Shown here: positions 1 to 64,000 of the stretch, one piece after another
Layout: the number at the start of each line of letters is the position of its first letter
How positions within the stretch are numbered: the first letter of the stretch is position 1
NCBI GenBank assembly: GCA_016124575.1
Contig: WGNM01000044.1
Location: 1 to 64,000, forward strand
DNA from: Cryomorphaceae bacterium
Lineage (GTDB): Bacteria > Bacteroidota > Bacteroidia > Flavobacteriales_D > Sanyastnellaceae
Reading direction: 5' to 3'
Length of the DNA stretch: 64,000 nucleotides
Notes under the pieces: generated by a model
Databases searched by the model: none
What the model was told of the DNA's origin: nothing
Seen by the model: the letters and a program-made list of their open reading frames with translations, nothing else
Made by a program: the position numbers and the translations under genes

Positions 1-135
1 AGCTAAGGTTTACAAACAAGCAGCCTAGAAATGAACAAAAACACTAAGTTATGAGTCTCCCCCAAACCCCCTCATTACTATGGTTTTAACTGTTATATTT
101 GTATATAAGATCTTGTCCAAACAATCCCGACCACT
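1..135. other. Non-coding stretch after the truncated mcrC
   Basis: No frame here carries recognisable protein. I read the reverse strand past the mcrC stop in all three frames; each stops within 13-30 codons and none resembles the missing McrC C-terminal nuclease part. No inverted repeat or target-site duplication of an insertion sequence is visible. It is either the 5' flank of a gene outside the window or the scar of the event that removed the end of mcrC. Confidence 0.5.
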
Positions 136-510
136 TCAGTCAATTGTATCGAGAGATGCCTGATTAAAAGGGAGGTTCCATTTACGACAATAGCTAAACC
201 AATAAAAGATGTGGCGAAGCATCAACATCTTTTCATTCTTGGATGGATTTGGTAAATGTTGTCTAAATACTTTCGGGTAAATTTCAATTACCTCTTCACT
301 ATTTTGGATGAAGCCAACAAAATTATTTGCTCTTATCTGGTTGTCGTCAAACTGCAGGAATGGTTGATAATGGTTGTCTGTTTCAATTTCTGTTAGTTCA
401 GTATCTGTTTCTACAAACATGCGTTGCTTCCAAATGCTTTTCAGCATTTGGTGTAAAGCATTCTTGTTAACTATGCTCTGCCATTTTCCGTATTCAAAGA
501 GTAGAGCCAT
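136..510 (-). pseudogene. mcrC: Truncated McrC, 5-methylcytosine restriction subunit (N-terminal part only)
   Basis: The 124 residues match the N-terminal domain of McrC: a block reading IRANNFVGFIQ, then EEVIEIYPKVF around residues 60-82, then an aromatic helix (HIFYWFSYCRKW). McrC proteins normally run to about 340-450 residues and carry a PD-(D/E)xK nuclease domain in the C-terminal half. Here the frame ends in TGA just after SLDTID, and nothing downstream restores the nuclease in any frame. It starts 1 bp after the mcrB stop, the usual mcrB-mcrC order. As it stands it could not cut DNA, so I call it a broken gene. A short regulatory form is possible but less likely. Confidence 0.75.
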
Positions 511-511
511 T

Positions 512-2794
512 TTATCTCGGTGATATATCCCAAATGAAATTGGTGGTATTGTAAGTTACATTCCAATTAGTGTCTGCAAATATTTTAGAAACAATATCTG
601 TTTTACCTGAAAAATATTCCATCAACAATGGAACAACTTTGTTTTGCAAAACAATTTGAATTGTTTGTCCTTTCATGAAGTAAGCATGCCCAATTAGATA
701 GTCAGCTGATTTTTTTTCTTTGAAAACTGCTTCATTAACTTTTTTAAGAAGCAAAGATTCTTCTTCATTCAACATCTCATATTCTGGATAATAGCCAATG
801 AACTCAAAACGCCTACGCAAAGCAATATCTATTAAAGCAATTGACTTGTCAGCTGTATTCATTGTGCCTATGATGTAAAGATTTGGCGGTACGCCAAATT
901 CTTTTTCTCCATTTGGCAAAGTAATTTTCAATTCGTTTTCTTCTCCTAATCTTTTATCGTCCTCAAGAAGTGTAATTAATTCGCCAAAAACCTTAGAAAT
1001 ATTAGCCCGATTTATTTCATCAATTATCAAAACAAACCTTTTCAATTCCTCTTCTGCTGAATTTTGGGGTTCAAGCGTTTCGGCAAATTCTTTTAGATGT
1101 TCAACCAATGGATTGTAATAAACACCTAAACCTTCAACACCATAATCCAAACTTCCCTCATAAATTGCTTTGAGATTTTTTACAAGCAAGTCGTGTCCCG
1201 TTCCTCCGCTTTGTTTCGTAAACTTTATTCTTCCCTCATCAATGTCAATTGATGTTACTTTGAACTTGTATCCTTTGCTTTTCATTGGTATTTCAACTTC
1301 CTTTACTTCTTCCTCAATCAATATTGCAAAGAAGGAATTGAAAACGAAGTTAAAATCAATGGTGATTTCTTTCTTGTTTGTTGCTGTTAACCAATTTTGT
1401 TTTGCTCTTTCAGCCAACTGTTTAAAAATTCCTTCACGATTATCAAAACGCAAAGTGCCAGAGGTAACATCGGGAGAAATCCCAACTACAAAATCTTCAT
1501 AGGAATAATTTTGGTGGAAAGTAACGAACTCAATTTGTCCATTTCTTCTTAATTCGTCAAACACTCCTTTATTGACCTTGTGATTATTGAAATTAAATCT
1601 TTCAGGTGAAGTTATCTCAACAGCCTTATCAATGCTATTGTATGTCTTTCCTGTTCCTGGAGGTCCATAAAGGATAATGTTTTTTGCTTGCATGTCAGCT
1701 TTATTATTTGAAGCAGTTGTATTATTTATTAAACTCAAAATAGTTTTGAACTCAGTTTTTGTCGCTGTGAAATTTGTTCCTTGATTACCAACTTTCAAAT
1801 TTTCTAGTCCTTTTGTTCCCTTGATTTTGCTCCAAAGCAAAGGAGTTTCAATTATATTATGTGTGATTTTGATTCCTGCTTTAAGAGGGTTTTTATCTTC
1901 TGTTTTCCATAGGTGTGAATCTTTTGATTGAGTAATGTTTTGTGCTTCACTTGTTACTTCTGCTAGAGAGTAACAACCTGAATTTTTACCTGAAATCCAT
2001 AAAATTACTTTGTCACCTTTTTTTATCTTGTCTTTATGAGCTGAAACAGTCCAATCTTCTAACAAATTATTTTTAATTGCAGTTTCGAAATCAAATACAC
2101 TTGGATTGCCTTGAAATATCCAATAATTGGCATTTCTACTATTCCACAAGTCAATAACCTTATTACGAATGTCTCTATTTTGAACCTTGCAGATTCCTTG
2201 CTGTAATTGATATGAAAATATGTCATCTTCTTCAAGTTCATACCATTCGGAATTTGCGTAGTTGACCCAAGTGTCATACTCAATTTCGAGATTGTCAAAG
2301 GAAGGTTTAAGATTTATGTTACTTGTAACAGGTTTCGGATTCTCATTAATTCTTGCGATTGCCTTTACTTGATGTCCTTCTGTAACAACAATCAAGTCGC
2401 CAATGCTGTATTTTTTGTCCTCAACGCCAATAATAATATTCTCATCTTTAATGTAGTTGTAGAAGCTAGGTTTACCGCTTCCCCAATTGCATCCTAATTT
2501 CCAAATATTGCCTGTGATACTCACTTCATCCATATTTGTGCTTGATTTACTTTTTATTTCAAAACCTAATTCTGTAAAATATTTGTTAGTTGGCTCTCCT
2601 CCACTTCTCTCCCAAATATGCTCGCCATTCATTAATTCATGAGCATAACGCATCACTTCCTTAGGTGGATAGGCTTTACCATTAACAATTACATCAAACT
2701 TTGTCGAAGGTTCAAGAGAAATAGTCTCGCTGTCTATTTTCTTGACTGCATCAAGTATATGTTGTTTAGTTATTTTGTCTGGTTCGAATGCCAT
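512..2794 (-). CDS. mcrB: McrB-type GTPase of a type IV restriction system, with EVE domain
   Basis: This is the motor and recognition subunit of a modification-dependent restriction system. Residues 1-80 resemble the ScoMcrA-like N-terminal head domain (VIVNGKAYPPKEVMRYA). Residues 95-215 look like a PUA-like segment, and 223-355 form an EVE domain (begins NYWIFQGNP; VILWISG strand), a fold that reads modified bases. From 372 on it is an AAA+ McrB GTPase: Walker A GPPGTGKT at 377-384, Walker B LIIDEINRA near 590, and the McrB signature MNTADKS near 642, followed by an arginine-rich sensor (ALRRRFEF). The 760-residue frame is intact. The partner nuclease McrC, immediately downstream, is truncated, so the system probably no longer restricts DNA. 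Upstream sequence is A-rich (agaaaaagaaattaaga before ATG). Confidence 0.9.
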   Translation of the reverse strand: MAFEPDKITKQHILDAVKKIDSETISLEPSTKFDVIVNGKAYPPKEVMRYAHELMNGEHIWERSGGEPTNKYFTELGFEIKSKSSTNMDEVSITGNIWKLGCNWGSGKPSFYNYIKDENIIIGVEDKKYSIGDLIVVTEGHQVKAIARINENPKPVTSNINLKPSFDNLEIEYDTWVNYANSEWYELEEDDIFSYQLQQGICKVQNRDIRNKVIDLWNSRNANYWIFQGNPSVFDFETAIKNNLLEDWTVSAHKDKIKKGDKVILWISGKNSGCYSLAEVTSEAQNITQSKDSHLWKTEDKNPLKAGIKITHNIIETPLLWSKIKGTKGLENLKVGNQGTNFTATKTEFKTILSLINNTTASNNKADMQAKNIILYGPPGTGKTYNSIDKAVEITSPERFNFNNHKVNKGVFDELRRNGQIEFVTFHQNYSYEDFVVGISPDVTSGTLRFDNREGIFKQLAERAKQNWLTATNKKEITIDFNFVFNSFFAILIEEEVKEVEIPMKSKGYKFKVTSIDIDEGRIKFTKQSGGTGHDLLVKNLKAIYEGSLDYGVEGLGVYYNPLVEHLKEFAETLEPQNSAEEELKRFVLIIDEINRANISKVFGELITLLEDDKRLGEENELKITLPNGEKEFGVPPNLYIIGTMNTADKSIALIDIALRRRFEFIGYYPEYEMLNEEESLLLKKVNEAVFKEKKSADYLIGHAYFMKGQTIQIVLQNKVVPLLMEYFSGKTDIVSKIFADTNWNVTYNTTNFIWDISPR

Positions 2795-2869
2795 TCTTAA
2801 TTTCTTTTTCTGTCGTTGTTTTTATAATGTAGTGTCGTCTTTTAGCCTGACACATAACTGCTGCTAAGC

Positions 2870-4255
2870 TTAGTTTTCGATTATTCCCTGGGGGTTGTAT
2901 GTCAGCAAGATCATCTTCCATTCTAAAATGCGTTTTTTCCGCATAACATCGATCTCTTTTATTGCGGCATCCAAATAGGTGTTCTCGCGTCGGTTGATGA
3001 TGAAGAGTGTGCTCTCTCCCAATCGCAGTTTGGTGCCTTCCATAAACAACAATTCCCCTGCATTGGCTGCGTTTTCTCTTGCCAATCGGCTGAGGTCGTT
3101 CACCTGCAATACCTGCGATTCAAGCATCAAGCGCTTCTGCATTAAATCTCGCAATTTCATGTCGACATATAAATCGGCTTGGTCGAGCTTAAACTGCGCC
3201 TTGCGAATATTCGCACGTTCTTTACGACTTAAAATGGGCACTTTTGCCGACAGTCCGATAACGCTGTTGTTTCCCGCCAGCGACAATTGGTCGGCCCTGC
3301 TGATCGCTTTTAAACTCAAGTTAACATCGGGTTTTAGTTGCTCACGGGCAAGCAATAAATCCAGTCGTGCTTCTCTGCTCTTCAATTCAAGCATTTCAAC
3401 AGATGGGTGCAACCAAGTCAAATCATTCGATAATGCACGAGAAATATGCAGGTCAGCAGCTGATTGCCATGAGGTGTCGGGCTCGGCTCCTCCTGTAAAC
3501 TGGTCGAACATGTCGTTCTCCCAAATCAAGGTGCCTGCAAGTCTAAACCACTCCTGAAAATCCATCAAGGCTTCGGTGTACTCGGTTTGCCTTTTCACGT
3601 ATTGGTTGTGGGCTTCCAAGGTGTCCATAGCAGTAAAAACGCCCAGTTGATATTGTCCAACTGTTTGGTTATATCGCTCAAGGGCTAGCGCTACGATGTC
3701 GTTTCTCAATTTCAGTGCACGTGAAGCTGCCACCCAATTCCAGTACACTTCTGCACCAAACAACACCATGTCGCGTTGTGCATTTTCAAGGGTACGAACA
3801 CTTCTATCGGCAGATATGCGTGCTTGGCGCAATCGGGTCTGATCTGGTGTCCGAAAGAAACCATCGACAAGGGGAACTGAAATTTCAGCAAATGCCAATC
3901 CTACCTCTGGCGTGAATGTCTCGGGGTTGATGTAGGTGCCGATGCTCCTGTTGTATCCAGCTTTCAAATTGATGCCTGGCTGCAACTGCCATTCAAGGGC
4001 TGCATCACGATAGTCGTAATATGAGGTGCCATCGAATGTTTTACTGGCATATTCTCCTTTCAAATTGGGGTCGAAAGCTGCACGGGCTCCCATGGCTTCG
4101 GCTTCTGCTATGCCAACATCCATGGTGCGAATACCAAGCTGCGGGTGGTAGCGCAACAGTTGCTTCAAAAAGTCGATCTCTTCAACCTTCAAAGTGTCCT
4201 GTGCCATCCCCGCGAAGGGAAGTAAAAATAGTATGGTAAGGATCCTACTCATCAT
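2870..4255 (-). CDS. TolC-family outer membrane efflux protein
   Basis: A 461-residue outer membrane channel component. It has an N-terminal signal peptide (MMSRILTILFLLPFAGMAQ) and two long helical halves typical of the OEP family, for example LRQARISADRSVRTLENAQRD near the middle and a second copy near DLLLAREQLKPDVNLSLKA. TolC-type proteins trimerise to form an outer membrane barrel with a periplasmic tunnel and dock onto HlyD-type adaptors. The ATG overlaps the stop of the HlyD gene by 4 bp (ATGA), so the two are translationally coupled in one operon with the ABC-like gene. The cargo cannot be deduced: no peptidase domain, toxin or precursor peptide lies next to it. Confidence 0.88.
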   Translation of the reverse strand: MMSRILTILFLLPFAGMAQDTLKVEEIDFLKQLLRYHPQLGIRTMDVGIAEAEAMGARAAFDPNLKGEYASKTFDGTSYYDYRDAALEWQLQPGINLKAGYNRSIGTYINPETFTPEVGLAFAEISVPLVDGFFRTPDQTRLRQARISADRSVRTLENAQRDMVLFGAEVYWNWVAASRALKLRNDIVALALERYNQTVGQYQLGVFTAMDTLEAHNQYVKRQTEYTEALMDFQEWFRLAGTLIWENDMFDQFTGGAEPDTSWQSAADLHISRALSNDLTWLHPSVEMLELKSREARLDLLLAREQLKPDVNLSLKAISRADQLSLAGNNSVIGLSAKVPILSRKERANIRKAQFKLDQADLYVDMKLRDLMQKRLMLESQVLQVNDLSRLARENAANAGELLFMEGTKLRLGESTLFIINRRENTYLDAAIKEIDVMRKKRILEWKMILLTYNPQGIIEN

Positions 4256-5607
4256 TTGTCGCCTTTTTCATTTCCTGGCACGTCTTCCATGGTATAGTAT
4301 TCTGGTGGGAAACCATTCAACTGACGCCACAATTCGTAACCCAGCGGGACGTCTTTTAAAAGTATCATTCCAAAGGCTCCGGACCCAATGCTGAGGGGCT
4401 GTGGCCAATTACCTTCCAATGTGTCGGGGACAATGATTACACGGTATTTACCTTTGTTGTTGATCACCTGATCCACACTTACAACTTTACCTCCAAAGGT
4501 GCCCACAGTAGCGCTCGGCCATCCGCTAAATACCAATGCAGGCCAACCGTCAAACTGCAAGCGCACATACGAGTCTTGGTGCATGAGGGGCACGTCCATA
4601 GCGCTTACATAAAGTTCCACTGCTTCGCTGAATTCAAGGGGCTGAATGGTGCAAACAGCCGATCCAGACTTCACAATCTCGCCAACACCGCTTTGAATAA
4701 TGCTCACAACTCGTCCGTCTTGTGGCGCCAATACCACACGACCTGTCTCACGAAGTGTGTAGTTTGAAAGTGAGTTTTCAAGTTTGGTTAGCTCTTGCAA
4801 TGCCTCTTGCATAACGGCTTCTGTTGTTGCCTCTTCGCTTTCTATTTTAGCAATCTTATCGGCATATTCAGCGGTTTTGCGCGATACTTCAAGTTTAGAC
4901 ATGGCATACGCTTGCAAATTGGCTGCGAGATCGTTGCTGGCTTTAACCAATTTGGCTCGCGCCTGCTGATCACTCAAGCTGCGCGATTCGAAGTCTGTAG
5001 TCGATATCAATCCATCGCGGTAAAGCTCTTGTGCGCGCTTCAATCGCTCGTTGTTTATCTCCAAATTCAAGCGCTCTTGCTCAACGGTGGCGCTATCTGC
5101 CGATACTTTCTGATACCCTTGCAACACCTTTAGCTTCGCTTGCTCAATTTCATTGTCTCTGGTAGCAACCAATGCCGCTTCTTGACGCATGAGAGCCGAT
5201 AGTTTGTCGCTGTATGCAACGATACCAGCACGCTTTGATTCAATCAAAAACTGGGTTCGCTCCACGAGCCGTGGATCCAAATATTCTGCCTTCACTTCTT
5301 CGAGGACAAGCAAGGTGTCGCCAGCGCTTACTACCTGTCCTTCGTAAACGCCCCAATAAGCCACACGTCCGTCTATCATGATGTTCACCTCTTGCGGACG
5401 TTTATCGGGAAAGCGGCTGATCACGGTTCCATTTGCACCCACGTTTTGTGTCCACGGCACAAACATGGCTGCGACAATGAAAATGAAGACGACAATGAAG
5501 TTCCGGACAAGTTTTTTGCCTCTTTTTTCTGGATGCAAGCGCTGCATCGACGCTGTTTTATTGCCTGTCTCCGGCAGCGTGCTTGGTGATGAACTTATGT
5601 TCAGCAT
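4252..5607 (-). CDS. HlyD-family membrane fusion (adaptor) protein
   Basis: A periplasmic adaptor linking an inner membrane transporter to the TolC-type channel encoded next. Residues 1-34 are cytoplasmic and basic, one membrane helix follows (FIVVFIFIVAAMFVPW), then a split biotinyl/lipoyl domain (VYEGQVVSAGDTLLVLEE ... VVLAPQDGRVVSIIQSG) surrounds a long coiled coil at about 130-290, and a beta-barrel domain follows. This is the standard HlyD order. I place the start at the ATG at 5607, 6 bp after the stop of the ABC-like gene. A TTG two codons upstream is also possible. Confidence 0.88.
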   Translation of the reverse strand: MLNISSSPSTLPETGNKTASMQRLHPEKRGKKLVRNFIVVFIFIVAAMFVPWTQNVGANGTVISRFPDKRPQEVNIMIDGRVAYWGVYEGQVVSAGDTLLVLEEVKAEYLDPRLVERTQFLIESKRAGIVAYSDKLSALMRQEAALVATRDNEIEQAKLKVLQGYQKVSADSATVEQERLNLEINNERLKRAQELYRDGLISTTDFESRSLSDQQARAKLVKASNDLAANLQAYAMSKLEVSRKTAEYADKIAKIESEEATTEAVMQEALQELTKLENSLSNYTLRETGRVVLAPQDGRVVSIIQSGVGEIVKSGSAVCTIQPLEFSEAVELYVSAMDVPLMHQDSYVRLQFDGWPALVFSGWPSATVGTFGGKVVSVDQVINNKGKYRVIIVPDTLEGNWPQPLSIGSGAFGMILLKDVPLGYELWRQLNGFPPEYYTMEDVPGNEKGDK

Positions 5608-5613
5608 GGTCAA

Positions 5614-7272
5614 TTACGATTGTTGGGTTAGTTCACCTTTTTGAAAACAGTAATGTTTGTCGAAAAACTTTGAATCTGGAATGCTCTCGCTGAAGAAAAT
5701 AACAGCCCATGGCTGGAAAGGATCTAGCAAGTACTCAAGCATTTTCTTGTGACGAATGGGGTCCGATGGCAACTGCTCTGCGTCGATCAATAGAACATCT
5801 GGCTCGTCGATGAGGTTGCGGGCAAGCAGTATTCCTTTTGTAAGGGTTGATGATAAAAGGTTAGAGTAGGGGATGACGCGGGTAACTTCTGCCTCTGGCA
5901 GGATGCGAATGTCTTCCATCAAACCAATTTCGTTTAAAACACGCTCTACGCGATCAAAAGGTATGTGCGGTCTTCCTGCCTCAATGTTGTCGATGATGGT
6001 GCCAGAAAACAACTCGTCGCGCCCCCAAAGTTCGCCTATTTCTTCGCGCAGGCGATCCAACGAAATAGACTTCAATGATCTTCCTTTGAAGGATAGATGT
6101 CCTTGAAAGCCTGTTTCTCGCGCGGTGAGTAGCTGCATCATGGTGCGCACGAACAGTGGATGCTCATATTGAATAAACACGCGCTCACCTTGAGATATCG
6201 TGAACTTTTTGCAATAGATGGGAACAGAATATGCCGAACCAATCATTGATAATTCTTCGGCTACGAAAAGCTCATTCGAATTGCTCAATCCTTCTGTGCC
6301 ATGCTCTTCTTCCAGCGGTAAATCGGTCACATGACCTACTTTGTCGAGCGCTGTTAGCAAGTCGTACACGCTGTCGAGGTTCATGATGATTTTTTCTACC
6401 GACCCGGTAATCATCAAGATCACAATCTCCGCAGCCACGAACTGCCCAATTCCTATTTGGTTATCGATAACCAGTAAACTACCCAAAACCAGAAGTCCGG
6501 CCGCTATCAACAATTTGAAAAATACCAGCGCTCCATAGTGACGCACCAAAACCTTAAAGTGCGAATCGCGAGCATCGAGGTATTTTTCTGTCATGCCGTC
6601 GGTTTCCGAAATTGCCAAATTCGACTTTGGTGTCATCCGAAATGCTTCCACATTGGCTGCAACTTCTTCAAGCCATCCTGCAACCTTGTATTTGTAACTC
6701 GACTCTTTTAAACTTGTCTCCAATCCTTGACCCATGGTGATACGAATCAAGACAATTAACAAGAGAATCAATATAAAATCGAACAAAATGAAGAATGGGT
6801 GGTAAAGGGCAAGCAGCACCAAGCCAAAGAATACACTTAAAATAGCGGTCGAGAAATCGATAATCAGCTTACTGATGCTCTTTTGAATTGTGATGACGTC
6901 GAAAAAACGGTTCATCAACTCAGCAGGATTTCGTTTTTCCCATTGATTGAAAACAATGCGTGGCAAGCGCATCGCAAACTCCAACGACGATTTGGCGAAA
7001 ATACGCTGCTGAAGATTTTCAACCAACCATTGCTGACGTATTTGCAACCATCCGCTCAAAAGTATACCTATCAATACGAAAGATACCAGTACGACCCACG
7101 AAGTGCTGATTCGGCCTGCCTGAATGAAACTTACAATCGACTGAATACCAAGAGGTAACGAAAGCCCAATCAATCCCCCAAAAGTGGCTATGGTGAAAAT
7201 GCGGACCAATAAGGTACGTTCAGACTGCAATAAGCGGCCTAATCGTTTCCAAGGTGTGAAAATAGTATTCAT
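5614..7272 (-). CDS. ABC-exporter-like protein with a degenerate ATPase domain
   Basis: Residues 1-310 form an ABC transporter type 1 membrane domain with several hydrophobic helices (20-50, 57-75, 140-180, 245-290). Residues 335-552 have the fold order of an ABC ATPase but every catalytic motif is gone. The Walker A position (368-377) reads IQYEHPLFVRT with no glycine-rich loop, lysine or serine. The Q-loop glutamine is missing (ELWGRDELFSGTI). The LSGGQ signature is LLSSTLTKG (472-480). Walker B keeps DVLLIDA but has alanine in place of the catalytic glutamate. The H-loop histidine is replaced (FFSES). The frame is intact and co-transcribed with HlyD and TolC genes, so it is likely functional without hydrolysing ATP, perhaps with another ATPase or as a scaffold. 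Confidence 0.85.
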   Translation of the reverse strand: MNTIFTPWKRLGRLLQSERTLLVRIFTIATFGGLIGLSLPLGIQSIVSFIQAGRISTSWVVLVSFVLIGILLSGWLQIRQQWLVENLQQRIFAKSSLEFAMRLPRIVFNQWEKRNPAELMNRFFDVITIQKSISKLIIDFSTAILSVFFGLVLLALYHPFFILFDFILILLLIVLIRITMGQGLETSLKESSYKYKVAGWLEEVAANVEAFRMTPKSNLAISETDGMTEKYLDARDSHFKVLVRHYGALVFFKLLIAAGLLVLGSLLVIDNQIGIGQFVAAEIVILMITGSVEKIIMNLDSVYDLLTALDKVGHVTDLPLEEEHGTEGLSNSNELFVAEELSMIGSAYSVPIYCKKFTISQGERVFIQYEHPLFVRTMMQLLTARETGFQGHLSFKGRSLKSISLDRLREEIGELWGRDELFSGTIIDNIEAGRPHIPFDRVERVLNEIGLMEDIRILPEAEVTRVIPYSNLLSSTLTKGILLARNLIDEPDVLLIDAEQLPSDPIRHKKMLEYLLDPFQPWAVIFFSESIPDSKFFDKHYCFQKGELTQQS

Positions 7273-7355
7273 CTATTGGTTTTATTAGGCTGAATAACAG
7301 ACTGTTGATGCGTTTGTTGTTCCAAAAAGGTATATAAGTATATCATAATTACTCG

Positions 7356-7376
7356 CAAATATAATAGTATTACTAT
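7356..7376 (-). promoter_or_regulatory. Predicted promoter box and palindrome upstream of the export operon
   Basis: On the minus strand TATATTTG (7356-7363) fits the Bacteroidota -7 consensus TAnnTTTG and lies about 85 bp before the ATG of the ABC-like gene. Directly upstream is a 13-bp palindrome, ATAGTATTACTAT (7364-7376), with one central base, sitting between the -7 and the expected -33 element. That is a likely place for a repressor operator. Both are pattern matches only. Confidence 0.45.
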
Positions 7377-7416
7377 CGTTATAGCGTGTAATTAACCTGA
7401 ATTAACTAAAATTTGT

Positions 7417-8208
7417 TCACGTCACCTTCACTTTTTTCATCATCCTGCGCAGCAGAGCAGGAAAGAATCGCTTGATGTAAACAGCAAGAATTTCCTTTCC
7501 ACCAATGTAGATTTCGGCTTTTTGGTTTGAAACGCCATGCACCAGTTTGCGGGCACAATCAGCGGCCGACATGCCGGCACCTGTTGCCTGATCCATGGTG
7601 CCTTGTTTTTCGCCTGTGCCAATCATTGCGTTTTTTGAAATGTTGGTATGTATAAACCCCGGACAAACGAGTGTAACTGAGATGTTGTCTTTGTGATGTT
7701 CAGCACGCAGGGCATCAAAATAGCCGTGCAGCGCGTGTTTAGCTCCGCAGTACCCGCTGCGCATTGGTGAAGAAAAGACACCCATCAAACTGGTAATAAC
7801 AACGAATTGTCCACTCTGGTTTTTCACGAAATGAGGCAGCAAAGCAAGGGTCAGCGCAATTGTCCCGAAATAGTCAATTTCCATCACTTGTCGGTTCACA
7901 TCCATTGCGGTATCTATAGCCAATGAACGCTGGCTGATGCCGCCGCTGTGCACCATGACATCTATTTTCGATACCATGCGCAATGCGTCTTCAACTTTTG
8001 AGTTCATTTCTTCCGACTTGGCGAGGTCGAGTGGAAGAACGAAAACGTTGGTAGGGTTTGGCATTTCGGCACGTGCGACTTCAAGCGACTCTTTGTTTCT
8101 TGAAGAAAGAATGAGGGTGGCCCCTTGCTTTGCGAACTCGTGAGCAGTAGCCTTGCCAATGCCTGATGATGCTCCCGTAATCCAAACCGTTTTGTTTTCG
8201 TATTTCAT
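7417..8208 (-). CDS. Short-chain dehydrogenase/reductase (SDR)
   Basis: A 263-residue classical SDR oxidoreductase, NAD(P)-dependent. The cofactor loop is TGASSGIG (residues 11-18), followed by the catalytic serine region (VVITSLMG) and the YxxxK pair in YCGAKHALHGY. The overall pattern (HSGG in place of NNAG, then the C-terminal helix KRFFPALLRRMMKK) is similar to the SDR7B-like group thought to act on lipids or retinoid-like substrates, but the substrate here is unknown. The C-terminal basic amphipathic segment suggests membrane association. It lies downstream of gyrB, separated from it by a strong terminator, so it is probably transcribed on its own. Confidence 0.85.
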   Translation of the reverse strand: MKYENKTVWITGASSGIGKATAHEFAKQGATLILSSRNKESLEVARAEMPNPTNVFVLPLDLAKSEEMNSKVEDALRMVSKIDVMVHSGGISQRSLAIDTAMDVNRQVMEIDYFGTIALTLALLPHFVKNQSGQFVVITSLMGVFSSPMRSGYCGAKHALHGYFDALRAEHHKDNISVTLVCPGFIHTNISKNAMIGTGEKQGTMDQATGAGMSAADCARKLVHGVSNQKAEIYIGGKEILAVYIKRFFPALLRRMMKKVKVT

Positions 8209-8235
8209 AGCTGTTATAGTGAAATTGACGATATG

Positions 8236-8266
8236 AAAAAGGGCCGTTTCCTGAGAAACGACCCTT
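8236..8266 (-). terminator. Rho-independent terminator of gyrB
   Basis: A 12-bp stem (8239-8250 against 8255-8266; one internal C-A mismatch) with a CTGA loop is followed on the minus strand by a run of five T. It starts 20 bp after the gyrB stop codon. Confidence 0.85.
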
Positions 8267-8285
8267 CATATACTTGCTTATCTAA

Positions 8286-10235
<1,950 letters not shown>

Positions 10236-10262
10236 TCAATCTTTTTCTAAACTCCTTAACAT

Positions 10263-10308
10263 GAAAAAAGACGGCTAATGGTCGTCTTTTCAAGAGTGTT
10301 CAAAGATA
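10263..10308 (-). promoter_or_regulatory. Predicted gyrB promoter with a stem-loop at the mRNA 5' end
   Basis: On the minus strand TATCTTTG (10301-10308) fits the TAnnTTTG box. Ten bases further on begins a perfect 8-bp inverted repeat (10283-10290 with 10266-10273, 9-nt loop) followed by six T. If transcription starts a few bases after the box, the stem-loop would be the very 5' end of gyrB mRNA. It has the shape of a terminator, yet no minus-strand gene lies upstream of it, so it may be an attenuator or an RNA-stabilising cap. Confidence 0.4.
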
Positions 10309-10437
10309 CGAAATTTCCAGGGTCAAAAAGGGCGCAAAACCGCGTCTGACGACGCATTTATCAACAGCAAATTAACAGTTTTCACGAATTTTGAATTTAT
10401 CAGAAGTTGTCTGACAAAATTCACTTTAAACACCTTG

Positions 10438-10445
10438 TATTTTTG
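10438..10445 (+). promoter_or_regulatory. Predicted -7 box of the hybrid kinase gene
   Basis: TATTTTTG fits TAnnTTTG and ends only 4 bp before the ATG at 10450. Transcription would then begin at or next to the start codon, giving a leaderless mRNA. This also argues against the TTG start at 10435, which would lie inside or upstream of the promoter. Confidence 0.45.
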
Positions 10446-10449
10446 TCGT

Positions 10450-12408
10450 ATGCTCAACTCGAACATCTCCAAGTATGATCAATTGGAGACCCATATTCAG
10501 CTCATTGAGTATTTCACTCAATCGATTTACAAAAGCAACTCGATTGAAGATATTTTGTGGGATATCTGCAACAATTGCATTCAGAAATTAAACTTCGTTG
10601 ATTGCGTTGTCTACCTAGTCGATAATGCGACGAACGATTTGGTGCAGCGCGCTGCATTTGGCGATAAGGTGGCTGTTGAACCTAAAGTGAAAGATCCAAT
10701 TCGTATGCGAATAGGTCAAGGCATCGTAGGAACCGTGGCGGAGAAAGGAGAATATGAAATCGTGGCCGATACATCTGTTGATGAGCGATATGTTGTTGAC
10801 GATTGCATTCGTCTTTCAGAGTTAGCAGTTCCCATTATCTTCGAAAATAAGGTCATTGGTGTTATCGACTCTGAACATCCTGAAAAAGATTTTTTCACAT
10901 CAACTCAAGCGAGGGTGCTCACAAACATTGCAGCTATCTGTGCCCATAAAATAGCGTGGTTCGAATCGAAACAACAAAATGAGATCGCCATCAATTTTCA
11001 CATTGCCAATCCAAACCCGGCGCTGCGCATAAGTGTTTTGGGCGATGTGCTCGATCACAATGAAGCTTCTTTGAAGCTTCTCGAGGCAATGAAATGGGAC
11101 AGTAAAGTAATACGCTGTTTGAATTGCTTGAAATCAATACGCGATGTAGTGCACTACGGAAATCGGGTGTTCTTCCTAGAAAGCGATACAACAAGCTGGA
11201 AGGTGTTCTGTGAAAGTGTTGAAAACAAATCGTATGTCTACATTTTTGCGACAGACGTTACTGAACTCATTCAAGCGAAAAAGGATGCTGAAGCTGCGCG
11301 GATCGAGAAAGCTAAGTTTCTTTCTTCAATGAGTCATGAAATTCGAACGCCTTTGCATGCAATCATTTCGCTTACCGACTTGCTGAACTCCACGTCATTG
11401 AACAAAAAGCAAGAGGAGTATCTCGAAATGCTGAAGTTCTCGGGCAAGAATCTGTTGGCGCTGGTGAACGATATTTTGGAGTTCGAAAGGTTAGAGCTAA
11501 CTACAGTTGAAGTCGACGAAGTGGGCTTTCAATTGGATACTACGCTGCAAATGCTGCTTGATTCTTTTAGAATTCTAGCAGAAGAAAAAGGAATTTATCT
11601 CGAAAGCAATCTTCAGGCGATATCGAATCTTTTCATCCGAAGCGATGAACAGAAAATAACGCAGATTTTAACGAATCTACTCGGTAACGCTATCAAGTTT
11701 ACTGATTCAGGAGGAGTAAGTTTAGATGTGGGAATTGAGGCCCTGTCAGATAGATCTTTGCGCATTGAGTTCGCAATTACCGATTCGGGTATCGGCATAC
11801 CAACAAGCCAGATTTCTGAAATTTTTGAGGTCTTCAAAATGGTGCATATCGATAGCCGGAAACGGGGTGGTACCGGATTGGGATTGGCGATTTGCAAGCG
11901 GTTGTCGGAATATTTAGGCGGACAACTGTCAGTAGAAAGTACGGAAGGTTTGGGGTCGAAATTTACGTTCTCCTTCAATACTGAACTTGTTTCGCCCAAT
12001 TGCGACATAGAAGAAACAACAGGTGACAAAAACCAACTGCTGAACAAGCGTGTATTGGTGGTCGACGATAACAAGGTTAACCTCATTGTTGCAAGCACTT
12101 TTCTCCGTCAATGGGGTGCTATTCCTACCGAGGCGGATAGTGGTTTCGCAGCCTTGGAGTTGCTAGAAAAGAGTCAGTTTGATGTCGTTTTAATGGATAT
12201 TCAAATGCCAGAAATAGATGGTATTCAAACAACTTTAAAGTACTTATCAAATCCGAAAAATCCCGTGGTTCCAATAGTGGGACTTACGGCCGATGTTTTT
12301 TCCAATACGCGAGATGCGGCGCTAAATGCGGGTATGATAGATTTGATAACCAAACCTTTTAATCCGCGAGCACTCGAAGCTACTTTATCGAAATTATTAG
12401 ACAGTTAA
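10450..12408 (+). CDS. Soluble hybrid histidine kinase (GAF-PAS-HisKA-HATPase-REC)
   Basis: A 652-residue signalling protein without membrane helices. Residues 25-165 are a GAF domain, 175-275 a PAS-like domain. The kinase core has the phosphorylatable histidine at about 296 (SHEIRTPLHA), an N-box (LLGNAIKFTDSGG), G1 (DSGIGIP) and G2 (GGTGLGLAI). Residues 533-650 form a receiver domain with the phospho-acceptor Asp at about 583 (LMDIQMPEIDG) and the conserved Lys in TKPFNP. No response regulator or Hpt gene lies beside it, so its output partner is elsewhere. It probably senses a cytoplasmic ligand through GAF. Its stop codon overlaps the stop of the convergent beta-barrel gene (TTAA shared). 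Confidence 0.92.
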   Translation: MLNSNISKYDQLETHIQLIEYFTQSIYKSNSIEDILWDICNNCIQKLNFVDCVVYLVDNATNDLVQRAAFGDKVAVEPKVKDPIRMRIGQGIVGTVAEKGEYEIVADTSVDERYVVDDCIRLSELAVPIIFENKVIGVIDSEHPEKDFFTSTQARVLTNIAAICAHKIAWFESKQQNEIAINFHIANPNPALRISVLGDVLDHNEASLKLLEAMKWDSKVIRCLNCLKSIRDVVHYGNRVFFLESDTTSWKVFCESVENKSYVYIFATDVTELIQAKKDAEAARIEKAKFLSSMSHEIRTPLHAIISLTDLLNSTSLNKKQEEYLEMLKFSGKNLLALVNDILEFERLELTTVEVDEVGFQLDTTLQMLLDSFRILAEEKGIYLESNLQAISNLFIRSDEQKITQILTNLLGNAIKFTDSGGVSLDVGIEALSDRSLRIEFAITDSGIGIPTSQISEIFEVFKMVHIDSRKRGGTGLGLAICKRLSEYLGGQLSVESTEGLGSKFTFSFNTELVSPNCDIEETTGDKNQLLNKRVLVVDDNKVNLIVASTFLRQWGAIPTEADSGFAALELLEKSQFDVVLMDIQMPEIDGIQTTLKYLSNPKNPVVPIVGLTADVFSNTRDAALNAGMIDLITKPFNPRALEATLSKLLDS

Positions 12409-14102
12409 AACGAATATGTCGCTCCCATCATCGCATTGAAGCGTTGTATGTTGTACAAATTCCACTGCTGGTAACGCGAGAACAATAGGTTGTTGAATTT
12501 CACCCAAGCAGAAATACGATTCGTATAACGGTATTCAATGCCCAAACTGGCGTCTACATATCCTTTCAACTTCACGTGATATGTTCCATCTGGTTGTAAC
12601 TCACCATCGCGATGTTGCACCAGCGACTTCGCCCTTCTCTGTCCAACAGTATAAGCATCGAGCGTTACCAAAAACTTGTCGCCAATGTTGTACGAGCTGT
12701 TCAATGTCAACTTCGTTGATGGCTGATACCATGCGTGTTTCTCCAAGTCTGTCGAATAGATGAAGTATTCTCCACGTGCTAACATCCTGAATTTGTCGCT
12801 GGTACTGATAGCTACTTCGCCACGCAAAGTAAATACGGATAGATCGTCGAACAAGGCCTGGAATCGACTGCCCGGACTATACGTGCTGTCGTTCACGAAA
12901 TACAGGAAATCTTCATAACGGGTTGTGGAAACTCGGGCATTGAAGCTGGTGCTCGATGTTAATGTCCCACGTATACCTCCAAACAACTCCAATCGGCGGT
13001 TTGTGTTTTTGACATCGAAGTCGCTCAAAACAAATGGGTTTTCAGTGGTGATGCTGCGGTAGGTGTTTTGAACCGGACTTCCTTCAACTCCTGCGTAGGG
13101 AATGAAAAGGTCGTCGAGTATGCTGTACGATGCTTCTGCAATAGGGTAGAACCTAAAAGCGCGATCGCTTCTTGCATCGAGCCACAAGCCCATCCCCAAT
13201 CGCACGCGCAAATTCCCAACGTCGGTGCGGGCTTCGGGTTGCAATTGAACAAGTAAGTTCGATCGGTTTTTATCTTTCCCATCTGCCATGCTTAAATATT
13301 GGAAGTCGTTGTAGTTCACTCTGAAATCCATGCTGAAAAGCTCGCTATTCAGGTATTTACTGGCATTTCCTCTGAAGTCGACGTTGTTTTCAACACCGTC
13401 ATTCATGTCTCTGAAATTTCTAAATCCTACACGTCCGTTATAATTCACTTTGCTCGAATCGCGGTAGTAACTGCGTAAATCGATATATCCTTCGAGGTTG
13501 TTAAATCGTTGCTTGAGGTTGTCGGTTGGTGCATCCCAATTCAAAACGGGGTCGAATCCGTAGTAGTGTACTACGTCTCTGTTCCAGTTGATGCCGCCTT
13601 CAATGCTGTGCTTCGATAGGTATTTGCGACCCCACATGCCGAATCTGTTATTCGAAAAACTGTCGGTTATCGAATCTTCTACGGCACCGCCACCTTGACT
13701 GCTCAAGTGATGGTAGTCTAAGCCCCATACACCATTGCGTGATCTGCCATCCATGTAGTAAACGTCGAGCAGGGGAGTGGTGTAGACACCAAAGCCGCCG
13801 CGGACATACCCACGATACAGTTTTTGAAGTTTCTCTTCTACGTTCACTTTCGCAGCAGCTATCGGCTTTGGCTCTATGGTAACTTGTTGCTTGCTAGGTA
13901 TCAGGGTGTACTTGATTGTGGTCATCTCAATCATCGACTCTTTAAGCTGCGGCCATGCTGAAATTTTGCTCGCATCTTTCAATGCTAACTCAAGACTTCC
14001 TGTATAGGTGATGTCCATATTCAAGGTGTCTGATTGACCGTTGGTGTTACTCGAAATGAACAACATGGTCAGGGCGGCGGATATGGTGATGAATTTCTTC
14101 AT
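12405..14102 (-). CDS. Outer membrane beta-barrel protein, partner of the TPR gene
   Basis: A 565-residue protein with a signal peptide (MKKFITISAALTMLFISSNTNGQ) and then a region rich in alternating aromatic and polar strands ending in TYSF; a C-terminal phenylalanine is the usual outer membrane insertion signal. It resembles the barrel part of TonB-dependent receptor-like proteins but has no plug domain or TonB box that I can see; residues 25-90 are a short periplasmic stretch instead. It begins 7 bp after the large TPR gene, so both are probably made together. The function is not known. A porin or a TPR-assisted assembly partner are possibilities. Confidence 0.75.
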   Translation of the reverse strand: MKKFITISAALTMLFISSNTNGQSDTLNMDITYTGSLELALKDASKISAWPQLKESMIEMTTIKYTLIPSKQQVTIEPKPIAAAKVNVEEKLQKLYRGYVRGGFGVYTTPLLDVYYMDGRSRNGVWGLDYHHLSSQGGGAVEDSITDSFSNNRFGMWGRKYLSKHSIEGGINWNRDVVHYYGFDPVLNWDAPTDNLKQRFNNLEGYIDLRSYYRDSSKVNYNGRVGFRNFRDMNDGVENNVDFRGNASKYLNSELFSMDFRVNYNDFQYLSMADGKDKNRSNLLVQLQPEARTDVGNLRVRLGMGLWLDARSDRAFRFYPIAEASYSILDDLFIPYAGVEGSPVQNTYRSITTENPFVLSDFDVKNTNRRLELFGGIRGTLTSSTSFNARVSTTRYEDFLYFVNDSTYSPGSRFQALFDDLSVFTLRGEVAISTSDKFRMLARGEYFIYSTDLEKHAWYQPSTKLTLNSSYNIGDKFLVTLDAYTVGQRRAKSLVQHRDGELQPDGTYHVKLKGYVDASLGIEYRYTNRISAWVKFNNLLFSRYQQWNLYNIQRFNAMMGATYSF

Positions 14103-14109
14103 GGTAGAC

Positions 14110-17100
14110 TTACTGATTATTCAAATCGATTTCTAGATCTTCTGATTTCCCTTGTTGAAGAGAGCGATTCTCTATGCCGTTGAGGATTTGCAGTCGCGCT
14201 TTCGCCTCATCAACAACCCATTGAGTAGAAACGTTGTCGATGATGGTGTTCAAGGTCGCACGCGCTTGGAAGTAATCTTCAAGTCCGATGTATACATCAG
14301 ACAACAATAAGAACCCTTTGAACTTCCATTCTTCAAAACTTGCGTAATTCTCAATCAATTGGAAGATTTCTGTTTCTGCAGCAGGGTATGCTTTCTTCAA
14401 ATATGCGATTTCCGACATGTAGTACTTCGCTTCAGCACCGCGTGAGCCTTTCTTCTTATTCACCTCTGCGAAATCTTTGTACGCGTTGTCGTAATCCAAA
14501 TCGTTTTTCAAAATCTTACCTCGCCACAAATAAGCGGTTAGCTTGATATCGTCGGGGGTGTTTTCGTTTGCAATTACTTTGTCGGCATACTCCTTGGCAT
14601 ATCCCATTTCACCCATGAGGTAGTGGCAACGCATCTGTCCGATCTGTGCTTCCAAGACGTTGCTTTTCAAAATGGCAACGGTCTCCAACTCCATGTAGTG
14701 GTTTAGCGCCTGAGAATAATTTTTATTGTTGTAGTTGATGGTGGCAGCAGCTACCAACGACGATTCTGTGAAGTCGCTCACCTGCTGGCTTATCACAAAG
14801 TTAAAGCAGTTCAATGCCAAGTCTTTTTTCCCTTGTTCGAAGTAACAATTGCCGAGGTAGTAGTTGGCAGGGACACCGAAAATGGCAGGGGAGTATTTGC
14901 GGAGGTACTCTTCAAGTTTTGGAATGGCTTTGGTACAGTCACCGGTGATGGCGAAATCTGCCGCAGCGGCATATACTTTCTCTTCGATATCGGCAGAGGT
15001 TAACCCAAGGTTCGATGGCAACTCATCCAATCGCCCTTCTTCAACCAAAACATCTTCAACTACATTAAAGGCATCAATAACAACTTTATCGTTCGGATAG
15101 TCGGTTTTGATGCGGTTCCACAACTCCAATACGCGTGCGTTGTTGCCGGTTTTTACGTTGATCAGACACAAGTCAACGAGGCTGTATTTAACATACGGAC
15201 TGTTCGGGTGCTCGCGCAAGATGTTTTCATACCACTGCATGGCGTCGTTGCGTTTGTCCATGCTCAAATACGTTTTTGCGAGCTGGAACTTCGCATCAAC
15301 GGTATAGCGGGAGTCGACTTCTTCGTCGATCAGTTTCTTAAGGATGTCGATCTCTTTTTGCTCTTCTCCCTTCAGTCCGTAACATAGCCCTTTTTGATAC
15401 AGAGCGTAATCTTTCATCGGCTGATCCAAGGCAATGGCCTGGTTGTAATAATTCAAGGCTTGATCGTAATCTTTGCTCACGTAATAACAGTCGGCAGTGC
15501 GAAGCAAGGCATCGTTTTTCTTTTTGTAGTCGGCACCACTAAATGCTGTCAAATATTTTCTGAAAGACGCTGCCGCAGATGAATATTTCTTGTCGTGAAA
15601 CAATGCATATCCAATTCCGTAATTCGCGTCGTTGTAAAAGCTGCTTTGATATCCTCCTGGCTCTTGCAAAAAGGCGTTGTAAAGGCTCACTGCACGTGGG
15701 TTGTCTTTCAAACGGTATGCGAGTTCTGCCTTCCAAAACAGGGCTTCTGCATTGAGGGCAGCATTAACAGGGTAGGTGGCTACTTTGTCGAAATAGGTCA
15801 TCGCCTCTTCATCTCTTCCTGCTTGAAAAAGTTCGACACCGCGGTTGAAAGCTACAAATTGGTAAGCTTCTTTGGTGCGGGTGTCTTTGTTTTGAATCTT
15901 GTCTAGCGACACCAATGCCTTGTCGTAAGCTTTGGTTTTCATGTATACGCTCAGTAAAAACTCATAGGCTTCATCGTGACGCGCACTGTTTGGATACGTT
16001 TCAAGATAGGTCTCAAATGCAGTGATTGCTTCATGGAAAGGGTTGAATGAAAGCTCGAAAGACAACTTTGCATAATTGAAAAGTGCATCTTCTTTTATTT
16101 CTATGCTGTGCTCCAGTTCTGATGCTTCTTTAAATGCGGTACGGGCGTAGTTTTTCTTGTCGAGCTTTAAATAACAATCTGCCATGTGGTAAGTGGCACT
16201 TTGTGCGAGCAGGTCGTCTTCTTTCGATGCTTCACTCAAGTTTTCAAGCGCTGCTTCGTAGTCGCCCGTCTGGTAGTAGCAATATCCAAGTTGAAAGAAG
16301 TCTTCTCGTGATCGCTCAGCTTTTGGGGTTTCTGCGTGGTACCTTTCTAGGTAGGGCAGTGCTTCTGTGTACTTCGATTCACGGTAATATGCATCTCCAA
16401 TGAGGCGCGCAATCTCTGGTAATCGCTTCACACCGGTGGTGTTGGCTGAGTCCATAAGCGCTGGCGCATAAGCCAACATCTCATTGTACCTTCCTTGTTT
16501 GTATAGTATTTGAGAAATGTAGTAGGGTACCACTGGTTTGAAGTTGGGGTCGTTTTCCAACTTCCTAAACCCGTCCATAGCCGTCTGGTATTGATTCTCA
16601 GTGTATAAGATGTGGCTGTAATAGTAAAGTGCCGGTTTTCCAAATTCACCTTCGTCATCCTTCACCTCTGCGAAATCCTGTCGGGCTTCTGCTAACTGAC
16701 CTTGCTCAAAATATGAGTGTCCACGCTTGAAGTAATACTCCGTCCGCGCAGCGCCATTCAAATCTTTTGGGTTGGTGAATGCAAACCACTCCAATGCTTT
16801 ACTGTATCTCTTTCGCAGGTAGTTGTAAGCCGCTAACTCGTAATACACTTTTTTCACCCACGGACTTTCAGGGTGATGTCCAACAAAATTTTCGAGTCGG
16901 TACTCAGCATCTTTATGGTACAAATACAGCGCGCATAGCGCAGAATAATACTCTGCGTTAATGGATAGCTCGGTATTCTTATCTGTCTGACGTTCGAGCG
17001 TGATTTCGAATTTCGATTGTGCTGCTGCAAATTTTTCTTTGTCGAACAAATCGAGGGCTTCACGATAAATGGCATCGGGAGCAGAAAAAGTAGCGGTCTT

Positions 17101-17166
17101 TTGTGACATCCCGGCAATCGCCGTGAACATCATCATCAGTGTAAGTTGCAAATGCTTTCTACGCAT
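14110..17166 (-). CDS. Large periplasmic tetratricopeptide-repeat protein
   Basis: A 1018-residue protein with a signal peptide (MRRKHLQLTLMMMFTAIAGMSQ) followed almost entirely by TPR-type helical repeats, for example DAIYREALDLFDKEKFAAAQ, YYEQGQL-like and DYDQALNYYNQAIALDQP units. No enzyme domain is visible. Such solenoids serve as protein-docking surfaces. No lipobox cysteine follows the signal peptide, so it should be soluble in the periplasm or bound to the outer membrane through the beta-barrel protein encoded 7 bp downstream. In this phylum, TPR proteins paired with outer membrane barrels act in secretion, gliding and surface assembly. Assigning it to one of these here would be a guess. 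Confidence 0.82.
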   Translation of the reverse strand: MRRKHLQLTLMMMFTAIAGMSQKTATFSAPDAIYREALDLFDKEKFAAAQSKFEITLERQTDKNTELSINAEYYSALCALYLYHKDAEYRLENFVGHHPESPWVKKVYYELAAYNYLRKRYSKALEWFAFTNPKDLNGAARTEYYFKRGHSYFEQGQLAEARQDFAEVKDDEGEFGKPALYYYSHILYTENQYQTAMDGFRKLENDPNFKPVVPYYISQILYKQGRYNEMLAYAPALMDSANTTGVKRLPEIARLIGDAYYRESKYTEALPYLERYHAETPKAERSREDFFQLGYCYYQTGDYEAALENLSEASKEDDLLAQSATYHMADCYLKLDKKNYARTAFKEASELEHSIEIKEDALFNYAKLSFELSFNPFHEAITAFETYLETYPNSARHDEAYEFLLSVYMKTKAYDKALVSLDKIQNKDTRTKEAYQFVAFNRGVELFQAGRDEEAMTYFDKVATYPVNAALNAEALFWKAELAYRLKDNPRAVSLYNAFLQEPGGYQSSFYNDANYGIGYALFHDKKYSSAAASFRKYLTAFSGADYKKKNDALLRTADCYYVSKDYDQALNYYNQAIALDQPMKDYALYQKGLCYGLKGEEQKEIDILKKLIDEEVDSRYTVDAKFQLAKTYLSMDKRNDAMQWYENILREHPNSPYVKYSLVDLCLINVKTGNNARVLELWNRIKTDYPNDKVVIDAFNVVEDVLVEEGRLDELPSNLGLTSADIEEKVYAAAADFAITGDCTKAIPKLEEYLRKYSPAIFGVPANYYLGNCYFEQGKKDLALNCFNFVISQQVSDFTESSLVAAATINYNNKNYSQALNHYMELETVAILKSNVLEAQIGQMRCHYLMGEMGYAKEYADKVIANENTPDDIKLTAYLWRGKILKNDLDYDNAYKDFAEVNKKKGSRGAEAKYYMSEIAYLKKAYPAAETEIFQLIENYASFEEWKFKGFLLLSDVYIGLEDYFQARATLNTIIDNVSTQWVVDEAKARLQILNGIENRSLQQGKSEDLEIDLNNQ

Positions 17167-17343
17167 AGGGGCGTTTGTTTTCTCTATTCAGGCAATATTC
17201 ATACCGATAGGCACAATGCTTTTCGGACGGATTTTGCGACGATTAAAAGTAGAGATGTTGAAGCGGTTGCAGAGGAGTCTTTCGACTATTTATCAACGGT
17301 TGAATGTGAGTGGAGATTGTTGGTTTAGCGAAATTATTGGGCA

Positions 17344-17372
17344 GAAAAAAAGCCCAGATAAACTGGACTTTT
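17344..17372 (-). terminator. Rho-independent terminator of the DUF4920 gene
   Basis: On the minus strand AAGTCCAG pairs with CTGGGCTT (one G-T-type mismatch, 5-nt loop) and is followed by seven T. It lies about 20 bp after the stop of the DUF4920 gene. Confidence 0.75.
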
Positions 17373-17392
17373 TAAAATCATAGTGCGACGAA

Positions 17393-17977
17393 TCAGTCAC
17401 CATCGTAATCACCTTCTTCGTGACTGTGGTCGTGACCTTCGTGGTTTTCTTCAGCAGCTTCATCTGCACTGGCATCATGACCAATGATCACTACACCTGT
17501 TGCATTGAATGCCAATTCATATTTTTCTTCGGTAACAGCATTGATTTCTTCCTCAGAAGCCATTGCATCTTCCAACAAGTGCTTTTGAAAATCAACCGTC
17601 AATGTGTCGCGGTAAGCCGAGCCAGTAATGAAACATTCTTTCCCGTTTACTCCTGTTTTCGGTACAAAGAAAGCATGGTCGTTCATGTACACCATCATCG
17701 GACCTTCAGGAGATTCAACCGACATCCAGCAACCCATTTTCTGGCAGCTTTCAACAATTGTTGCGCGGTAAACACCGGTTACCGTAGATACGGTATCAAT
17801 GTCTGTAAACATTTGTGCTAGTGGAGCGGCATTGGTTGTGTCGAATGCTTCACCGTAAGCGGCATTTGGGATAACGGCCAATGTATCAGCACCTTCGTGA
17901 GCGTGATCATGACCTTCGTGTGCACCGCCGCAGGCATAAAACATTGCCGCAGCAGCAAGGAAAAGAAGTTTTTTCAT
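17393..17977 (-). CDS. DUF4920 lipoprotein with histidine-rich ends
   Basis: A 194-residue lipoprotein: signal MKKLLFLAAAAMFYACGG, with the lipid-anchored Cys after YA. The central part has the DUF4920 hallmark VESCQKMGCWMSVE, followed by beta strands. Two almost identical His/Glu/Asp-rich clusters frame the domain: HEGHDHAHEG directly after the anchor and HEGHDHSHEEGD near the C-terminus. These look like metal-binding tails (Zn, Cu or Ni). I prefer the ATG at 17977 over an upstream frame extension (18001), because a promoter box at 17999-18006 overlaps that extension and the signal peptide begins here. DUF4920 has no established function. Confidence 0.8.
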   Translation of the reverse strand: MKKLLFLAAAAMFYACGGAHEGHDHAHEGADTLAVIPNAAYGEAFDTTNAAPLAQMFTDIDTVSTVTGVYRATIVESCQKMGCWMSVESPEGPMMVYMNDHAFFVPKTGVNGKECFITGSAYRDTLTVDFQKHLLEDAMASEEEINAVTEEKYELAFNATGVVIIGHDASADEAAEENHEGHDHSHEEGDYDGD

Positions 17978-17998
17978 TTTGTGTTCAAAAATTTGCGA

Positions 17999-18006
17999 CA
18001 AAGGTA
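17999..18006 (-). promoter_or_regulatory. Predicted -7 box of the DUF4920 gene
   Basis: TACCTTTG on the minus strand fits TAnnTTTG, 21 bp before the chosen ATG. It is the reason for choosing the shorter start. Confidence 0.5.
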
Positions 18007-18024
18007 CTAATACTACCTTACATT

Positions 18025-20055
18025 CTACAAGGCTGTGATAACGAACTCTGTACGACGGTTTTTTGATCTCCCTTCTTCTGTATCGTTGCTTGCTACTGGC
18101 TTCGATTCGCCATAGCCCTTTGCTGTGATTCTTTTGCCAGGGACTCCCTTTTTTTCAAGGTAGCCTTTGATCTCAAAGGCGCGATCCATAGACAATGCTA
18201 GGTTCGTATCATCACTGCCCTGACTGTCGGTATGTCCGCCTATTTCAATTGTTATCTTCGGATTAGCCAATAAGTAAGTTGCAAACTCATCCAGAATGAT
18301 TTTCGATTCACGGTTGATTTCGGCGCTGCTCGTTGAATAATAAATATCGGGAATTACAAAGGGCTGAGATTTCTTCACTTTCGCAGTCTCGACTTCCAGC
18401 TTCACCACAGCGGGTGCTATCTTTTCTTCTTTGTCTACTACCAAGTGGGTATTGAAGGCAGTGTTTTCAGCTTTTACACTTACAACTACGTCTTCATTTT
18501 TCGACACGTTTACAATGGTGGCGTATGCCCCATCATCGCCGCTAACGGCTATTTTTTCGATGGTCTTGCTTTGTACATATTTCAATTCTACAACGGCGTC
18601 TTTTGGCACTTCACCTGTTTCATCGGTCACTTTTCCTTTGAGAATGATCACTTTGTCTGGCCGTGCTTCTTCTGGAACAGGGAATGAATAGATGTCAAGC
18701 CCTTTTGCTCCTTGAATTCTTCTGCTGGCATAAAAAGCTTCTTCACCATCTGAACTGACAATCATTCCGTGTTCGTCGTCGTCGGTATTGATAGGCGATC
18801 CCATGTTACGCGGCTTTTGCCATGTGCCGTCTTCGTTTTGACGGGTATACCAAAGGTCATATCCTCCGCCGCCAGGCTGACGGTCGCTTGCGAAATACAT
18901 GGTATGACTGTCGGAGTGCATAAACGGTGCTTTGTCGTTGTAGTTGGTGTTGATAGGCGGACCTACGCTTTTTGCCAACGACCATGAGCCATCGGGTTGG
19001 CGGACACTATAAAATATATCGGTACCCGGATTTCCACTTGCATCCAACATGGTGTTCTCACGTACGGTAGCAAAAAATAGGGTTTTACCATCTCCACTCA
19101 ATGATGGCTGACTTTCCCAACCCATATCCGTATTCACATTCGGGCCGAGGTTTTCAAGTTCCGACCAAACATAGTTTTTCTGCTGTGTTTTCGGATCTGT
19201 AACCAATTCATATCGTGTGACGAAGATATCGATGTTGTCGGGGTTGCCGCTAACGGGGTTTTTCTTCGCGATGAATAATTCTTTGTTGTCTACAGATATG
19301 CTTGTGCCTCCATAGTTATCACCCATATTGAAAGGTTTTGGCAGGGCGGTGCCTTCATCAAATACGCCGTTGATATCGGGACGGGTGCTCCAAGTGAATT
19401 CTTCAACCTGTCTTGCAACGACGTCCCCTTTCGATTTCTTCATGTATTTACGAGTGTAAAACATCAATTCGCCGTCGGGAGAAAGGGCAGGGAGGTATTC
19501 GTCGTCGTTCGATGACACACCACCAACGACTGTGGTGCGCAGTTCTCCCTCGTGTGCAAAGAAGTCTTTATAGAACTCCACAAATGGTAAGGCGCCTTCT
19601 ACTTCATCGTATTTCTTTTGGTAGTCTTTATCGAATTTACTCTGGTCATCATCAGGAAAATGGCGGAAGGTATCGAAGGCCTTCAATGCTTTTTCATATT
19701 GGTGATCAGCGTAATATATGGCGCCGAGGTAGTACCAAGGGGCGCTGTGGTAGGTCGGACAAGCTTCCACCAAGCGTTCGAGGTTGCTGAGCGATTGATT
19801 GAAATTCCCACTTCCGTGTTTGGCTCTTTTGAAGTACGATTCTCCGAGCTCCATTAGGCATGGCAAACAGTTGACGTCTTCATCAAGAGCCTCTTCAAAG
19901 AATACGAGGCGTTGATCGCTGTCGTATTTCTTTTTGTCTGCAGCTTTCTCTAAAAGCTTTGTCGTTTTTGCCGATGGCTCAAATTCACATGATTGTCCGT
20001 AGCCTACCGATACAACAGAAAGACCAACGAAAAGGAAAAAGAAACGATACTTCAT
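18025..20055 (-). CDS. OmpA-family protein with TPR and PD40 propeller, PorE-like
   Basis: A 676-residue exported protein (signal MKYRFFFLFVGLSVVSVGYG). Domain order: TPR repeats about 25-150, a PD40/WD40-like beta-propeller about 185-425 (PALSPDGELMFYTRK, PSLSGDGKTLFFATV, PFMHSDSHTMYFASD), a carboxypeptidase-regulatory-like beta domain about 440-525 (LKGKVTDETGEVP), and a C-terminal OmpA peptidoglycan-binding domain (IEIGGHTDSQGSDDTNLALS, GYGESKPVASNDT, NRRTEFVI). Order and length match PorE of the type IX secretion system, which anchors that machine to peptidoglycan. Many Bacteroidota paralogues share this architecture, though, and I see no lipobox, so PorE identity is only possible. It follows the AsmA-like gene by 27 bp; GATCTTTG at 20070-20077 may be its own promoter. 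Confidence 0.8.
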   Translation of the reverse strand: MKYRFFFLFVGLSVVSVGYGQSCEFEPSAKTTKLLEKAADKKKYDSDQRLVFFEEALDEDVNCLPCLMELGESYFKRAKHGSGNFNQSLSNLERLVEACPTYHSAPWYYLGAIYYADHQYEKALKAFDTFRHFPDDDQSKFDKDYQKKYDEVEGALPFVEFYKDFFAHEGELRTTVVGGVSSNDDEYLPALSPDGELMFYTRKYMKKSKGDVVARQVEEFTWSTRPDINGVFDEGTALPKPFNMGDNYGGTSISVDNKELFIAKKNPVSGNPDNIDIFVTRYELVTDPKTQQKNYVWSELENLGPNVNTDMGWESQPSLSGDGKTLFFATVRENTMLDASGNPGTDIFYSVRQPDGSWSLAKSVGPPINTNYNDKAPFMHSDSHTMYFASDRQPGGGGYDLWYTRQNEDGTWQKPRNMGSPINTDDDEHGMIVSSDGEEAFYASRRIQGAKGLDIYSFPVPEEARPDKVIILKGKVTDETGEVPKDAVVELKYVQSKTIEKIAVSGDDGAYATIVNVSKNEDVVVSVKAENTAFNTHLVVDKEEKIAPAVVKLEVETAKVKKSQPFVIPDIYYSTSSAEINRESKIILDEFATYLLANPKITIEIGGHTDSQGSDDTNLALSMDRAFEIKGYLEKKGVPGKRITAKGYGESKPVASNDTEEGRSKNRRTEFVITAL

Positions 20056-20082
20056 ACTTCGAATAACGCAAAGATCAGGCCG

Positions 20083-22902
20083 TTAGAGGCCTTCTGCTTG
20101 CTGTATTTTTTTATCTGCTTCAACACGGGCTTGAGCAACTATCTTATCTGCTTGTTTTTGAGCCTCTTCAATCGATTTAGCATGTGCTTTGTCGGCTTCT
20201 TTTCTCATTGTGTCAGCAGCCAATCGTTTTCCTGCTTTTTCAAGTGGGTTTTTGGCGCTATCTTCCACTTTCTTTGCTTCGGCATATGCTTTCTCTTTCA
20301 GACTGTCGGCCGTTTTTTTCGCATCTACCATGGCTTTGTCTGCTTGTTTCTGAGCATCAGCTACCAGTTTGTCAGCCTCTTCACGCGCTTTTTTGATGGC
20401 ATCTTCTTTCGCCTTATCTACTTGCTCATTGATGGCTTCTTTGGCTGCATCTTTCAGGTCTTCTTTCAAATCGGCTTTTGCTTCTTGAATCATTTCACCA
20501 TAGTTGCCTGCTATTTTCGGGTCGGTCATGGTTCCTGTAATGCGAATGCTAACAGGGATTTTGGTGCCTGCGGCGATGTTGGTGCCCAATTTTTTGTTCA
20601 AGTCGCTCAACAACGATGACGCTTGGTTGGACAAATTGCCTGGTAGCTTCTCACCTGGTATGTCCATCTTCATCCTGTAATCGAGCTCTTGGCTAAAGGT
20701 CATGCTGCCTTCAATTTTTGCTGGAATGCCATCAAGCTTCACGGTAAATGGATCCACAATTACTTTTCCGTCTTCAAATTTGTAACTCACATTCACATCC
20801 TGAATGGTTTGCTTCGAAAGCTTTTCGATTTTCAACTCTTCGGCAAGCTTGGTAAGAGGTTCGAATTTTTCGATGTAAACAGAACTTGTCTGCAAATTCC
20901 CGGCTCCTGAAATGGTGTTCTCAATCGGCATCATGCTCTCATCAAGTGTGCATTCCATGTGCATAGAAGTACTGAACAATCCTGTGCAGCTTTTCGCAAT
21001 AGGAGCGAGCTTGTCGATGGTCGCAAACTTCTCTGCTGTTTGATTGATGTCGAGATTCTTGATGTTGAAGTCCATGTCCATAAGTGGCTTGTCTGGACGT
21101 GAATCATATTCTCCGTTCATCATCACGGTGCCTCCTAGCAGTTGCATGGTCAGGTTGCTGATGTCGGCAACGCCGTCTCTCAATACTACCATTCCGCTGG
21201 TATTTGTGATTTCCAAATCGTCGTAAATCATGCGGTCAAAGCGCGATTGCAATTCGAAGTCGACGTTGTTAGGTAGGCGGACAACTCCCGTAGCTTCTTC
21301 GGTGGTTTCAGTTTCAGTCTCAACGGTGGATTCTTCTTCAGTCATGAATTCGTTGAGGTCCATATTGCTTGAGTACAGGTTAAATCGTCCTGTAAGCATT
21401 GAATCTTTCAAAGCGTAATTGAGGTAATCGGTAATTTTCCCCGATGCTTTAATGTCGGTTTTACCAATCTTGGCGTCGAAGGTCGACATGTCGATGAACT
21501 GCGGATTGAAAGCGAAGTTGGCCTGATTCACATCCACGTCATACGCTAAACTGTCGCTGCGGAATTGAATGCCGGTAATGGCCATGGTGCCTTCTGCCTT
21601 GAAATCATTGAATCGCTGCTCTTCAATGGCTGACGCTCTCCCGTCTAGGTGAATATCGGCGTCAAAGGTGCCTGCCAATCGATCACCATTTTCCATCGGG
21701 ATCATGTCTTTGAGGTTGTCGAGTATCACTTTCGCAGTCATATCGAAATCTATCAAGGGGTCGGTATAAGGATTCTTGAGGTGCAAGGTCATGTCGATGG
21801 GGTTGTCGGCCATGGTCATCGAGAATTTATCGATGTCTACTGTCATAGCGTCGTTATCGATTCCTGCGCTGGCGTCAATAGCGAGTTTGATCTCAATGTC
21901 TTCAACCGATTTCGGCATGTCTGGATAGTTGAATCGCCCTTTGTTTACTTCAAGATTCAATCCGAATCCCGGCATTCGAATGTCGTTATATGTTCCTCTT
22001 ACAAATCCGTTAAAAGCAATTTTCCCGTCGGCTTGAACGCCGGATAGATCACTTGCAAACTCAGCAGGAACCATTGAGAGCAATGTTTTGAACTCTGTTT
22101 TCAAAGCGGCAAAGGTGATGTCCATATCGATGTCATCCCCAGGCATGGCAACCCATCCATCCGCTTTTAGCGCCAATTCATTTAAGCCTATTTCGTTGTC
22201 TTTAAAGGTGTACTTGCTATTGGCATTGTCGATTTCAAAATCCGCTTTCAGCGATGTTTTCACTTCGCGGATGTAGCGCACTCCGTCGTAAACAACATCC
22301 AACGCACTGGCCGTGGTGTTGGTTGAAAGCAAAAAGAGGTCATCGGTAAAATCACCACTCCCTTCGTGGTTCAATTCTTTGATAGACAAGGTCATAGGGA
22401 AGGTGGCGTCGTCGTAACTGATGTTGGAGTTTGTAACAAAATATCGCTTTAGCTTCATTGAAAAGCCACCACCTTCAGTACTTTCTTCCACTGCTGTGGT
22501 GTCTGTAGATGGTTTGGCAATGTCGTAGTTGGCTGAGCCGTCTGCAAGCACACGCACGTCTATGTTTGCTCTGTCGATGCCAACTTCTCGAATGGTGAGC
22601 GAATCACCAAATAAGCTCCAAATGTCTACTGTAGCTGTTATCAATCCCGCATCAACAAGTTTCACTCCTTCGAAAGTGCCGATGCCAGTAAGCGACAATT
22701 TTTCGATGTCGACAGTGAGGTTCGGGAAGTTGCTAATCAAACTCAGGTCTACATCTTCGAAAGCGAAGGTGGCATTTAGGTTGTCGTTGGCAGCTTTTTC
22801 AATTTCTGACTTGATTCTTCCTTTGAACATGAATGGCAATGCGATGATTGCGATAATGAAAAGCAAAAGGACAATACCTGAGATTTTGAGGAACTTTTTC
22901 AT
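20083..22902 (-). CDS. AsmA-like envelope protein with a C-terminal coiled-coil tail
   Basis: A 939-residue protein anchored by one N-terminal helix (FLKISGIVLLLFIIAIIALP) followed by the AsmA beta-taco region (NLNATFAFEDVDLSLISNFP, a typical AsmA N-terminal block). The C-terminal AsmA_2-type block around 640-775 ends in the repeated-groove pattern (KIEGSMTFSQELDYRMKMDIP). AsmA/TamB/YhdP proteins bridge the periplasm and move phospholipids to the outer membrane. Unusually, residues about 785-939 are an Ala/Lys/Glu-rich helix with repeated AxKxADxxxxxA units, predicted as a long coiled coil; most AsmA proteins lack it. The promoter box TAAATTTG lies at 22926-22933. Confidence 0.85.
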   Translation of the reverse strand: MKKFLKISGIVLLLFIIAIIALPFMFKGRIKSEIEKAANDNLNATFAFEDVDLSLISNFPNLTVDIEKLSLTGIGTFEGVKLVDAGLITATVDIWSLFGDSLTIREVGIDRANIDVRVLADGSANYDIAKPSTDTTAVEESTEGGGFSMKLKRYFVTNSNISYDDATFPMTLSIKELNHEGSGDFTDDLFLLSTNTTASALDVVYDGVRYIREVKTSLKADFEIDNANSKYTFKDNEIGLNELALKADGWVAMPGDDIDMDITFAALKTEFKTLLSMVPAEFASDLSGVQADGKIAFNGFVRGTYNDIRMPGFGLNLEVNKGRFNYPDMPKSVEDIEIKLAIDASAGIDNDAMTVDIDKFSMTMADNPIDMTLHLKNPYTDPLIDFDMTAKVILDNLKDMIPMENGDRLAGTFDADIHLDGRASAIEEQRFNDFKAEGTMAITGIQFRSDSLAYDVDVNQANFAFNPQFIDMSTFDAKIGKTDIKASGKITDYLNYALKDSMLTGRFNLYSSNMDLNEFMTEEESTVETETETTEEATGVVRLPNNVDFELQSRFDRMIYDDLEITNTSGMVVLRDGVADISNLTMQLLGGTVMMNGEYDSRPDKPLMDMDFNIKNLDINQTAEKFATIDKLAPIAKSCTGLFSTSMHMECTLDESMMPIENTISGAGNLQTSSVYIEKFEPLTKLAEELKIEKLSKQTIQDVNVSYKFEDGKVIVDPFTVKLDGIPAKIEGSMTFSQELDYRMKMDIPGEKLPGNLSNQASSLLSDLNKKLGTNIAAGTKIPVSIRITGTMTDPKIAGNYGEMIQEAKADLKEDLKDAAKEAINEQVDKAKEDAIKKAREEADKLVADAQKQADKAMVDAKKTADSLKEKAYAEAKKVEDSAKNPLEKAGKRLAADTMRKEADKAHAKSIEEAQKQADKIVAQARVEADKKIQQAEGL

Positions 22903-22925
22903 AGGTTGGCGTGCGTTAATTGGTG

Positions 22926-22933
22926 CAAATTTA
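22926..22933 (-). promoter_or_regulatory. Predicted -7 box of the AsmA-like gene
   Basis: TAAATTTG on the minus strand fits TAnnTTTG, 23 bp before the ATG at 22902. Confidence 0.4.
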
Positions 22934-22984
22934 CGAGAACGTTCACGTCAACAATGAGCAAAAAGCAAAAAGACTTTAAAAGTG

Positions 22985-23003
22985 AATAAGTTGGTGGCTT
23001 ATT
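22985..23003 (-). terminator. Possible terminator after the symporter gene
   Basis: AATAAG pairs with CTTATT around a 7-nt loop, about 65 bp after the symporter stop. On the minus strand the following bases are T-rich but not an unbroken run, so this is a weak call. Confidence 0.3.
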
Positions 23004-23069
23004 TCTTTCAATGCGTTGAAATTAAGGATGTTCTATTGGCTTACTTGCCGTCGAATTCTTTGAACTCTA

Positions 23070-24515
23070 TCAAGCGTTCGCCTTTTGTTTTTCGGTTGTC
23101 CCAATAATACTGCACACTGTGGCATCGCCGGTAACGTTAACCACTGTGCGGCACATATCGAGCAGTCTGTCGACAGGAAATACGATGGCGATCCAAGCGG
23201 CTGGTAGTCCCACCGATTCCAATACAAGCATCATCATAATCAGTCCGGCGCTTGGCACAGCGGCTGATCCTATCGAAGCGAGTGTGGCCGTCAATACTAT
23301 TGTTAGCTGTTGGGTGAAATCGAGTTCTACAAGGTGCATTTGTGCGAGGAAAACCACTGCTACGGCCTGGTACAAACTGGTGCCATCCATGTTCACAGTG
23401 GCGCCAATTGGGAGCACGAAGCTCGAAACATCTTCATCTACCTCAAGTCGTTCATACACACAATCCATTGTTACTGGCAATGTTGCAGCGCTTGAGCTTG
23501 TTGAGAAGGCCAGCAATTGAGCGGGTCCGATTCCACGGAAAAGATATACGTACGATTCGATGATTGTAAAACCTCTTTTTCTACCAGCCATGAGGGCGAA
23601 GAGCAGTGGGTATACAATAACAATCATGGTTGCCAAAGCGATGATGACAACGAGCATGTAAGCGCCCAATCCTTTGAATACTTCAACCATGGCTGAAAGA
23701 CTGGTTCCTGCCATTTCGACCATTTTCCCCGCCATGAGACAGAAAACGAAATAGGGCGCTGCTGTCATGATGATGTCGACCATTTTTAGGAAGACTTCGT
23801 TCATGCCATCTATGAAGGCGTTGACGGGTGAAGCTTTTTCTGCAGGAATGAGGACGAGGGTTACACCAAAAAAGATAGCGAAAAAGATTACTTGAAGCAT
23901 CAAGGTGTCGTTCAGGGCGAGGAAAATATTACTCGGAACCATATCGACCAAGAACTGCAGCGGACCTGTTTTTTTGACGGCTTGTACTTTCGTGGTGTTA
24001 TTTTGAACAAGTTCGCTGTCGTTGAGTTCTGCAAGTCGCGCACTGGCGATTTCTTTCAAATCGGCATATTCAGGGTTGTCGAGGAAGTTCAAACCATCGT
24101 GCGTGGGCTGTTTGGTTTCGTTGAGCCATATCTCATACGACATTCTGTTCACCACACGTTGTTCTTGATTGATGGCATTGCCCGGTTTTAAAGCGTTAAC
24201 AGCTAATAGACCGAGACAAACAGCAAATACTGTTGTTATCAAGTACGCTCCGAGTGTTTTTAAGCCCATCCGGCCCAGGCGGCCGACGTCTTTCAAATCC
24301 ATCATGCCCTTGATGACGCTGAAGAGAACGAGTGGAATTGCTATGAGCTTTAACAGGTTGATGAAGATCGTGCCCCACGGACTAATATAGTTGATTGTGA
24401 AGGAGTTCCACTGTAAAACGGTGCTTAAAATAGCCCATAAAACACCAAGGGTGAGGGCGATCAATATTTTCCAATGGAGGGCCAGCTTCTTCATCAACTT
24501 CAGATTTGAGGGCAT
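23070..24515 (-). CDS. Dicarboxylate/amino-acid:cation symporter (DAACS family)
   Basis: A 481-residue inner membrane transporter that takes up acidic amino acids or C4-dicarboxylates with Na+ or H+. The family fingerprints are clear: the serine-rich motif SSSAATLPVTMDCV of hairpin HP1, NMDGTSLYQAVAVVF of TM7 (Na+ site), the HP2 loop IGSAAVPSAGLIMM, and DRLLDMCRTVVNVTGDA of TM8. An extra extracytoplasmic loop of about 75 residues sits between TM3 and TM4 (after NALKPGNAINQEQ). Substrate choice (glutamate/aspartate or fumarate/succinate) cannot be read safely. An internal ATG at 24494 (MKKLALHWKI) is an equally good start. Single gene after the SpoIIE phosphatase. Confidence 0.9.
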   Translation of the reverse strand: MPSNLKLMKKLALHWKILIALTLGVLWAILSTVLQWNSFTINYISPWGTIFINLLKLIAIPLVLFSVIKGMMDLKDVGRLGRMGLKTLGAYLITTVFAVCLGLLAVNALKPGNAINQEQRVVNRMSYEIWLNETKQPTHDGLNFLDNPEYADLKEIASARLAELNDSELVQNNTTKVQAVKKTGPLQFLVDMVPSNIFLALNDTLMLQVIFFAIFFGVTLVLIPAEKASPVNAFIDGMNEVFLKMVDIIMTAAPYFVFCLMAGKMVEMAGTSLSAMVEVFKGLGAYMLVVIIALATMIVIVYPLLFALMAGRKRGFTIIESYVYLFRGIGPAQLLAFSTSSSAATLPVTMDCVYERLEVDEDVSSFVLPIGATVNMDGTSLYQAVAVVFLAQMHLVELDFTQQLTIVLTATLASIGSAAVPSAGLIMMMLVLESVGLPAAWIAIVFPVDRLLDMCRTVVNVTGDATVCSIIGTTEKQKANA

Positions 24516-24559
24516 GAAGATGACAAAAAATATTGGGAGTTAGGAGGTTGAGCGTACTT

Positions 24560-24571
24560 CTTAGATCTAAG
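24560..24571. promoter_or_regulatory. 12-bp perfect palindrome between the phosphatase and symporter genes
   Basis: CTTAGATCTAAG is a loopless perfect palindrome located 45-65 bp upstream of the two candidate symporter starts and 4 bp after the phosphatase stop. Without a loop it is not a hairpin terminator; a dimeric regulator site is possible. Confidence 0.25.
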
Positions 24572-24574
24572 TTT

Positions 24575-26053
24575 TTAGCTTATGCGAATACCCCAAATGA
24601 GGACATCGTCAACCTGATCGAAGCCACCTCTCCATTCATGAAATTCATTTTTAAGAATTTTCTCTTGTTCGGTCATGTGGCACGTGCAGATTTTATCGAG
24701 GAGTGTACATAGCTGTTTGCGCATGAATTTCTTGCCGCGCGCACCTCCAAATTGATCTTGATAGCCATCGCTAAACAGATAGATACATTCACCTGAGTTA
24801 AGTTGAAGTTCGTGTGTCGCGAAAATATGTTCCGGATCCAAATAGCCGTTGATGCCCTGTCGGTCGCCTTTTACCAAGTTAGATTCTCCATTGCCTGAGA
24901 TATAAAGCGGACGATTCGCACCGGCGAACATGACTTTGGTGGTTCCTTTTTCAAAGCGACACAATCCGATGTCCATGCCGTCTGACGAACTATGACGAAT
25001 CAATTTCTTCACCCGAACATTCAATTCCCTGAGGATATCACCGCAGTTTAACTCAGGCTGCAAATCGATGATTTCGTTTAATGCAGTTTGTCCGATCATA
25101 CTCATAAAACCACCGGGCACTCCATGTCCTGTGCAATCAGCGACGGCTAGATAGACAAATTTATCTGTTTCATTCAGCCAAAAAAAGTCGCCGCTAACGA
25201 TATCACGTGGCATAAATACCAGTGCCGTTTCAGCAAAGCAGTTTCGAATAACGTCATCAGCAGGAAGCAATGATTTCTGGATGTTTTTAGCGCTGTGAAG
25301 TGAGTCTGTAATGTCTTTGTTCTTTTGTTCAATCAGTTCACTGTGGTATTCCAACCGGCGTTTGAAGATCTCTTCTTTCCGAAGTAGCAAACGAACATTG
25401 TGATAAAGGAGAATGATCACAATGATAAATATGACAAGTACGATGAGCAATTGACTGACCAAATCGGCTTGCACACGATCGATAAAACGGTCAAATTGCT
25501 CGTCAACTTGAAGTACACTGATGGTCTGGTTATCGCTGTTCTTTATAGGTACGAAGGCTGAAAGCCACGTGCCGTTGTCGTCTTCATAGGGGCCTAGCAT
25601 GCCGCCAACGTCGTATTTATCTAAGTAAATTGGGTTGTCTGTATTCCATTGGTGCCTGTAGTAGGGCATTTTTCCTGATGTTACCCCAAAAAAGAGTTTA
25701 TCGTCGTCCCAAAACAGTGTGTATATATCCGTGTCGAGTCCATTATTCTGCTGCGCTTTTTGCAACATGTTGTGAATCTTGTGGTAAACTGGATTGTGGT
25801 TGCTGCAGGTTATCTGATCTCGAACTGTGAATTCGTCTAAGAGTTTTTCGTATACATCGCCATCAATTTCTTGTGCCAAAGTAATGGCAATAGCGTTCAG
25901 TCTTGTTAGCTCTGCTTCTCTGTATTGGTTGAGTTGATTGTTGTACGAATAAGTGAGAATGACGGTGGCTGCCACTACCATGAAAATGGCAATTGTAACA
26001 GGCACCCTGACAGCAGGATTGCGAAGAATATTTCTGAAAGTCGAAAACGTCAT
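24575..26053 (-). CDS. Membrane-bound SpoIIE-family protein phosphatase
   Basis: A 492-residue PP2C-type serine phosphatase. A membrane helix at about 17-36 and another at about 190-212 (LLIVLVIFIIVIILLY) flank an extracytoplasmic sensor domain of about 150 residues (contains GDVYEKLLDEF, GMLGPYEDDNGTWLSAFVPI, CHASE/Cache-like). A short coiled coil follows (RLEYHSELIEQKNKDITDSL), then the SpoIIE catalytic domain with metal-binding motifs SGDFFW, VADCTGHGVPGGFMS and LFSDGYQDQ. Such proteins usually dephosphorylate an anti-sigma antagonist or signal to a two-component-like cascade. No anti-sigma factor or STAS protein is nearby, so the target is unknown. Confidence 0.9.
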   Translation of the reverse strand: MTFSTFRNILRNPAVRVPVTIAIFMVVAATVILTYSYNNQLNQYREAELTRLNAIAITLAQEIDGDVYEKLLDEFTVRDQITCSNHNPVYHKIHNMLQKAQQNNGLDTDIYTLFWDDDKLFFGVTSGKMPYYRHQWNTDNPIYLDKYDVGGMLGPYEDDNGTWLSAFVPIKNSDNQTISVLQVDEQFDRFIDRVQADLVSQLLIVLVIFIIVIILLYHNVRLLLRKEEIFKRRLEYHSELIEQKNKDITDSLHSAKNIQKSLLPADDVIRNCFAETALVFMPRDIVSGDFFWLNETDKFVYLAVADCTGHGVPGGFMSMIGQTALNEIIDLQPELNCGDILRELNVRVKKLIRHSSSDGMDIGLCRFEKGTTKVMFAGANRPLYISGNGESNLVKGDRQGINGYLDPEHIFATHELQLNSGECIYLFSDGYQDQFGGARGKKFMRKQLCTLLDKICTCHMTEQEKILKNEFHEWRGGFDQVDDVLIWGIRIS

Positions 26054-26118
26054 TCGATTAAATAGGCAACTGGTGCACTATGATACGATAGATCGTTATG
26101 AAAAGTTTAAAGAAAGTA

Positions 26119-27201
26119 TCACAAAACTTTATCCGACCTCATTTTTAACAATTGATCAGCAAGTGTAAGGGCCAGCATGCTTTCTACAATGGGCACAGCG
26201 CGGGGCAAAACACATGCGTCATGTCGACCTTTGCCTACAAGATTTACTGTTTCTCCATCTTTATTCACCGTTTGCTGATCTTTCATGATCGTGGCAACGG
26301 GTTTAAAGTGAACGGTGCAGACAATAGGTGCTCCATTGCTGATACCACCTTGAATGCCTCCACTGCGGTTGGTGAGGGTAGTGATTTTGCCATCTATTTC
26401 TGCAAATCCATCGTTCTCTTCGCTGCCATTTCGGTACGTGCCGGCAATCCCGCTTCCATATTCAAATCCTTTCACTGCATTGATGCTCATCATGGCTGAG
26501 GCGATGTCAGCATGCAGTTTGTGAAATACAGGTTGTCCCAATCCCACTTTCATTCCTCGCGCTACAGCGCGGATGCTGCCTCCAACGGTGTCGCCTTTTT
26601 CTTTTGTGCTCGCGATGAGGTTTTCCATAGCGGTGGCTGTGTCGGGGTGCGGACAGCGAACCAATGACGATTCGATTTCGGTGGATGAGTACCAATCTTT
26701 TCCTTCAGGCATTTCGATAGACTGCACCCTGTTGACCCATGCCGACACTTCAATTCCGTGCATGGCGAGAAAAGCCTTTGCAATAGATCCTGCTACAACT
26801 CTGCATGCTGTTTCACGTGCCGATGATCGTCCGCCCCCGCGATAATCGCGAATGCCATACTTCGATTCCCATGTGAAGTCGGCATGAGAAGGACGAAACG
26901 TGTCTTTTAGATGGCCGTAGTCGCTACTTTTTTGGTCGTTATTGCGAATAATAAATCCAATCGGGGCACCAGTCGTCACGCCTTCAAAAATCCCACTGAG
27001 GATTTCAACGGTGTCTGCTTCGTTGCGCGATGTAGTGAGGTGACTTTGTCCGGGCCGTCTGCGATCAAGCTCTGCTTGAATGTCTGACATGTTGATAGAG
27101 ATTCCAGCCGGGCAACCGTCTATCATCCCGCCGATGGCGGCGCCGTGCGATTCACCAAACGTAGAAATTACAAAATGATTTCCGAAAGAATTTCCTGCCA
27201 T
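26119..27201 (-). CDS. aroC: Chorismate synthase
   Basis: Catalyses the last step of the shikimate pathway, 5-enolpyruvylshikimate-3-phosphate to chorismate, with reduced FMN. Length (360 residues) and signatures are canonical: GESHGAAIGGMIDGCPAGI at the N-terminus, RRRPGQSHLTTSRNEADTVE, DYRGGGRSSARETACRVVAG, and the C-terminal PIVESMLALTLADQLL. The catalytic histidines (GESHG and the later GKGRHDACVLPRA) are present. A promoter box (27206-27213) sits directly before the ATG, so it can be expressed on its own; no other aro gene is nearby. Confidence 0.98.
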   Translation of the reverse strand: MAGNSFGNHFVISTFGESHGAAIGGMIDGCPAGISINMSDIQAELDRRRPGQSHLTTSRNEADTVEILSGIFEGVTTGAPIGFIIRNNDQKSSDYGHLKDTFRPSHADFTWESKYGIRDYRGGGRSSARETACRVVAGSIAKAFLAMHGIEVSAWVNRVQSIEMPEGKDWYSSTEIESSLVRCPHPDTATAMENLIASTKEKGDTVGGSIRAVARGMKVGLGQPVFHKLHADIASAMMSINAVKGFEYGSGIAGTYRNGSEENDGFAEIDGKITTLTNRSGGIQGGISNGAPIVCTVHFKPVATIMKDQQTVNKDGETVNLVGKGRHDACVLPRAVPIVESMLALTLADQLLKMRSDKVL

Positions 27202-27205
27202 AGTG

Positions 27206-27213
27206 CAAAGTTA
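27206..27213 (-). promoter_or_regulatory. Predicted -7 box of aroC
   Basis: TAACTTTG fits TAnnTTTG and ends 4 bp before the aroC ATG (27201), implying a leaderless or very short-leader mRNA. Confidence 0.5.
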
Positions 27214-27227
27214 CGACATGAAAGTCT

Positions 27228-27974
27228 TCAAAATCTAAATTGCAGGTATGCTTCAAATCCACGCATGTTGAAGTATAAATCACTTCTCGGTGGTACGGTG
27301 CGTTGCGTGATGTCTGAATAAGACTCACTTATAGGTCGTTCGTACAGCAACTCTGGCGACCATTGGAGCATGATATTGATGTTCTTTGAAAAATTGAATT
27401 TCGGACCGAACGAAAAATCCAAGCCAAAATACATGTAGTCAACAATGGCGAAGTCTTCTGTTTCAGGATTAAATGGGGAGGGTACAAGTTGAAAATCATA
27501 CTCCGGGTCTTCGTACAATTCTTTCGTATAGGTATGGTTTTCGATGTGGTTGAAGCCAACAATGGCATCAAAGCCGTACACCATCGTGAAAGCTACGTTT
27601 GGTTTGAAAAACTCAATACCAAGATGCACATCGTACCTGTAATTGTTTCTTGAATTGTAAAGCAGCGTGATGGTAGAATCTGTCCACAAAGTTGGCGCCT
27701 CATTCAATTCACGGTCAAACCGATCTTCGATTTCATAATTCAAGCCCAGCCTGTATTGCTTGTAAGGCTTCACCATCCATTTCGCGTAAATGCCTGTTCT
27801 GGTATGAATGGGCAAACCACCCATCAGGAGCAGGGCAGCAGGAGATATGTTGACACCCAATTCAAACCGCTCTTCAGGCATTTTCATTTCTACCGGTTCG
27901 TTGTCGTATTGAGCGACAGCCGCAGTAGAGAAAAAAATGGCTCCTATTAGCACATGTGCGCGGAGCGTCTTCAT
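27228..27974 (-). CDS. Putative outer membrane beta-barrel protein
   Basis: A 248-residue exported protein (signal MKTLRAHVLIGAIFFSTAAVAQ). The mature part alternates hydrophobic and polar residues in strands typical of a small (8-10 strand) barrel and ends in AYLQFRF with a terminal Phe. I do not recognise a named family. It overlaps the preceding TPR lipoprotein gene by 4 bp (ATGA), so the two are coupled. Around residue 140 is an acidic, proline-containing loop (YEDPEYDFQLVPSPFNPETED) likely exposed outside the cell. Confidence 0.65.
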   Translation of the reverse strand: MKTLRAHVLIGAIFFSTAAVAQYDNEPVEMKMPEERFELGVNISPAALLLMGGLPIHTRTGIYAKWMVKPYKQYRLGLNYEIEDRFDRELNEAPTLWTDSTITLLYNSRNNYRYDVHLGIEFFKPNVAFTMVYGFDAIVGFNHIENHTYTKELYEDPEYDFQLVPSPFNPETEDFAIVDYMYFGLDFSFGPKFNFSKNINIMLQWSPELLYERPISESYSDITQRTVPPRSDLYFNMRGFEAYLQFRF

Positions 27975-28792
27975 TCTTCAGATTCGTAAGTTTCCAATGC
28001 TTCTGATTCGTAGTAGGAAGTGTCTTCTAACGACCACGACATGATACCGTAATATTGATCGATGTACTCACCATACTCAGGCTCAATTTCTATCGCGTTA
28101 GCAAAGTGCAATTCTGCAGCTTTGAAATTATCCATTTCATACTCCGTTGCGCCTAGCATATAATGGTAGTCGGCAAATTGCGGATAATTGGATACCAGAT
28201 TTGAGAAATGCATTTGGGCATCCTTCAGGCTGTCGGCTTCATAATAGGTTCGCGCTAAAACATCCAACGTAGCGCGGCTTTGATCTTCCTTATATGCCAG
28301 TTCATTGTATTTAATGGCCAGTCCCAAGTCTTGATATTCAACACCATATTCACCCATGTAAATGATACCCAAAGTGTTGTTTACTCCCAATTCCTCGCCG
28401 CCGGCGATGTGAGCCTTGTTGAGGTGATCGATGGCTTCGGTGATGTTGTTATCAATCAGGCAGACGTCGGCAGCATTCAATTCTTTTTGAGCAGTTCCCA
28501 GATCGGCTTCTTCAGCCGCACGAAGGAAATATACCCGCGCTGAATCGAGCTGTTCAGACTGTTGAAAGGCGATGGCTAAGTTTCTGCAAAAAGTAGAGCG
28601 CAGCCCATTGTCGAAAACATTCGCACTTACTGCCACACGCAAGGCTTCAATGGCAAGGTCATACTGACCAACATTCATAAAGTCTATCGCTTCATTGTTT
28701 TTTTCTTCAGCGAGCTTTGTCTTTTGGATGGTGTCGCAACTAGAAAAAAGCAGTGCGAACGACGTCAATGCGAAAAATAGATACTGTTTCAT
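27971..28792 (-). CDS. TPR-repeat lipoprotein
   Basis: A 273-residue lipoprotein. The signal peptide ends in LLFSSC, with Cys 19 as the lipid anchor. The remainder is TPR helices (NNEAIDFMNVGQYDLAIEAL, YHYMLGATEYEMDNFKAAEL, HFANAIEIEPEYGEYIDQYY). It probably sits on the periplasmic face of the outer membrane and may help its neighbour, the small beta-barrel protein, with which it shares an ATGA stop-start overlap. The C-terminus is Glu/Ser/Tyr-rich. Transcribed divergently from hutI with only 77 bp between starts; TATTTTTC precedes its ATG. Confidence 0.8.
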   Translation of the reverse strand: MKQYLFFALTSFALLFSSCDTIQKTKLAEEKNNEAIDFMNVGQYDLAIEALRVAVSANVFDNGLRSTFCRNLAIAFQQSEQLDSARVYFLRAAEEADLGTAQKELNAADVCLIDNNITEAIDHLNKAHIAGGEELGVNNTLGIIYMGEYGVEYQDLGLAIKYNELAYKEDQSRATLDVLARTYYEADSLKDAQMHFSNLVSNYPQFADYHYMLGATEYEMDNFKAAELHFANAIEIEPEYGEYIDQYYGIMSWSLEDTSYYESEALETYESEE

Positions 28793-28869
28793 GCCGAAAA
28801 ATAATTCATTCCTGCGATTCCATGAATTTTCAAGGACATTAACTTTCGTCGAGTTATTATCTTCACACC

Positions 28870-30135
28870 ATGAAACTTCTCGTTAAGAATATCAAAGGAT
28901 TGGTTGGAGCTTACGAATTGGCTCCTGCGTTGCTGTGTGGAAAGCAAATGCGTGCATTGCCAATCATAGAAAATGCGTGGCTAGCCGTTGAAGATGGTAA
29001 AGTGGTTGATTTCGGAGAGATGCACGATTGGCCTGGCATCAGCGATTGGAGCAATCTTGAGGTTGTAGACGCAGAAGGAAAATTCATCATCCCCGGCTGG
29101 GTTGATTCGCATACGCATACCGTTTTTGCTGCCTCAAGGGAAGGAGAGTTTGTAGATAGAATCAACGGATTGAGCTATGCCGATATCGCGGCAAAAGGAG
29201 GGGGGATTTTAAATTCAGCACGCCGATTGGCAGATTCTGACGAAGAGCAGTTGTATGCGCATGCCCTTCAAAGAGTGAAACACCTCATTTCAATGGGCAC
29301 CACAACCTTGGAAATCAAGAGTGGATATGGGTTAAGCCTTGAAGCCGAATTGAAGATGTTAAGGGTAATTCAGCGATTGAAAGCGAATGTACCCATTCAA
29401 ATCAAATCGACCTTCTTGGGCGCGCATGCTTTGCCGATGGCTTTTAAAGAAGACAAGGCCGGATATGTAGATCACATAATCAACGACATGATACCTCGCG
29501 TGGCTGAAGAACGCTTGGCCGACTACATAGATGCATTTTGTGAAGACGGCTATTTCTCAGTCGATGATACAGAACGTATTCTAGCAGCGGGCGCCAAGCA
29601 CGGCATGAAAGGAAAAATTCATGTCAACCAGTTCACCACCTTGGGCGGTGTGGCTGCCTGCGTGCGACACAATGCGCTTTCTATCGATCACCTAGAAGAA
29701 CTGAGTGAGGCTGATTTATCTGCATTGTTGGAACAGCAAAAAAGTGGACAACAAACCATACCTGTAGCCTTGCCTTCGTGCTCGTTCTTCCTGCGCATAC
29801 CGTATACACCTGCGCGTACGATCATTGATGCTGGATTGTCGCTAGCCATAGCAACCGATTTCAATCCCGGCACCACCCCGAGCGGGAATATGAACTTTGT
29901 TGTCTCCCTTGCCTGCATTCAAATGCGTATGACGCCAGAAGAATCCATCAATGCAGCAACTGTCAATGCTGCTTGTGCGCTTGAATTGCAAGATCGCGTT
30001 GGTAGTTTAACGATAGGCCATGATGCCAATTTCATCCTTACCAAAGCCATTCCAACCCTCGCTTACTTGCCATATGCCTTCGGCGATAATTTAATCGAAG
30101 ACGTGTTTGTAGGTGGGAAAGTATTCAGGAAGTAG
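28870..30135 (+). CDS. hutI: Imidazolonepropionase
   Basis: Third step of histidine degradation: hydrolyses 4-imidazolone-5-propionate to N-formimino-L-glutamate. It is an amidohydrolase-fold enzyme of 421 residues. The metal-binding HxH is seen in PGWVDSHTHTVFA (about residues 74-86); further family blocks are TTLEIKSGYGL, GKIHVNQFTTLGG, and ATDFNPGTTPSGN (the conserved Asp-Asn region). The ftcD gene follows after 62 bp, so this is a partial hut cluster; hutH and hutU are not in the window. TATCTTCA directly before the ATG may be the promoter. Confidence 0.97.
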   Translation: MKLLVKNIKGLVGAYELAPALLCGKQMRALPIIENAWLAVEDGKVVDFGEMHDWPGISDWSNLEVVDAEGKFIIPGWVDSHTHTVFAASREGEFVDRINGLSYADIAAKGGGILNSARRLADSDEEQLYAHALQRVKHLISMGTTTLEIKSGYGLSLEAELKMLRVIQRLKANVPIQIKSTFLGAHALPMAFKEDKAGYVDHIINDMIPRVAEERLADYIDAFCEDGYFSVDDTERILAAGAKHGMKGKIHVNQFTTLGGVAACVRHNALSIDHLEELSEADLSALLEQQKSGQQTIPVALPSCSFFLRIPYTPARTIIDAGLSLAIATDFNPGTTPSGNMNFVVSLACIQMRMTPEESINAATVNAACALELQDRVGSLTIGHDANFILTKAIPTLAYLPYAFGDNLIEDVFVGGKVFRK

Positions 30136-30197
30136 CGTGTTAACTTGCGCTTCTTCATGCGGGGATTTTATACCTTCGCACCATCAAATCACGGTAT

Positions 30198-31883
30198 ATG
30201 CGCAAACTTGTAGAATGTGTCCCTAACATCAGCGAGGGAAGAGATAAAGCGAAAATTGAAGCGATTGCTTCGGTTGTTGAAACAGTGTCTGGAGTGAAAC
30301 TTTTGGACGTTGATCCGGGCAGCAGCACCAACAGAACAGTCATTACCTTTGTTGGTGAGCCTGATCAAGTTGTTGAAGCGGCATTTCGCTTGATCAAAAA
30401 AGCAAGTGAGCTTATTGATATGCGCAAGCACAAGGGTGAGCATCCACGCATGGGCGCTACTGATGTTTGTCCGTTTGTCCCCGTAGCCAACATCACCATG
30501 GAAGAATGTGCAGCCTTAGCGCACGCACTTGGAAAACGAGTTGGTGCTGAGTTAGGTATCCCTGGTTACTTCTACGAAAGTGCTGCACTTCGTCCGGAAC
30601 GAAAAAACCTCGCAGTGTGCAGAAGCGGCGAGTATGAAGGATTGGAGAAGTTGAGCACAGAGGCTGGAAAACCTGATTTTGGTCCGCAAGAGTTTAATGA
30701 GAAAGTCCGTCAAACGGGAGCTACAGCCATTGGAGCGCGTGATTTCTTGGTTGCCTACAATGTCAACCTAAATACAACATCTGCCCGTCGGGCGAATGCC
30801 ATTGCTTTCGACATCCGCGAAGCCGGAAGAATAAAGAAAGAGAATGGCAAGACGGTTATAGATGCGAATGGTGAGCCGGTTCGTATTCCAGGCTCGTTGA
30901 AAAGTGTAAAAGGAATTGGTTGGTACATAGAGGAGTATGGAATTGCTCAGTTGTCGCTCAACCTTACCAACATCAATGTTACACCTGTTCATGTGGCTTT
31001 CGATGAAGCTTGCAAGCGTTCGCAAGAGCGCGGAATTCGCGTAACAGGAAGTGAAGTTGTTGGATTGATTCCAAAACGGGTGCTCATAGAAGCTGCCGAT
31101 TACTACCTAGCAAAGCAAGAGCGTTCATTGGGAATCAACGATGATGAGAAGATAAAAATAGCTGTCAAATCACTTGGTTTAGATGACCTGGTACCCTTTA
31201 ATCCTGCTGAGAAAGTAATTGAATTTATGCTCGAGGAAGGGGGGGCTAAGAAGCTGGTAGACATGACCTTGGTGGCTTTCGCGGATGAAACGGCTTCTGA
31301 GTCGATGGCGCCAGGGGGCGGATCAATATCTGCATATACCGCAGCAATGGGAGTGTCGCTTGGTACCATGGTTGCCAACCTCAGCGCGCACAAGCGCGGA
31401 TGGGATAACCGATGGAAGGAATTTAGTGATTGGGCAGAAAAGGGTATGGATTTCCAACGACAGTTGCTCGCTATGGTTGATGAAGATACCAAAGCATTCA
31501 ATGGCATTATGGAAGCTTTCGGTTTGCCGAAATCAAACGATAACGAGAAAGCCATCCGCAATCAAGCCATTCAGTCGGCAACAAAATATGCTACAGAAGT
31601 TCCCCTCAAAGTGGCACAGTTGGCATGTGATAGCATGGAAGTAATGCTCGCCATGGTAGAAATAGGCAACCCCAATTCGATTACAGATGCGGGTGTTGGA
31701 GCCTTGTGTGCTCGCGCCGCCGTGCTTGGTGCAGTTATGAATGTGAAAGTGAACGCGCGAGATCTCGACGATAAGGTGTGGTCAGAGCAGGCGTACAAGC
31801 GATGCGATGAGCTAGCTGAAAAAGCTGAATCGATGGAACGTACCATTCGGGAGCGGGTAGAAGCCGTTTTGTCGGCAGTTTGA
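30198..31883 (+). CDS. ftcD: Bifunctional glutamate formimidoyltransferase / formimidoyl-THF cyclodeaminase
   Basis: Fourth and last step of this histidine pathway: transfers the formimino group from formiminoglutamate to tetrahydrofolate, then cyclises it to methenyl-THF with release of ammonia. The 561 residues cover both activities, like vertebrate FTCD. Residues 1-325 form the transferase (ECVPNISEGRD, GEHPRMGATDVCPFVP with the catalytic His, KGIGWYIEEYGIAQLSLNL). Residues about 345-545 form the cyclodeaminase helical domain (SMAPGGGSISAYTAAMG, LGTMVANLSAHKRGW). Many bacteria split or lack the second activity. Weak promoter TACCTTCG precedes the start, and hutI lies directly upstream. Confidence 0.96.
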   Translation: MRKLVECVPNISEGRDKAKIEAIASVVETVSGVKLLDVDPGSSTNRTVITFVGEPDQVVEAAFRLIKKASELIDMRKHKGEHPRMGATDVCPFVPVANITMEECAALAHALGKRVGAELGIPGYFYESAALRPERKNLAVCRSGEYEGLEKLSTEAGKPDFGPQEFNEKVRQTGATAIGARDFLVAYNVNLNTTSARRANAIAFDIREAGRIKKENGKTVIDANGEPVRIPGSLKSVKGIGWYIEEYGIAQLSLNLTNINVTPVHVAFDEACKRSQERGIRVTGSEVVGLIPKRVLIEAADYYLAKQERSLGINDDEKIKIAVKSLGLDDLVPFNPAEKVIEFMLEEGGAKKLVDMTLVAFADETASESMAPGGGSISAYTAAMGVSLGTMVANLSAHKRGWDNRWKEFSDWAEKGMDFQRQLLAMVDEDTKAFNGIMEAFGLPKSNDNEKAIRNQAIQSATKYATEVPLKVAQLACDSMEVMLAMVEIGNPNSITDAGVGALCARAAVLGAVMNVKVNARDLDDKVWSEQAYKRCDELAEKAESMERTIRERVEAVLSAV

Positions 31884-31893
31884 CCTGTAAATA

Positions 31894-31914
31894 TTCCTAC
31901 ATAAAAAGTAGGAG
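31894..31914 (+). terminator. Stem-loop after ftcD
   Basis: TCCTAC and GTAGGA pair across a 7-nt loop 12 bp after the ftcD stop. No T-run follows, so it may only be a processing or partial termination hairpin. Confidence 0.3.
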
Positions 31915-31959
31915 TCGATTCGGGCAACATTCAAGCTGGTTGTAACGTAAAAAAGAACG

Positions 31960-34239
31960 GTGAATAAACTCCAGCCTATAACGCCACGTCAACGATTCGA
32001 AAGAGTACTATACTTCTTTCCGCTGCAGCTATTGTTTCTTCACTTCAAGAAGAACCTTTTCCTGCTCTTTTTCTGGGTATTGCTCTTTAGCTGCACGCTG
32101 AATTATTTTGCATCGAACTATGGTGTTGCCTATCAGTTTCTTTTTCCAGAATACATGGGTGAGAACGGACCGGTAGCTTTTGCTATGGTGGGTTTCGCTT
32201 TGGGTGGATTTATCCTCGCATTTAACCTGTATACCTACATTTTACATGGCTTTAGGTTTCCGTTTATTGCGACTTTGAATCGGCCATTTTTAAAGTTTAG
32301 CATCAACAATCTAATTCTACCAGGGACCTTTGTTGTTACGTATTTGCTTACCAGCATTCGATTTCAAGCGACGCAGGAATTATTAGACAAAACAGATATC
32401 CTGTTAAACGTGCTGGGCTTCTGCTTTGGAATGTTTGTCTATCTGTTGATTTCGCTCGCCTATTTTACGCTTACGAACAAAAACGTAATTAACTACGAGA
32501 CCACCTCGAAGAAGAAAGAAGATCCTGATAGCCTTGTGAAATCGAAGATTCATAAGAACTTTCGCTGGTATGTGAATGGGTCAACGAAGAAAGAATGGCG
32601 CGTAGAAACCTATCTTCAGAATTTTGCTCGCATTGGGTTAGCGCGAACAGCGCGACATTACAATCGCGAATTGTTGGAACGGGTGTTTACACAAAACCAT
32701 TTCAATGCGTCAATCTTTGAGATGGCCCTCGTAATTAGCTTCATCGTTATTGGAAGTTTTCGTGAAAGTCCGTATTTCGTTTTGCCAGCCGCCGCAAGCG
32801 TTATGCTGCTATTCACCATGATGTTGATGGTTATTTCAGCATTGTATTCGTGGATTCGGGGTTGGACGGCTTTCGTCTTTGTTATTGTTTTCCTCGGGGT
32901 CAACTTTGCCTTGCCCGATATTCCTATTCTGAATGCTGAAAACCATGCATACGGATTGAAGTATGACGGCGAAAAGGCCGATTACAGTCCGGAATATATT
33001 TCAAGCATCAATTCCAACGACTCTATCGTTACTGAAGATTTTGAGCACACACTTGAAATCCTCAATCGCTGGAGAAAAAAGAATCAATCGGCGACGAATT
33101 TATCGGCTAAGCCGAAATTGGTCATCATAAATACCAGTGGTGGAGGAAGCAGGTCGGCGATGTGGACCATGAGCAGTTTGATGTATGCTGATAGTGCAAT
33201 GGATGGCAAGCTGTTGGAGCAAACATTCCTTATTTCCGGTTCTTCGGGAGGGATGGTAGGAGCGGCGTATCTGCGTGAATTGATGCTCAATAAGAAACAA
33301 GGTAAAATTGACGATTTATACAATAGAGAGTATATCTCGGGTATCGGACATGACCTCCTGAATCCTGTGATTTTCAGCATTGCGACCAATGATTTCTTTA
33401 TCCGCTATCAAACCATACAAGATGGCGATCAATTGTATACAAAAGATCGAGCTTGGGCTTTTGAGAAACAGTTGAATACCAATACCAATTATTTGATGCA
33501 TAAGAGGTTGGGTGATTATGCGGCTCCGGAAGAAGCAGCTATCATTCCGATGATGATATTCTCACCAACCATAGTGAATGACGGTCGGAGGCTATTGATC
33601 AGTGCGCAACCGTGTTCGTACCTCACGCAAAACAAGCCGATGAGTGGGATAGGGTATACAGGGGCATTGAGTGAAGACATCGAATTCAGTCGTGTTTTTG
33701 CCAAGCAGAATCCCATGAATCTGCAATTTACATCTGCCTTGCGCATGAATGCAACCTTTCCTTATGTATTGCCGATTGTTTCTCTACCAAGTGAGCCGCC
33801 AATGGAGGTGATGGATGCAGGGATGCGGGATAATTTCGGGACAAAAACCACCTTGCAATTTCTCTACACGTTTCGGAATTGGATCAACACCAATACCAGT
33901 GGAGTGGTGATAGTGCAGGTGCGTGATTTGCAGAAAGGACGAACAGAGGTGCGTTCAGGTCGGACATTATTGAATAGAGTGTTAGCTCCGTTGGGGTCGG
34001 TTTATGGAAATGTAACGAAGACACAAGATTACAACGGTGATCAGATGATCCGTTATTTATCGGCATGGTTCGACAACAGCATCGATATTGTTTCTTTCCA
34101 GCTCAAGCACAAGTCTGATACCCAAGTGTCACTCAGTTGGCACCTTACCTCAAAGGAAAAAGAGACCATTTTGAATTCCCTTGATGAAGACACGTATCAA
34201 GAATCTTTGAAACGACTTAAAAACTTGTTGGAGCAATAA
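31960..34239 (+). CDS. Membrane-anchored patatin-like phospholipase
   Basis: A 759-residue protein whose first 325 residues hold about seven membrane helices (for example FLLFFWVLLFSCTLNYF, VAFAMVGFALGGFILAFNLY, FVFVIVFLGVNFAL), followed by a patatin-type lipid acyl hydrolase. The catalytic features are present: oxyanion-hole glycine run (NTSGGGSRSAMW), nucleophile elbow GSSGG (GxSxG) and the dyad aspartate in MDAGMRDNFG. Such enzymes release fatty acids from phospholipids; the membrane domain would hold this one at the inner membrane. It starts with GTG, since the next in-frame Met lies beyond the first membrane helix. DUF389 gene follows by 22 bp. Confidence 0.85.
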   Translation: MNKLQPITPRQRFERVLYFFPLQLLFLHFKKNLFLLFFWVLLFSCTLNYFASNYGVAYQFLFPEYMGENGPVAFAMVGFALGGFILAFNLYTYILHGFRFPFIATLNRPFLKFSINNLILPGTFVVTYLLTSIRFQATQELLDKTDILLNVLGFCFGMFVYLLISLAYFTLTNKNVINYETTSKKKEDPDSLVKSKIHKNFRWYVNGSTKKEWRVETYLQNFARIGLARTARHYNRELLERVFTQNHFNASIFEMALVISFIVIGSFRESPYFVLPAAASVMLLFTMMLMVISALYSWIRGWTAFVFVIVFLGVNFALPDIPILNAENHAYGLKYDGEKADYSPEYISSINSNDSIVTEDFEHTLEILNRWRKKNQSATNLSAKPKLVIINTSGGGSRSAMWTMSSLMYADSAMDGKLLEQTFLISGSSGGMVGAAYLRELMLNKKQGKIDDLYNREYISGIGHDLLNPVIFSIATNDFFIRYQTIQDGDQLYTKDRAWAFEKQLNTNTNYLMHKRLGDYAAPEEAAIIPMMIFSPTIVNDGRRLLISAQPCSYLTQNKPMSGIGYTGALSEDIEFSRVFAKQNPMNLQFTSALRMNATFPYVLPIVSLPSEPPMEVMDAGMRDNFGTKTTLQFLYTFRNWINTNTSGVVIVQVRDLQKGRTEVRSGRTLLNRVLAPLGSVYGNVTKTQDYNGDQMIRYLSAWFDNSIDIVSFQLKHKSDTQVSLSWHLTSKEKETILNSLDEDTYQESLKRLKNLLEQ

Positions 34240-34261
34240 GTTCAATTTCTAACTTTCGGGT

Positions 34262-35674
34262 ATGGATCAACCAACACCCAGCAGGCTATCAATTCTTTAT
34301 CGGGGAACCATTGTTGAGCTTGGTAAATACTTCAAGAATGTACTTAGCCTAAAAGAGGGTATAGACAAAGAAGGCACCAAGCAAGGAATAATTGACGATG
34401 TAGAATTCAAGGGACATGGAGCTTGGATTTTGTTATTGGCAGCCTTGATTGCTTCGATTGGATTGTCGATAGGAAGCACGGCCGTGATCATCGGCGCGAT
34501 GCTTATTTCACCTCTTATGGGTCCCATTCTCGGTGTCGGTTTCGCGGCTGCAACGAATAATTTTGAGTTGTTAACCAAGGCACTCAAGAATTTCGGTATA
34601 GCCGTATTGATTTCGATTATCATCTCTACCATTTATTTTTTGATATTGCCTGTGCCTCATGTAAACAATGAGTTGCTGGATAGAAAAACAGCATCCATTT
34701 TGGCCATTGCCATTGCGTTTTTTGGCGGTGCGGCAGGAATCATAGCTGGCTCACGCACCTACAAAAGTAATGTTGTGCCGGGTGTGGCCATTGCCACAGC
34801 TTTGATGCCTCCATTGTGCACGGTAGGGTATGGATTGGCGACCATGCAGTTGGATTTTATTTTGGGAGCTTTTTATCTCTTCTTCATAAACTCTGTATTT
34901 ATAGCGTTACCAACGTATTTGTACATCCGCTATCAGCGTTTTCCGATGGTTGATTTCATCAGTGCAGAAAGAGAGAAGAAGATGAAACGCTACATCGCTG
35001 TGTTTTTAATCGTCACCATCATTCCAAGTGCATTCATTTTTGTCAATGTCCTCAGCAGCAGTTTCTTCATGCGAAACGCGGAAATGCTTATCGAATATGT
35101 CAATCAAGACTTAGAAGACACAAAAGCATTTGTCGTCAGCAGTCAAATCGATATGGATTCGGAGCCAAGAAAAATCACTTTGGCCATTATGGGGGATGTT
35201 GTCTCAGATCAGCAAAAGGCAAGCTGGAAGCGTGAATCGCAGGATATAGGGTTGAAAGATTGTGAGATTGAGATTCGGCAATCTCGAGATTACGCTGGCG
35301 ACATCGCCAAATTGAGAGATGAGAATAGTTTTTCTGCTTTGCAATACACAAAACAATTCATGCAAGAAGAGTTGTACCGGAAAACAGCAGAAGTAGATTC
35401 ATTAAAGCAAGTATTGCAGAGCATGGGGGAGCGGCCTCAATCATCCACAATAGCGAAGCAAGTTTTTGCCCTTTTTCCTGGGTTGAAAGATGCAGGGTTT
35501 TCGAAGATGTCGTTTGTAAACTCCGAAGGCAAGGTGGATACATTATCGGCAATGATTGTAAAGTGGAATCAAAGTATTACGCCCAAAGAAATTCTAGAAA
35601 GTGAGGTTCGCATGCGCGATTGGCTGCAAGTTGTTTATCCCGATGAGCGCATCGAGATTATGACAATGCCTTAA
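34262..35674 (+). CDS. DUF389-family membrane protein
   Basis: A 470-residue protein with the DUF389 (TIGR00341-like) membrane core at about 55-270: GSTAVIIGAMLISPLMGPILGVGFA, a glycine-rich helix AFFGGAAGIIAGSR, and PGVAIATALMPPLCTVGYGL. These are near-invariant in the family, whose function is unknown. Residues 290-470 are a soluble domain with a coiled coil (EELYRKTAEVDSLKQVLQSM), found in many Bacteroidota members. It follows the patatin-like gene by 22 bp, hinting at a shared transcript, and its last 17 bp overlap the end of the convergent cutC. Confidence 0.88.
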   Translation: MDQPTPSRLSILYRGTIVELGKYFKNVLSLKEGIDKEGTKQGIIDDVEFKGHGAWILLLAALIASIGLSIGSTAVIIGAMLISPLMGPILGVGFAAATNNFELLTKALKNFGIAVLISIIISTIYFLILPVPHVNNELLDRKTASILAIAIAFFGGAAGIIAGSRTYKSNVVPGVAIATALMPPLCTVGYGLATMQLDFILGAFYLFFINSVFIALPTYLYIRYQRFPMVDFISAEREKKMKRYIAVFLIVTIIPSAFIFVNVLSSSFFMRNAEMLIEYVNQDLEDTKAFVVSSQIDMDSEPRKITLAIMGDVVSDQQKASWKRESQDIGLKDCEIEIRQSRDYAGDIAKLRDENSFSALQYTKQFMQEELYRKTAEVDSLKQVLQSMGERPQSSTIAKQVFALFPGLKDAGFSKMSFVNSEGKVDTLSAMIVKWNQSITPKEILESEVRMRDWLQVVYPDERIEIMTMP

Positions 35675-36371
35675 AATCGTCGATGATTTTGCGAATGGCT
35701 TTTATTTCACCGCCATCAATTCTTCCAAAAGCACCATCAAACAGACGTTGATTTGGAGGCGTGGTCATTGAAATCTGCGGAGCGCAATGAAGCTCTGTTG
35801 CACCAGCGTTTAAAAGTGCTTGAACCACGCTGGCGCGGATGCCTCCTCCGGGAAGTATGGTAGGCACATCATCTAGCTTGAGAAACGACTGTAGGTTTTT
35901 TATTCCATCGGCAGCTGTTGGGGCGCATCCAGCGGTGAGCACACGCGTTGTTCCCATCGCTTTTAATGTCCGCAAACTTGCTTCCGGATGCATGCATTCG
36001 TCAAAAGCTCTATGAAAGGTGAGTGGCAGAGCACCGGCTATTTCGAGGGCCTGCTCAACGAAGTCGAAATCAACGTTGCCTGCTTCTGTTAATGCCCCCA
36101 CTACAAGTCCGTCAGCACCCAAATCAATCAGCCTGCGCATATCGTCGAACATGATATTCTTTTCCATGCTGCTGTAAGCAAAGCTTCCTTCGCGAAAGCG
36201 AATGAGCGGAAGAAGGGGCAGGGTTGTGATCTTCTTAGCTTCCGACAAGAATCCACCTGTTGGTGTTAGTCCGCCGCAGCCCAAATTCACACAAAGTTCA
36301 ATTCTCGTTGCTCCGTTTTCTTCGGCGATAGCGATGCTTTCAAGCGAGGTGCATACAATTTCGAGTTCCAT
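35658..36371 (-). CDS. cutC: CutC family protein
   Basis: A TIM-barrel protein of 237 residues, annotated historically as copper homeostasis protein CutC. The family signatures are present: ARIELC-like start (ATRIELCVNLGCGGLTPTGG), PLLPLIRFREGSF, LGADGLVVGALTEAG, LTFHRAFDECMHP, TTRVLTAGCAPTA and ILPGGGIRA. Its copper role is disputed and the true substrate is unknown. It is a single gene with its stop inside the end of the DUF389 gene. Confidence 0.93.
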   Translation of the reverse strand: MELEIVCTSLESIAIAEENGATRIELCVNLGCGGLTPTGGFLSEAKKITTLPLLPLIRFREGSFAYSSMEKNIMFDDMRRLIDLGADGLVVGALTEAGNVDFDFVEQALEIAGALPLTFHRAFDECMHPEASLRTLKAMGTTRVLTAGCAPTAADGIKNLQSFLKLDDVPTILPGGGIRASVVQALLNAGATELHCAPQISMTTPPNQRLFDGAFGRIDGGEIKAIRKIIDDFKALS

Positions 36372-36520
36372 ACATCAAAAGTAGAATTTTGGAGGCAAGG
36401 AGTTTCTTGATTTACCGATAATCTTTTTATGACGCTTTTGGGTTATCTAGAACCACATAGCGACAACAGATAAATCTCCGAAGATTTTGCAGTGCAAGGT
36501 AACTTTCACAACAGACCACA

Positions 36521-36551
36521 AAAAAGAGAGGCTATCATTGATAGCCTCTCT
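36521..36551 (-). terminator. Rho-independent terminator of rplS
   Basis: A perfect 12-bp stem (AGAGAGGCTATC with its complement) with a 3-nt loop, then five T on the minus strand, 30 bp after the rplS stop. Confidence 0.92.
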
Positions 36552-36581
36552 ATATCATCGTTTTGAAAAAACGCGAAATTC

Positions 36582-36944
36582 TTATGCTTGAGGGCGGAAG
36601 TATTTCTTCTCAGAAATACGAGCAGCCTTACCAGTAAGTCCACGCAAGTAGAAGATACGGGCACGACGAACTTTACCGTGTTTGTTCACTGCAATGTTCT
36701 CAATGAAAGGAGAAGCGATTGGGAAGATACGCTCAACACCAACGCTACCAGACATTTTACGAACAGTGAAAGTTTCAGTAGCTCCGGCACCACGACGCTG
36801 AATAACAACGCCTTGGAACTGCTGGATACGCTCCTTGTTTCCTTCTTTAATTTTGTAACTAACAGTTACTGTATCACCGGCTTTAAAAGCTGGCCATTCT
36901 TTAAGCTCTACTAAATATTGAGCGATTTCCTTCAACTTGTCCAT
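36582..36944 (-). CDS. rplS: 50S ribosomal protein L19
   Basis: A 120-residue ribosomal protein located at the 30S-50S interface. Typical sequence: [62 protein letters not shown] and [20 protein letters not shown]. It follows trmD after 139 bp, the common trmD-rplS order, although rpsP and rimM are missing here. A TAATATTG box in the gap may give its own transcript; a strong terminator follows. Confidence 0.98.
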
Positions 36945-37083
36945 TGCAATGTGCTTGTATACGTTCCAAAATGGGGTGCAATATTACGAATAATCATTGA
37001 ATTGCACGTGTCTAATTCATCTTTTTTCAATTATCTTCTTCATTGTCGGCATATTTCGACAAATTGAGATCATCAAAGAGGCC

Positions 37084-37761
37084 TCAATCTTCGAGCAAAT
37101 CGGGTCTGCGCTCTTTGGTACGCTGTATTGATTGTTCGAATCTCCAGTCGTCGATGAGTTTAAAATTACCGCTTGTCAACACCTCAGGAACTTTCCATCC
37201 GTTGTAGTCGGCCGGACGAGTGTAAACGGGAGGGGCGAGGAGGTTGTCTTGAAACGAGTCAGACAGTGCGCTGGTTTCATCGTTCAGCACTCCTGGCAAT
37301 AGGCGGATGAGGCTATCGGCGACAACGGCTGCGGCTAGTTCACCACCTGAGAGGACATAATCACCGATAGAGATCTCACGCGTTACAAGGTGTTCTCGCA
37401 CGCGTTGATCTACACCTTTGTAATGTCCGCACAAGATCATAATGTTCTTCTTCATCGAAAGCTCATTGGCGATTTTCTGGTTGAAGCGTTCGCCATCGGG
37501 AGTCATGTAAATAATTTCGTCGTACACTGTTTCTTTCTGCAATTCCAACATGCAGTCGTGAATGGGCTGAATGGTCATAACCATGCCTGCACCGCCACCG
37601 AACGAATAGTCGTCGACTTTGTGATGCTTATCTGTGGAGTATTGGCGAATGTCGTGAATGCCAACTTCTACCAAGCCCGCATCGATGGCACGTTTAAGTA
37701 TGCTATCAGCGAACGGACTTTCCAATAGCTTCGGCAGCACCGTGAGGATATCGATTTTCAT
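37084..37761 (-). CDS. trmD: tRNA (guanine-37-N1)-methyltransferase
   Basis: A SPOUT-fold methyltransferase that methylates G37 of tRNAs to prevent +1 frameshifting, using S-adenosylmethionine. The knot motifs are clear: [28 protein letters not shown], and the start [18 protein letters not shown] start it at 37761 (225 residues, the usual length); the frame is open for 22 more codons, but these overlap the upstream aldo-keto reductase gene and lack family similarity. The gap to the reductase stop is 4 bp, so both are probably co-transcribed. Confidence 0.97.
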
Positions 37762-37765
37762 GGGA

Positions 37766-38749
37766 TCAATATTGAGGTCGAACAGGAGTGTTGTTGAGGA
37801 TTGTCTCAATGCGAGCCATAACATCATCTGTCAGCAAATCTACAGCATCAAGTGCTTTAAGGTTTTCGAGCAGTTGACTTTCTTTGGTGGCTCCTAAAAT
37901 TGCTGTAGACACATTTGGATTTTTCAAGACCCAAGCTATCGACATAACAGGAATAGACAATGCGAGTTCATCGGCAAGCGACATCAAATCAGCAACTTTG
38001 TCGAAATTTTCCTGCACCAATAGTCGTTCAGCTAGCCAACCGAGTTCATCGCGCTTAAGACGTGATGATGCTTCGATGGAGTTGTTGTATTTCCCGGTGA
38101 GCAGTCCGGAGCACAGGGGACTCCATATCGTAGTCCCCAGACCAACAGTTTTGTAAATCTGGCTAAATTCAACTTCAACCTTATCTCTTACGAACATGTT
38201 GTATTGTGGCTGTTCCATAGTAGGTCCGATCAAGTTGTAGCGCTCTGCGGCTGCATGCGCTTCCATGATTTCCATCGCACTCCATTCAGAAGTCCCCCAA
38301 TACAAGATTTTTCCTTGTTGGATAAGGTTGTGCATGGTCCAAACCGTTTCTTCAATTGGCGTTTGCTTATCTGGACGGTGACAGAAATACAGGTCTAAAT
38401 AATCAGTCTTCAGACGTTTGATAGCCTGTTCACATGCTTCTACAACATGTTTGCGATGCAGGCCACGCTGGGTTGGTAGTTTTCCGCCAGCTCCAAAGAA
38501 AACCTTACTTGAAATAATGTAGCTGTCGCGAGACCACTGCTTTTTTGTAAGAATGTCGCCCATAACCTCTTCAGACTTGCCAGCGGCGTACACTTCGGCA
38601 TTGTCGAAAAAGTTTATTCCATGATCGTATGCTATGTCCATCAATCGCTCAGATATCCCATCTTCAATCTGATTTCCAAACGTTATCCAGCTGCCAAACG
38701 ATAGCGCACTCACTTGTAAGCCGCTTTTACCTAATCTTCTGTATTCCAT
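37766..38749 (-). CDS. Aldo-keto reductase, Kv-beta-like group
   Basis: A 327-residue NADPH-dependent (alpha/beta)8-barrel oxidoreductase. Start [14 protein letters not shown] at 38749 is the conserved AKR opening; the longer frame adds 25 residues with no family match, and CATCTTTG (a near -7 box) lies directly before this ATG. Catalytic tetrad: Asp and Tyr in FDNAEVY, Lys in SSKVFF, His in YFCHRPD. The pattern ([27 protein letters not shown]) is that of the potassium-channel beta-subunit-like/YghZ group. Physiological substrate unknown, likely an aldehyde. Upstream of trmD in the same direction. Confidence 0.93.
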
Positions 38750-39087
38750 TTTGCAAAGATGCGAAGCTCTTTCGGATTTATAGGGAATGATAACAACGAT
38801 TGGCTTTATTGACTCAAGATTCAAATATTTTTTTGAATTTTTTACATCGAAAGCTGTGTTTTACAAAGGTTAGATAGCTTGAAATTGCGAGATAATGTAG
38901 ATTCAAAGTCGGAAATAGTTCTGGTTCCCCGGTGTGTAAAAGCTTGATTAATAGCCTGTAAGCTCATTCTGAAAGAATTTTTCAACGATTTTTAAATTAT
39001 TTTCATTATTCTGCGTGGAGTGTCCAAAATTTATACACCTTTGCATCGAATTTCGAATGACTCGATAACCTGTAATTCACTTCTATC
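38750..39087. other. Divergent intergenic region between the reductase and a small lipoprotein
   Basis: About 340 bp, AT-rich, with no supported gene. It holds the leaderless promoter of the reductase at its left end, a 7-bp inverted repeat ATTCAAA/TTTGAAT (38819-38838) followed by six T on the plus strand, and near its right end CACCTTTG (39036-39043), a near match to TAnnTTTG that probably drives the small lipoprotein gene about 45 bp downstream. Confidence 0.45.
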
Positions 39088-39339
39088 ATGAAAACTCTAT
39101 CTATTTTCGCTACTGCAATCGTAATGACTGCATTGTTCGCTTGTGGTGGTTCTGCTGAAAACGCAATGGACGCTGCTACTGAAGCTGCAAACGAAGCTGC
39201 TGCTACTGCTACTGAGCAAGCTCAGGAAGCTGTTGAAGCTGCTACGACTACTGTTGATTCTGTTGCTACTGATGCAATGGAAGCTGCTGAGAACGCAATG
39301 GAAGCTGCTACTGACGCAGTTGAAGAAGCTGCTCACTAA
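39088..39339 (+). CDS. Small alanine-rich lipoprotein
   Basis: An 83-residue protein with signal peptide MKTLSIFATAIVMTALFAC, lipid-anchored at Cys 19. The 64-residue mature part is one long amphipathic helix built almost only of Ala, Glu, Thr, Asp, Asn and Val in loosely repeated AxxAxxEA units, with VDSVATDAMEAAENAMEAAT as an example. There is no aromatic residue in the mature chain. It recalls very abundant small helical lipoproteins of Gram-negative bacteria (Lpp-like in size and helix), but there is no sequence family I recognise and no C-terminal Lys for peptidoglycan linkage. A strong terminator follows, so it is a single-gene transcript. Confidence 0.8.
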   Translation: MKTLSIFATAIVMTALFACGGSAENAMDAATEAANEAAATATEQAQEAVEAATTTVDSVATDAMEAAENAMEAATDAVEEAAH

Positions 39340-39354
39340 TCGCAGAAAAAATAT

Positions 39355-39387
39355 AAGAAAAGAGGCTATTGTAGTCTCTTTTTTTAT
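39355..39387 (+). terminator. Rho-independent terminator of the small lipoprotein gene
   Basis: AAAGAGGCT pairs with AGTCTCTTT (one mismatch, 5-nt loop), and the T-run extends to seven T, about 20 bp after the stop codon. Confidence 0.85.
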
Positions 39388-39511
39388 GCCCTTTTGTGTG
39401 AAATGCCGTTTTGAAAGTGAATAAGATTTTATTCAAAACGCATTTAATCTCAAGAATTTAAGCGAATTTCGCTTCGAATTATATCAATTTCAACACTTAA
39501 TACTTTTCAAA

Positions 39512-40024
39512 TTGAAAAAAGTAGGATTTTTCTTTAGCATTGTGGCAATGTCTGCCATGATCGCATGCGGTGGTGATGCCAGTACTCCTGAGGCTGCTGC
39601 ACAAGCTTATTATGATGCGCTTTTGTCTAAAGACATGGAAAAAGCAAAGCAGTATGTTACAGAGGAAACCAAGCCAATGATGGATCTTTTGGGATCTATG
39701 CTTTCTTTGGCTGGTGACGAAATGCCAACTTCTTCAGTTTGCAAAGAGTGCAAAGTAGAAGGTGACATGGCAACATGCACAATGGAAACTTCTAAAACAG
39801 GAACCGAAGAAAAAGGTACTGAGGAGTTGATGTTGAAGAATGTTGATGGGAAATGGTTGGTTCACATGCCGAAAGAAGGTGGTGACGATCTAGGTGAAAT
39901 GGACATGGAAGACATGGAGATGGAAGAAGAGTGGGCAACTGAAGTTGATTCTCTTGGAAACGAGATTATGGATCAAGCGGTTGACGAGGTAGAAGAGGTT
40001 CAAGAAGCTGTTGAACAAAACTAA
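39512..40024 (+). CDS. DUF4878-like lipoprotein
   Basis: A 170-residue lipoprotein. Signal peptide MKKVGFFFSIVAMSAMIACGG requires a TTG start at 39512; no ATG is available upstream of the signal peptide. Residues 25-120 have the cystatin/NTF2-like pattern of DUF4878 lipoproteins (TPEAAAQAYYDALLSKDMEKAKQYV, LMLKNVDGKWLVHMPKE), which carry a small alpha+beta domain of unknown role. Two cysteines (CKECKVEG) may form a disulfide. The C-terminal 45 residues are very acidic (MDMEDMEMEEEWATEV), likely flexible. The following YiiX-like gene overlaps its end. Confidence 0.75.
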   Translation: MKKVGFFFSIVAMSAMIACGGDASTPEAAAQAYYDALLSKDMEKAKQYVTEETKPMMDLLGSMLSLAGDEMPTSSVCKECKVEGDMATCTMETSKTGTEEKGTEELMLKNVDGKWLVHMPKEGGDDLGEMDMEDMEMEEEWATEVDSLGNEIMDQAVDEVEEVQEAVEQN

Positions 40025-40658
40025 TCGCTTCGTCTTGAAACGTATTATATTGGTCGGGAGTGCTGTTGCACTCCCGATTTTTTTGTGGTTATTTTTTCAT
40101 TCTGAAGAACGAGAAGATCGATCTGAGGAAATAAAGGTTGTGGCAGATGTGGTTCAGACAGGTGATATCGTTTTTCGATATGGGACGGGGGCTACAGGAA
40201 GGTTCATCGTTGTTGCGCTGAATGAGCCTTTTCATATTTCACATTGTGGAGTTGTGGTGCAAAAAGAGGACGGTTCTAAGCACGTTATTCATTCAGTTTC
40301 GAATGCTGTTTCGGAAAGAGACGGGATGCAGATGTGCACACTCGATCAATTTATCGAGAACAGCCGACCACGCACCATCCGCGCTGTTCGCGCGAAAAGT
40401 AAAATTGAGAACGCAGGAGTCTTGGTAGCCCGACATGCGTACCAACATTTGTTGAATCGCACAACGTTTGATCATGATTTCGACGTCCGTGATCATTCAA
40501 CCATCTATTGCAGCGAGCTACTTTATCTGATTCTACATGAGGAATTGAAAATGGTCGATTTCTCCCGTGATTCGGGAGTTTCAGAGGGTGTTTTTGGTTT
40601 CGCCTGGGCGGCGGATACTGCGCGATTTGAACACATCGTGTGGGACACCAATCCTTAG
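40011..40658 (+). CDS. YiiX/YycO-type permuted papain-fold hydrolase, membrane-anchored
   Basis: A 215-residue protein with one N-terminal helix (IILVGSAVALPIFLWLFF) and then a permuted NlpC/P60 domain: VVQTGDIVFRYG opening, His in FHISHCGVVV and Cys in STIYCSELLYLIL. In this permuted form the Cys comes after the His. Members cleave amide bonds of peptidoglycan or act on lipids. No ATG is available: TTG at 40011 (overlapping the previous gene by 14 bp) and TTG at 40035 are both possible, and the second gives a tidier signal anchor (MKRIILVGS). The overlap suggests coupling with the DUF4878-like lipoprotein. Confidence 0.8.
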   Translation: MNKTNRFVLKRIILVGSAVALPIFLWLFFHSEEREDRSEEIKVVADVVQTGDIVFRYGTGATGRFIVVALNEPFHISHCGVVVQKEDGSKHVIHSVSNAVSERDGMQMCTLDQFIENSRPRTIRAVRAKSKIENAGVLVARHAYQHLLNRTTFDHDFDVRDHSTIYCSELLYLILHEELKMVDFSRDSGVSEGVFGFAWAADTARFEHIVWDTNP

Positions 40659-40677
40659 TTTCAGGGGCGGCAACAAA

Positions 40678-40710
40678 AAAAAAGGTCGTCCTTTCGAACG
40701 ACCTTTTCCA
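40678..40710. terminator. Bidirectional terminator between convergent genes
   Basis: A perfect 9-bp stem (40681-40689 with 40698-40706) lies 22 bp after the YiiX-like gene and 20 bp after the S46 peptidase gene. There is TTTT after the stem on the plus strand and nine T on the minus strand, so it should stop both transcripts. Confidence 0.9.
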
Positions 40711-40725
40711 ATCAAAATATCTTAG

Positions 40726-42888
40726 TTAGTCAACTTTCGTAGTTTGAACGAAGTCGATTTCATTGATGATGTTCTTCGCACCAGCCAACTTATCTAGAAT
40801 GAACATCACATAGCGGATGTCGACAGATATTGTACGTTGCAATTCTTTTTCAAATGCGATGTCACCGCTCATAGCTTCCCAGTTGCCATCGAATGCCAAG
40901 CCGATCAAATCACCGTTTCCGTTTATCACCGGACTTCCTGAGTTACCACCTGTGATGTCGTTGTTGCTGATAAAGCAGATAACAAGGTCGTTGTTTTCAT
41001 TCGCCCAGCGACCGTAGTCACCAGCGCGCAAAAGCTCAGTAAGCTTTGAAGGCACAATGAATTCTGGATCTTTCGGATCTTCTTTTTCGAGGATACCTTT
41101 CGCCGTTGTGATGTAGTCGTAATGGACACCATCGGCAGGGTAGTAGTCGCCAACTTTACCGTAAGTCAGACGCATGGTAGAGTTTGCATCAGGCGAATAT
41201 TTGTGATCAGGATTCATTTTACGAATACCATCTACAAACAAACGGTAACCACGATCGGCTTTGTCTTGCGACGGATTGGTGAACGATTGGCTGTAAACTT
41301 CGAATACAGAAACCGCAGCTTGAACAGCCAAATCTTTTTCGAATACTTTCTGACTTGGTTTCGCCATGAAAGCGTCTAGCTTCGCGCGGTCAACAAGGAA
41401 AGAAGTAGCGTACATTTTGTCGGCATAACGCGCCACAGAACCTTTGAATTTTTTATCGATGGTACCAAAGAAAGAAGGCAATTGCGCCTTGTCTATGTTC
41501 TGCTTGTACATGGTCATCAAGTTCACGAAAAGGTCTTTGTCTGTAGCCTTATCGTAATCTTTAAAAAACCCATCAGCAGTGCTTGAGAAGCTAGCCAAGA
41601 TTTCTTTTCTCTTTGCCTCATCGGTTTCAGCCATAGCGCGTTGGAATACACGGTTGAAGCGGAAGGCGAAGAGCGTGATGTCTGAACCGATCAAACCAGC
41701 TTCAAGAGCATATACATTCGATTTGATGTTCGGCTCTGTTTCAGAGTAGAAATCTTGGATGAGTTTCAATGCTTCACCGTAGATTTCTTGACGTCCTTTA
41801 TCAGCAGCAACCCACTTTCCAAATTGCGACTCCAAGGCTTTCTTCTGGTCAGCAACTTTCAAGCGCTTCAGTCCTTTTGTCTGACCAATATAGTATTTCC
41901 AGTAGTTGGCGGTGCTAGCGTATTTCGAAGCATATTGAATACGAACAGCTTTGTCGGCATCCATGTGTTGCTTCATCGTCTTCAATTTCATGTCACGCAC
42001 TTCCACAACGCTTGGGTTGTAAACATTGATTGCTTGTTCAACACCCCAAGAAGAAAGGTAACGATCGGTGCTTCCAGGGTAACCCATTACCATTGAGAAG
42101 TCGTTTGGAGCAACACCATCAAGTGAAACTTTCAGGTGACGTTTTGGTGTGAATGGTTTGTTGGTAGCAGCGTAGTCAGCAGGGTTGTTATCAGCATCTG
42201 CGTAGATGCGTAGCATCGAGAAGTCACCTGTATGACGAGGCCACATCCAGTTGTCGGTATCACCACCAAACTTACCAACGCTTTCAGGCGGAGCAGCAAC
42301 CAAACGGATGTCGCGGTAGGTGTTGTAAACAAACAAGTAATATTCGTTTCCGTAAAAGAAGTCTTTCACTTGCGCCGAATAACCAGTGCCTTCAGTGGCT
42401 TCTTTGCGGATGGCTTGAATAGCAGCACCGATTTTTTCAGCACGCTCAGCTTCGCTCATAGCAGGTGTAACACCTTCAAGCACACGAGAAGTCATGTCTT
42501 CAATACGCACAAGGAAACTGATTTCGAAATCTTCGATGTGTTTCTCTTGTCCTTTATCATACGCATAAAATCCATCGGTGAGATAATCGTTTTCTTTAGA
42601 GCTGAACGACTGAATCGCGCCATAAGCACAGTGGTGGTTCGTTAAAACCAAGCCTTCACCAGAGATAACTTCACCAGTACACATACCACCGTTTAGCATA
42701 ACAATGGCATCTTTCAAGCTGGCTTGATTTACGTTGTAGATTTCATCTGCGGTAAGATTCAATCCCATATTTTGCATGTCGGCTTCGTTGATGCGCTTCA
42801 ACAAATTCAAAAGCCACATACCTTCATCAGCATGCACGGTGGTCAACATCATGACCATAGCTGCAAATAGTGCGGTGAGTTTCTTCAT
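40726..42888 (-). CDS. S46-family dipeptidyl-peptidase, DPP7-like
   Basis: A 720-residue exported serine peptidase that removes dipeptides from the N-terminus of peptides in the periplasm or at the cell surface (signal MKKLTALFAAMVMMLTTVHA). Catalytic triad: His in GLVLTNHHCAYG (about 86), Asp in GGDTDNWMWPRHTGDFS, Ser in TGGNSGSPVING near 650. Eighteen residues after the Ser is Gly (LAFDGNWE); in this family Gly at that place goes with DPP7 (hydrophobic P1) and Arg with DPP11 (acidic P1), so I infer DPP7 specificity. ATG at 42888 preferred over the TTG at 42894. Single gene with a strong terminator. Confidence 0.93.
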   Translation of the reverse strand: MKKLTALFAAMVMMLTTVHADEGMWLLNLLKRINEADMQNMGLNLTADEIYNVNQASLKDAIVMLNGGMCTGEVISGEGLVLTNHHCAYGAIQSFSSKENDYLTDGFYAYDKGQEKHIEDFEISFLVRIEDMTSRVLEGVTPAMSEAERAEKIGAAIQAIRKEATEGTGYSAQVKDFFYGNEYYLFVYNTYRDIRLVAAPPESVGKFGGDTDNWMWPRHTGDFSMLRIYADADNNPADYAATNKPFTPKRHLKVSLDGVAPNDFSMVMGYPGSTDRYLSSWGVEQAINVYNPSVVEVRDMKLKTMKQHMDADKAVRIQYASKYASTANYWKYYIGQTKGLKRLKVADQKKALESQFGKWVAADKGRQEIYGEALKLIQDFYSETEPNIKSNVYALEAGLIGSDITLFAFRFNRVFQRAMAETDEAKRKEILASFSSTADGFFKDYDKATDKDLFVNLMTMYKQNIDKAQLPSFFGTIDKKFKGSVARYADKMYATSFLVDRAKLDAFMAKPSQKVFEKDLAVQAAVSVFEVYSQSFTNPSQDKADRGYRLFVDGIRKMNPDHKYSPDANSTMRLTYGKVGDYYPADGVHYDYITTAKGILEKEDPKDPEFIVPSKLTELLRAGDYGRWANENNDLVICFISNNDITGGNSGSPVINGNGDLIGLAFDGNWEAMSGDIAFEKELQRTISVDIRYVMFILDKLAGAKNIINEIDFVQTTKVD

Positions 42889-42941
42889 AGTCAATTTATT
42901 TGTGCCTTTCGGCGGATGTTAGAGCTTATATAGAGCTTGAT

Positions 42942-43448
42942 TTATTCCTTTATTTTGGTCCACTGTATCTCAGCAATTAGCTTGTCGAGGTGGTTGTACA
43001 ATCCTTCAAGAGCCGGACCTTGATAGCGGTTGAGTACTTTTTTTTCTCCGATGATGGTAATGGTTGAAGGTAGGTCCATCACAAGTGGATTGTCGTAAGC
43101 TGTCTGCAAGGTATCATATCCAACCTCTTTGGCGATTTTCATGACCGAAGCGATATCCATGGGAGACGACTCACCGCTGTGCTTGCCAATGAGGTCTACG
43201 AAGTTACGTCCTTCATAGCTAGCTGATCCATCGGAGTCGATAGTGAATATGAAACTCGGACAAGTGCCGAAACATACCGTACGCTCATAGTAAATCACTT
43301 GAACCGGTTCCGACTCATCAGTTTCATCTATAACCAAAGCGTTTTCAGTTATTTCTTCTGTAACTACAGGGACTTCAACGACATTTTTTTTACCCTTGCA
43401 GGCGGCCATACCGGCAGCGATGAAGAGAAGGATTGCTAATTTTTTCAT
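42942..43448 (-). CDS. DUF6438 lipoprotein
   Basis: A 168-residue lipoprotein (MKKLAILLFIAAGMAAC, anchored at Cys 17). The mature part has an acidic linker and then the DUF6438 signature: ERTVCFGTCPSFIFTIDSDGSASYEGRNF, with two cysteines in the CFGTCP motif probably forming a disulfide. The family has no known function. Its start overlaps the stop of yidC by 4 bp (ATGA), so it is the second gene of the yidC transcript; a link with membrane protein insertion is only positional. Confidence 0.82.
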   Translation of the reverse strand: MKKLAILLFIAAGMAACKGKKNVVEVPVVTEEITENALVIDETDESEPVQVIYYERTVCFGTCPSFIFTIDSDGSASYEGRNFVDLIGKHSGESSPMDIASVMKIAKEVGYDTLQTAYDNPLVMDLPSTITIIGEKKVLNRYQGPALEGLYNHLDKLIAEIQWTKIKE

Positions 43449-45316
43449 TTTTTCTGTTGTTTGGCCTTTTCCTGCTGAAGCTTTTGCATTTCTTCTAAGC
43501 GTTGTTGGAAGCCGCCTTTTGCTTTTTTAGGTTTGGTTTTGTTCGCCTCAATTTGTTCGCGGATTTTATTTTCGTCGATGAGGTAACGCTTGATTAGCAA
43601 CATCTGTGCTATAGATATCATGTTGGCACAGAAATAATAGAAATTTAGTCCAGCGGCAAAGCGGTTGAAGAAAATCAAAGTGAAGATCGGGAAGATATTC
43701 ATGATCACCTTCATATTTGGCATTCCAGGCTGCTGAGTATTCGGCATGTTAGCAGTGCTCATGCGCGAGTAGAAGAAGGTACTGATGCCCATCATCAAAG
43801 CAAATCCACTCACGTGGTTACCGTAAATGCTGCTTACAACAGGAATTTGCTGTGTCCAAGTGAAAATAGCATCATAGGCACCCAAATCATCGGCCCACCA
43901 GAATGATTTTCCACGAAGGTCGATATTCGCTGGAAAGAAGCGGAACATGGCGTACAAGATTGGCATCTGCAAAAGCATAGGCAGACATCCGGCAAAGGGG
44001 TTAACGCCCGTTTTGCGGTACAACTCCATGGTTGCTTGCTGCTTGCCCATGGCGTCATCCTTGAACTTTTCATTGAGTTCATCCATTTCTGGGCGAAGAA
44101 CTTTCATTTTCGCCGACGACATGAAGTTTTTCCATGTAACAGGAGAGAGGATGAGCTTGATAATGATGGTAATGGCGATGATGGTGAGACCCATGTTGCC
44201 AATGAACCCGAACAGCCAATCGAATACCGGACGAATCACCCAGCGGTTCATCCAGCCGAAGATCCACCAGCCGTAGTCTATCACTTTTGTGAACTCATCA
44301 ATTTCCAGCTTGCGCATTTCTGTGAGGTCATTCGGTCCGAAGTAAAAGCGCAGGTTTTCAGTTCCCGTGGCCGACATTTTGAGCGGCAAACGGGCAACGT
44401 AGTTCATGTTTACGGTTGTGTCGCCTTCTTCTTTTGGAGGGAACGATCGTACAAAAGCATTGCCCTGAAATCCATCGTCGTTAATTACCGCTGCAGAAAA
44501 GAAATTTTGTTTGAATGCTACCCAGTGAATCGGATCTTCTGTTTCTTCTTCCTTATCGCTTCCTTCGCCTAGATATGAACGTCCTTGCCCCATCTCACGG
44601 TAGAATACCGAGCTATGTTGCCTTTCCCATTCGATTCCTTTTTCATTGTGATCACCCGCAACATTCCAATCCAACATTGCCGTTTCGAGGTTAATCGGGT
44701 CGTTGAGACCTACGGTGCGGACTTCAACCTTTACTTCGTAGCTATTGTCGGCGAGTGTATATGCCAATTCAAAATAGCGGTTGTTTCCGCCATCAAGACG
44801 CATCGTCAATTCAGACCCAGCTTCAGTTTTCTTTTCGCTCACCATCTCGAAGTACAAGTCGCTCAGGTTGATTCTACCTTTTCCGGCGTAGTCGACATTG
44901 AGTGCAATCGAAGAGTTTTCAGGGTTAAAAAGTTGGATTGGCTCAGCATTCCAAAACGTTTTGTAACCATCGCGCAATTGTGCAGTTTTGAACCAACCAC
45001 CTTTGTTGCTGATTTGAACGGCAACACGGTCGTTTTCAAGGGTGAAAAGTTTTTCAGGTTGTGGCACTGCCGCCGAAGCAAACATACCCACCTTGTTTTC
45101 TCGTTCACGGGCGTCGAGCAGCTGTTGAATGGAGTCGTTTACCTGGGTAACAGACTCATTCACAATTGTTTCTGTTGTTTGCGCGGGTTGCGACACTACT
45201 TCTGTCTGTTCAACATTTGAAGTATCTTGAGGCACCTCTTCTGGTGAGAAATAGAGGTTGTACCCCAACACCAGCAAAAACATGAGCAGCAGCCCAATTA
45301 TCGTATTCCGATCCAT
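43445..45316 (-). CDS. yidC: Membrane protein insertase YidC
   Basis: The 623-residue insertase that places membrane proteins into the inner membrane alone or with SecYEG. It begins with the classical first helix (MDRNTIIGLLLMFLLVLGYNLYF), has the large periplasmic beta-sandwich domain (about 75-340), then the conserved five-helix core (ITIIIKLILSPVTWKNFMSSAKM, NPFAGCLPMLLQMPILYAMF with the conserved hydrophilic groove region, and GLNFYYFCANMISIAQ), and ends in a Lys/Gln-rich tail that can contact ribosomes. Promoter elements at 45347-45378 are among the best in the window. DUF6438 gene follows with a 4-bp overlap. rnpA, rpmH or mnmE are not adjacent. Confidence 0.97.
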   Translation of the reverse strand: MDRNTIIGLLLMFLLVLGYNLYFSPEEVPQDTSNVEQTEVVSQPAQTTETIVNESVTQVNDSIQQLLDARERENKVGMFASAAVPQPEKLFTLENDRVAVQISNKGGWFKTAQLRDGYKTFWNAEPIQLFNPENSSIALNVDYAGKGRINLSDLYFEMVSEKKTEAGSELTMRLDGGNNRYFELAYTLADNSYEVKVEVRTVGLNDPINLETAMLDWNVAGDHNEKGIEWERQHSSVFYREMGQGRSYLGEGSDKEEETEDPIHWVAFKQNFFSAAVINDDGFQGNAFVRSFPPKEEGDTTVNMNYVARLPLKMSATGTENLRFYFGPNDLTEMRKLEIDEFTKVIDYGWWIFGWMNRWVIRPVFDWLFGFIGNMGLTIIAITIIIKLILSPVTWKNFMSSAKMKVLRPEMDELNEKFKDDAMGKQQATMELYRKTGVNPFAGCLPMLLQMPILYAMFRFFPANIDLRGKSFWWADDLGAYDAIFTWTQQIPVVSSIYGNHVSGFALMMGISTFFYSRMSTANMPNTQQPGMPNMKVIMNIFPIFTLIFFNRFAAGLNFYYFCANMISIAQMLLIKRYLIDENKIREQIEANKTKPKKAKGGFQQRLEEMQKLQQEKAKQQKK

Positions 45317-45346
45317 AATTTACCAAATTCTTCCTCGCAAGGGCGG

Positions 45347-45378
45347 CAAAGATATTCTATTGTGGCGGGGTAGACAAA
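45347..45378 (-). promoter_or_regulatory. Predicted yidC promoter (-33 and -7 elements)
   Basis: On the minus strand TTTG (45375-45378), a 20-bp spacer and TATCTTTG (45347-45354) match the Bacteroidota consensus in both boxes. The ATG follows 30 bp later. Confidence 0.6.
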
Positions 45379-45463
45379 TGAGAAACCTACGGAATGATGA
45401 GTGGCAGAATAAGGCGGCTGTTTGAACATTTTCGATTACAAACCGCTTTGGTTTGAAGATCGC

Positions 45464-46315
45464 TTATGCGAAAGCTTCACCAATAGGGAGTACCTGCACC
45501 GTGCGGTCTTCAAAACGGAAGTGATCGCCGTTGGCAAGAACGTGCGTGGTGAGGTTAGAGATCGACATCGGCGTGCCTGTTTTTAGCAACAGATGAGAAT
45601 TGTGGGCTAGGTGTGAAGGGTCCATCATTAGCACCATTCCAGAGCCAATAACCCGAAATTCAGTGCCGTGTTTGATAATCAACCCTGTATCTTCAGCTAG
45701 TCCGACTCCCAATTTATTTGGGAACATGGCCATGGCTTCTACCAATCTACCGAAACGTCCGCGGCGGACGAAATGCGTATCAATGATAAGTCCAGGCATT
45801 AAGCTCAGACCCTTTTTCATTTTCACCGCCCCTTTGAAAAGCGATTCGCTGCTGCTGCCACCGGCAATCATTTCTTCGGCCATAGCCATAGCTCCTGCGC
45901 TCGTTCCAGCGATAACAAAGTTGTCATGGTGCAAACGTTCGCGCAACAAACGGTGCAGACTGGTGCCACCGATTTTTGAACTTATTCGCGCTTGGTTTCC
46001 TCCTGAAAACATAACACAATCGGCATTTCGTATAAGCTCCAAACGCGTTGGATCTTCAGATTGACGCTTGTCGGTAATGTTCATTACCGTTACGTTTTCA
46101 CATCCCAATTTCCCGAAAGCAGAAACGTAGTTCTCGCCAACTTCGACCGGGATTTGAGATGCAGTAGGTATAACAACTACCTTCGCATTGGGTCCGCCAC
46201 TTTCGCGCAGCACGTGCATCAAGACACCCTTCGTTTTGAAGTTGCTCTTTTCCCCCTTGTCTTCGTTCCCCCCGATTGGAATCAGTGTTCCTTTGAATGC
46301 AAATTGATCAGACAT
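45464..46315 (-). CDS. cphB: Cyanophycinase
   Basis: A 283-residue serine exopeptidase (family S51) that cuts cyanophycin, the aspartate-arginine storage polymer, to beta-Asp-Arg dipeptides. Signatures: TLIPIGGNEDKG at the start, SGGNQARI, the nucleophile Ser at about 139 in AGTSAGAMAM, and the downstream LMPGLIIDTHFVRRGRFGRL with the conserved His. Length is right for cytoplasmic CphB and no signal peptide is present. It is divergent from cphA with 102 bp between the starts, so synthesis and breakdown can share a control region. Confidence 0.96.
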   Translation of the reverse strand: MSDQFAFKGTLIPIGGNEDKGEKSNFKTKGVLMHVLRESGGPNAKVVVIPTASQIPVEVGENYVSAFGKLGCENVTVMNITDKRQSEDPTRLELIRNADCVMFSGGNQARISSKIGGTSLHRLLRERLHHDNFVIAGTSAGAMAMAEEMIAGGSSSESLFKGAVKMKKGLSLMPGLIIDTHFVRRGRFGRLVEAMAMFPNKLGVGLAEDTGLIIKHGTEFRVIGSGMVLMMDPSHLAHNSHLLLKTGTPMSISNLTTHVLANGDHFRFEDRTVQVLPIGEAFA

Positions 46316-46417
46316 ACTTTGTGCTTGTGATATGCGAAATTGCCTATATTTCTTCTAAATTACCCACATGATTTAAGAATCAGTTAACAAAGGCTTGTAC
46401 GAAAACTAATAAGTGGT
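46316..46417. promoter_or_regulatory. Divergent cphB/cphA control region
   Basis: 102 bp between the two start codons. On the plus strand TATATTTC (from about 46345) is a near match to TAnnTTTG and may drive cphA. I see no clear box for cphB and no perfect operator palindrome. Confidence 0.35.
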
Positions 46418-49072
46418 ATGAAGATATTGGAAATCAATGCGATGCGCGGACCAAATTATTGGTCAGTAAATCGACATAAACTAATCGTGATGGTTTTGGA
46501 TCTCGAACATCTCGAGGAAAAACCGACGAATAAGATTGAGGGATTCCTCGAAAGGCTGAGTGAGATGTTCCCCACGATGGTTGAACACCGCTGTTCGATA
46601 GGAACGCGTGGTGGCTTTTTCCAACGGGTTCAAGAAGGAACGTGGATGGGGCATGTCGTTGAACACATTGCACTCGAAATTCAAACCCTAGCAGGTATGA
46701 ATTGCGGATTTGGTCGCACTCGCAGCTACGGTCAGCACGGCGTTTACAACGTTGTATTCGACTATATGGAGGAAAAAGTAGGCCGCTTCGCAGCGAAAGC
46801 TTCTGTGCGAATTGCTGAAGCTTTGATCAATGGAGAGTCGTACGATTTAGCGTCCGACATTCAAGAGATGCGAGAGCTCAGAGAATCAGAACGTTTAGGT
46901 CCATCTACAGGGTCTATCATCGCTGAAGCTGAAAGCAGAGGCATTCCGTGGATACGTCTGAACAAATACTCACTTTGTCAGTTGGGATATGGAGCGAACC
47001 AGAAGCGAATTCAAGCCACTGTAACGAGCCAAACCAGCAGCATAGGCGTTGAAATCGCATGCGATAAAGAAGACACGAAATTCTTGCTTGAACAAGCTGA
47101 AGTGCCAATTCCGAAAGGAGAAATCGTGCGCACAGAAGAAGGCTTGAAAGATGCAGTGCGTTACGTTGGATATCCACTTGTTGTGAAACCTATCAATGGC
47201 AATCACGGACGAGGTATTACAACGAATATCAACTCTTGGGAAGATGCACTAGAAGCATTTGAACAAGCGAAGAAAGTTTCGAAGTCTGTAATAATCGAGA
47301 AATTCATTACTGGCGAGGATTACCGACTACTCGTGATCAACTATAAATTGGTGGCTGCTGCCAAAAGAACCGCCGCACATGTTGTAGGAGATGGAAAATC
47401 TACCATTCAACAATTGGTGGATGTCGTTAACCAAGACCCGAAGCGCGGGTACGGACACGAGCAGGTATTAACACGAATCGACATCGATGCACTCTCGTTG
47501 GGCATCCTCGAAGAGAAAGGATATACTGTAGACACAGTGCTTGCTGATGGGGAGTTTTGTAAGCTGAAAGACACAGCAAACTTAAGCACAGGAGGCACAG
47601 CAGAAGATGTGTTGGATCATGTACACCCGTACAACATATTCATGGCAGAACGCATCGCAAAGATCATCGACCTTGATATTTGCGGTATCGACATCATGAC
47701 ATCAGACATAGGCTTGCCACTAACAGAAACAGGCGGCGCAGTGCTAGAAGTAAATGCAGGTCCAGGATTCAGAATGCACCTTGCACCAACAGGAGGCTTG
47801 CCGCGCAACGTTGCAGCTCATGTAGTTGATATGATGTATCCACCAGGAAGCACCTCACGCATTCCAATTGTTGCTGTGACAGGAACAAATGGTAAAACGA
47901 CAACTACTCGCTTGATTGCTCACATGGTGCGCATGAAAGGTTTCAAAGTCGGTTATACTACTACAGACGGAGTTTACATCCAAAACCGCCTGTTGATGAA
48001 AGGTGACTGCACGGGTCCGTCAAGTGCTGAGTTTGTCCTCAAAGACCCTACTGTAGATTTCGCTGTCTTGGAATGTGCTCGCGGCGGTCTGCTTCGCGCA
48101 GGTTTAGGCTTTAAGAAATGCGATATCGGAATTGTAACCAACGTAGCCGCTGACCACCTTGGTTTGAAAGGAATTCATACCATCGAGCAATTGGCGAAAG
48201 TGAAAGGTGTAATTCCTGAAACAGTGATGCCAGGAGGCTATGCCATTTTGAATGCTGACGACGAGTTGGTATACGACATGAACAAAAACCTGAAATGCAA
48301 TGTGGCGTATTTTTCAATGGATGAAAACAATCCACGCATTCAGCAGCATATGCGACGCGGCGGATTGTCGGCAATCTACGAAGACGGATACATTACCATA
48401 GCAAAAGGAGAGTGGAAAATTCGCGTGATCAAGGCTGTGAACGTGCCACTAACCTTTGGTGGAAAAGCAGCGTTTATGATTCAGAACGTCTTACCAGCAG
48501 TGCTTACGGGTTATATTCAAGGTTTTGCCATTGAAGACATTCGCGTTGCCCTTGAAACATTTATTCCTTCACCGGGTCAAACACCAGGAAGGTTGAATAT
48601 GTTCGAGTTTAGAAACTTCCAAGTGATGCTCGACTATGCGCATAACCCTGCTGGATTTAGAGCATTGCAGAAGATGGTCGAGAAAATGGACGGACATCCA
48701 AAGATTGGTATCATTGCCGGTGTGGGTGATCGCAGAGATGAAGATACCATTGAACTGGGAAGCATTGCCGCCGAGATGTTTGATGAAATCATCATCCGAC
48801 AAGATAAGAACCTCAGAGGTAGAACTGAAGAAGAGTTGATCGGACTCATTGAGAGTGGTGTGAAGAGCATCGATCCGATGAAGAAAGTAACAGTGATACC
48901 TTCAGAGAAAGAGGCGATTACCTATGCTGTTCGAAACGCGACTGCAGGCACCTTGATTGTTGTTAGCAGCGATGTTGTTCCTGATGCACTGAACCTTGTG
49001 ATGAGCTTCAAAGAAGAAGAATCAAAGCGATTGTATGAAATCTCAAATGAAGATATACCCAATTTGAGTTAA
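46418..49072 (+). CDS. cphA: Cyanophycin synthetase
   Basis: Builds cyanophycin by adding Asp and then Arg with ATP. The 884 residues have the full CphA1 layout: N-domain (1-160), ATP-grasp domain (about 215-470; PLVVKPINGNHGRGITTNI, ETGGAVLEVNAGPGFRMH) and a Mur-ligase domain from 480 with P-loop GTNGKTTTTR (about 488-497), ADHLGLKG and DYAHNPAGF. The N-domain has H79-x-x-E82-H83 (GHVVEHIALE), the motif of the cryptic metal-dependent hydrolytic site reported to make primers in some CphA1 enzymes. ATG at 46418 follows an A-rich stretch. A strong terminator follows. Confidence 0.96.
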   Translation: MKILEINAMRGPNYWSVNRHKLIVMVLDLEHLEEKPTNKIEGFLERLSEMFPTMVEHRCSIGTRGGFFQRVQEGTWMGHVVEHIALEIQTLAGMNCGFGRTRSYGQHGVYNVVFDYMEEKVGRFAAKASVRIAEALINGESYDLASDIQEMRELRESERLGPSTGSIIAEAESRGIPWIRLNKYSLCQLGYGANQKRIQATVTSQTSSIGVEIACDKEDTKFLLEQAEVPIPKGEIVRTEEGLKDAVRYVGYPLVVKPINGNHGRGITTNINSWEDALEAFEQAKKVSKSVIIEKFITGEDYRLLVINYKLVAAAKRTAAHVVGDGKSTIQQLVDVVNQDPKRGYGHEQVLTRIDIDALSLGILEEKGYTVDTVLADGEFCKLKDTANLSTGGTAEDVLDHVHPYNIFMAERIAKIIDLDICGIDIMTSDIGLPLTETGGAVLEVNAGPGFRMHLAPTGGLPRNVAAHVVDMMYPPGSTSRIPIVAVTGTNGKTTTTRLIAHMVRMKGFKVGYTTTDGVYIQNRLLMKGDCTGPSSAEFVLKDPTVDFAVLECARGGLLRAGLGFKKCDIGIVTNVAADHLGLKGIHTIEQLAKVKGVIPETVMPGGYAILNADDELVYDMNKNLKCNVAYFSMDENNPRIQQHMRRGGLSAIYEDGYITIAKGEWKIRVIKAVNVPLTFGGKAAFMIQNVLPAVLTGYIQGFAIEDIRVALETFIPSPGQTPGRLNMFEFRNFQVMLDYAHNPAGFRALQKMVEKMDGHPKIGIIAGVGDRRDEDTIELGSIAAEMFDEIIIRQDKNLRGRTEEELIGLIESGVKSIDPMKKVTVIPSEKEAITYAVRNATAGTLIVVSSDVVPDALNLVMSFKEEESKRLYEISNEDIPNLS

Positions 49073-49088
49073 GCTGAATATCATTTTG

Positions 49089-49122
49089 AAAAAGGGAATG
49101 CCAGTTGGTGTTCCCTTTTTTG
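49089..49122 (+). terminator. Rho-independent terminator of cphA
   Basis: A perfect 10-bp stem (AAAAAGGGAA with TTCCCTTTTT, 12-nt loop) followed by more T, 16 bp after the cphA stop. Confidence 0.9.
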
Positions 49123-49254
49123 TTTCGAACAGGTCTTAACGACGATAGAACAGTTCAGGGTTGATTGAGGTCTAATTGTTGCTCTAACATCCGCGCTGCA
49201 TGCGCGAGTTCGTTTATTCTGACTACATTAACGCCTTTGAAATCTGACCGGACC

Positions 49255-50268
49255 ATGATTATCCGCAATTGTACATTTTTTATGATTTTCCTGTTTGCAG
49301 GAATTTTCATTGGCGAAAGTAAAGGCCAGGAATCGCTTATAGATAGCGTTATTTACTATGGACGGACAACTGCTGTTATGCGCGATAGCGTGAACTGGGA
49401 TGAGCTGGAGGCAACCATGCGGATAATCAACAATGAGAGTGGTTTAGTAAATGCTACCACACACATGCTCAAGGAATTAGATGATTTTCATGGTCGGATT
49501 TGGGTAGATGATGTGCCTTATTTTGGAGCATCGAAAGGATGGGCACCGACGAACATGGAGATTGATTCTTTGAATTTGGCGTTGTATCGGCAGTCGAGCG
49601 CGAAAGTGCACGCTTCATTGTTGAACGACAACTTCGGTTATTTGCGGGTTCCGGGTATGATATATAGTAACGACAATTCTGCAGAGGCAATCTCCATTTA
49701 TGCCCAAATCGACAGCTTAGGCACGCTTGCGGATATTCACGGATGGGTGCTCGATTTGCGATTGAACGGTGGTGGTACCATGTACCCAATGCTAGCAGGG
49801 TTGGCACCACTGCTCGGAAATGGGGTTGTGGGTGCCTTTGAAGACCCTGCTTCCAACTACCGCGATGAGTGGATCATTAACAACGGCGAGGTGTACATTG
49901 GTGAGTACCAAAGTACCGACTATGGCTTGAGCGGTGTGCCAGATTTGTCGCACCTGCCTGTGGTGGTTCTCATTAGCGGTTTTACTGCAAGTTCTGGCGA
50001 GGTGGTAGCCATTTCATTTAAAGGCAGACCGAATACCTTATTCATTGGAGAAAACACTGCCGCATATACAACGGCTGTTTCATGGATCGCACTTTCAGAA
50101 AACGTTATTCTGCAACTTACTGAAAGCTACTATGCGGATAGGGAGGGGAATCTTTACCAAGCGACATCCGTTACTGCCGATGTACAAATCGACGGAGGAG
50201 ATGATTTTTACAACTTCGAAAATGATGTAAAGATTCAAAATGCAATTGAGTGGCTTGAGGCGCAATGA
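49255..50268 (+). CDS. S41-like (tail-specific protease family) exported peptidase
   Basis: A 337-residue exported protein (signal beginning MIIRNCTFFMIFLFAGIFIG and ending near SKG-Q). The core has S41 features: FGYLRVPGM, GWVLDLRLNGGGTMYPMLAG (the DLRxNGGG motif) and the nucleophile Ser in SGFTASSGEVVAISFKG, with a lysine and GENTAA block following. A PDZ domain is not evident. I reject the frame extension to 49165 since it adds 30 residues before the signal peptide. Bases 49262-49280, codons 3-9, carry a copy of the repeated element described at 61.3 kb. Single gene; the kdsC-like gene converges 3 bp downstream. Confidence 0.82.
   Translation: MIIRNCTFFMIFLFAGIFIGESKGQESLIDSVIYYGRTTAVMRDSVNWDELEATMRIINNESGLVNATTHMLKELDDFHGRIWVDDVPYFGASKGWAPTNMEIDSLNLALYRQSSAKVHASLLNDNFGYLRVPGMIYSNDNSAEAISIYAQIDSLGTLADIHGWVLDLRLNGGGTMYPMLAGLAPLLGNGVVGAFEDPASNYRDEWIINNGEVYIGEYQSTDYGLSGVPDLSHLPVVVLISGFTASSGEVVAISFKGRPNTLFIGENTAAYTTAVSWIALSENVILQLTESYYADREGNLYQATSVTADVQIDGGDDFYNFENDVKIQNAIEWLEAQ
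49262..49280 (+). repeat. Copy D of the TCCGCAATTGTACATTT element
   Basis: Nineteen bases identical to copy A at 61281-61299 (TCCGCAATTGTACATTTTT) and 20 bases identical to the complement of copy C. It lies over codons 3-9 of the S41-like gene, just downstream of the likely transcription start. No inverted partner is present at this site. Confidence 0.8.
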
Positions 50269-50271
50269 TGT

Positions 50272-50793
50272 CTACCAATGGTGAGCATCGTCATCAAACC
50301 ATTTGCCTTGAACACGCATGGTTTGCTCAATGATGTCGCGCACACAACCTTTACCGCCGTCAAACGTGGATATATATTTTGATACTGAACGTATTTCTGG
50401 AACAGCATCTTTCGGACAACACGGCAAACCTACCTGCTGCATGACCTTGAAGTCTGGTATATCATCGCCCATGTAACACACCTCTTCGGCGTTGATGTTG
50501 TTGTTCTGTAAATAGGCCTGAAACACCGCTACTTTGTCGCTGCTGCCTAAGAATATATCTTTAACCCCTAGTCCTTCAAAGCGGTGACGGACTTCTTCAT
50601 TACGTCCGCCGGAAATGATCGCGATACGGTAACCTTTTTTGATGGCCAGTTGAACTACATAACCATCGCGGACATTCGCCGTACGGATTTGCTCGCCGCC
50701 TGCCATGAGGTAAACGATGCCGTCAGTAAAAACGCCGTCTACATCAAAACAAAACGTTGTAATCTTATTGAGGATGTGCTTATAGTTTTCCAT
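50272..50793 (-). CDS. kdsC: HAD phosphatase of the KdsC type (3-deoxy-manno-octulosonate 8-phosphate phosphatase-like)
   Basis: A 173-residue small HAD hydrolase without a cap domain, the size of KdsC, which forms KDO for lipopolysaccharide. Motif I is FDVDGVFTDG (nucleophile and acid Asp), motif II Ser in IIISGG, motif III Lys in SSDKVA, and motif IV GDDIPD. These match KdsC rather than other HAD groups, but in this phylum the same genomic position also holds KdsC-like proteins of unproven substrate. Its start overlaps the DUF2520 gene by 14 bp, so it is the last gene of the ccm transcript. Confidence 0.88.
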   Translation of the reverse strand: MENYKHILNKITTFCFDVDGVFTDGIVYLMAGGEQIRTANVRDGYVVQLAIKKGYRIAIISGGRNEEVRHRFEGLGVKDIFLGSSDKVAVFQAYLQNNNINAEEVCYMGDDIPDFKVMQQVGLPCCPKDAVPEIRSVSKYISTFDGGKGCVRDIIEQTMRVQGKWFDDDAHHW

Positions 50794-51547
50794 CGTAACT
50801 GCTCAAAATAGAACGGGTAACTACTTCATAAAGCTCGTGCATGTCTGCATTTCCTTCGAGGTAGCTCAAATGTCTGTTAATGGTGTGGGTATCGTGTCGG
50901 CGCGCTGGTCCGGTTTGCGCATCTCGCGGGCGCATGTTCTGGACTTTCGTTGCCGTTTCTAGAATGAGTGGACGTAACATCTCAAAATCCAAGCCGTGCT
51001 GCGAAAGCAATTCGTCAGCGAGTGAATACATCTGATTGCTGAAATTGCTTGCCATTACAGCCGCTATGTGCAAGTATTGCCGTTGTTGTGAAGAAACCTC
51101 AACAACCTTATTCGAAATGGTTTTGGCGATTTCTTTCAGCTCTTCCAGCAAGATATCATCGTTTGATTCAAGACAAATCGGAATCTTCTTCCAATCGGGT
51201 TCTGAGGCCAAGGTGAACGTTTGCAGCGGATAAAAGACACCGCGTATTTCATGCGTGAGGGCTTCCAAAGAAACGCTTCCTGAAGTATGAGCCACACGCC
51301 GCGTAGGAGGAATCAGCGAAGCGACATGTGGAATGGCATCGTCAGACACCGCAATGATCATCAACGGACCGTTCGCTGGAATGCGATCAATGGTGTCGAA
51401 AGGAATGTTCATTGTATCAGAAAGCACGCTGCCATGTTTTGAACGAGCGTACAACTTATTGATACGAACGCCTTTCAAAGTGAACACACGAATCAAGTGC
51501 ATGGCCACTCTGCCAGAACCAACTATGTCTACGCGTAGCGTGCTCAT
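50780..51547 (-). CDS. Rossmann-fold DUF2520 protein
   Basis: A 255-residue protein with an N-terminal NADP-binding Rossmann domain (VDIVGSGRVAMHL, VSDDAIPHVASL, AHTSGSVSLEAL) and a C-terminal helical DUF2520 domain (YLHIAAVMASNFSNQMYSLADELL, ARRHDTHTINRHLSYL). The fold resembles pyrroline-5-carboxylate reductase and 6-phosphogluconate dehydrogenase; the substrate is not known. ATGA overlap with the stop of ccmF (4 bp) and 14-bp overlap with kdsC place it firmly in this operon. DUF2520-KdsC neighbours are common in Flavobacteriia. Confidence 0.9.
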   Translation of the reverse strand: MSTLRVDIVGSGRVAMHLIRVFTLKGVRINKLYARSKHGSVLSDTMNIPFDTIDRIPANGPLMIIAVSDDAIPHVASLIPPTRRVAHTSGSVSLEALTHEIRGVFYPLQTFTLASEPDWKKIPICLESNDDILLEELKEIAKTISNKVVEVSSQQRQYLHIAAVMASNFSNQMYSLADELLSQHGLDFEMLRPLILETATKVQNMRPRDAQTGPARRHDTHTINRHLSYLEGNADMHELYEVVTRSILSSYDGKL

Positions 51548-54348
51548 GCCTTCTTCCTATTTTGTTTTAATCGCTTGCGAATGGCCATGATAGAACCAAT
51601 GATCATGACAAAAATACCGATCCACAAGATGTTGATTTGAGGAAAGATAATGGCCTGCATGACAACAAAATCTTTGCGAATCGATTCATGTTCCCAAATA
51701 CTCAAATTGATTGTTGTATTGGTAGGGTCGAATTTATTGACCAAGAATTTCAATCCCCAATCATCACGCGTTACCAAGTCGGGAACAATGATGTTTTGGC
51801 GAATGATGTACAATGGTGTAATCGACTCTCTTCGTCCTTGATGCTGCAAAGTGAGGTGCACTTTCAAAGCCATGTCGCCTTGCAGCAGCATGAACTTTTC
51901 GATTTCGGTTGAATCAACAACACCCAGACTGTCGATTTTCACGAGAATGTTCGACACAAGCAAACTGTCGCCAACATGCACGTCGTGCGCTCTGCCATCG
52001 AGGTAACCATTCTCATCAGAAGCAGGAGGTGTGATTCGTCCCCATTTGATGTGGGTATACAAATCCCGATTCCAGTAGTGTTTGGTATCTGGCTCTGGGG
52101 CATTGCCCATCTGTTCGTTCATCTGGATGCGCGGTTCCAAGGTAAACAGGTATTCGCCAGGTTCGGCATTTACCCATAGTTTCGCAGCATTCATTTGACG
52201 TTGATTCGGAATTGGAATTTGTCGCCAATTGTTTTCTAAATGCTCCAAAATACTCTTCCCAGCTTGGTGCGCAGCGGTGCACTCGAACATCATTCCGTTT
52301 AAAATGACGATGTCGCCAACGTTATACTGATACGGTACCCGATCGAAGTAATCCATGCGGAATTTCACATGAATACCTTCTTCGTAGCGATCGCGGTATG
52401 AAATGAAGTACGGCTCCATCGATAGCGTATCGCCCTCGAGCAAAAGGATGTCTTCATTGTTTTTCAGTTCTTCATTCAGCGAGCTGATGTCACCAATTTG
52501 GTTCTGAGAAATGATGTCTTTTTGCGAAGTTGAAATCAACGCGCCCAATAGTATCAATGCAAATCCAGCGTGTGCGATGCTCGCTCCAGCACCGTCGAAC
52601 TTGCCTTTTAACATCGCAATGATATAATCGATGTTGGCAGTAAATCCGAAGATGGCTGAAAACAAGAGCGCGATTCGAGGAAATTCATCTGCTGAAAAAT
52701 CGAATGCCATCAAGGCCGGAATCATAAGCAATGCAGAAACCAAAAACGGACGGGCAATTTTCGCGAGTACATCGCGGATGTTGGAGGTTTTGTACTTCAG
52801 AAACTGTGTGCCAGCTACAAGCATCAAAATAAGAAATGCGAGCGGCACTTGTATCAAGTGATAGGTGCGATCGATGTCTTTACCAGGTGCGTAGTTGTGT
52901 TCCGACAGTGCTTTGAAAATATCCAATCCTGTTGATTCATTCAAAGACAAGAACATGCCTGAGAAAGGTTCGAGAAAGTGATTGAACACCGGAACGCTGG
53001 TTTGCCAAGTGATGTGAACTGCCGCCACCAAGAGTATCAAACTGCCAATGAACATCCAGAATTCACGCGACCACAATTCTTCTTCCTCATCTTTTTTCAG
53101 GCGCGGAATGTTGTTTCTATATCCTGCCAGCACCATCAATTTAGACAAGAAGATAAAGATCAGAATCATCACCATGGGTTCCCAAAAGCAACCAACAACG
53201 AGCAATACCAAATTCGCCGCGGCATACATGAAACGCTGCTTGATATTTTTATTGAACATGGCACTCATAACACCCACAAAGAGAAGGAGGTAGACCAAGA
53301 GCTGAGGCAAGATTCCACTGTCTACAAACGAGTGAACGCTGCTGTCGCCGAGTATTCCAGACTTGGTAAGGAAAGTCGAGTAAACGACCAACACAAACGA
53401 CAAAGTAAGCAGCAGAAACATGCTAAACAGAGCCGTGGGTTTGCGGTTATTGATGAGCATGAGGTGAGCCCCTGCAACCAAAACAATCCAAGGCACTAGC
53501 GATGAGTTTTCTACAGGATCCCATGCCCAGAAGCCGCCAAAGCTTAGTGCTTCATACGCCCAGGCGCCACCCATGAGGATTCCTGTCCCAAGAATCATCA
53601 CACCAAAGAACGTCCATGGCAGCGCTTGCTTTATCCACCCGGTAAAATCTCGTTTCCACAATCCGGCTATCGCAAAAGCGAACGGTACAAGCGTGCTAGC
53701 GAAACCAAGGAAAAGGGTAGGGGGGTGAATGGTCATCCAATAGTTTTGAAGCAGTGGATTCAATCCACGACCATCTTGAAACTGCTTAAAGGCGGTTAGA
53801 TAGTCCGCGTTTTTTGTCCATGGCAAACCTATATTGTCGGGCTCATTGCGCAACAATTGAAACGGGTCTAACCCAAACTGGTAGTCGCCAAAGTATACAC
53901 CGAGCAGCATGCAAGCCAAAGAAGCTTGAACGGCAGAAAAGATTGTCATCACCGGACCTTCCCATTTGCCTTTTTTGCGAATGAGAAGGAATCCAAGTAC
54001 AATGTGCCAAAACATCCAAAGCAAAAATCCACCTTCTTGTCCGCCCCAAAAGCAAGAGAAGATGTACCGCATTGGCATGGCATTGTTCAGGTGTTTCCAC
54101 ACATATTGAAACTCATAGCGGTGATTGGCAATGAGCAAGAAAATCAATGCTATGACAGCGAAGAAGAGCACTCCATGGACAATAAACGCACGGCGGCCGA
54201 ACTTCAGCCATCCTGCATCACCATTTCCCAAACTGCCTTTTAGATAGCCGATGAAGCCAAGCAAGGCAGCTACAAATCCCATCGCAATCATCGCCTGGCC
54301 CAGATTCGAGGCCAGCGTCCATTCCCCTACGTAAGTGATATTCTCCAT
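51544..54348 (-). CDS. ccmF: Cytochrome c maturation heme lyase subunit CcmF
   Basis: A 934-residue polytopic membrane protein that attaches heme to apocytochrome c together with CcmH-type partners. The heme-handling WWD motif is in GGFWAWDPVENSSLVPW, preceded by a conserved histidine-rich/WGGQEGGFLLWMFWH block; many further membrane helices follow, and a periplasmic C-terminal domain of about 250 residues precedes the last helix (IFPQINILWIGIFVMIIGSI). It is longer than proteobacterial CcmF (about 650), mostly because of that C-terminal region. It begins immediately after the ccmE stop with no gap. Confidence 0.95.
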   Translation of the reverse strand: MENITYVGEWTLASNLGQAMIAMGFVAALLGFIGYLKGSLGNGDAGWLKFGRRAFIVHGVLFFAVIALIFLLIANHRYEFQYVWKHLNNAMPMRYIFSCFWGGQEGGFLLWMFWHIVLGFLLIRKKGKWEGPVMTIFSAVQASLACMLLGVYFGDYQFGLDPFQLLRNEPDNIGLPWTKNADYLTAFKQFQDGRGLNPLLQNYWMTIHPPTLFLGFASTLVPFAFAIAGLWKRDFTGWIKQALPWTFFGVMILGTGILMGGAWAYEALSFGGFWAWDPVENSSLVPWIVLVAGAHLMLINNRKPTALFSMFLLLTLSFVLVVYSTFLTKSGILGDSSVHSFVDSGILPQLLVYLLLFVGVMSAMFNKNIKQRFMYAAANLVLLVVGCFWEPMVMILIFIFLSKLMVLAGYRNNIPRLKKDEEEELWSREFWMFIGSLILLVAAVHITWQTSVPVFNHFLEPFSGMFLSLNESTGLDIFKALSEHNYAPGKDIDRTYHLIQVPLAFLILMLVAGTQFLKYKTSNIRDVLAKIARPFLVSALLMIPALMAFDFSADEFPRIALLFSAIFGFTANIDYIIAMLKGKFDGAGASIAHAGFALILLGALISTSQKDIISQNQIGDISSLNEELKNNEDILLLEGDTLSMEPYFISYRDRYEEGIHVKFRMDYFDRVPYQYNVGDIVILNGMMFECTAAHQAGKSILEHLENNWRQIPIPNQRQMNAAKLWVNAEPGEYLFTLEPRIQMNEQMGNAPEPDTKHYWNRDLYTHIKWGRITPPASDENGYLDGRAHDVHVGDSLLVSNILVKIDSLGVVDSTEIEKFMLLQGDMALKVHLTLQHQGRRESITPLYIIRQNIIVPDLVTRDDWGLKFLVNKFDPTNTTINLSIWEHESIRKDFVVMQAIIFPQINILWIGIFVMIIGSIMAIRKRLKQNRKKA

Positions 54349-54750
54349 TTACAGTGCCTCAGCAGTTTCTACTACGTGGTTGTTTTCGTTGTATTTCGAC
54401 GGACATTTCATCAGCATATCGGTGGCATAAAACTCGCCATCAATAACTTTTCCGTACAAGTCGATAGATTCAGATTGCTCCAATCCAGTTGGCTTCGCCT
54501 CTTTCAGATGAACCTTTTTCGTCTGACCAGCTTTGTCTACCATATAAAAAATGGTCAGACCAGCGTTTGTCTGCGGATCATAAATCACCGGCTCAGCAGT
54601 ATTCAGCGTACCTGAAACTTTGAACTCTTTTCCAGGGTTAGCGAAAGCTTCATCGAAGTTCACGCTCGTACTTGTGCTCGTGAACATTGAGATGAAGGTA
54701 CCAATGATAACTGCGATCACGATGATAAGAACGATGTGTGTCTTTTTCAT
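54349..54750 (-). CDS. ccmE: Heme chaperone CcmE, CxxxY type
   Basis: A 133-residue periplasmic heme carrier with one N-terminal membrane helix (IVLIIVIAVIIGTFISMF) and an OB-fold (FKVSGTLNTAEPVIYD, ESIDLYGKVIDGEFYATDML). In most bacteria heme binds covalently to His in an HxxxY motif; here the position is Cys 116 in CPSKY (residues 116-120), so this is a CxxxY-type CcmE. Such variants are known from some archaea and sulfate reducers. It lies between ccmD and ccmF, in the usual order. Confidence 0.93.
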   Translation of the reverse strand: MKKTHIVLIIVIAVIIGTFISMFTSTSTSVNFDEAFANPGKEFKVSGTLNTAEPVIYDPQTNAGLTIFYMVDKAGQTKKVHLKEAKPTGLEQSESIDLYGKVIDGEFYATDMLMKCPSKYNENNHVVETAEAL

Positions 54751-54757
54751 AATTGAG

Positions 54758-54973
54758 TTATTTCGACTTCATTTCATCTTCTAGTTTGGTGATCGAACGA
54801 TCCATACGAACCAGGTAGATGAAAATTCCAGCCAATATGATAGATGATACAGCTACCACAACGTAAACCTTACCTGACCCAAAGAACGTCCCTTCGAGTG
54901 GAGAGGTGGTTTGTTGTGCGGAAGCAAAGGTCGACGTCAAAAGTGTCAAACCCATCACAATACTACTTTTCAT
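54758..54973 (-). CDS. ccmD: CcmD-like small membrane protein
   Basis: A 71-residue protein with an N-terminal signal-like helix (IVMGLTLLTSTFASAQ), one clear membrane helix (VYVVVAVSSIILAGIFIYLV) and a short charged tail (RMDRSITKLEDEMKSK). Size, topology and position between ccmC and ccmE match CcmD, which stabilises the CcmC-CcmE heme complex. Unlike proteobacterial CcmD it has an extra N-terminal segment that looks cleavable. Its start overlaps the end of ccmC by 11 bp. Confidence 0.85.
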   Translation of the reverse strand: MKSSIVMGLTLLTSTFASAQQTTSPLEGTFFGSGKVYVVVAVSSIILAGIFIYLVRMDRSITKLEDEMKSK

Positions 54974-56000
54974 TATAATACAGTTTAGAGCGCAATCGGT
55001 TCCTGCGCAATTGAATTTTGTATATCCAAACGCCCAAAAGTATCCAACCCAGCACGGCAGGGTAGAACACGGCCCTAAGGCTGCTATTGAGATCGTATGT
55101 GTTAAAACCAGGGTTTCCGCCTTTACCGGGATGCAGGCTTTCGGTAAATTTTGGAAGTATCATAAGCAGGATAAAGAGAATAACGTAGGCGAAAATATTG
55201 AAGACAGCGGAGACACGTGCGCGTTTCATATCGTCGGCGATACCGGATCTGAGAACCAAGTAGCCGACATAAATCAAGAACGTTACAAAGGCACCATTTA
55301 GCTGCGGATCGCTTACCCACCAGGCACCCCATGTGAATCGAGCCCAGATTGAACCTGTAACCAACCCAAGTATGGCAAACAGCAATCCAACCCGTGCTGA
55401 TGTTTCCGCTCTTAAGTCGTATTCACGAATCGGGTTTGCCAAATATCGAACCGAGTGAATCACAGAAATCAACATGATCAAGAACATCGTGAACCACATA
55501 GGGACATGAAACATCAGGTTGCGAATCGTTTCGAAGATTGTTGGTTGAAAAGGGAAAGCAAAAGCACTCGACTTTTCAGTTTTGACATCGACCTCACATC
55601 CTCGCTGTATGCGAGAAGTATCTACTACTGCAGAATTTTTAAAAAATGCACCCTGTAAAAACATGGTGCCGTCTTTCTCATTGTTCACAAAGAGATTCAG
55701 CGATTTTTTATGGAGCGTATCTGGTAAATCGAAGCGGACGTTCATGCGGGTGTCGGAGTCAATCGATACGATTTCTGCACAAAAACGCGTGGGTCCGCAG
55801 CCTAGAAAGGCTTGATTTTGAGATGCTTCGGTAAAATGTGTGTTGTACCCAATAATTTCAACCACTTCATTGCTTTCAAGTTGATTGTTTTCATTCGGCA
55901 ACAGTCCCGAGTGCAAAGGGATTAGGTAAGAGGCAAAAAGGGTATAAAACAAGAGGAGTACGCAAAGTACTTTCCACCAAGATTGTCGCATGAGACTCAT
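54963..56000 (-). CDS. ccmC: Heme-handling protein CcmC/CcsA
   Basis: A 345-residue CcmC/CcsA-family membrane protein. The tryptophan-rich WWD segment is WGAWWVSDPQLNG, with heme-ligand histidines likely in NLMFHVPMWFT and SLHPGKGG on either side. An unusual feature is an added periplasmic domain of about 120 residues between the first helix and the CcmC core (begins LIPLHSGLLPNENNQLES; contains cysteines GCGPTRFC), seen in Bacteroidota but not in proteobacterial CcmC of about 240 residues. ATG at 56000, or 55991; ccmB ends 3 bp upstream. Confidence 0.92.
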   Translation of the reverse strand: MSLMRQSWWKVLCVLLLFYTLFASYLIPLHSGLLPNENNQLESNEVVEIIGYNTHFTEASQNQAFLGCGPTRFCAEIVSIDSDTRMNVRFDLPDTLHKKSLNLFVNNEKDGTMFLQGAFFKNSAVVDTSRIQRGCEVDVKTEKSSAFAFPFQPTIFETIRNLMFHVPMWFTMFLIMLISVIHSVRYLANPIREYDLRAETSARVGLLFAILGLVTGSIWARFTWGAWWVSDPQLNGAFVTFLIYVGYLVLRSGIADDMKRARVSAVFNIFAYVILFILLMILPKFTESLHPGKGGNPGFNTYDLNSSLRAVFYPAVLGWILLGVWIYKIQLRRNRLRSKLYYNEK

Positions 56001-56003
56001 TTC

Positions 56004-56669
56004 TTAATCACGCCAAAGGTAGGGAAATAAGAGGTAGCTCAATCCGAAAATACCTGCCGTTAAGACGAGAAGCATCAACAGATTTTCAACGTTATCGCCC
56101 CATGGAATTTCTTTGAGGACATTTGCGTGATATCGGTGAATTAAAATGATTTGAGGAATCACAATTGGTAGTCCTAAGACAGCGGTCATGCCTGTGCCAG
56201 ATTCGCTTTGACTGGCAATGGCGCTGATTAGCGTGAGCAATGCTGAGAAACTGATTGAACCAACCGTTAGTCCGAGCAAGAGCATCGGCCAACTATTTTC
56301 AGGCACCGGACTGCTGCCAATGAAAACAACGTAAACGAACAGTGTAATGGCTGTTAAAAGCAGCATCAAGAGGGTGTTGTAAATGAGTTTGGCAAGAATC
56401 AACACCTTCGGCGATACATTCCAAAAAAGGTACAGCCGCAATCCACGGCGCTGCTCGTGAAAACTCTTTCCAACAGCGCTGAAAGCTGTGAATAGGAGAA
56501 TGATCCACAGCAAAGCATTCCATGTCGCACCGTCTTCAATGGTATGGAAAGATTGATAGGCCAGATACACTGTGGCGATTGAAAACAGAGCAATGCCAAC
56601 AAGGGTGTGCTGCTGACGCATTTCCATGCGCGCTTCATGTCTGATCATAAATGCCACCTTCGACCACAT
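56004..56669 (-). CDS. ccmB: Cytochrome c maturation ABC permease CcmB
   Basis: A 221-residue membrane component with six helices (LVGIALFSIATVYLAYQSF, ALLWIILLFTAFSAVG, LMLLLTAITLFVYVVF, GLTVGSISFSALLTLISAIA, PIVIPQIILIHRYH, MLLVLTAGIFGLSYLLFPY) and the family block FHEQRRGLRLYLF. It works with the ATPase CcmA to release heme-loaded CcmE. I start it at 56669: the TACCTTTG box ends 4 bp upstream, and the 71-codon extension to 56882 has no similarity and would overlap the divergent glpK gene. ccmA is not next to it. Confidence 0.93.
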   Translation of the reverse strand: MWSKVAFMIRHEARMEMRQQHTLVGIALFSIATVYLAYQSFHTIEDGATWNALLWIILLFTAFSAVGKSFHEQRRGLRLYLFWNVSPKVLILAKLIYNTLLMLLLTAITLFVYVVFIGSSPVPENSWPMLLLGLTVGSISFSALLTLISAIASQSESGTGMTAVLGLPIVIPQIILIHRYHANVLKEIPWGDNVENLLMLLVLTAGIFGLSYLLFPYLWRD

Positions 56670-56788
56670 GCGGCAAAGGTACAATTCAAATCGCTGTTTT
56701 CTGTGTTTTCGATGTTGATAACACCGTGTGGTGCAGTAATTATTTGAAGGGGTATCATTCGATTCCAACGTTGTCATACCTTCATGAT
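56670..56788. promoter_or_regulatory. Divergent ccmB/glpK control region
   Basis: 119 bp. TACCTTTG (56674-56681, minus strand) lies 4 bp before the ccmB ATG, so the ccm transcript should be leaderless. On the plus strand TACCTTCA (about 56777-56784), a near match, precedes the GTG of glpK by about 4 bp. Confidence 0.45.
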
Positions 56789-58276
56789 GTGAAAAGTAAT
56801 TTGATTTTGACATTGGATCAAGGAACCACGAGTTCTCGTGCGCTTTTGATTCGTGGTGATAGCGTTGTAGAAGCATCGTCACAATATGAGTTCACACAAT
56901 ATTTTCCGCAGCAAGGATGGGTGGAACACGACCCCAATGAAATCTGGTCTACAATTAAACGTGCCATCGACGATGTTTTGACCGACGTTGATATTTCGCG
57001 TGTAAAAGCCATCGGTATAACCAATCAGCGGGAGACGACTGTGATGTGGAACCGTAAAACAGGTGAGGCTATTGGTCGGGCGATTGTGTGGCAAGATCGG
57101 CGAACAGCCAGCATGTGTGAACATCTCAAATTGCAAGGGTTGGGGGAGCATGTGTATAAAACAACTGGACTATTGATCGACGCTTATTTCTCTGCTACGA
57201 AGATGCAGTGGCTGATGCAGCATCATCCAGAAGCTCAGATTCTGGCGAAACGCGATGAACTTTGTCTCGGGACCATTGATAGCTGGCTCATGGCAAAGCT
57301 AACAAGGGCGGAACAACACCTCACGGATGTCTCAAATGCCTCCCGCACCATGCTTTTTGATATCCACCGTTTGCAATGGGATCAAGTCATGCTGGATGCT
57401 TGTCAGATTCCTTTATCTGCGCTACCGCAGATAAAACCAGCGATGGGCTATTTTGGTGATGCGCAGATAAACGGGTTCAATATTCCGATTACTGGTGTGG
57501 CTGGAGATCAGCAAGCAGCGCTGTTCGGACAGCGATGTTTTTCGCCAGGAATGGTCAAGAATACATATGGAACGGGGTGTTTCATGTTGATGAATACCGG
57601 ACAACAAGCCCCTGTTTCATCGCATGGATTGTTGTCTACAATAGCGTGGTCAGACGGTGAGCAGGTGACCTATGCCCTAGAGGGGTCGGTTTTCATTGCC
57701 GGCGCTGCTGTGCAGTGGCTGCGTGATGCCATGCAATTGATAGATAGCGCGGCGGAATCGGAATATTTCGCTCTTAAAGCCGAAGAAAAAGAACATGTTT
57801 ATGTCGTACCTGCCTTTGCAGGCCTCGGCGCACCGTATTGGGACATGTATGCACGCGGAGCAGTGTTCGGATTAACACGTGATACCGGTAAAGAAGAAAT
57901 TATCCGCGCCACGTTGGAATCGCTTGCCTATCAAACTCGGGATGTATTAGATGCCATGGTGCAAGACGCAGGAACCTCCATCCATTCGCTGCTAGTTGAT
58001 GGTGGAGCAAGCGCCAATGATTTCTTGATGCAGTTTCAATCAGACATCATTCAGCGCATGGTTGTTCGTCCGAAAAACATTGAAGCAACAGCCTTGGGAG
58101 TGGCTTGGATGGCGGGCATAGGAGCAGGTTTTTGGACCATGAAAGACATCGGAGCACTGCATATCAACCATCAAACCTTTCGGCCAATGATGGGACAAGA
58201 TGTGGCTGATAAAAGATATGCAGGATGGAAGAAAGCAGTAAAACGGACAATGCACTGGGTAGATGATGAACCGTGA
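56789..58276 (+). CDS. glpK: Glycerol kinase
   Basis: Phosphorylates glycerol to sn-glycerol 3-phosphate with ATP. The protein has FGGY-family signatures: LILTLDQGTTSSRALLI, NQRETTVMWNRKTGEA, IVWQDRRTASMCE, GVAGDQQAALFGQRCFSPGMVKNTYGTGCF, and LLVDGGASANDFLMQFQSD. The start is the GTG at 56789, giving 495 residues, the normal length; the frame is open for 46 codons further upstream but those are not family-like and hold the promoter of ccmB. The stop overlaps glpD by 14 bp, so both are co-expressed. No glpF is beside it. Confidence 0.96.
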   Translation: MKSNLILTLDQGTTSSRALLIRGDSVVEASSQYEFTQYFPQQGWVEHDPNEIWSTIKRAIDDVLTDVDISRVKAIGITNQRETTVMWNRKTGEAIGRAIVWQDRRTASMCEHLKLQGLGEHVYKTTGLLIDAYFSATKMQWLMQHHPEAQILAKRDELCLGTIDSWLMAKLTRAEQHLTDVSNASRTMLFDIHRLQWDQVMLDACQIPLSALPQIKPAMGYFGDAQINGFNIPITGVAGDQQAALFGQRCFSPGMVKNTYGTGCFMLMNTGQQAPVSSHGLLSTIAWSDGEQVTYALEGSVFIAGAAVQWLRDAMQLIDSAAESEYFALKAEEKEHVYVVPAFAGLGAPYWDMYARGAVFGLTRDTGKEEIIRATLESLAYQTRDVLDAMVQDAGTSIHSLLVDGGASANDFLMQFQSDIIQRMVVRPKNIEATALGVAWMAGIGAGFWTMKDIGALHINHQTFRPMMGQDVADKRYAGWKKAVKRTMHWVDDEP

Positions 58277-59882
58277 ACAGAACCTGAAGGAATTAGAAAG
58301 TCGGGTGTTTGATCTCTTGGTAGTAGGAGGTGGGATAACCGGCGCTGGCATTGCATTGGATGCAGTGTTGCGCGGTATGAAAGTAGCTTTGGTTGAGCGT
58401 CAAGATTTTGCAGCAGGAACTAGCTCACGGTCAACGAAGCTCATTCATGGAGGGCTGCGCTATTTAGCTCAAGCAGATTTCGGTTTGGTATACGAGGTTG
58501 GCCGGGAGCGACGAATTGTACATGCGTTGGCGCCTCACTTGGTGCATCCTGATCGCATGCTTTTACCACTTGTAGAGAAAGGAAATTACGGTTATTGGCT
58601 CACCTTGTTGGGGTTGAGCGTGTATGATTTATTGGCAGGGGTGAATAAGAACGACAGGAAAAGAATGCTTTCGAAGAAAGAAACCATGCGCTTGGAACCC
58701 CTGTTGCGGACTGATATTTTGAGGGGTGCAGGTTTCTATGCCGAATACAGAACCGACGATGCGAGGTTAACTCATGCGGTATTGAAGACGGCTGATAAAA
58801 ACGGTGCTGTAGTAGCAAACTACACTTCTGTAGAAGGATTTGTATACACCAACGACAAGATTTCGGGAGTGGAGGTAGCAGATGAGGTTTCAGGCCGGAA
58901 ATTCAAAGTTTTAGCGAAGCATGTAGTGGGTGCTGTAGGTCCGTGGACGGATGAGTTGCGACGAAAAGATGAGAGCCAATCGAGATCCATCATCAGACAT
59001 ACCAAAGGTGTCCATTTGGTGATAGACCGTGAAAAACTGCCTGTTCAGCACACCGTTTACTTCGATAATCAAGATGCGCGTATGTTGTTCGCCATACCCC
59101 GTGATGGTAAAGTTTATATCGGTACCACAGATACGGCTTATGCAGGAGAGCTGACCGATCCAAAAGTCACCCTTCAAGATGTGGATTATATTTTGGAAGC
59201 AGTAAATACAATGTTTCCCGAGGCTCGCCTTAGGAAGGCGGATGTTGAGTCTTCCTGGGCCGGGATACGTCCGCTTATTGAACAAGAAGGTAAGTCGGCC
59301 TCATCAGTTAGCCGGAAAGATGAGGTGTATGAATCACAAAGCGGATTGATTGTAATAGCTGGTGGAAAGTTGACCGGTTATCGCAAGATGGCAGAGCGCG
59401 TAGTTGACCGCGTAGCGAAGAAGCTTGGCAATAGGAAGTCGTCAAGAACAGAAAAAGTTCAATTGGAAGGTGTGGGGTACATCAATTACAACGCGGTAGA
59501 GAATCACATCAATCTGCTGATGGAGCGGTGGGGACATATCATTTTGAATCAAAAGACTGCCGCTTATCTTGTGCATACGTATGGCCGGGCAGCAGATGGT
59601 ATTTTGGAATTATTGCCTCAATCGGGAACGAACGAAGAGAAGCTCTTGTTGGCAGAAGTTCAATATTGTGTAAGGAATGAAATGGTTGTAACGGCCAGAG
59701 ATTTTTATGAGCGACGCACTGCCCGATTGTTTTTTGATATCGATGGTTTAAAGTCGAAAGGTGACTTTATTATCAAAGTTCTTGCAGAAGAATTGGGTTG
59801 GGATGAAAGTAAGGTTGCGAGAGAAAGGGCAATTTTAAAGAGCGAAGTACAGCGCGTTACTTCTTTTTCAGATGGTGAATAA
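58263..59882 (+). CDS. glpD: Aerobic glycerol-3-phosphate dehydrogenase
   Basis: An FAD enzyme that oxidises glycerol 3-phosphate to dihydroxyacetone phosphate, passing electrons to quinone. The 539 residues begin with the FAD dinucleotide motif VVGGGITGAGIALDA and the FAD block FAAGTSSRSTKLIHGGLRYLAQ; later blocks include RHTKGVHLVIDREKL, FAIPRDGKVYIGTTDT and AGGKLTGYRKMAERVVD. It follows glpK with a 14-bp overlap. The last 26 bp overlap the end of the convergent exonuclease gene. Confidence 0.96.
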   Translation: MMNREQNLKELESRVFDLLVVGGGITGAGIALDAVLRGMKVALVERQDFAAGTSSRSTKLIHGGLRYLAQADFGLVYEVGRERRIVHALAPHLVHPDRMLLPLVEKGNYGYWLTLLGLSVYDLLAGVNKNDRKRMLSKKETMRLEPLLRTDILRGAGFYAEYRTDDARLTHAVLKTADKNGAVVANYTSVEGFVYTNDKISGVEVADEVSGRKFKVLAKHVVGAVGPWTDELRRKDESQSRSIIRHTKGVHLVIDREKLPVQHTVYFDNQDARMLFAIPRDGKVYIGTTDTAYAGELTDPKVTLQDVDYILEAVNTMFPEARLRKADVESSWAGIRPLIEQEGKSASSVSRKDEVYESQSGLIVIAGGKLTGYRKMAERVVDRVAKKLGNRKSSRTEKVQLEGVGYINYNAVENHINLLMERWGHIILNQKTAAYLVHTYGRAADGILELLPQSGTNEEKLLLAEVQYCVRNEMVVTARDFYERRTARLFFDIDGLKSKGDFIIKVLAEELGWDESKVARERAILKSEVQRVTSFSDGE

Positions 59883-60471
59883 AATCCCAATCATCGAAGT
59901 GCATCGTTAAAATGCGCGCAGTATTTATGGCATCGGCGATAGCCCTGTGCTTTGCCCCTTCAAATTGCAGTCCGCCATATTCCAATGCCGTTGTAACACC
60001 AACTGGCTCGCGCAACTTCAATAGGCGGGCATGAGCTTCTTTCAAACAGAAGTGCTGATTTGTCCATGCAAGTTGCATATCATGAATCTCCGCATCCATT
60101 TTCAGTTGCTTCAAATCATAGTCGCCCCAGCTCAGCAGCACCACATCTTTTTTATCGGTTTGCAACCAATCTTCAAAGTCCCACATCACTTCTTGAAAAT
60201 CAGGAGCAGGGTCGATGTCGGCTTGAGTAATCGACGTTAGCTGCGTGCAAAACGACGAAAGTTTTGGATTTTGTTTGGGCTTGATAAATGAATTGAAGCT
60301 GCTAATGATTTCACCTTGCTCATTGACTTTCGAAGCACCGATTTCAATAATTTCTTGACGCGGGGGTTTGTGAAGTCTCCAACACGTGGCTTCAAGATCA
60401 AAAACGATGTATGACGGTTCCTTTTGCACAGCTTTAAAAAATCGCAGGCAAAGGTCTGTCAATAAAATCAA
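59857..60471 (-). CDS. DEDDh 3'-5' exonuclease, ERI-1/3'hExo-like
   Basis: A 204-residue exonuclease of the RNase T/DnaQ superfamily. Metal-binding residues: Asp and Glu in IVFDLEATCW, Asp in SWGDYDLKQLKMD, and His-Asp in KHRAIADAINTARI, which gives the DEDDh set. The combination FDLEATCW, EIIEIGASKVN and the C-terminal GAKHRAIADA pattern resembles the 3'hExo/ERI-1 group that trims RNA ends. It is the second gene after the pRiA4b-like gene, overlapping it by 4 bp (ATGA), so the pair is coupled. Confidence 0.9.
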   Translation of the reverse strand: MILLTDLCLRFFKAVQKEPSYIVFDLEATCWRLHKPPRQEIIEIGASKVNEQGEIISSFNSFIKPKQNPKLSSFCTQLTSITQADIDPAPDFQEVMWDFEDWLQTDKKDVVLLSWGDYDLKQLKMDAEIHDMQLAWTNQHFCLKEAHARLLKLREPVGVTTALEYGGLQFEGAKHRAIADAINTARILTMHFDDWDFIHHLKKK

Positions 60472-61046
60472 TAAAGGAAATCTTCATCGAGGGAGTCGAT
60501 ATAATTGTCGATGTCCTCGAGGTCTTCATTCGTAAATTCAAGTTCAAAATCTTCCGGGTCGTATTCACCACCGTACCAATCTATCTTCTCTTCATATTCA
60601 GGAAGTTTAGGATTGGAAATGATTTTGATGAATTCAAGGTAGCCGGGTAGTCCGCCAACATCTTCGGGTGGACAAGCACGAGCGCCGCCGAGGCAATGAG
60701 GAATGCTCACTTCAAGTGATTTGGCATCATGTATTTTCTCAAGTACAATGCGATGTGTCCAATCGTCGCCGAAGTCGTACACATACATCATCTTGTCACC
60801 TTCTTTTCGCAGCACTGAAGAAAGAATCACATCTTCATCTTCCATGAAGTCTTCTTCTTCAAGAAAGTCTATCTGGGTGATTTTATCTTCACCATCATCG
60901 AAATAGTAAAGGTGTCTATTCTCCCAACCCATAGTAAGTTGTATGGTGTGGTGGACAATGCGCATATTAACAGATGCGTCGATTAGGATGCGTCTCCAAA
61001 TGGTAGGGGCGACGCCATCCAATTCAATCAATAGTTGGTAAACCAT
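60468..61046 (-). CDS. Plasmid pRiA4b ORF-3-like protein
   Basis: A 192-residue cytoplasmic protein of the pRiA4b ORF-3 family: YQLLIELDGVAPTIWRRILI at the start, HLYYFDDG, YVYDFGDDWTHRIVLE and CLGGARACPPEDVGGLPGYLEF, all family hallmarks. The name comes from a plasmid gene, but chromosomal copies are common; the function is unknown. The C-terminal 40 residues are very acidic (DPEDFELEFTNEDLEDIDNY). It leads a two-gene unit with the DEDDh exonuclease. Confidence 0.92.
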   Translation of the reverse strand: MVYQLLIELDGVAPTIWRRILIDASVNMRIVHHTIQLTMGWENRHLYYFDDGEDKITQIDFLEEEDFMEDEDVILSSVLRKEGDKMMYVYDFGDDWTHRIVLEKIHDAKSLEVSIPHCLGGARACPPEDVGGLPGYLEFIKIISNPKLPEYEEKIDWYGGEYDPEDFELEFTNEDLEDIDNYIDSLDEDFLY

Positions 61047-61277
61047 GACGTTGAATCACAAAGTATAAGGTACGGTGAACTAGTGAGTAGATGCATCGCT
61101 ATTTGATGCGTGGATTTCAGAGATGTCGATAGCACGAACGTAAAAATTTCTCTCTTATTCGGACGAAGATAATGAAAGTTTCAATGTAAGTAATAAAAGT
61201 GGGATTTTGGGTTGATTTTTTTAATGTCTGATTTGGATGTATCTATCAAAAAGCGTCCGCGCAATAGGTTGTTTTAG

Positions 61278-61324
61278 TTTTCCGCAATTGTACATTTTTG
61301 ATTGAAATGTACAATTGCGGAAAA
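61278..61324. repeat. Copies A and B: perfect 20-bp inverted repeat with a 7-nt loop
   Basis: Arm A, TTTTCCGCAATTGTACATTT (61278-61297), and arm B (61305-61324) are exact complements around TTGATTG. The transcript in either direction would fold into a very stable hairpin, but no T-run follows, so a simple terminator is unlikely. Arm B starts with TGTACA and CAATTG sub-palindromes typical of protein binding sites. Confidence 0.9.
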
Positions 61325-61416
61325 TAGTCGATTTCAAAGTGTAAATCTCATAAATAGATGATATACAGACGTATAAGTGTTGTTTTTAGAATCGGTTCCT
61401 AAATGGAAGGATAAAA

Positions 61417-61436
61417 AAATGTACAATTGCGGAAAA
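61417..61436 (-). repeat. Copy C of the 20-bp element
   Basis: Identical over 20 bp to arm B, in the same orientation, 92 bp further on. Relative to arm A it is inverted, so A and C bracket 119 bp. It ends 16 bp before the stop codon of the lipocalin gene. Confidence 0.9.
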
Positions 61437-61452
61437 CTATAAATGTGGATGA

Positions 61453-61962
61453 TCAACAGTCTTGTTTGATCCATTCCATTCGACCAATCTCGAATCCCAA
61501 TTCCTGGGCTCTATCTAAAAACCGCTTTTTCAAACCTTCTGAAATGGTTTGTTGTCTGCTTAAAATCCACAGATAATCTAAATCAGGTGAGCCCACCAAT
61601 GCGGCACCATAATTATCATCTAAATCCAAAATCAAATAGTCGGCTTTGAAAGGCCAGAAAAATTGAACCTTCAAAGCGCCAGACTGTGCAGGGTCCGGTA
61701 CCCAAGCTTGTCCCTCCGATTCACTTTTCTTCCCTTCACTGTTTTGTCCGGCATTCAGTACTGTTACATCACCATCTTCCCGAATGCTGTATGTTGCTGT
61801 TACACACTGCAATCCGCGTTCAAATCGGTTTGGGAATCTACCGATTTCGTACCATTTGCCCATGTATCTTTGTAGGTCTACATTTTCGACTACAGGTAGT
61901 TTTTTCTCGGTGCCTCCGCAAGAAAATAGGAATAAGAGTAAGATAATCGCACTGTATTTCAT
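61453..61962 (-). CDS. blc: Lipocalin, Blc-type outer membrane lipoprotein
   Basis: A 169-residue lipocalin with a lipoprotein signal (MKYSAIILLLFLFSC, anchored at Cys 15). The lipocalin signature GKWYEIGRFPNRFERGLQCVTATY (GxW motif) is followed by DYLILDLDDNYGAALVGSPD and the helix LKKRFLDRAQELGF, the pattern of bacterial Blc. These outer membrane lipoproteins bind lipids and are linked to membrane stress. It is divergent from the response regulator gene. The TCCGCAATTGTACA elements lie downstream of its stop, so they are not its promoter unless they act from the 3' side. Confidence 0.93.
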   Translation of the reverse strand: MKYSAIILLLFLFSCGGTEKKLPVVENVDLQRYMGKWYEIGRFPNRFERGLQCVTATYSIREDGDVTVLNAGQNSEGKKSESEGQAWVPDPAQSGALKVQFFWPFKADYLILDLDDNYGAALVGSPDLDYLWILSRQQTISEGLKKRFLDRAQELGFEIGRMEWIKQDC

Positions 61963-62031
61963 TGTGTCAAGTTAGTAATTATGGGGCAGATGCCTTACCT
62001 CGTTAACAGCTTATTGCTTTATTTTTACGCT

Positions 62032-62673
62032 ATGAAGATCAAATTGGCAATCGCAGAAGATAACCCGAACCTTATTCGCAGCGTTCTCGAAAAAATATCA
62101 CTTTTCGATGAAGTTGAGGTGCTTTGGGTAGCCTGCAATGGCTTAGAAGTGTTGGAGAAAATAACGAACAAGCAGCCTGATGTAATCCTCATGGATATCA
62201 ACATGCCGGAGATGAATGGTGTGGAGGCAACCAAGAAATTGAAAAGCCAGTATCCGCAAGTAAAGGTGATTATGTTAACTGTTTTCGATGAGAATGAAAA
62301 GATCTTTAATTCGATTCTTGCTGGCGCTTCAGGATATTTGCTTAAAGATGAGAAGCCAGCTCGTTTGTTGACGGCTTTGCTAGAAGCAATGGATGGCGGT
62401 GCTCCGATGTCTCCAATCATCGCTCAGAAATCGTTGCAGTTGATTCGCTCCATTGGAAGTGATCCACAACCAAGCATTGATTTTGGCTTGTCTCAAAGAG
62501 AAATGGAGATTTTAGAGAAAATTTCTGAAGGCTCGAACTATCAGGAAATTGCAGAAAAACTGTTTATAGCTCCTAAAACAGTGCGGAAACACATAGAAAA
62601 TATCTACAAAAAGTTGCAAGTTCACAACAAGGTTGAGGCAATCCAATTGGCGATGAAACACGGAATTATCTGA
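62032..62673 (+). CDS. NarL/FixJ-family response regulator
   Basis: A 213-residue regulator: receiver domain 1-120 with acidic pocket AEDNPN, phospho-acceptor Asp in VILMDINMPEMNG, and Lys in YLLKDEKPA; a LuxR-type helix-turn-helix at about 150-210 (LSQREMEILEKISEGSNYQEIAEKLFIAPKTVRKHIENIYKKL). I start at the ATG at 62032; the 17 extra codons upstream are not receiver sequence, and TATTTTTA lies just before this ATG. It converges with, and overlaps by 8 bp, the sensor kinase gene that is its likely partner. Confidence 0.93.
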   Translation: MKIKLAIAEDNPNLIRSVLEKISLFDEVEVLWVACNGLEVLEKITNKQPDVILMDINMPEMNGVEATKKLKSQYPQVKVIMLTVFDENEKIFNSILAGASGYLLKDEKPARLLTALLEAMDGGAPMSPIIAQKSLQLIRSIGSDPQPSIDFGLSQREMEILEKISEGSNYQEIAEKLFIAPKTVRKHIENIYKKLQVHNKVEAIQLAMKHGII

Positions 62674-64000
62674 CAGGGATTTCGAGTTTTATATAGGTTC
62701 GTCCCTTCCTGCTTTCAATTAAGAACTTGCCATTTAATTCTTTGACGCGTGCAGTTATGTTTTTCAAGCCATAGTGGTCTTGTGGTACTATGTTAACATC
62801 AAATCCTTTCCCGTTGTCTTCGATTTCAATGATTAAATGTTCGTTTTCTTGTGAGAAATGGACTGAAAACGCAGATGCTTTGGCGTGCTTAAGTGCATTC
62901 GTTGCAACTTCTTGCATGATGCGAAAAAGGTGAACCGTCGTTTCTGCCTTGAGCTGAATTTGTCTGTTAACAGCATTTACAACAGTTAAATGCAAGTTTT
63001 CGTGGTCTTGAAAAATACGTCGGTAGTAATCTTGTATGCGATCAATAAATTCTACTAAATAAACATCGTCTTTTTTCAATGTCCATATCGTATCGCGCAA
63101 TTGCTGCATGGTGCCGCGAGCGAAATCTCCCAATTCATCAATAGCAGGAGCAGGACTAACTTGCTGGCCGACTCCAATTTTGTAGCTCAAATTGTCTAAC
63201 GAGGTAATGACATGTGTTATCTGCGCTCCGATGTTGTCGTGCAAATCCATGCTTATTCTTTCTCGTTCTTCTTGTATTCTTCGCAGGGTTTCTTCTTTTC
63301 TCAGTTGTTCTTTAATTCGTCTTCGCGCAACAGCGCGGATGATGAAGGCGATGGTGACAATTGAAAAAAGTGCGACAATTATAGCAAACCATATTGTTTG
63401 CCAAAAGGGTGGGTGCACTTCGATTGGCAACTTCAACAATGAACTTTGAACTTGATTGTCGAAATCCATTGTTACAATTTCCAATGTGTGGTTACCACTT
63501 GGCAAAGTGGTATACTGAATGCGTTGCTTTTTATTGGTAACTGTAATCCATTCTTGGTCAACTCCTTCAAGCCGATAGGCCAATCGCTCTGTTCTTCCGC
63601 CAACAGTTAAGAGTGTAAAATCAAAAACCAAGCTATTATCTGCCGGATACAATGAAATTTTCTTTGGTTGAAAGCTTGTCCCTTCGAGGTGTTTGGAATT
63701 CTCTGCAATGGACTTGTTGTTGATTAGGATTTCGTTAATCAGCAGTCGATGCTCTGCATGTGGTAATTTGAAATCTCTATCTATAAAGTATATGCCGTTT
63801 ATGCCGCCAAACCACATGTGCTTATCGAAACTGCCAAATGAGTTTTGGCCATGTTCCGTAAATGGTGTCCCTTCTTGAATGCTGAAATTCGCAGAAATCC
63901 GGCCATTTGATAAAACACTTAGCCCATCATTGGTGCTGAACCAAAGGTCGCCCAAGTTGTTAGGCACAGCGCCATACACAACTTCATTTCTCAATCCGTT
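62666..64000 (-). CDS. Sensor histidine kinase with Reg_prop and Y_Y_Y modules (C-terminal part)
   Basis: The gene runs off the right edge; 445 residues are visible and the reading frame is still open at 64000. The visible part begins in a two-component beta-propeller repeat (DLWFSTNDGLSVL, HMWFGGINGIYFID), then a Y_Y_Y domain (about 105-200), one membrane helix (IWFAIIVALFSIVTIAFII), a coiled coil, a HisKA_3 dimerisation domain with the His in MDLHDNIGAQITH, and a HATPase domain (MQEVATNALKHAKAS, IEDNGKGFDV). This is the LytS/NarX-like type partnering NarL regulators, such as the one encoded convergently next door. Confidence 0.9.
   Translation of the reverse strand, partial: NGLRNEVVYGAVPNNLGDLWFSTNDGLSVLSNGRISANFSIQEGTPFTEHGQNSFGSFDKHMWFGGINGIYFIDRDFKLPHAEHRLLINEILINNKSIAENSKHLEGTSFQPKKISLYPADNSLVFDFTLLTVGGRTERLAYRLEGVDQEWITVTNKKQRIQYTTLPSGNHTLEIVTMDFDNQVQSSLLKLPIEVHPPFWQTIWFAIIVALFSIVTIAFIIRAVARRRIKEQLRKEETLRRIQEERERISMDLHDNIGAQITHVITSLDNLSYKIGVGQQVSPAPAIDELGDFARGTMQQLRDTIWTLKKDDVYLVEFIDRIQDYYRRIFQDHENLHLTVVNAVNRQIQLKAETTVHLFRIMQEVATNALKHAKASAFSVHFSQENEHLIIEIEDNGKGFDVNIVPQDHYGLKNITARVKELNGKFLIESRKGRTYIKLEIPVR

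Follow-up and report, generated by a model that had tools for sequence, protein, structure and literature searches.

How can a tripartite exporter work when the ABC protein at its inner-membrane end no longer carries the motifs for ATP binding and hydrolysis? This question is raised by a gene in the 64,000-nucleotide stretch of DNA analysed here (the window), which an earlier note had read as a pseudo-ATPase, driving or gating export, that might need an external ATPase, form a heterodimer or use another energy source. The gene and its surroundings comprise the following features:

5614..7272, minus strand: ABC-exporter half with a motif-less nucleotide-binding domain (NBD); 552 amino acids, transmembrane domain (TMD) at about residues 1-320, NBD fold at about residues 330-552
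4252..5607, minus strand: HlyD-family periplasmic adaptor; ATG at 5607, open reading frame readable from a TTG at 5613
2870..4255, minus strand: TolC-like outer membrane factor (PF02321, 107 bits)
7355..7365 (approximate), minus strand: possible Bacteroidetes-type -7 box upstream of the operon, spotted by eye, TATATTTG

The stop codon of the ABC gene (5616-5614) is separated by 6 nucleotides from the HlyD ATG at 5607, and the HlyD stop and the TolC start overlap by four bases (ATGA, 4255-4252), so that the three genes make up one tightly coupled operon. The open frame and the coupling to HlyD and TolC genes noted earlier are thus borne out by the sequence, and the same type I secretion gene set (ABC protein, HlyD-type adaptor and outer membrane factor) is found in nearly all relatives. 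Directly upstream of the operon lies a short-chain dehydrogenase gene (7417-8208, minus strand); the whole window clade has a gene of similar size at this position, SDR-like on reading in L031 and L033, and lacks the TetR gene that other relatives carry at the operon-upstream site. Downstream of the TolC gene, 512-2794 (minus strand) encodes a 760-residue P-loop protein with weak matches to restriction enzymes (PADLOC REase_II, McrB-like appearance), followed by a short open reading frame (136-510, minus strand) with which it possibly forms a restriction system.

The open reading frame at 5614-7272 was read from an ATG over 552 codons in the ORF table. Its product matches ABC_membrane (PF00664) with 32.6 bits against a cut-off of 28, while its ABC_tran score of 22.2 bits remains under the cut-off of 25; in NCBIfam the product scores highest with TIGR03796, at 96 bits where 853 are required. 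An AlphaFold2 model, for which 31 relatives were included in the input, is a complete ABC-exporter half with a folded NBD (mean pLDDT 82.9), and in a fold search it matched HlyB-HlyD, PCAT1, TmrAB, BmrCD and MsbA across the whole chain, with Z up to 28.7 for a full-length match and 12-20% identity. The architecture is that of an ABC exporter half-transporter (type IV fold), in which a six-helix exporter TMD is followed by an NBD fold. Motif positions were set by alignment with relatives and then located on the DNA, all on the minus strand:

6142..6171, minus strand: Walker A position, QYEHPLFVRT (residues 368-377) instead of GxxxxGK[ST]
6007..6024, minus strand: Q-loop position, GRDELF (residues 417-422), without Gln
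5833..5859, minus strand: signature position, LLSSTLTKG (residues 472-480) instead of LSGGQ
5761..5796, minus strand: Walker B / D-loop position, VLLIDAEQLPSD, Asp kept and catalytic Glu replaced by Ala
5680..5697, minus strand: H-loop position, FFSESI (residues 526-531), without His
6421..6435, minus strand: TM6 segment AAEIV with E282, candidate ion- or substrate-coupling carboxylate
6880..6930, minus strand: intracellular loop 1, a hallmark of the family, NPAELMNRFFDVITIQK

In this alignment the cassette motifs of an ABC exporter half (Walker A, signature, catalytic Glu and H-loop) are absent from the protein, as is the Gln of the Q-loop. At the Walker A position the final Thr is the sole residue kept, and comparable substitutes (YEHP/YSNP..VRT) occur throughout the window clade. 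Walker B reads VLLIDAEQ (residues 493-500); the stretch DAEQLPSD is identical in L001-L004, which likewise have GRD in common. All five losses named in the earlier note were therefore confirmed, within an exporter NBD fold that structure prediction and fold search place beyond the TMD, but its stronger wording, that no nucleotide-binding motif is left at all, goes too far since the Walker B Asp survives.

Is this gene merely decaying? Close relatives are present in five other genomes from three genera of the same family (62-98% identity), and the motif losses recur, with conserved substitutes, in all four distinct representatives of these (genera g1, g12 and g15); the window clade has a support of 100 in the tree. 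Compared with the congener G001, the NBD has a dN of 0.013 and a dS of 0.63, resulting in a dN/dS of 0.021, next to 0.017 for the TMD, 0.036 for HlyD and 0.018 for TolC. These values point to strong purifying selection on the motif-less NBD, and since its dN/dS is near those of the TMD and TolC, it would do something that is independent of a canonical nucleotide site. A pseudo-ATPase in an HlyD-TolC operon, as proposed before, is thus kept by selection, and the opposite outcome, intact homologues in sister strains together with a high dN/dS, was not what we found. Ordinary decay, either as a pseudogene in the making or as a weakly active ATPase with unusual residues, is very improbable: in nearly half of the full-length relatives Walker A is kept and ED stands for DE, so that residual hydrolysis is possible there, but in the window protein Walker A is absent and the catalytic acid is Ala, its NBD evolves at a dN/dS of 0.02, and the losses are common to three genera with intact frames. 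A recent pseudogene is ruled out by the dN/dS and the shared losses, and a sequencing or frame artefact by intact frames in many genera. Individual irregularities do occur. In G001, a low-coverage metagenome-assembled genome, an insertion of about 47 bases (L034/L051, about 3190-3240) splits the ABC gene and the TolC frame is broken as well, both probably through assembly errors, and L003 (genome G031) carries an in-frame TGA that would end the ABC-like protein roughly a dozen codons early, past the NBD motif positions.

The window protein belongs to a family found in 40 of 60 near-relative genomes, in 96 of 395 genomes taken from across the phylum (single-sequence query) and in 174 of 345 genomes of the class Bacteroidia (profile A1, E <= 1e-60). 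The family is therefore widespread, occurring in about half of the sampled Bacteroidia genomes, with members in Flavobacterium, Ferruginibacter, Segetibacter, Neolewinella and Pedobacter among others named by genus. The arrangement that the earlier note had called new, a pseudo-ATPase within an exporter operon, does exist, but its scope is wider than one locus, the window protein being the extreme of this family. The gene order TMD/ABC, HlyD, TolC is nearly invariant among relatives, often with a TetR gene directly upstream. We aligned 182 distinct family proteins, of which 115 have an NBD, and took a motif census from this one MAFFT alignment with simple patterns. Among the 115 full-length relatives, the LSxGQ signature is kept in 3 and the H-loop His in 5, while Walker A is kept in 98 and lost in 17; at Walker B, ED instead of DE is seen most often. 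Walker A, DE and H-loop are kept together solely in L194-L198, deep branches that lie outside the class, and among these a canonical-looking signature is present in L197-L198 only. The tree contains several independent Walker A losses, and together with the census it indicates that erosion began with the hydrolysis motifs and reached nucleotide binding later, several times. Many full-length members (e.g. L052-L070), with Walker A kept and the ED swap, possibly bind nucleotide and hydrolyse it poorly. Some members of 700-770 residues, including L189-L196, have an N-terminal domain of about 165 residues without a Pfam match.

Erosion has gone further in other relatives. In the groups f21 and f14, the latter corresponding to Sphingobacteriaceae because it includes Pedobacter (locus L278 of genome G883, f14, is identical to Pedobacter contig L090), the ABC-like protein is often a TMD alone of about 335 residues (about 330-345); HlyD starts close after this gene or overlaps it slightly, and the TolC gene comes next. 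By open-frame length, some 78 such genomes belong to f21, some 54 to f14 and 1 to f20 (about 130 in total), and 62 distinct TMD-only proteins were checked by sequence. A representative scores above the PF00664 cut-off, has no ABC_tran match and reaches at best 50 bits in NCBIfam, where no model fits the TMD-HlyD-TolC family. In the tree, the TMD-only proteins form one clade (support 99) nested within full-length members that carry eroded NBDs; this clade lies near members with the N-terminal domain of about 165 residues, yet does not have that domain itself. Separately, within the window's own family, five genomes (G004, G008, G071, G072 and G073; genera g4 and g8) encode an NBD-less TMD fused in one chain to HlyD, in open frames of 749-776 residues. 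These fusions lie near genus g20, whose NBD is almost unrecognisable, the G008 fusion having a very long branch and an unreliable placement. By these comparisons the whole NBD has been lost at least twice, with TMD, HlyD and TolC kept. Because the NBD is eroded across the family and deleted in about 130 genomes in which the pump is kept, ATP hydrolysis by its own NBD is most likely not needed for the system to work.

The missing motor might be borrowed from a gene at another place in the genome, either an intact ABC half-transporter as partner of the pseudo-half or a stand-alone NBD as partner of the TMD. Heterodimers with one degenerate and one consensus site (TM287/288, TmrAB and BmrCD) are among the top fold matches, the source genome has many NBDs besides four further PF00664 proteins, and intracellular loop 1, the NBD docking site, is at least as conserved in TMD-only proteins as in full-length ones, which would fit docking of a separate NBD or of another partner. 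As a sign that no NBD docks, relaxation of the coupling helices gives a mixed picture, with loop 1 more and loop 2 slightly less conserved in TMD-only proteins. However, inspection of about 75 neighbourhoods around full-length or NBD-less members revealed no second half-transporter gene in the operon, the one nearby match (L060) being on the opposite strand, and among 25 NBD-less loci a profile search that recovered 30 of 30 controls detected an NBD gene within about 6 kb in one genus only, where it lies several genes downstream. Of the four other PF00664 proteins in the source genome, two have the complete set of four consensus motifs and the remaining two have those that the patterns resolved, so these halves look self-sufficient; for 14 near-complete TMD-only genomes, most of the other PF00664 proteins listed have frames that could accommodate an NBD of their own. 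Moreover, the pseudo-NBD could not complete the composite site of a partner because it has no LSGGQ, and, folded and in place, it would hinder docking of an NBD in trans. The heterodimer suggested in the earlier note hence finds no adjoining partner half gene and no signature that the pseudo-NBD would lend to a partner's consensus site. Taken together, we regard a borrowed motor as unlikely. The family resembles TM287/288, TmrAB and BmrCD in its fold and in the degenerate catalytic residues of one NBD, but differs from them in that an adjacent partner half is absent, the signature is lost too and the NBD is dispensable in relatives.

We tentatively favour, although at somewhat less than even odds, an ATP-independent exporter that is probably driven by an ion gradient in the manner of LmrA-MD and MsbA-MD. 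In this proposal the window protein, descended from an ABC exporter of the type I secretion/peptide type, would form the inner-membrane part of a tripartite TMD-HlyD-TolC exporter. The motif-less NBD fold would survive as a cytoplasmic clamp without catalytic activity, holding or gating the TMD dimer, and transport would proceed through this dimer into the HlyD-TolC duct, powered most likely by ion-motive force, in line with reports on LmrA and MsbA stripped of their NBDs. The candidate coupling residue is the invariant glutamate E282 of TM6, which 99-100% of the relatives have, whether full-length or TMD-only. It is present in the near-intact outgroup too, so it did not arise with the loss of the NBD. 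An acidic TM6 residue is likewise a feature of an LmrA-MD-like ion-coupled TMD, E282 being a putative counterpart of E314 of LmrA. For the NBD-less LmrA-MD and MsbA-MD, proton-coupled transport has been reported from experiments in cells or proteoliposomes; its pH-driven part required E314 of TM6 in the case of LmrA (PMC4979069, PMC2704374, PMC6155054). In one assay in which full-length LmrA responded to ATP, LmrA-MD is reported to have given no current, so that NBD-less transport can be weaker (PMC6155054). Besides the conserved loop 1, a point counter to this reading is that most full-length relatives keep Walker A, so that nucleotide binding may still be possible in them. Many relatives encode a TetR regulator beside the operon, which hints at a small toxic or signalling compound as the substrate.

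The system might also carry out no active transport at all, the TMD dimer forming a pore in the inner membrane, passive or gated, or else a scaffold on which HlyD and TolC assemble for another pump. All catalytic parts may be lost without loss of the operon, the TMD-HlyD fusion amounts to a tight structural coupling, and CFTR is a precedent for an ABC protein turned channel. Nevertheless, an ungated inner-membrane pore opening onto TolC should be harmful, and the TMD has conserved all its signature residues, among them polar ones within the membrane or close to it, in keeping with a functional translocation path. We consider such a pore or scaffold rather improbable, if slightly less so than a borrowed motor. 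With ion-gradient-driven export as the preferred reading, the family may represent, and here we are a little more hesitant still, a natural lineage in which an ABC exporter turned into an ATP-independent, ion-gradient-driven transporter within a TolC-type tripartite system, losing first hydrolysis, then nucleotide binding and then, at least twice, the whole NBD, even with a bare TMD-HlyD fusion as a result.

Judged from its sequences, the family is built like a type I secretion or tripartite exporter, yet is without the defining features of an ABC ATPase. With type I secretion and peptide ABC exporters (HlyB, LssB, PCAT1 and NHLM ABC) the window protein shares the whole-length fold (HlyB-HlyD 8dck, PCAT1), the best profile matches and the HlyD and TolC context, but it stays far under their family cut-offs, has no catalytic motifs and has relatives without an NBD. 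Type I secretion further involves a functional ATPase that exports an RTX or leader-peptide substrate encoded next to it, and the ATPase motifs for this are missing from the window protein. Like LmrA-MD and MsbA-MD, the family offers an ABC-exporter TMD without an NBD and, as in LmrA, a TM6 carboxylate, the TMD-only relatives being their natural counterparts; the window protein itself, unlike these, still carries a folded NBD. LmrA-MD and MsbA-MD are engineered truncations of single pumps, whereas the NBD-less state described here is natural, conserved and tied to HlyD and TolC, with ion coupling as a proposed feature. Full-text searches, in a library with few subscription papers, turned up the engineered NBD-less exporters but no account of natural ones of the TMD-HlyD-TolC type, and the family is apparently undescribed so far.

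ABC exporters are defined by their ATPase, and here a widespread family keeps the exporter and its HlyD-TolC duct while discarding the motor. The long-disputed ability of an ABC TMD to transport on its own, so far approached with the engineered LmrA-MD and MsbA-MD, becomes testable with natural proteins, and a single operon type spans graded evolutionary stages between near-intact and NBD-less members. For a large set of Bacteroidota genes, the label 'ATP-binding protein' would be wrong.

Follow-up and report, generated by a model that had tools for sequence, protein, structure and literature searches.

A 17–20 bp sequence that recurs at 61.3 kb and 49.26 kb of the DNA analysed here (the window, 64,000 nt of a Cryomorphaceae genome) is identical to the terminal inverted repeat of an IS1595-like element that is present in single copy and carries the gene T1. 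Sequence comparison between two species of the genus makes it probable that domesticated, and probably inactive, transposases bind the ends of the transposons they came from, which would serve as sites marking regions of the chromosome.

Four copies of the arm in the window

The 17-mer TCCGCAATTGTACATTT has exactly four exact copies in the window: 49262–49278 and 61281–61297 on the plus strand, and 61305–61321 and 61417–61433 on the minus strand. An earlier note on this DNA had placed them there and had judged them not to be a product of chance. Allowing up to three mismatches returned the same four copies and added none, and shuffled windows treated in the same way contained 0.38 copies on average and two at most, which bears out that judgement. 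Three copies extend to 20 bp, as had been observed. The left arm (61278..61297, plus strand, TTTTCCGCAATTGTACATTT) belongs to sub-family 1, and its core is the T1 terminal inverted repeat. The right arm (61305..61324, minus strand) is its perfect 20-bp complement across a 7 nt loop (61298..61304), and the spacer of this hairpin-plus-spacer unit occupies 61325..61416. A third arm (61417..61436, minus strand) lies 112 bp from the second. The element had been called palindromic; this is correct for the inverted pair, while a single arm has no palindromy of its own. The remaining copy is a single arm, TTATCCGCAATTGTACATTTTTT (49259..49281, plus strand), which does overlap a gene start, lying within the first codons of an S41-like gene (ORF 49165–50268). 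It has TCCGCAATTGTACATTTTTT in common with the third arm, a likeness already pointed out in the note.

All of these arms can be compared with those of a sister species, Flavobacteriales MAG_179 (G001), which shows about 86% DNA identity and carries the same arms at the same loci. The left arm is identical in the sister species across the 17 scored arm columns and the core of the paired arms is unchanged, while loop and spacer have strongly diverged. The third arm has AA as its central dinucleotide here versus TT in the sister species (core TTTTCCGCTTTTGTACA), and the single arm in the S41-like gene shows no change.

Dispersed arms, inverted pairs and tandem arrays in the genome

The 14-mer core TCCGCAATTGTACA is present in 25 exact copies in the genome. 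With up to one mismatch there are 38 copies genome-wide, as compared with one for the reversed pattern. When the central dinucleotide is left free (TCCGCNNTTGTACA), 42 copies are found, 28 of them on the 139.8 kb contig (C4) to which the window belongs and which also carries T1; the dinucleotide is AA or TT in all 42. The note had named a lack of further copies in the genome and of conservation in related species as grounds for refutation, and neither was the outcome. Its suggestion of a genomic repeat family holds in part, with arms arranged as inverted pairs, singlets and tandem arrays of ~103-bp hairpin-plus-spacer units. In the inverted pairs TTTTCCGC is always at the foot; the smallest loops have 7 nt and the remainder tens of nt.

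One array consists of 7.5 units of 103 bp on the window contig (C4, 74381–75150); others are found on C24 (4.2 units of 101 bp) and C8 (two units). Three related families were recognized: TTATCCGCAATTGTATA on C43, C28, C32 and C54, with 4.5 units of 102 bp on C43; CTATCCGC[AA/TT]TTGAAC on C44, C55 and C9, in units of 107 bp; and ATTATCCG[TC]GNAGTTGCA on C44 (74–94 kb) and C55. A scan for inverted pairs on the contigs with the motif (some 0.8 Mb read) gave 43 pairs versus one after shuffling, and no such hairpin was detected in about 0.4 Mb read from contigs without it.

Most sites are intergenic, lying mainly 3' of genes or adjoining terminators, and some are located within genes, for example ligA. 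The genes beside them are functionally unrelated, and the arm variant tracks the chromosomal neighbourhood rather than gene function. Singlets inside coding genes together with terminator-adjacent arrays suggest no single obvious function.

Several other features were noted around the arrays. The gene for the Bacteroidales small SRP RNA (C4:75204–75311, minus strand) lies 54 bp from the 7.5-unit array. A second, unrelated tandem set with units of ~97–134 bp is present at C8:61922–62449, C32:1–426, C54:13819–14093 and C61:96917–97340; several of these repeats hold GGATTA(C/T)TGC(G/A)TGATC-like inverted motifs, and the copies at the end of C8 and the start of C32 apparently represent one array split by assembly. 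A relation of the arrays to dif, ori or ter was considered and rejected: no dif-like site was found near them except for one weak partial match (C9), and the GC skew is without symmetry.

T1 and its paralogues have lost catalytic residues of IS1595-type transposases

Window coordinates continue unchanged into those of the contig, on which T1 occupies 109901–110812 of the minus strand, 48.5 kb downstream of the 61 kb pair. Its likely start codon is at 110758, giving 285 codons. It is flanked by arms at 109866 (plus) and 110897 (minus), both of the dispersed arm variant. The genome contains at least six such paralogues, each genome having been scored for its six best candidates: besides T1 these are T2 (C32, 61383–62252), T3 (C44, 17622–18491), T4 (C44, 73089–73958), T5 (C31, 45621–46469) and T6 (C61, 19193–20068), with roughly 24–40% identity to T1. 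Terminal inverted repeats measure 17 bp in T1, 13 bp in T3, 14 bp in T6 and 12 bp in T5. In the DNA read there is one copy of each element per lineage, among the six best candidates scored here.

Like IS1595 transposases, T1–T6 retain a zinc ribbon, a helix-turn-helix region and the last acidic residue. At the catalytic columns the first aspartate is replaced by T, Q, S, N, R or a gap and the second by R or N, and only the glutamate is kept; the relatives in G009 and G054 have an intact DDE triad, with aspartate at both positions. The Pfam profile DDE_Tnp_IS1595 matches the T proteins only in its C-terminal part (from 86–120 onward of 153 positions) as against 2–153 in active-looking relatives from other genera, and NCBIfam transpos_IS1595 matches them weakly and piecemeal, mainly at its N-terminal end, as against 1–215 of 215. 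In the AlphaFold model of T1 the N-terminal DNA-binding domain is predicted with confidence, and the middle is disordered without a series of strands and helices. In the model of an intact relative, also of modest confidence there, strands alternate with helices over the same stretch as in an RNase H core. A Foldseek search of the T1 model against PDB returned no significant match, as expected for a half-disordered model. Sequences and models support a loss of catalysis in the T proteins, which are probably inactive as transposases, although the remaining third acidic residue may leave them some residual, unusual activity.

Orthologues of T1–T6 are all present in the sister species. Between the two genomes dN/dS is 0.10–0.20 overall, with 0.03–0.08 for residues 1–120 and 0.12–0.35 for the middle, the former catalytic region. 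T1 and T4 of the sister species are interrupted by assembly gaps; an apparent frameshift in its T1 was dismissed since the break is a run of N. Selection on the T genes is purifying and strongest in the half that encodes the DNA-binding region, and they are not decaying insertion sequences.

Paired direct repeats, CACAAAGT/ACTTTGTG, lie 22 bp apart upstream of T1, T2, T4 and the sister genes (e.g. C4 110813–110850). They are common to paralogues only about 24–40% identical in protein, and possibly represent a common promoter or a second binding site. At C16:19694–19832, where the contig ends, TGATTATCCGCAA is followed by the same CACAAAGT pair; a seventh T element, cut off by the assembly, probably begins here.

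Comparable dead paralogues are also found in other Flavobacteriales, in G170 and G268 from another family. G170 contains six T-like paralogues lacking the first two aspartates (loci L277, L280, L283, L286, L289 and L292), and five of the six genes have clear end repeats of 13–29 bp of the GTCGCATG-TTTGCCA type. No palindrome arrays occur within about 30 kb of the T-like genes in G170, nor in the stretches read from G170 and G268. Arrays are therefore unnecessary for persistence of the genes, and gene domestication seems to be wider than the site populations.

The arms are conserved in the sister species

Draft assemblies were available for two species of the genus (61 and ~320 contigs). When 40 genomes from the same family and order were compared, the repeat families proved to be confined to the sister species, the rest being at the level of control patterns. 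A search of all GTDB species contigs with the hairpin pattern likewise gave repeated matches in Flavobacteriales MAG_179 and a handful of scattered singles elsewhere. Those of the scattered matches that were read look like unrelated perfect hairpins, and core matches in other genera are located in coding sequence.

In 17 aligned sub-family 1 arms there was no change at the 14 specified core positions (the three bases before CCGC, CCGC itself and TTGTACA, leaving out the free dinucleotide), compared with roughly 0.5–0.9 per position outside. Variation between the species was found at the free dinucleotide and outside the specified bases. The 14 arms of sub-family 3 are unchanged at every specified position but one. 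For 47 aligned arms of all families, identity was 0.928; shifted windows gave 0.800 ± 0.021, and not one of 2000 was as high as the arms. Single arms within genes are also kept. This conservation looks like the footprint left by a factor that recognizes a specific sequence.

The hairpin loci compared occupy shared positions in the two species, and array copy number differs. The units of the C8 array are alike within each species and unlike between species. Almost all homologues of ligA read from other genera keep the residue spacing in the stretch concerned without having the motif, which argues for an origin of this singlet by substitution and not by insertion. A large gene for a secreted protein has been deleted in the genome analysed here, and the breakpoint adjoins a hairpin (C32:70371; sister locus L109:13156–15251).

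Arm variants correspond to the T gene of their neighbourhood

The arms flanking each of T1–T4 are the variant of that gene's own neighbourhood. This was examined at 14 loci away from the T genes themselves, on contigs carrying a T gene: at 13 of them the arm variant best matches the T gene on the same contig (p = 0.0001 by shuffling of contig labels). T1-type arms have the forms TTTTCCGCNNTTGTACA and TTTTCCGC[AA/TT]TTGTACA, while the T4 form is ATTATCCGTGAAGTTGCA. In the T4 neighbourhood of the sister species, all seven arms at sites orthologous to those at 74, 76 and 93 kb, a spread of ~20 kb, read ATTATACGGGAAGTTGCA; the orthologous sites here have CCGTG, CCGCG, ACGCG and CCGTG-TAG forms, differing at the same few positions. 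Such a concerted change at dispersed sites is what one would expect if a binder common to them had shifted its specificity. The arms of sub-family 2 (C43, C28 and C54) are about equally close to the ends of T1 and T2. For T5 and T6, despite their flanking repeats, no dispersed arms were detected in the DNA read. A hairpin is located directly upstream of each of T1–T4, which makes self-regulation plausible.

Discussion

The identity of the arms with T element ends and their conservation suggest that the T proteins still bind their own old ends sequence-specifically. They would no longer cut arm DNA, and the arms would be kept since they are bound. T1–T4 may repress themselves via the upstream hairpin, and the arrays would arise by tandem duplication. 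As to the cellular role, our leading candidate, put forward tentatively, is a DNA-binding system that would act in chromosome architecture or insulation region by region, comparable in its logic to the way CENP-B occupies boxes in satellite arrays. It is preferred to a regulon because most sites are intergenic and often beside terminators.

The strongest competing explanation is that the system is still selfish. The hairpins would then be non-autonomous miniature elements, mobilized at a low rate either by the T proteins or by some active relative of IS1595, in the manner supposed for REPINs and RAYTs, and the arm would be conserved as a good substrate. The arms are ends of T elements, their pairs, singlets and ordered tandem clusters have the REPIN layout (PMC3116915), and ordinary IS1595 fragments are present at the ends of contigs C38, C51, C26 and C39. 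We nevertheless regard movement of this kind as rather improbable. The T proteins are without two of the three catalytic residues and apparently without the RNase H core, the hairpin loci examined are occupied in both species and never empty in one, with only the copy number of arrays changing, and the ligA copy arose by substitution. Moreover, the 8-bp target duplication expected of IS1595 was not seen at the T1 flanks, nor was a target-site duplication at the 61 kb pair. Binding by a regulator had been among the proposals of the earlier note, and the arms do behave like selected protein-binding sites; the predicted binder, however, is the transposase-derived protein encoded 48.5 kb away rather than a classical regulator. 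That the arm is the operator of a conventional transcription factor, placing the S41 peptidase under joint control with the 61 kb genes, is very unlikely. Non-coding sites are conserved and one copy overlaps a gene start, but the sites mark no such regulon: most of them follow genes or adjoin terminators, one is in ligA, others form arrays of several units, the neighbouring genes have no function in common, and the variants follow the neighbourhood.

The hairpins are strong and near gene ends, as terminators or mRNA-stabilizing elements would be, yet we consider a function in RNA very unlikely too, and slightly less likely than the operator. The foot, TTTT-stem-AAAA, is reversed for an intrinsic terminator, ordinary terminators adjoin several hairpins, and conservation extends to unpaired arms, which point either way relative to genes. 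A search of Rfam gave nothing at the repeats that attained its gathering score, and the miRNA matches below threshold can be put down to the long hairpin. The recombination site that the note had also envisaged has fared worst. The two-box build of the arms, together with loops and a central dinucleotide that vary, is reminiscent of attC sites in their folded form, but the attC R-box is absent and array units repeat the same sequence. Where examined, the apparent insertions beside sister hairpins are a surface-protein gene lost here and not a cassette, making integron-like or invertible sites most improbable.

Domesticated transposases that bind their old ends, the reading we prefer, have a bacterial counterpart in layout. 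RAYT genes are low-copy, vertically kept transposase genes flanked by their own short inverted repeats, and REPINs form inverted doublets, singlets and ordered tandem clusters, with several repeat groups each adjoining its own gene (PMC3116915). All these arrangements are present here, T1–T4 likewise lying beside their own groups, but the genes are of another class: they derive from an IS1595-type DDE transposase and have lost catalytic residues. Y1_Tnp (PF01797) had no match in this genome, the control being positive in five of 14 genomes, and identity with RAYT was rejected because of this absence. The tag at the foot of REPs, GTAG or CGTC (PMC3733652), is absent as well, the arms beginning with TTTTCCGC, TTATCCGC or CTATCCGC. 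In addition, the arms are not palindromes themselves and the repeats are concentrated near the gene.

With IS1595 (ISXO2-like) elements the T elements share their terminal inverted repeats and, in the protein, the zinc ribbon and the helix-turn-helix region. They differ in that the first two aspartates are missing and that each lineage has one copy of the gene, which both species have retained under purifying selection. Bacterial MITEs likewise consist of IS terminal inverted repeats without a gene; here, by contrast, loops differ between loci and species, no target duplication was seen, and the arms are selected at fixed places.

Among domesticated transposases of eukaryotes, CENP-B descends from one of pogo-like type, and its target is a 17-bp box within alpha-satellite arrays. 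The T proteins resemble it as transposase-derived proteins apparently without catalysis, with a box of ~17 bp, to which binding is predicted, and tandem arrays of ~100–170 bp. The transposase family is unrelated, however, and the host is a bacterium. It is conceivable, if doubtful, that the system is a bacterial counterpart of CENP-B, with dead paralogues, private 17-bp codes for each neighbourhood, pairs and satellite-like arrays, and co-evolution of code and protein. The system has a layout like that of RAYT/REPIN, to which it does not belong, and a logic that recalls CENP-B. A limited search of the open-access literature gave no bacterial precedent for a DDE-derived case.

Domestication of DDE transposases with satellite-like arrays is familiar in eukaryotes, and the known bacterial parallel is the tyrosine-transposase system RAYT/REPIN. 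In the present case two sister genomes preserve the entire course of events, from selected genes without catalytic residues to four private site codes and the concerted difference at T4 sites. This makes it testable whether bacteria mark chromosome regions with the remains of transposons, and provides an independent case for why families of short palindromic repeats persist.
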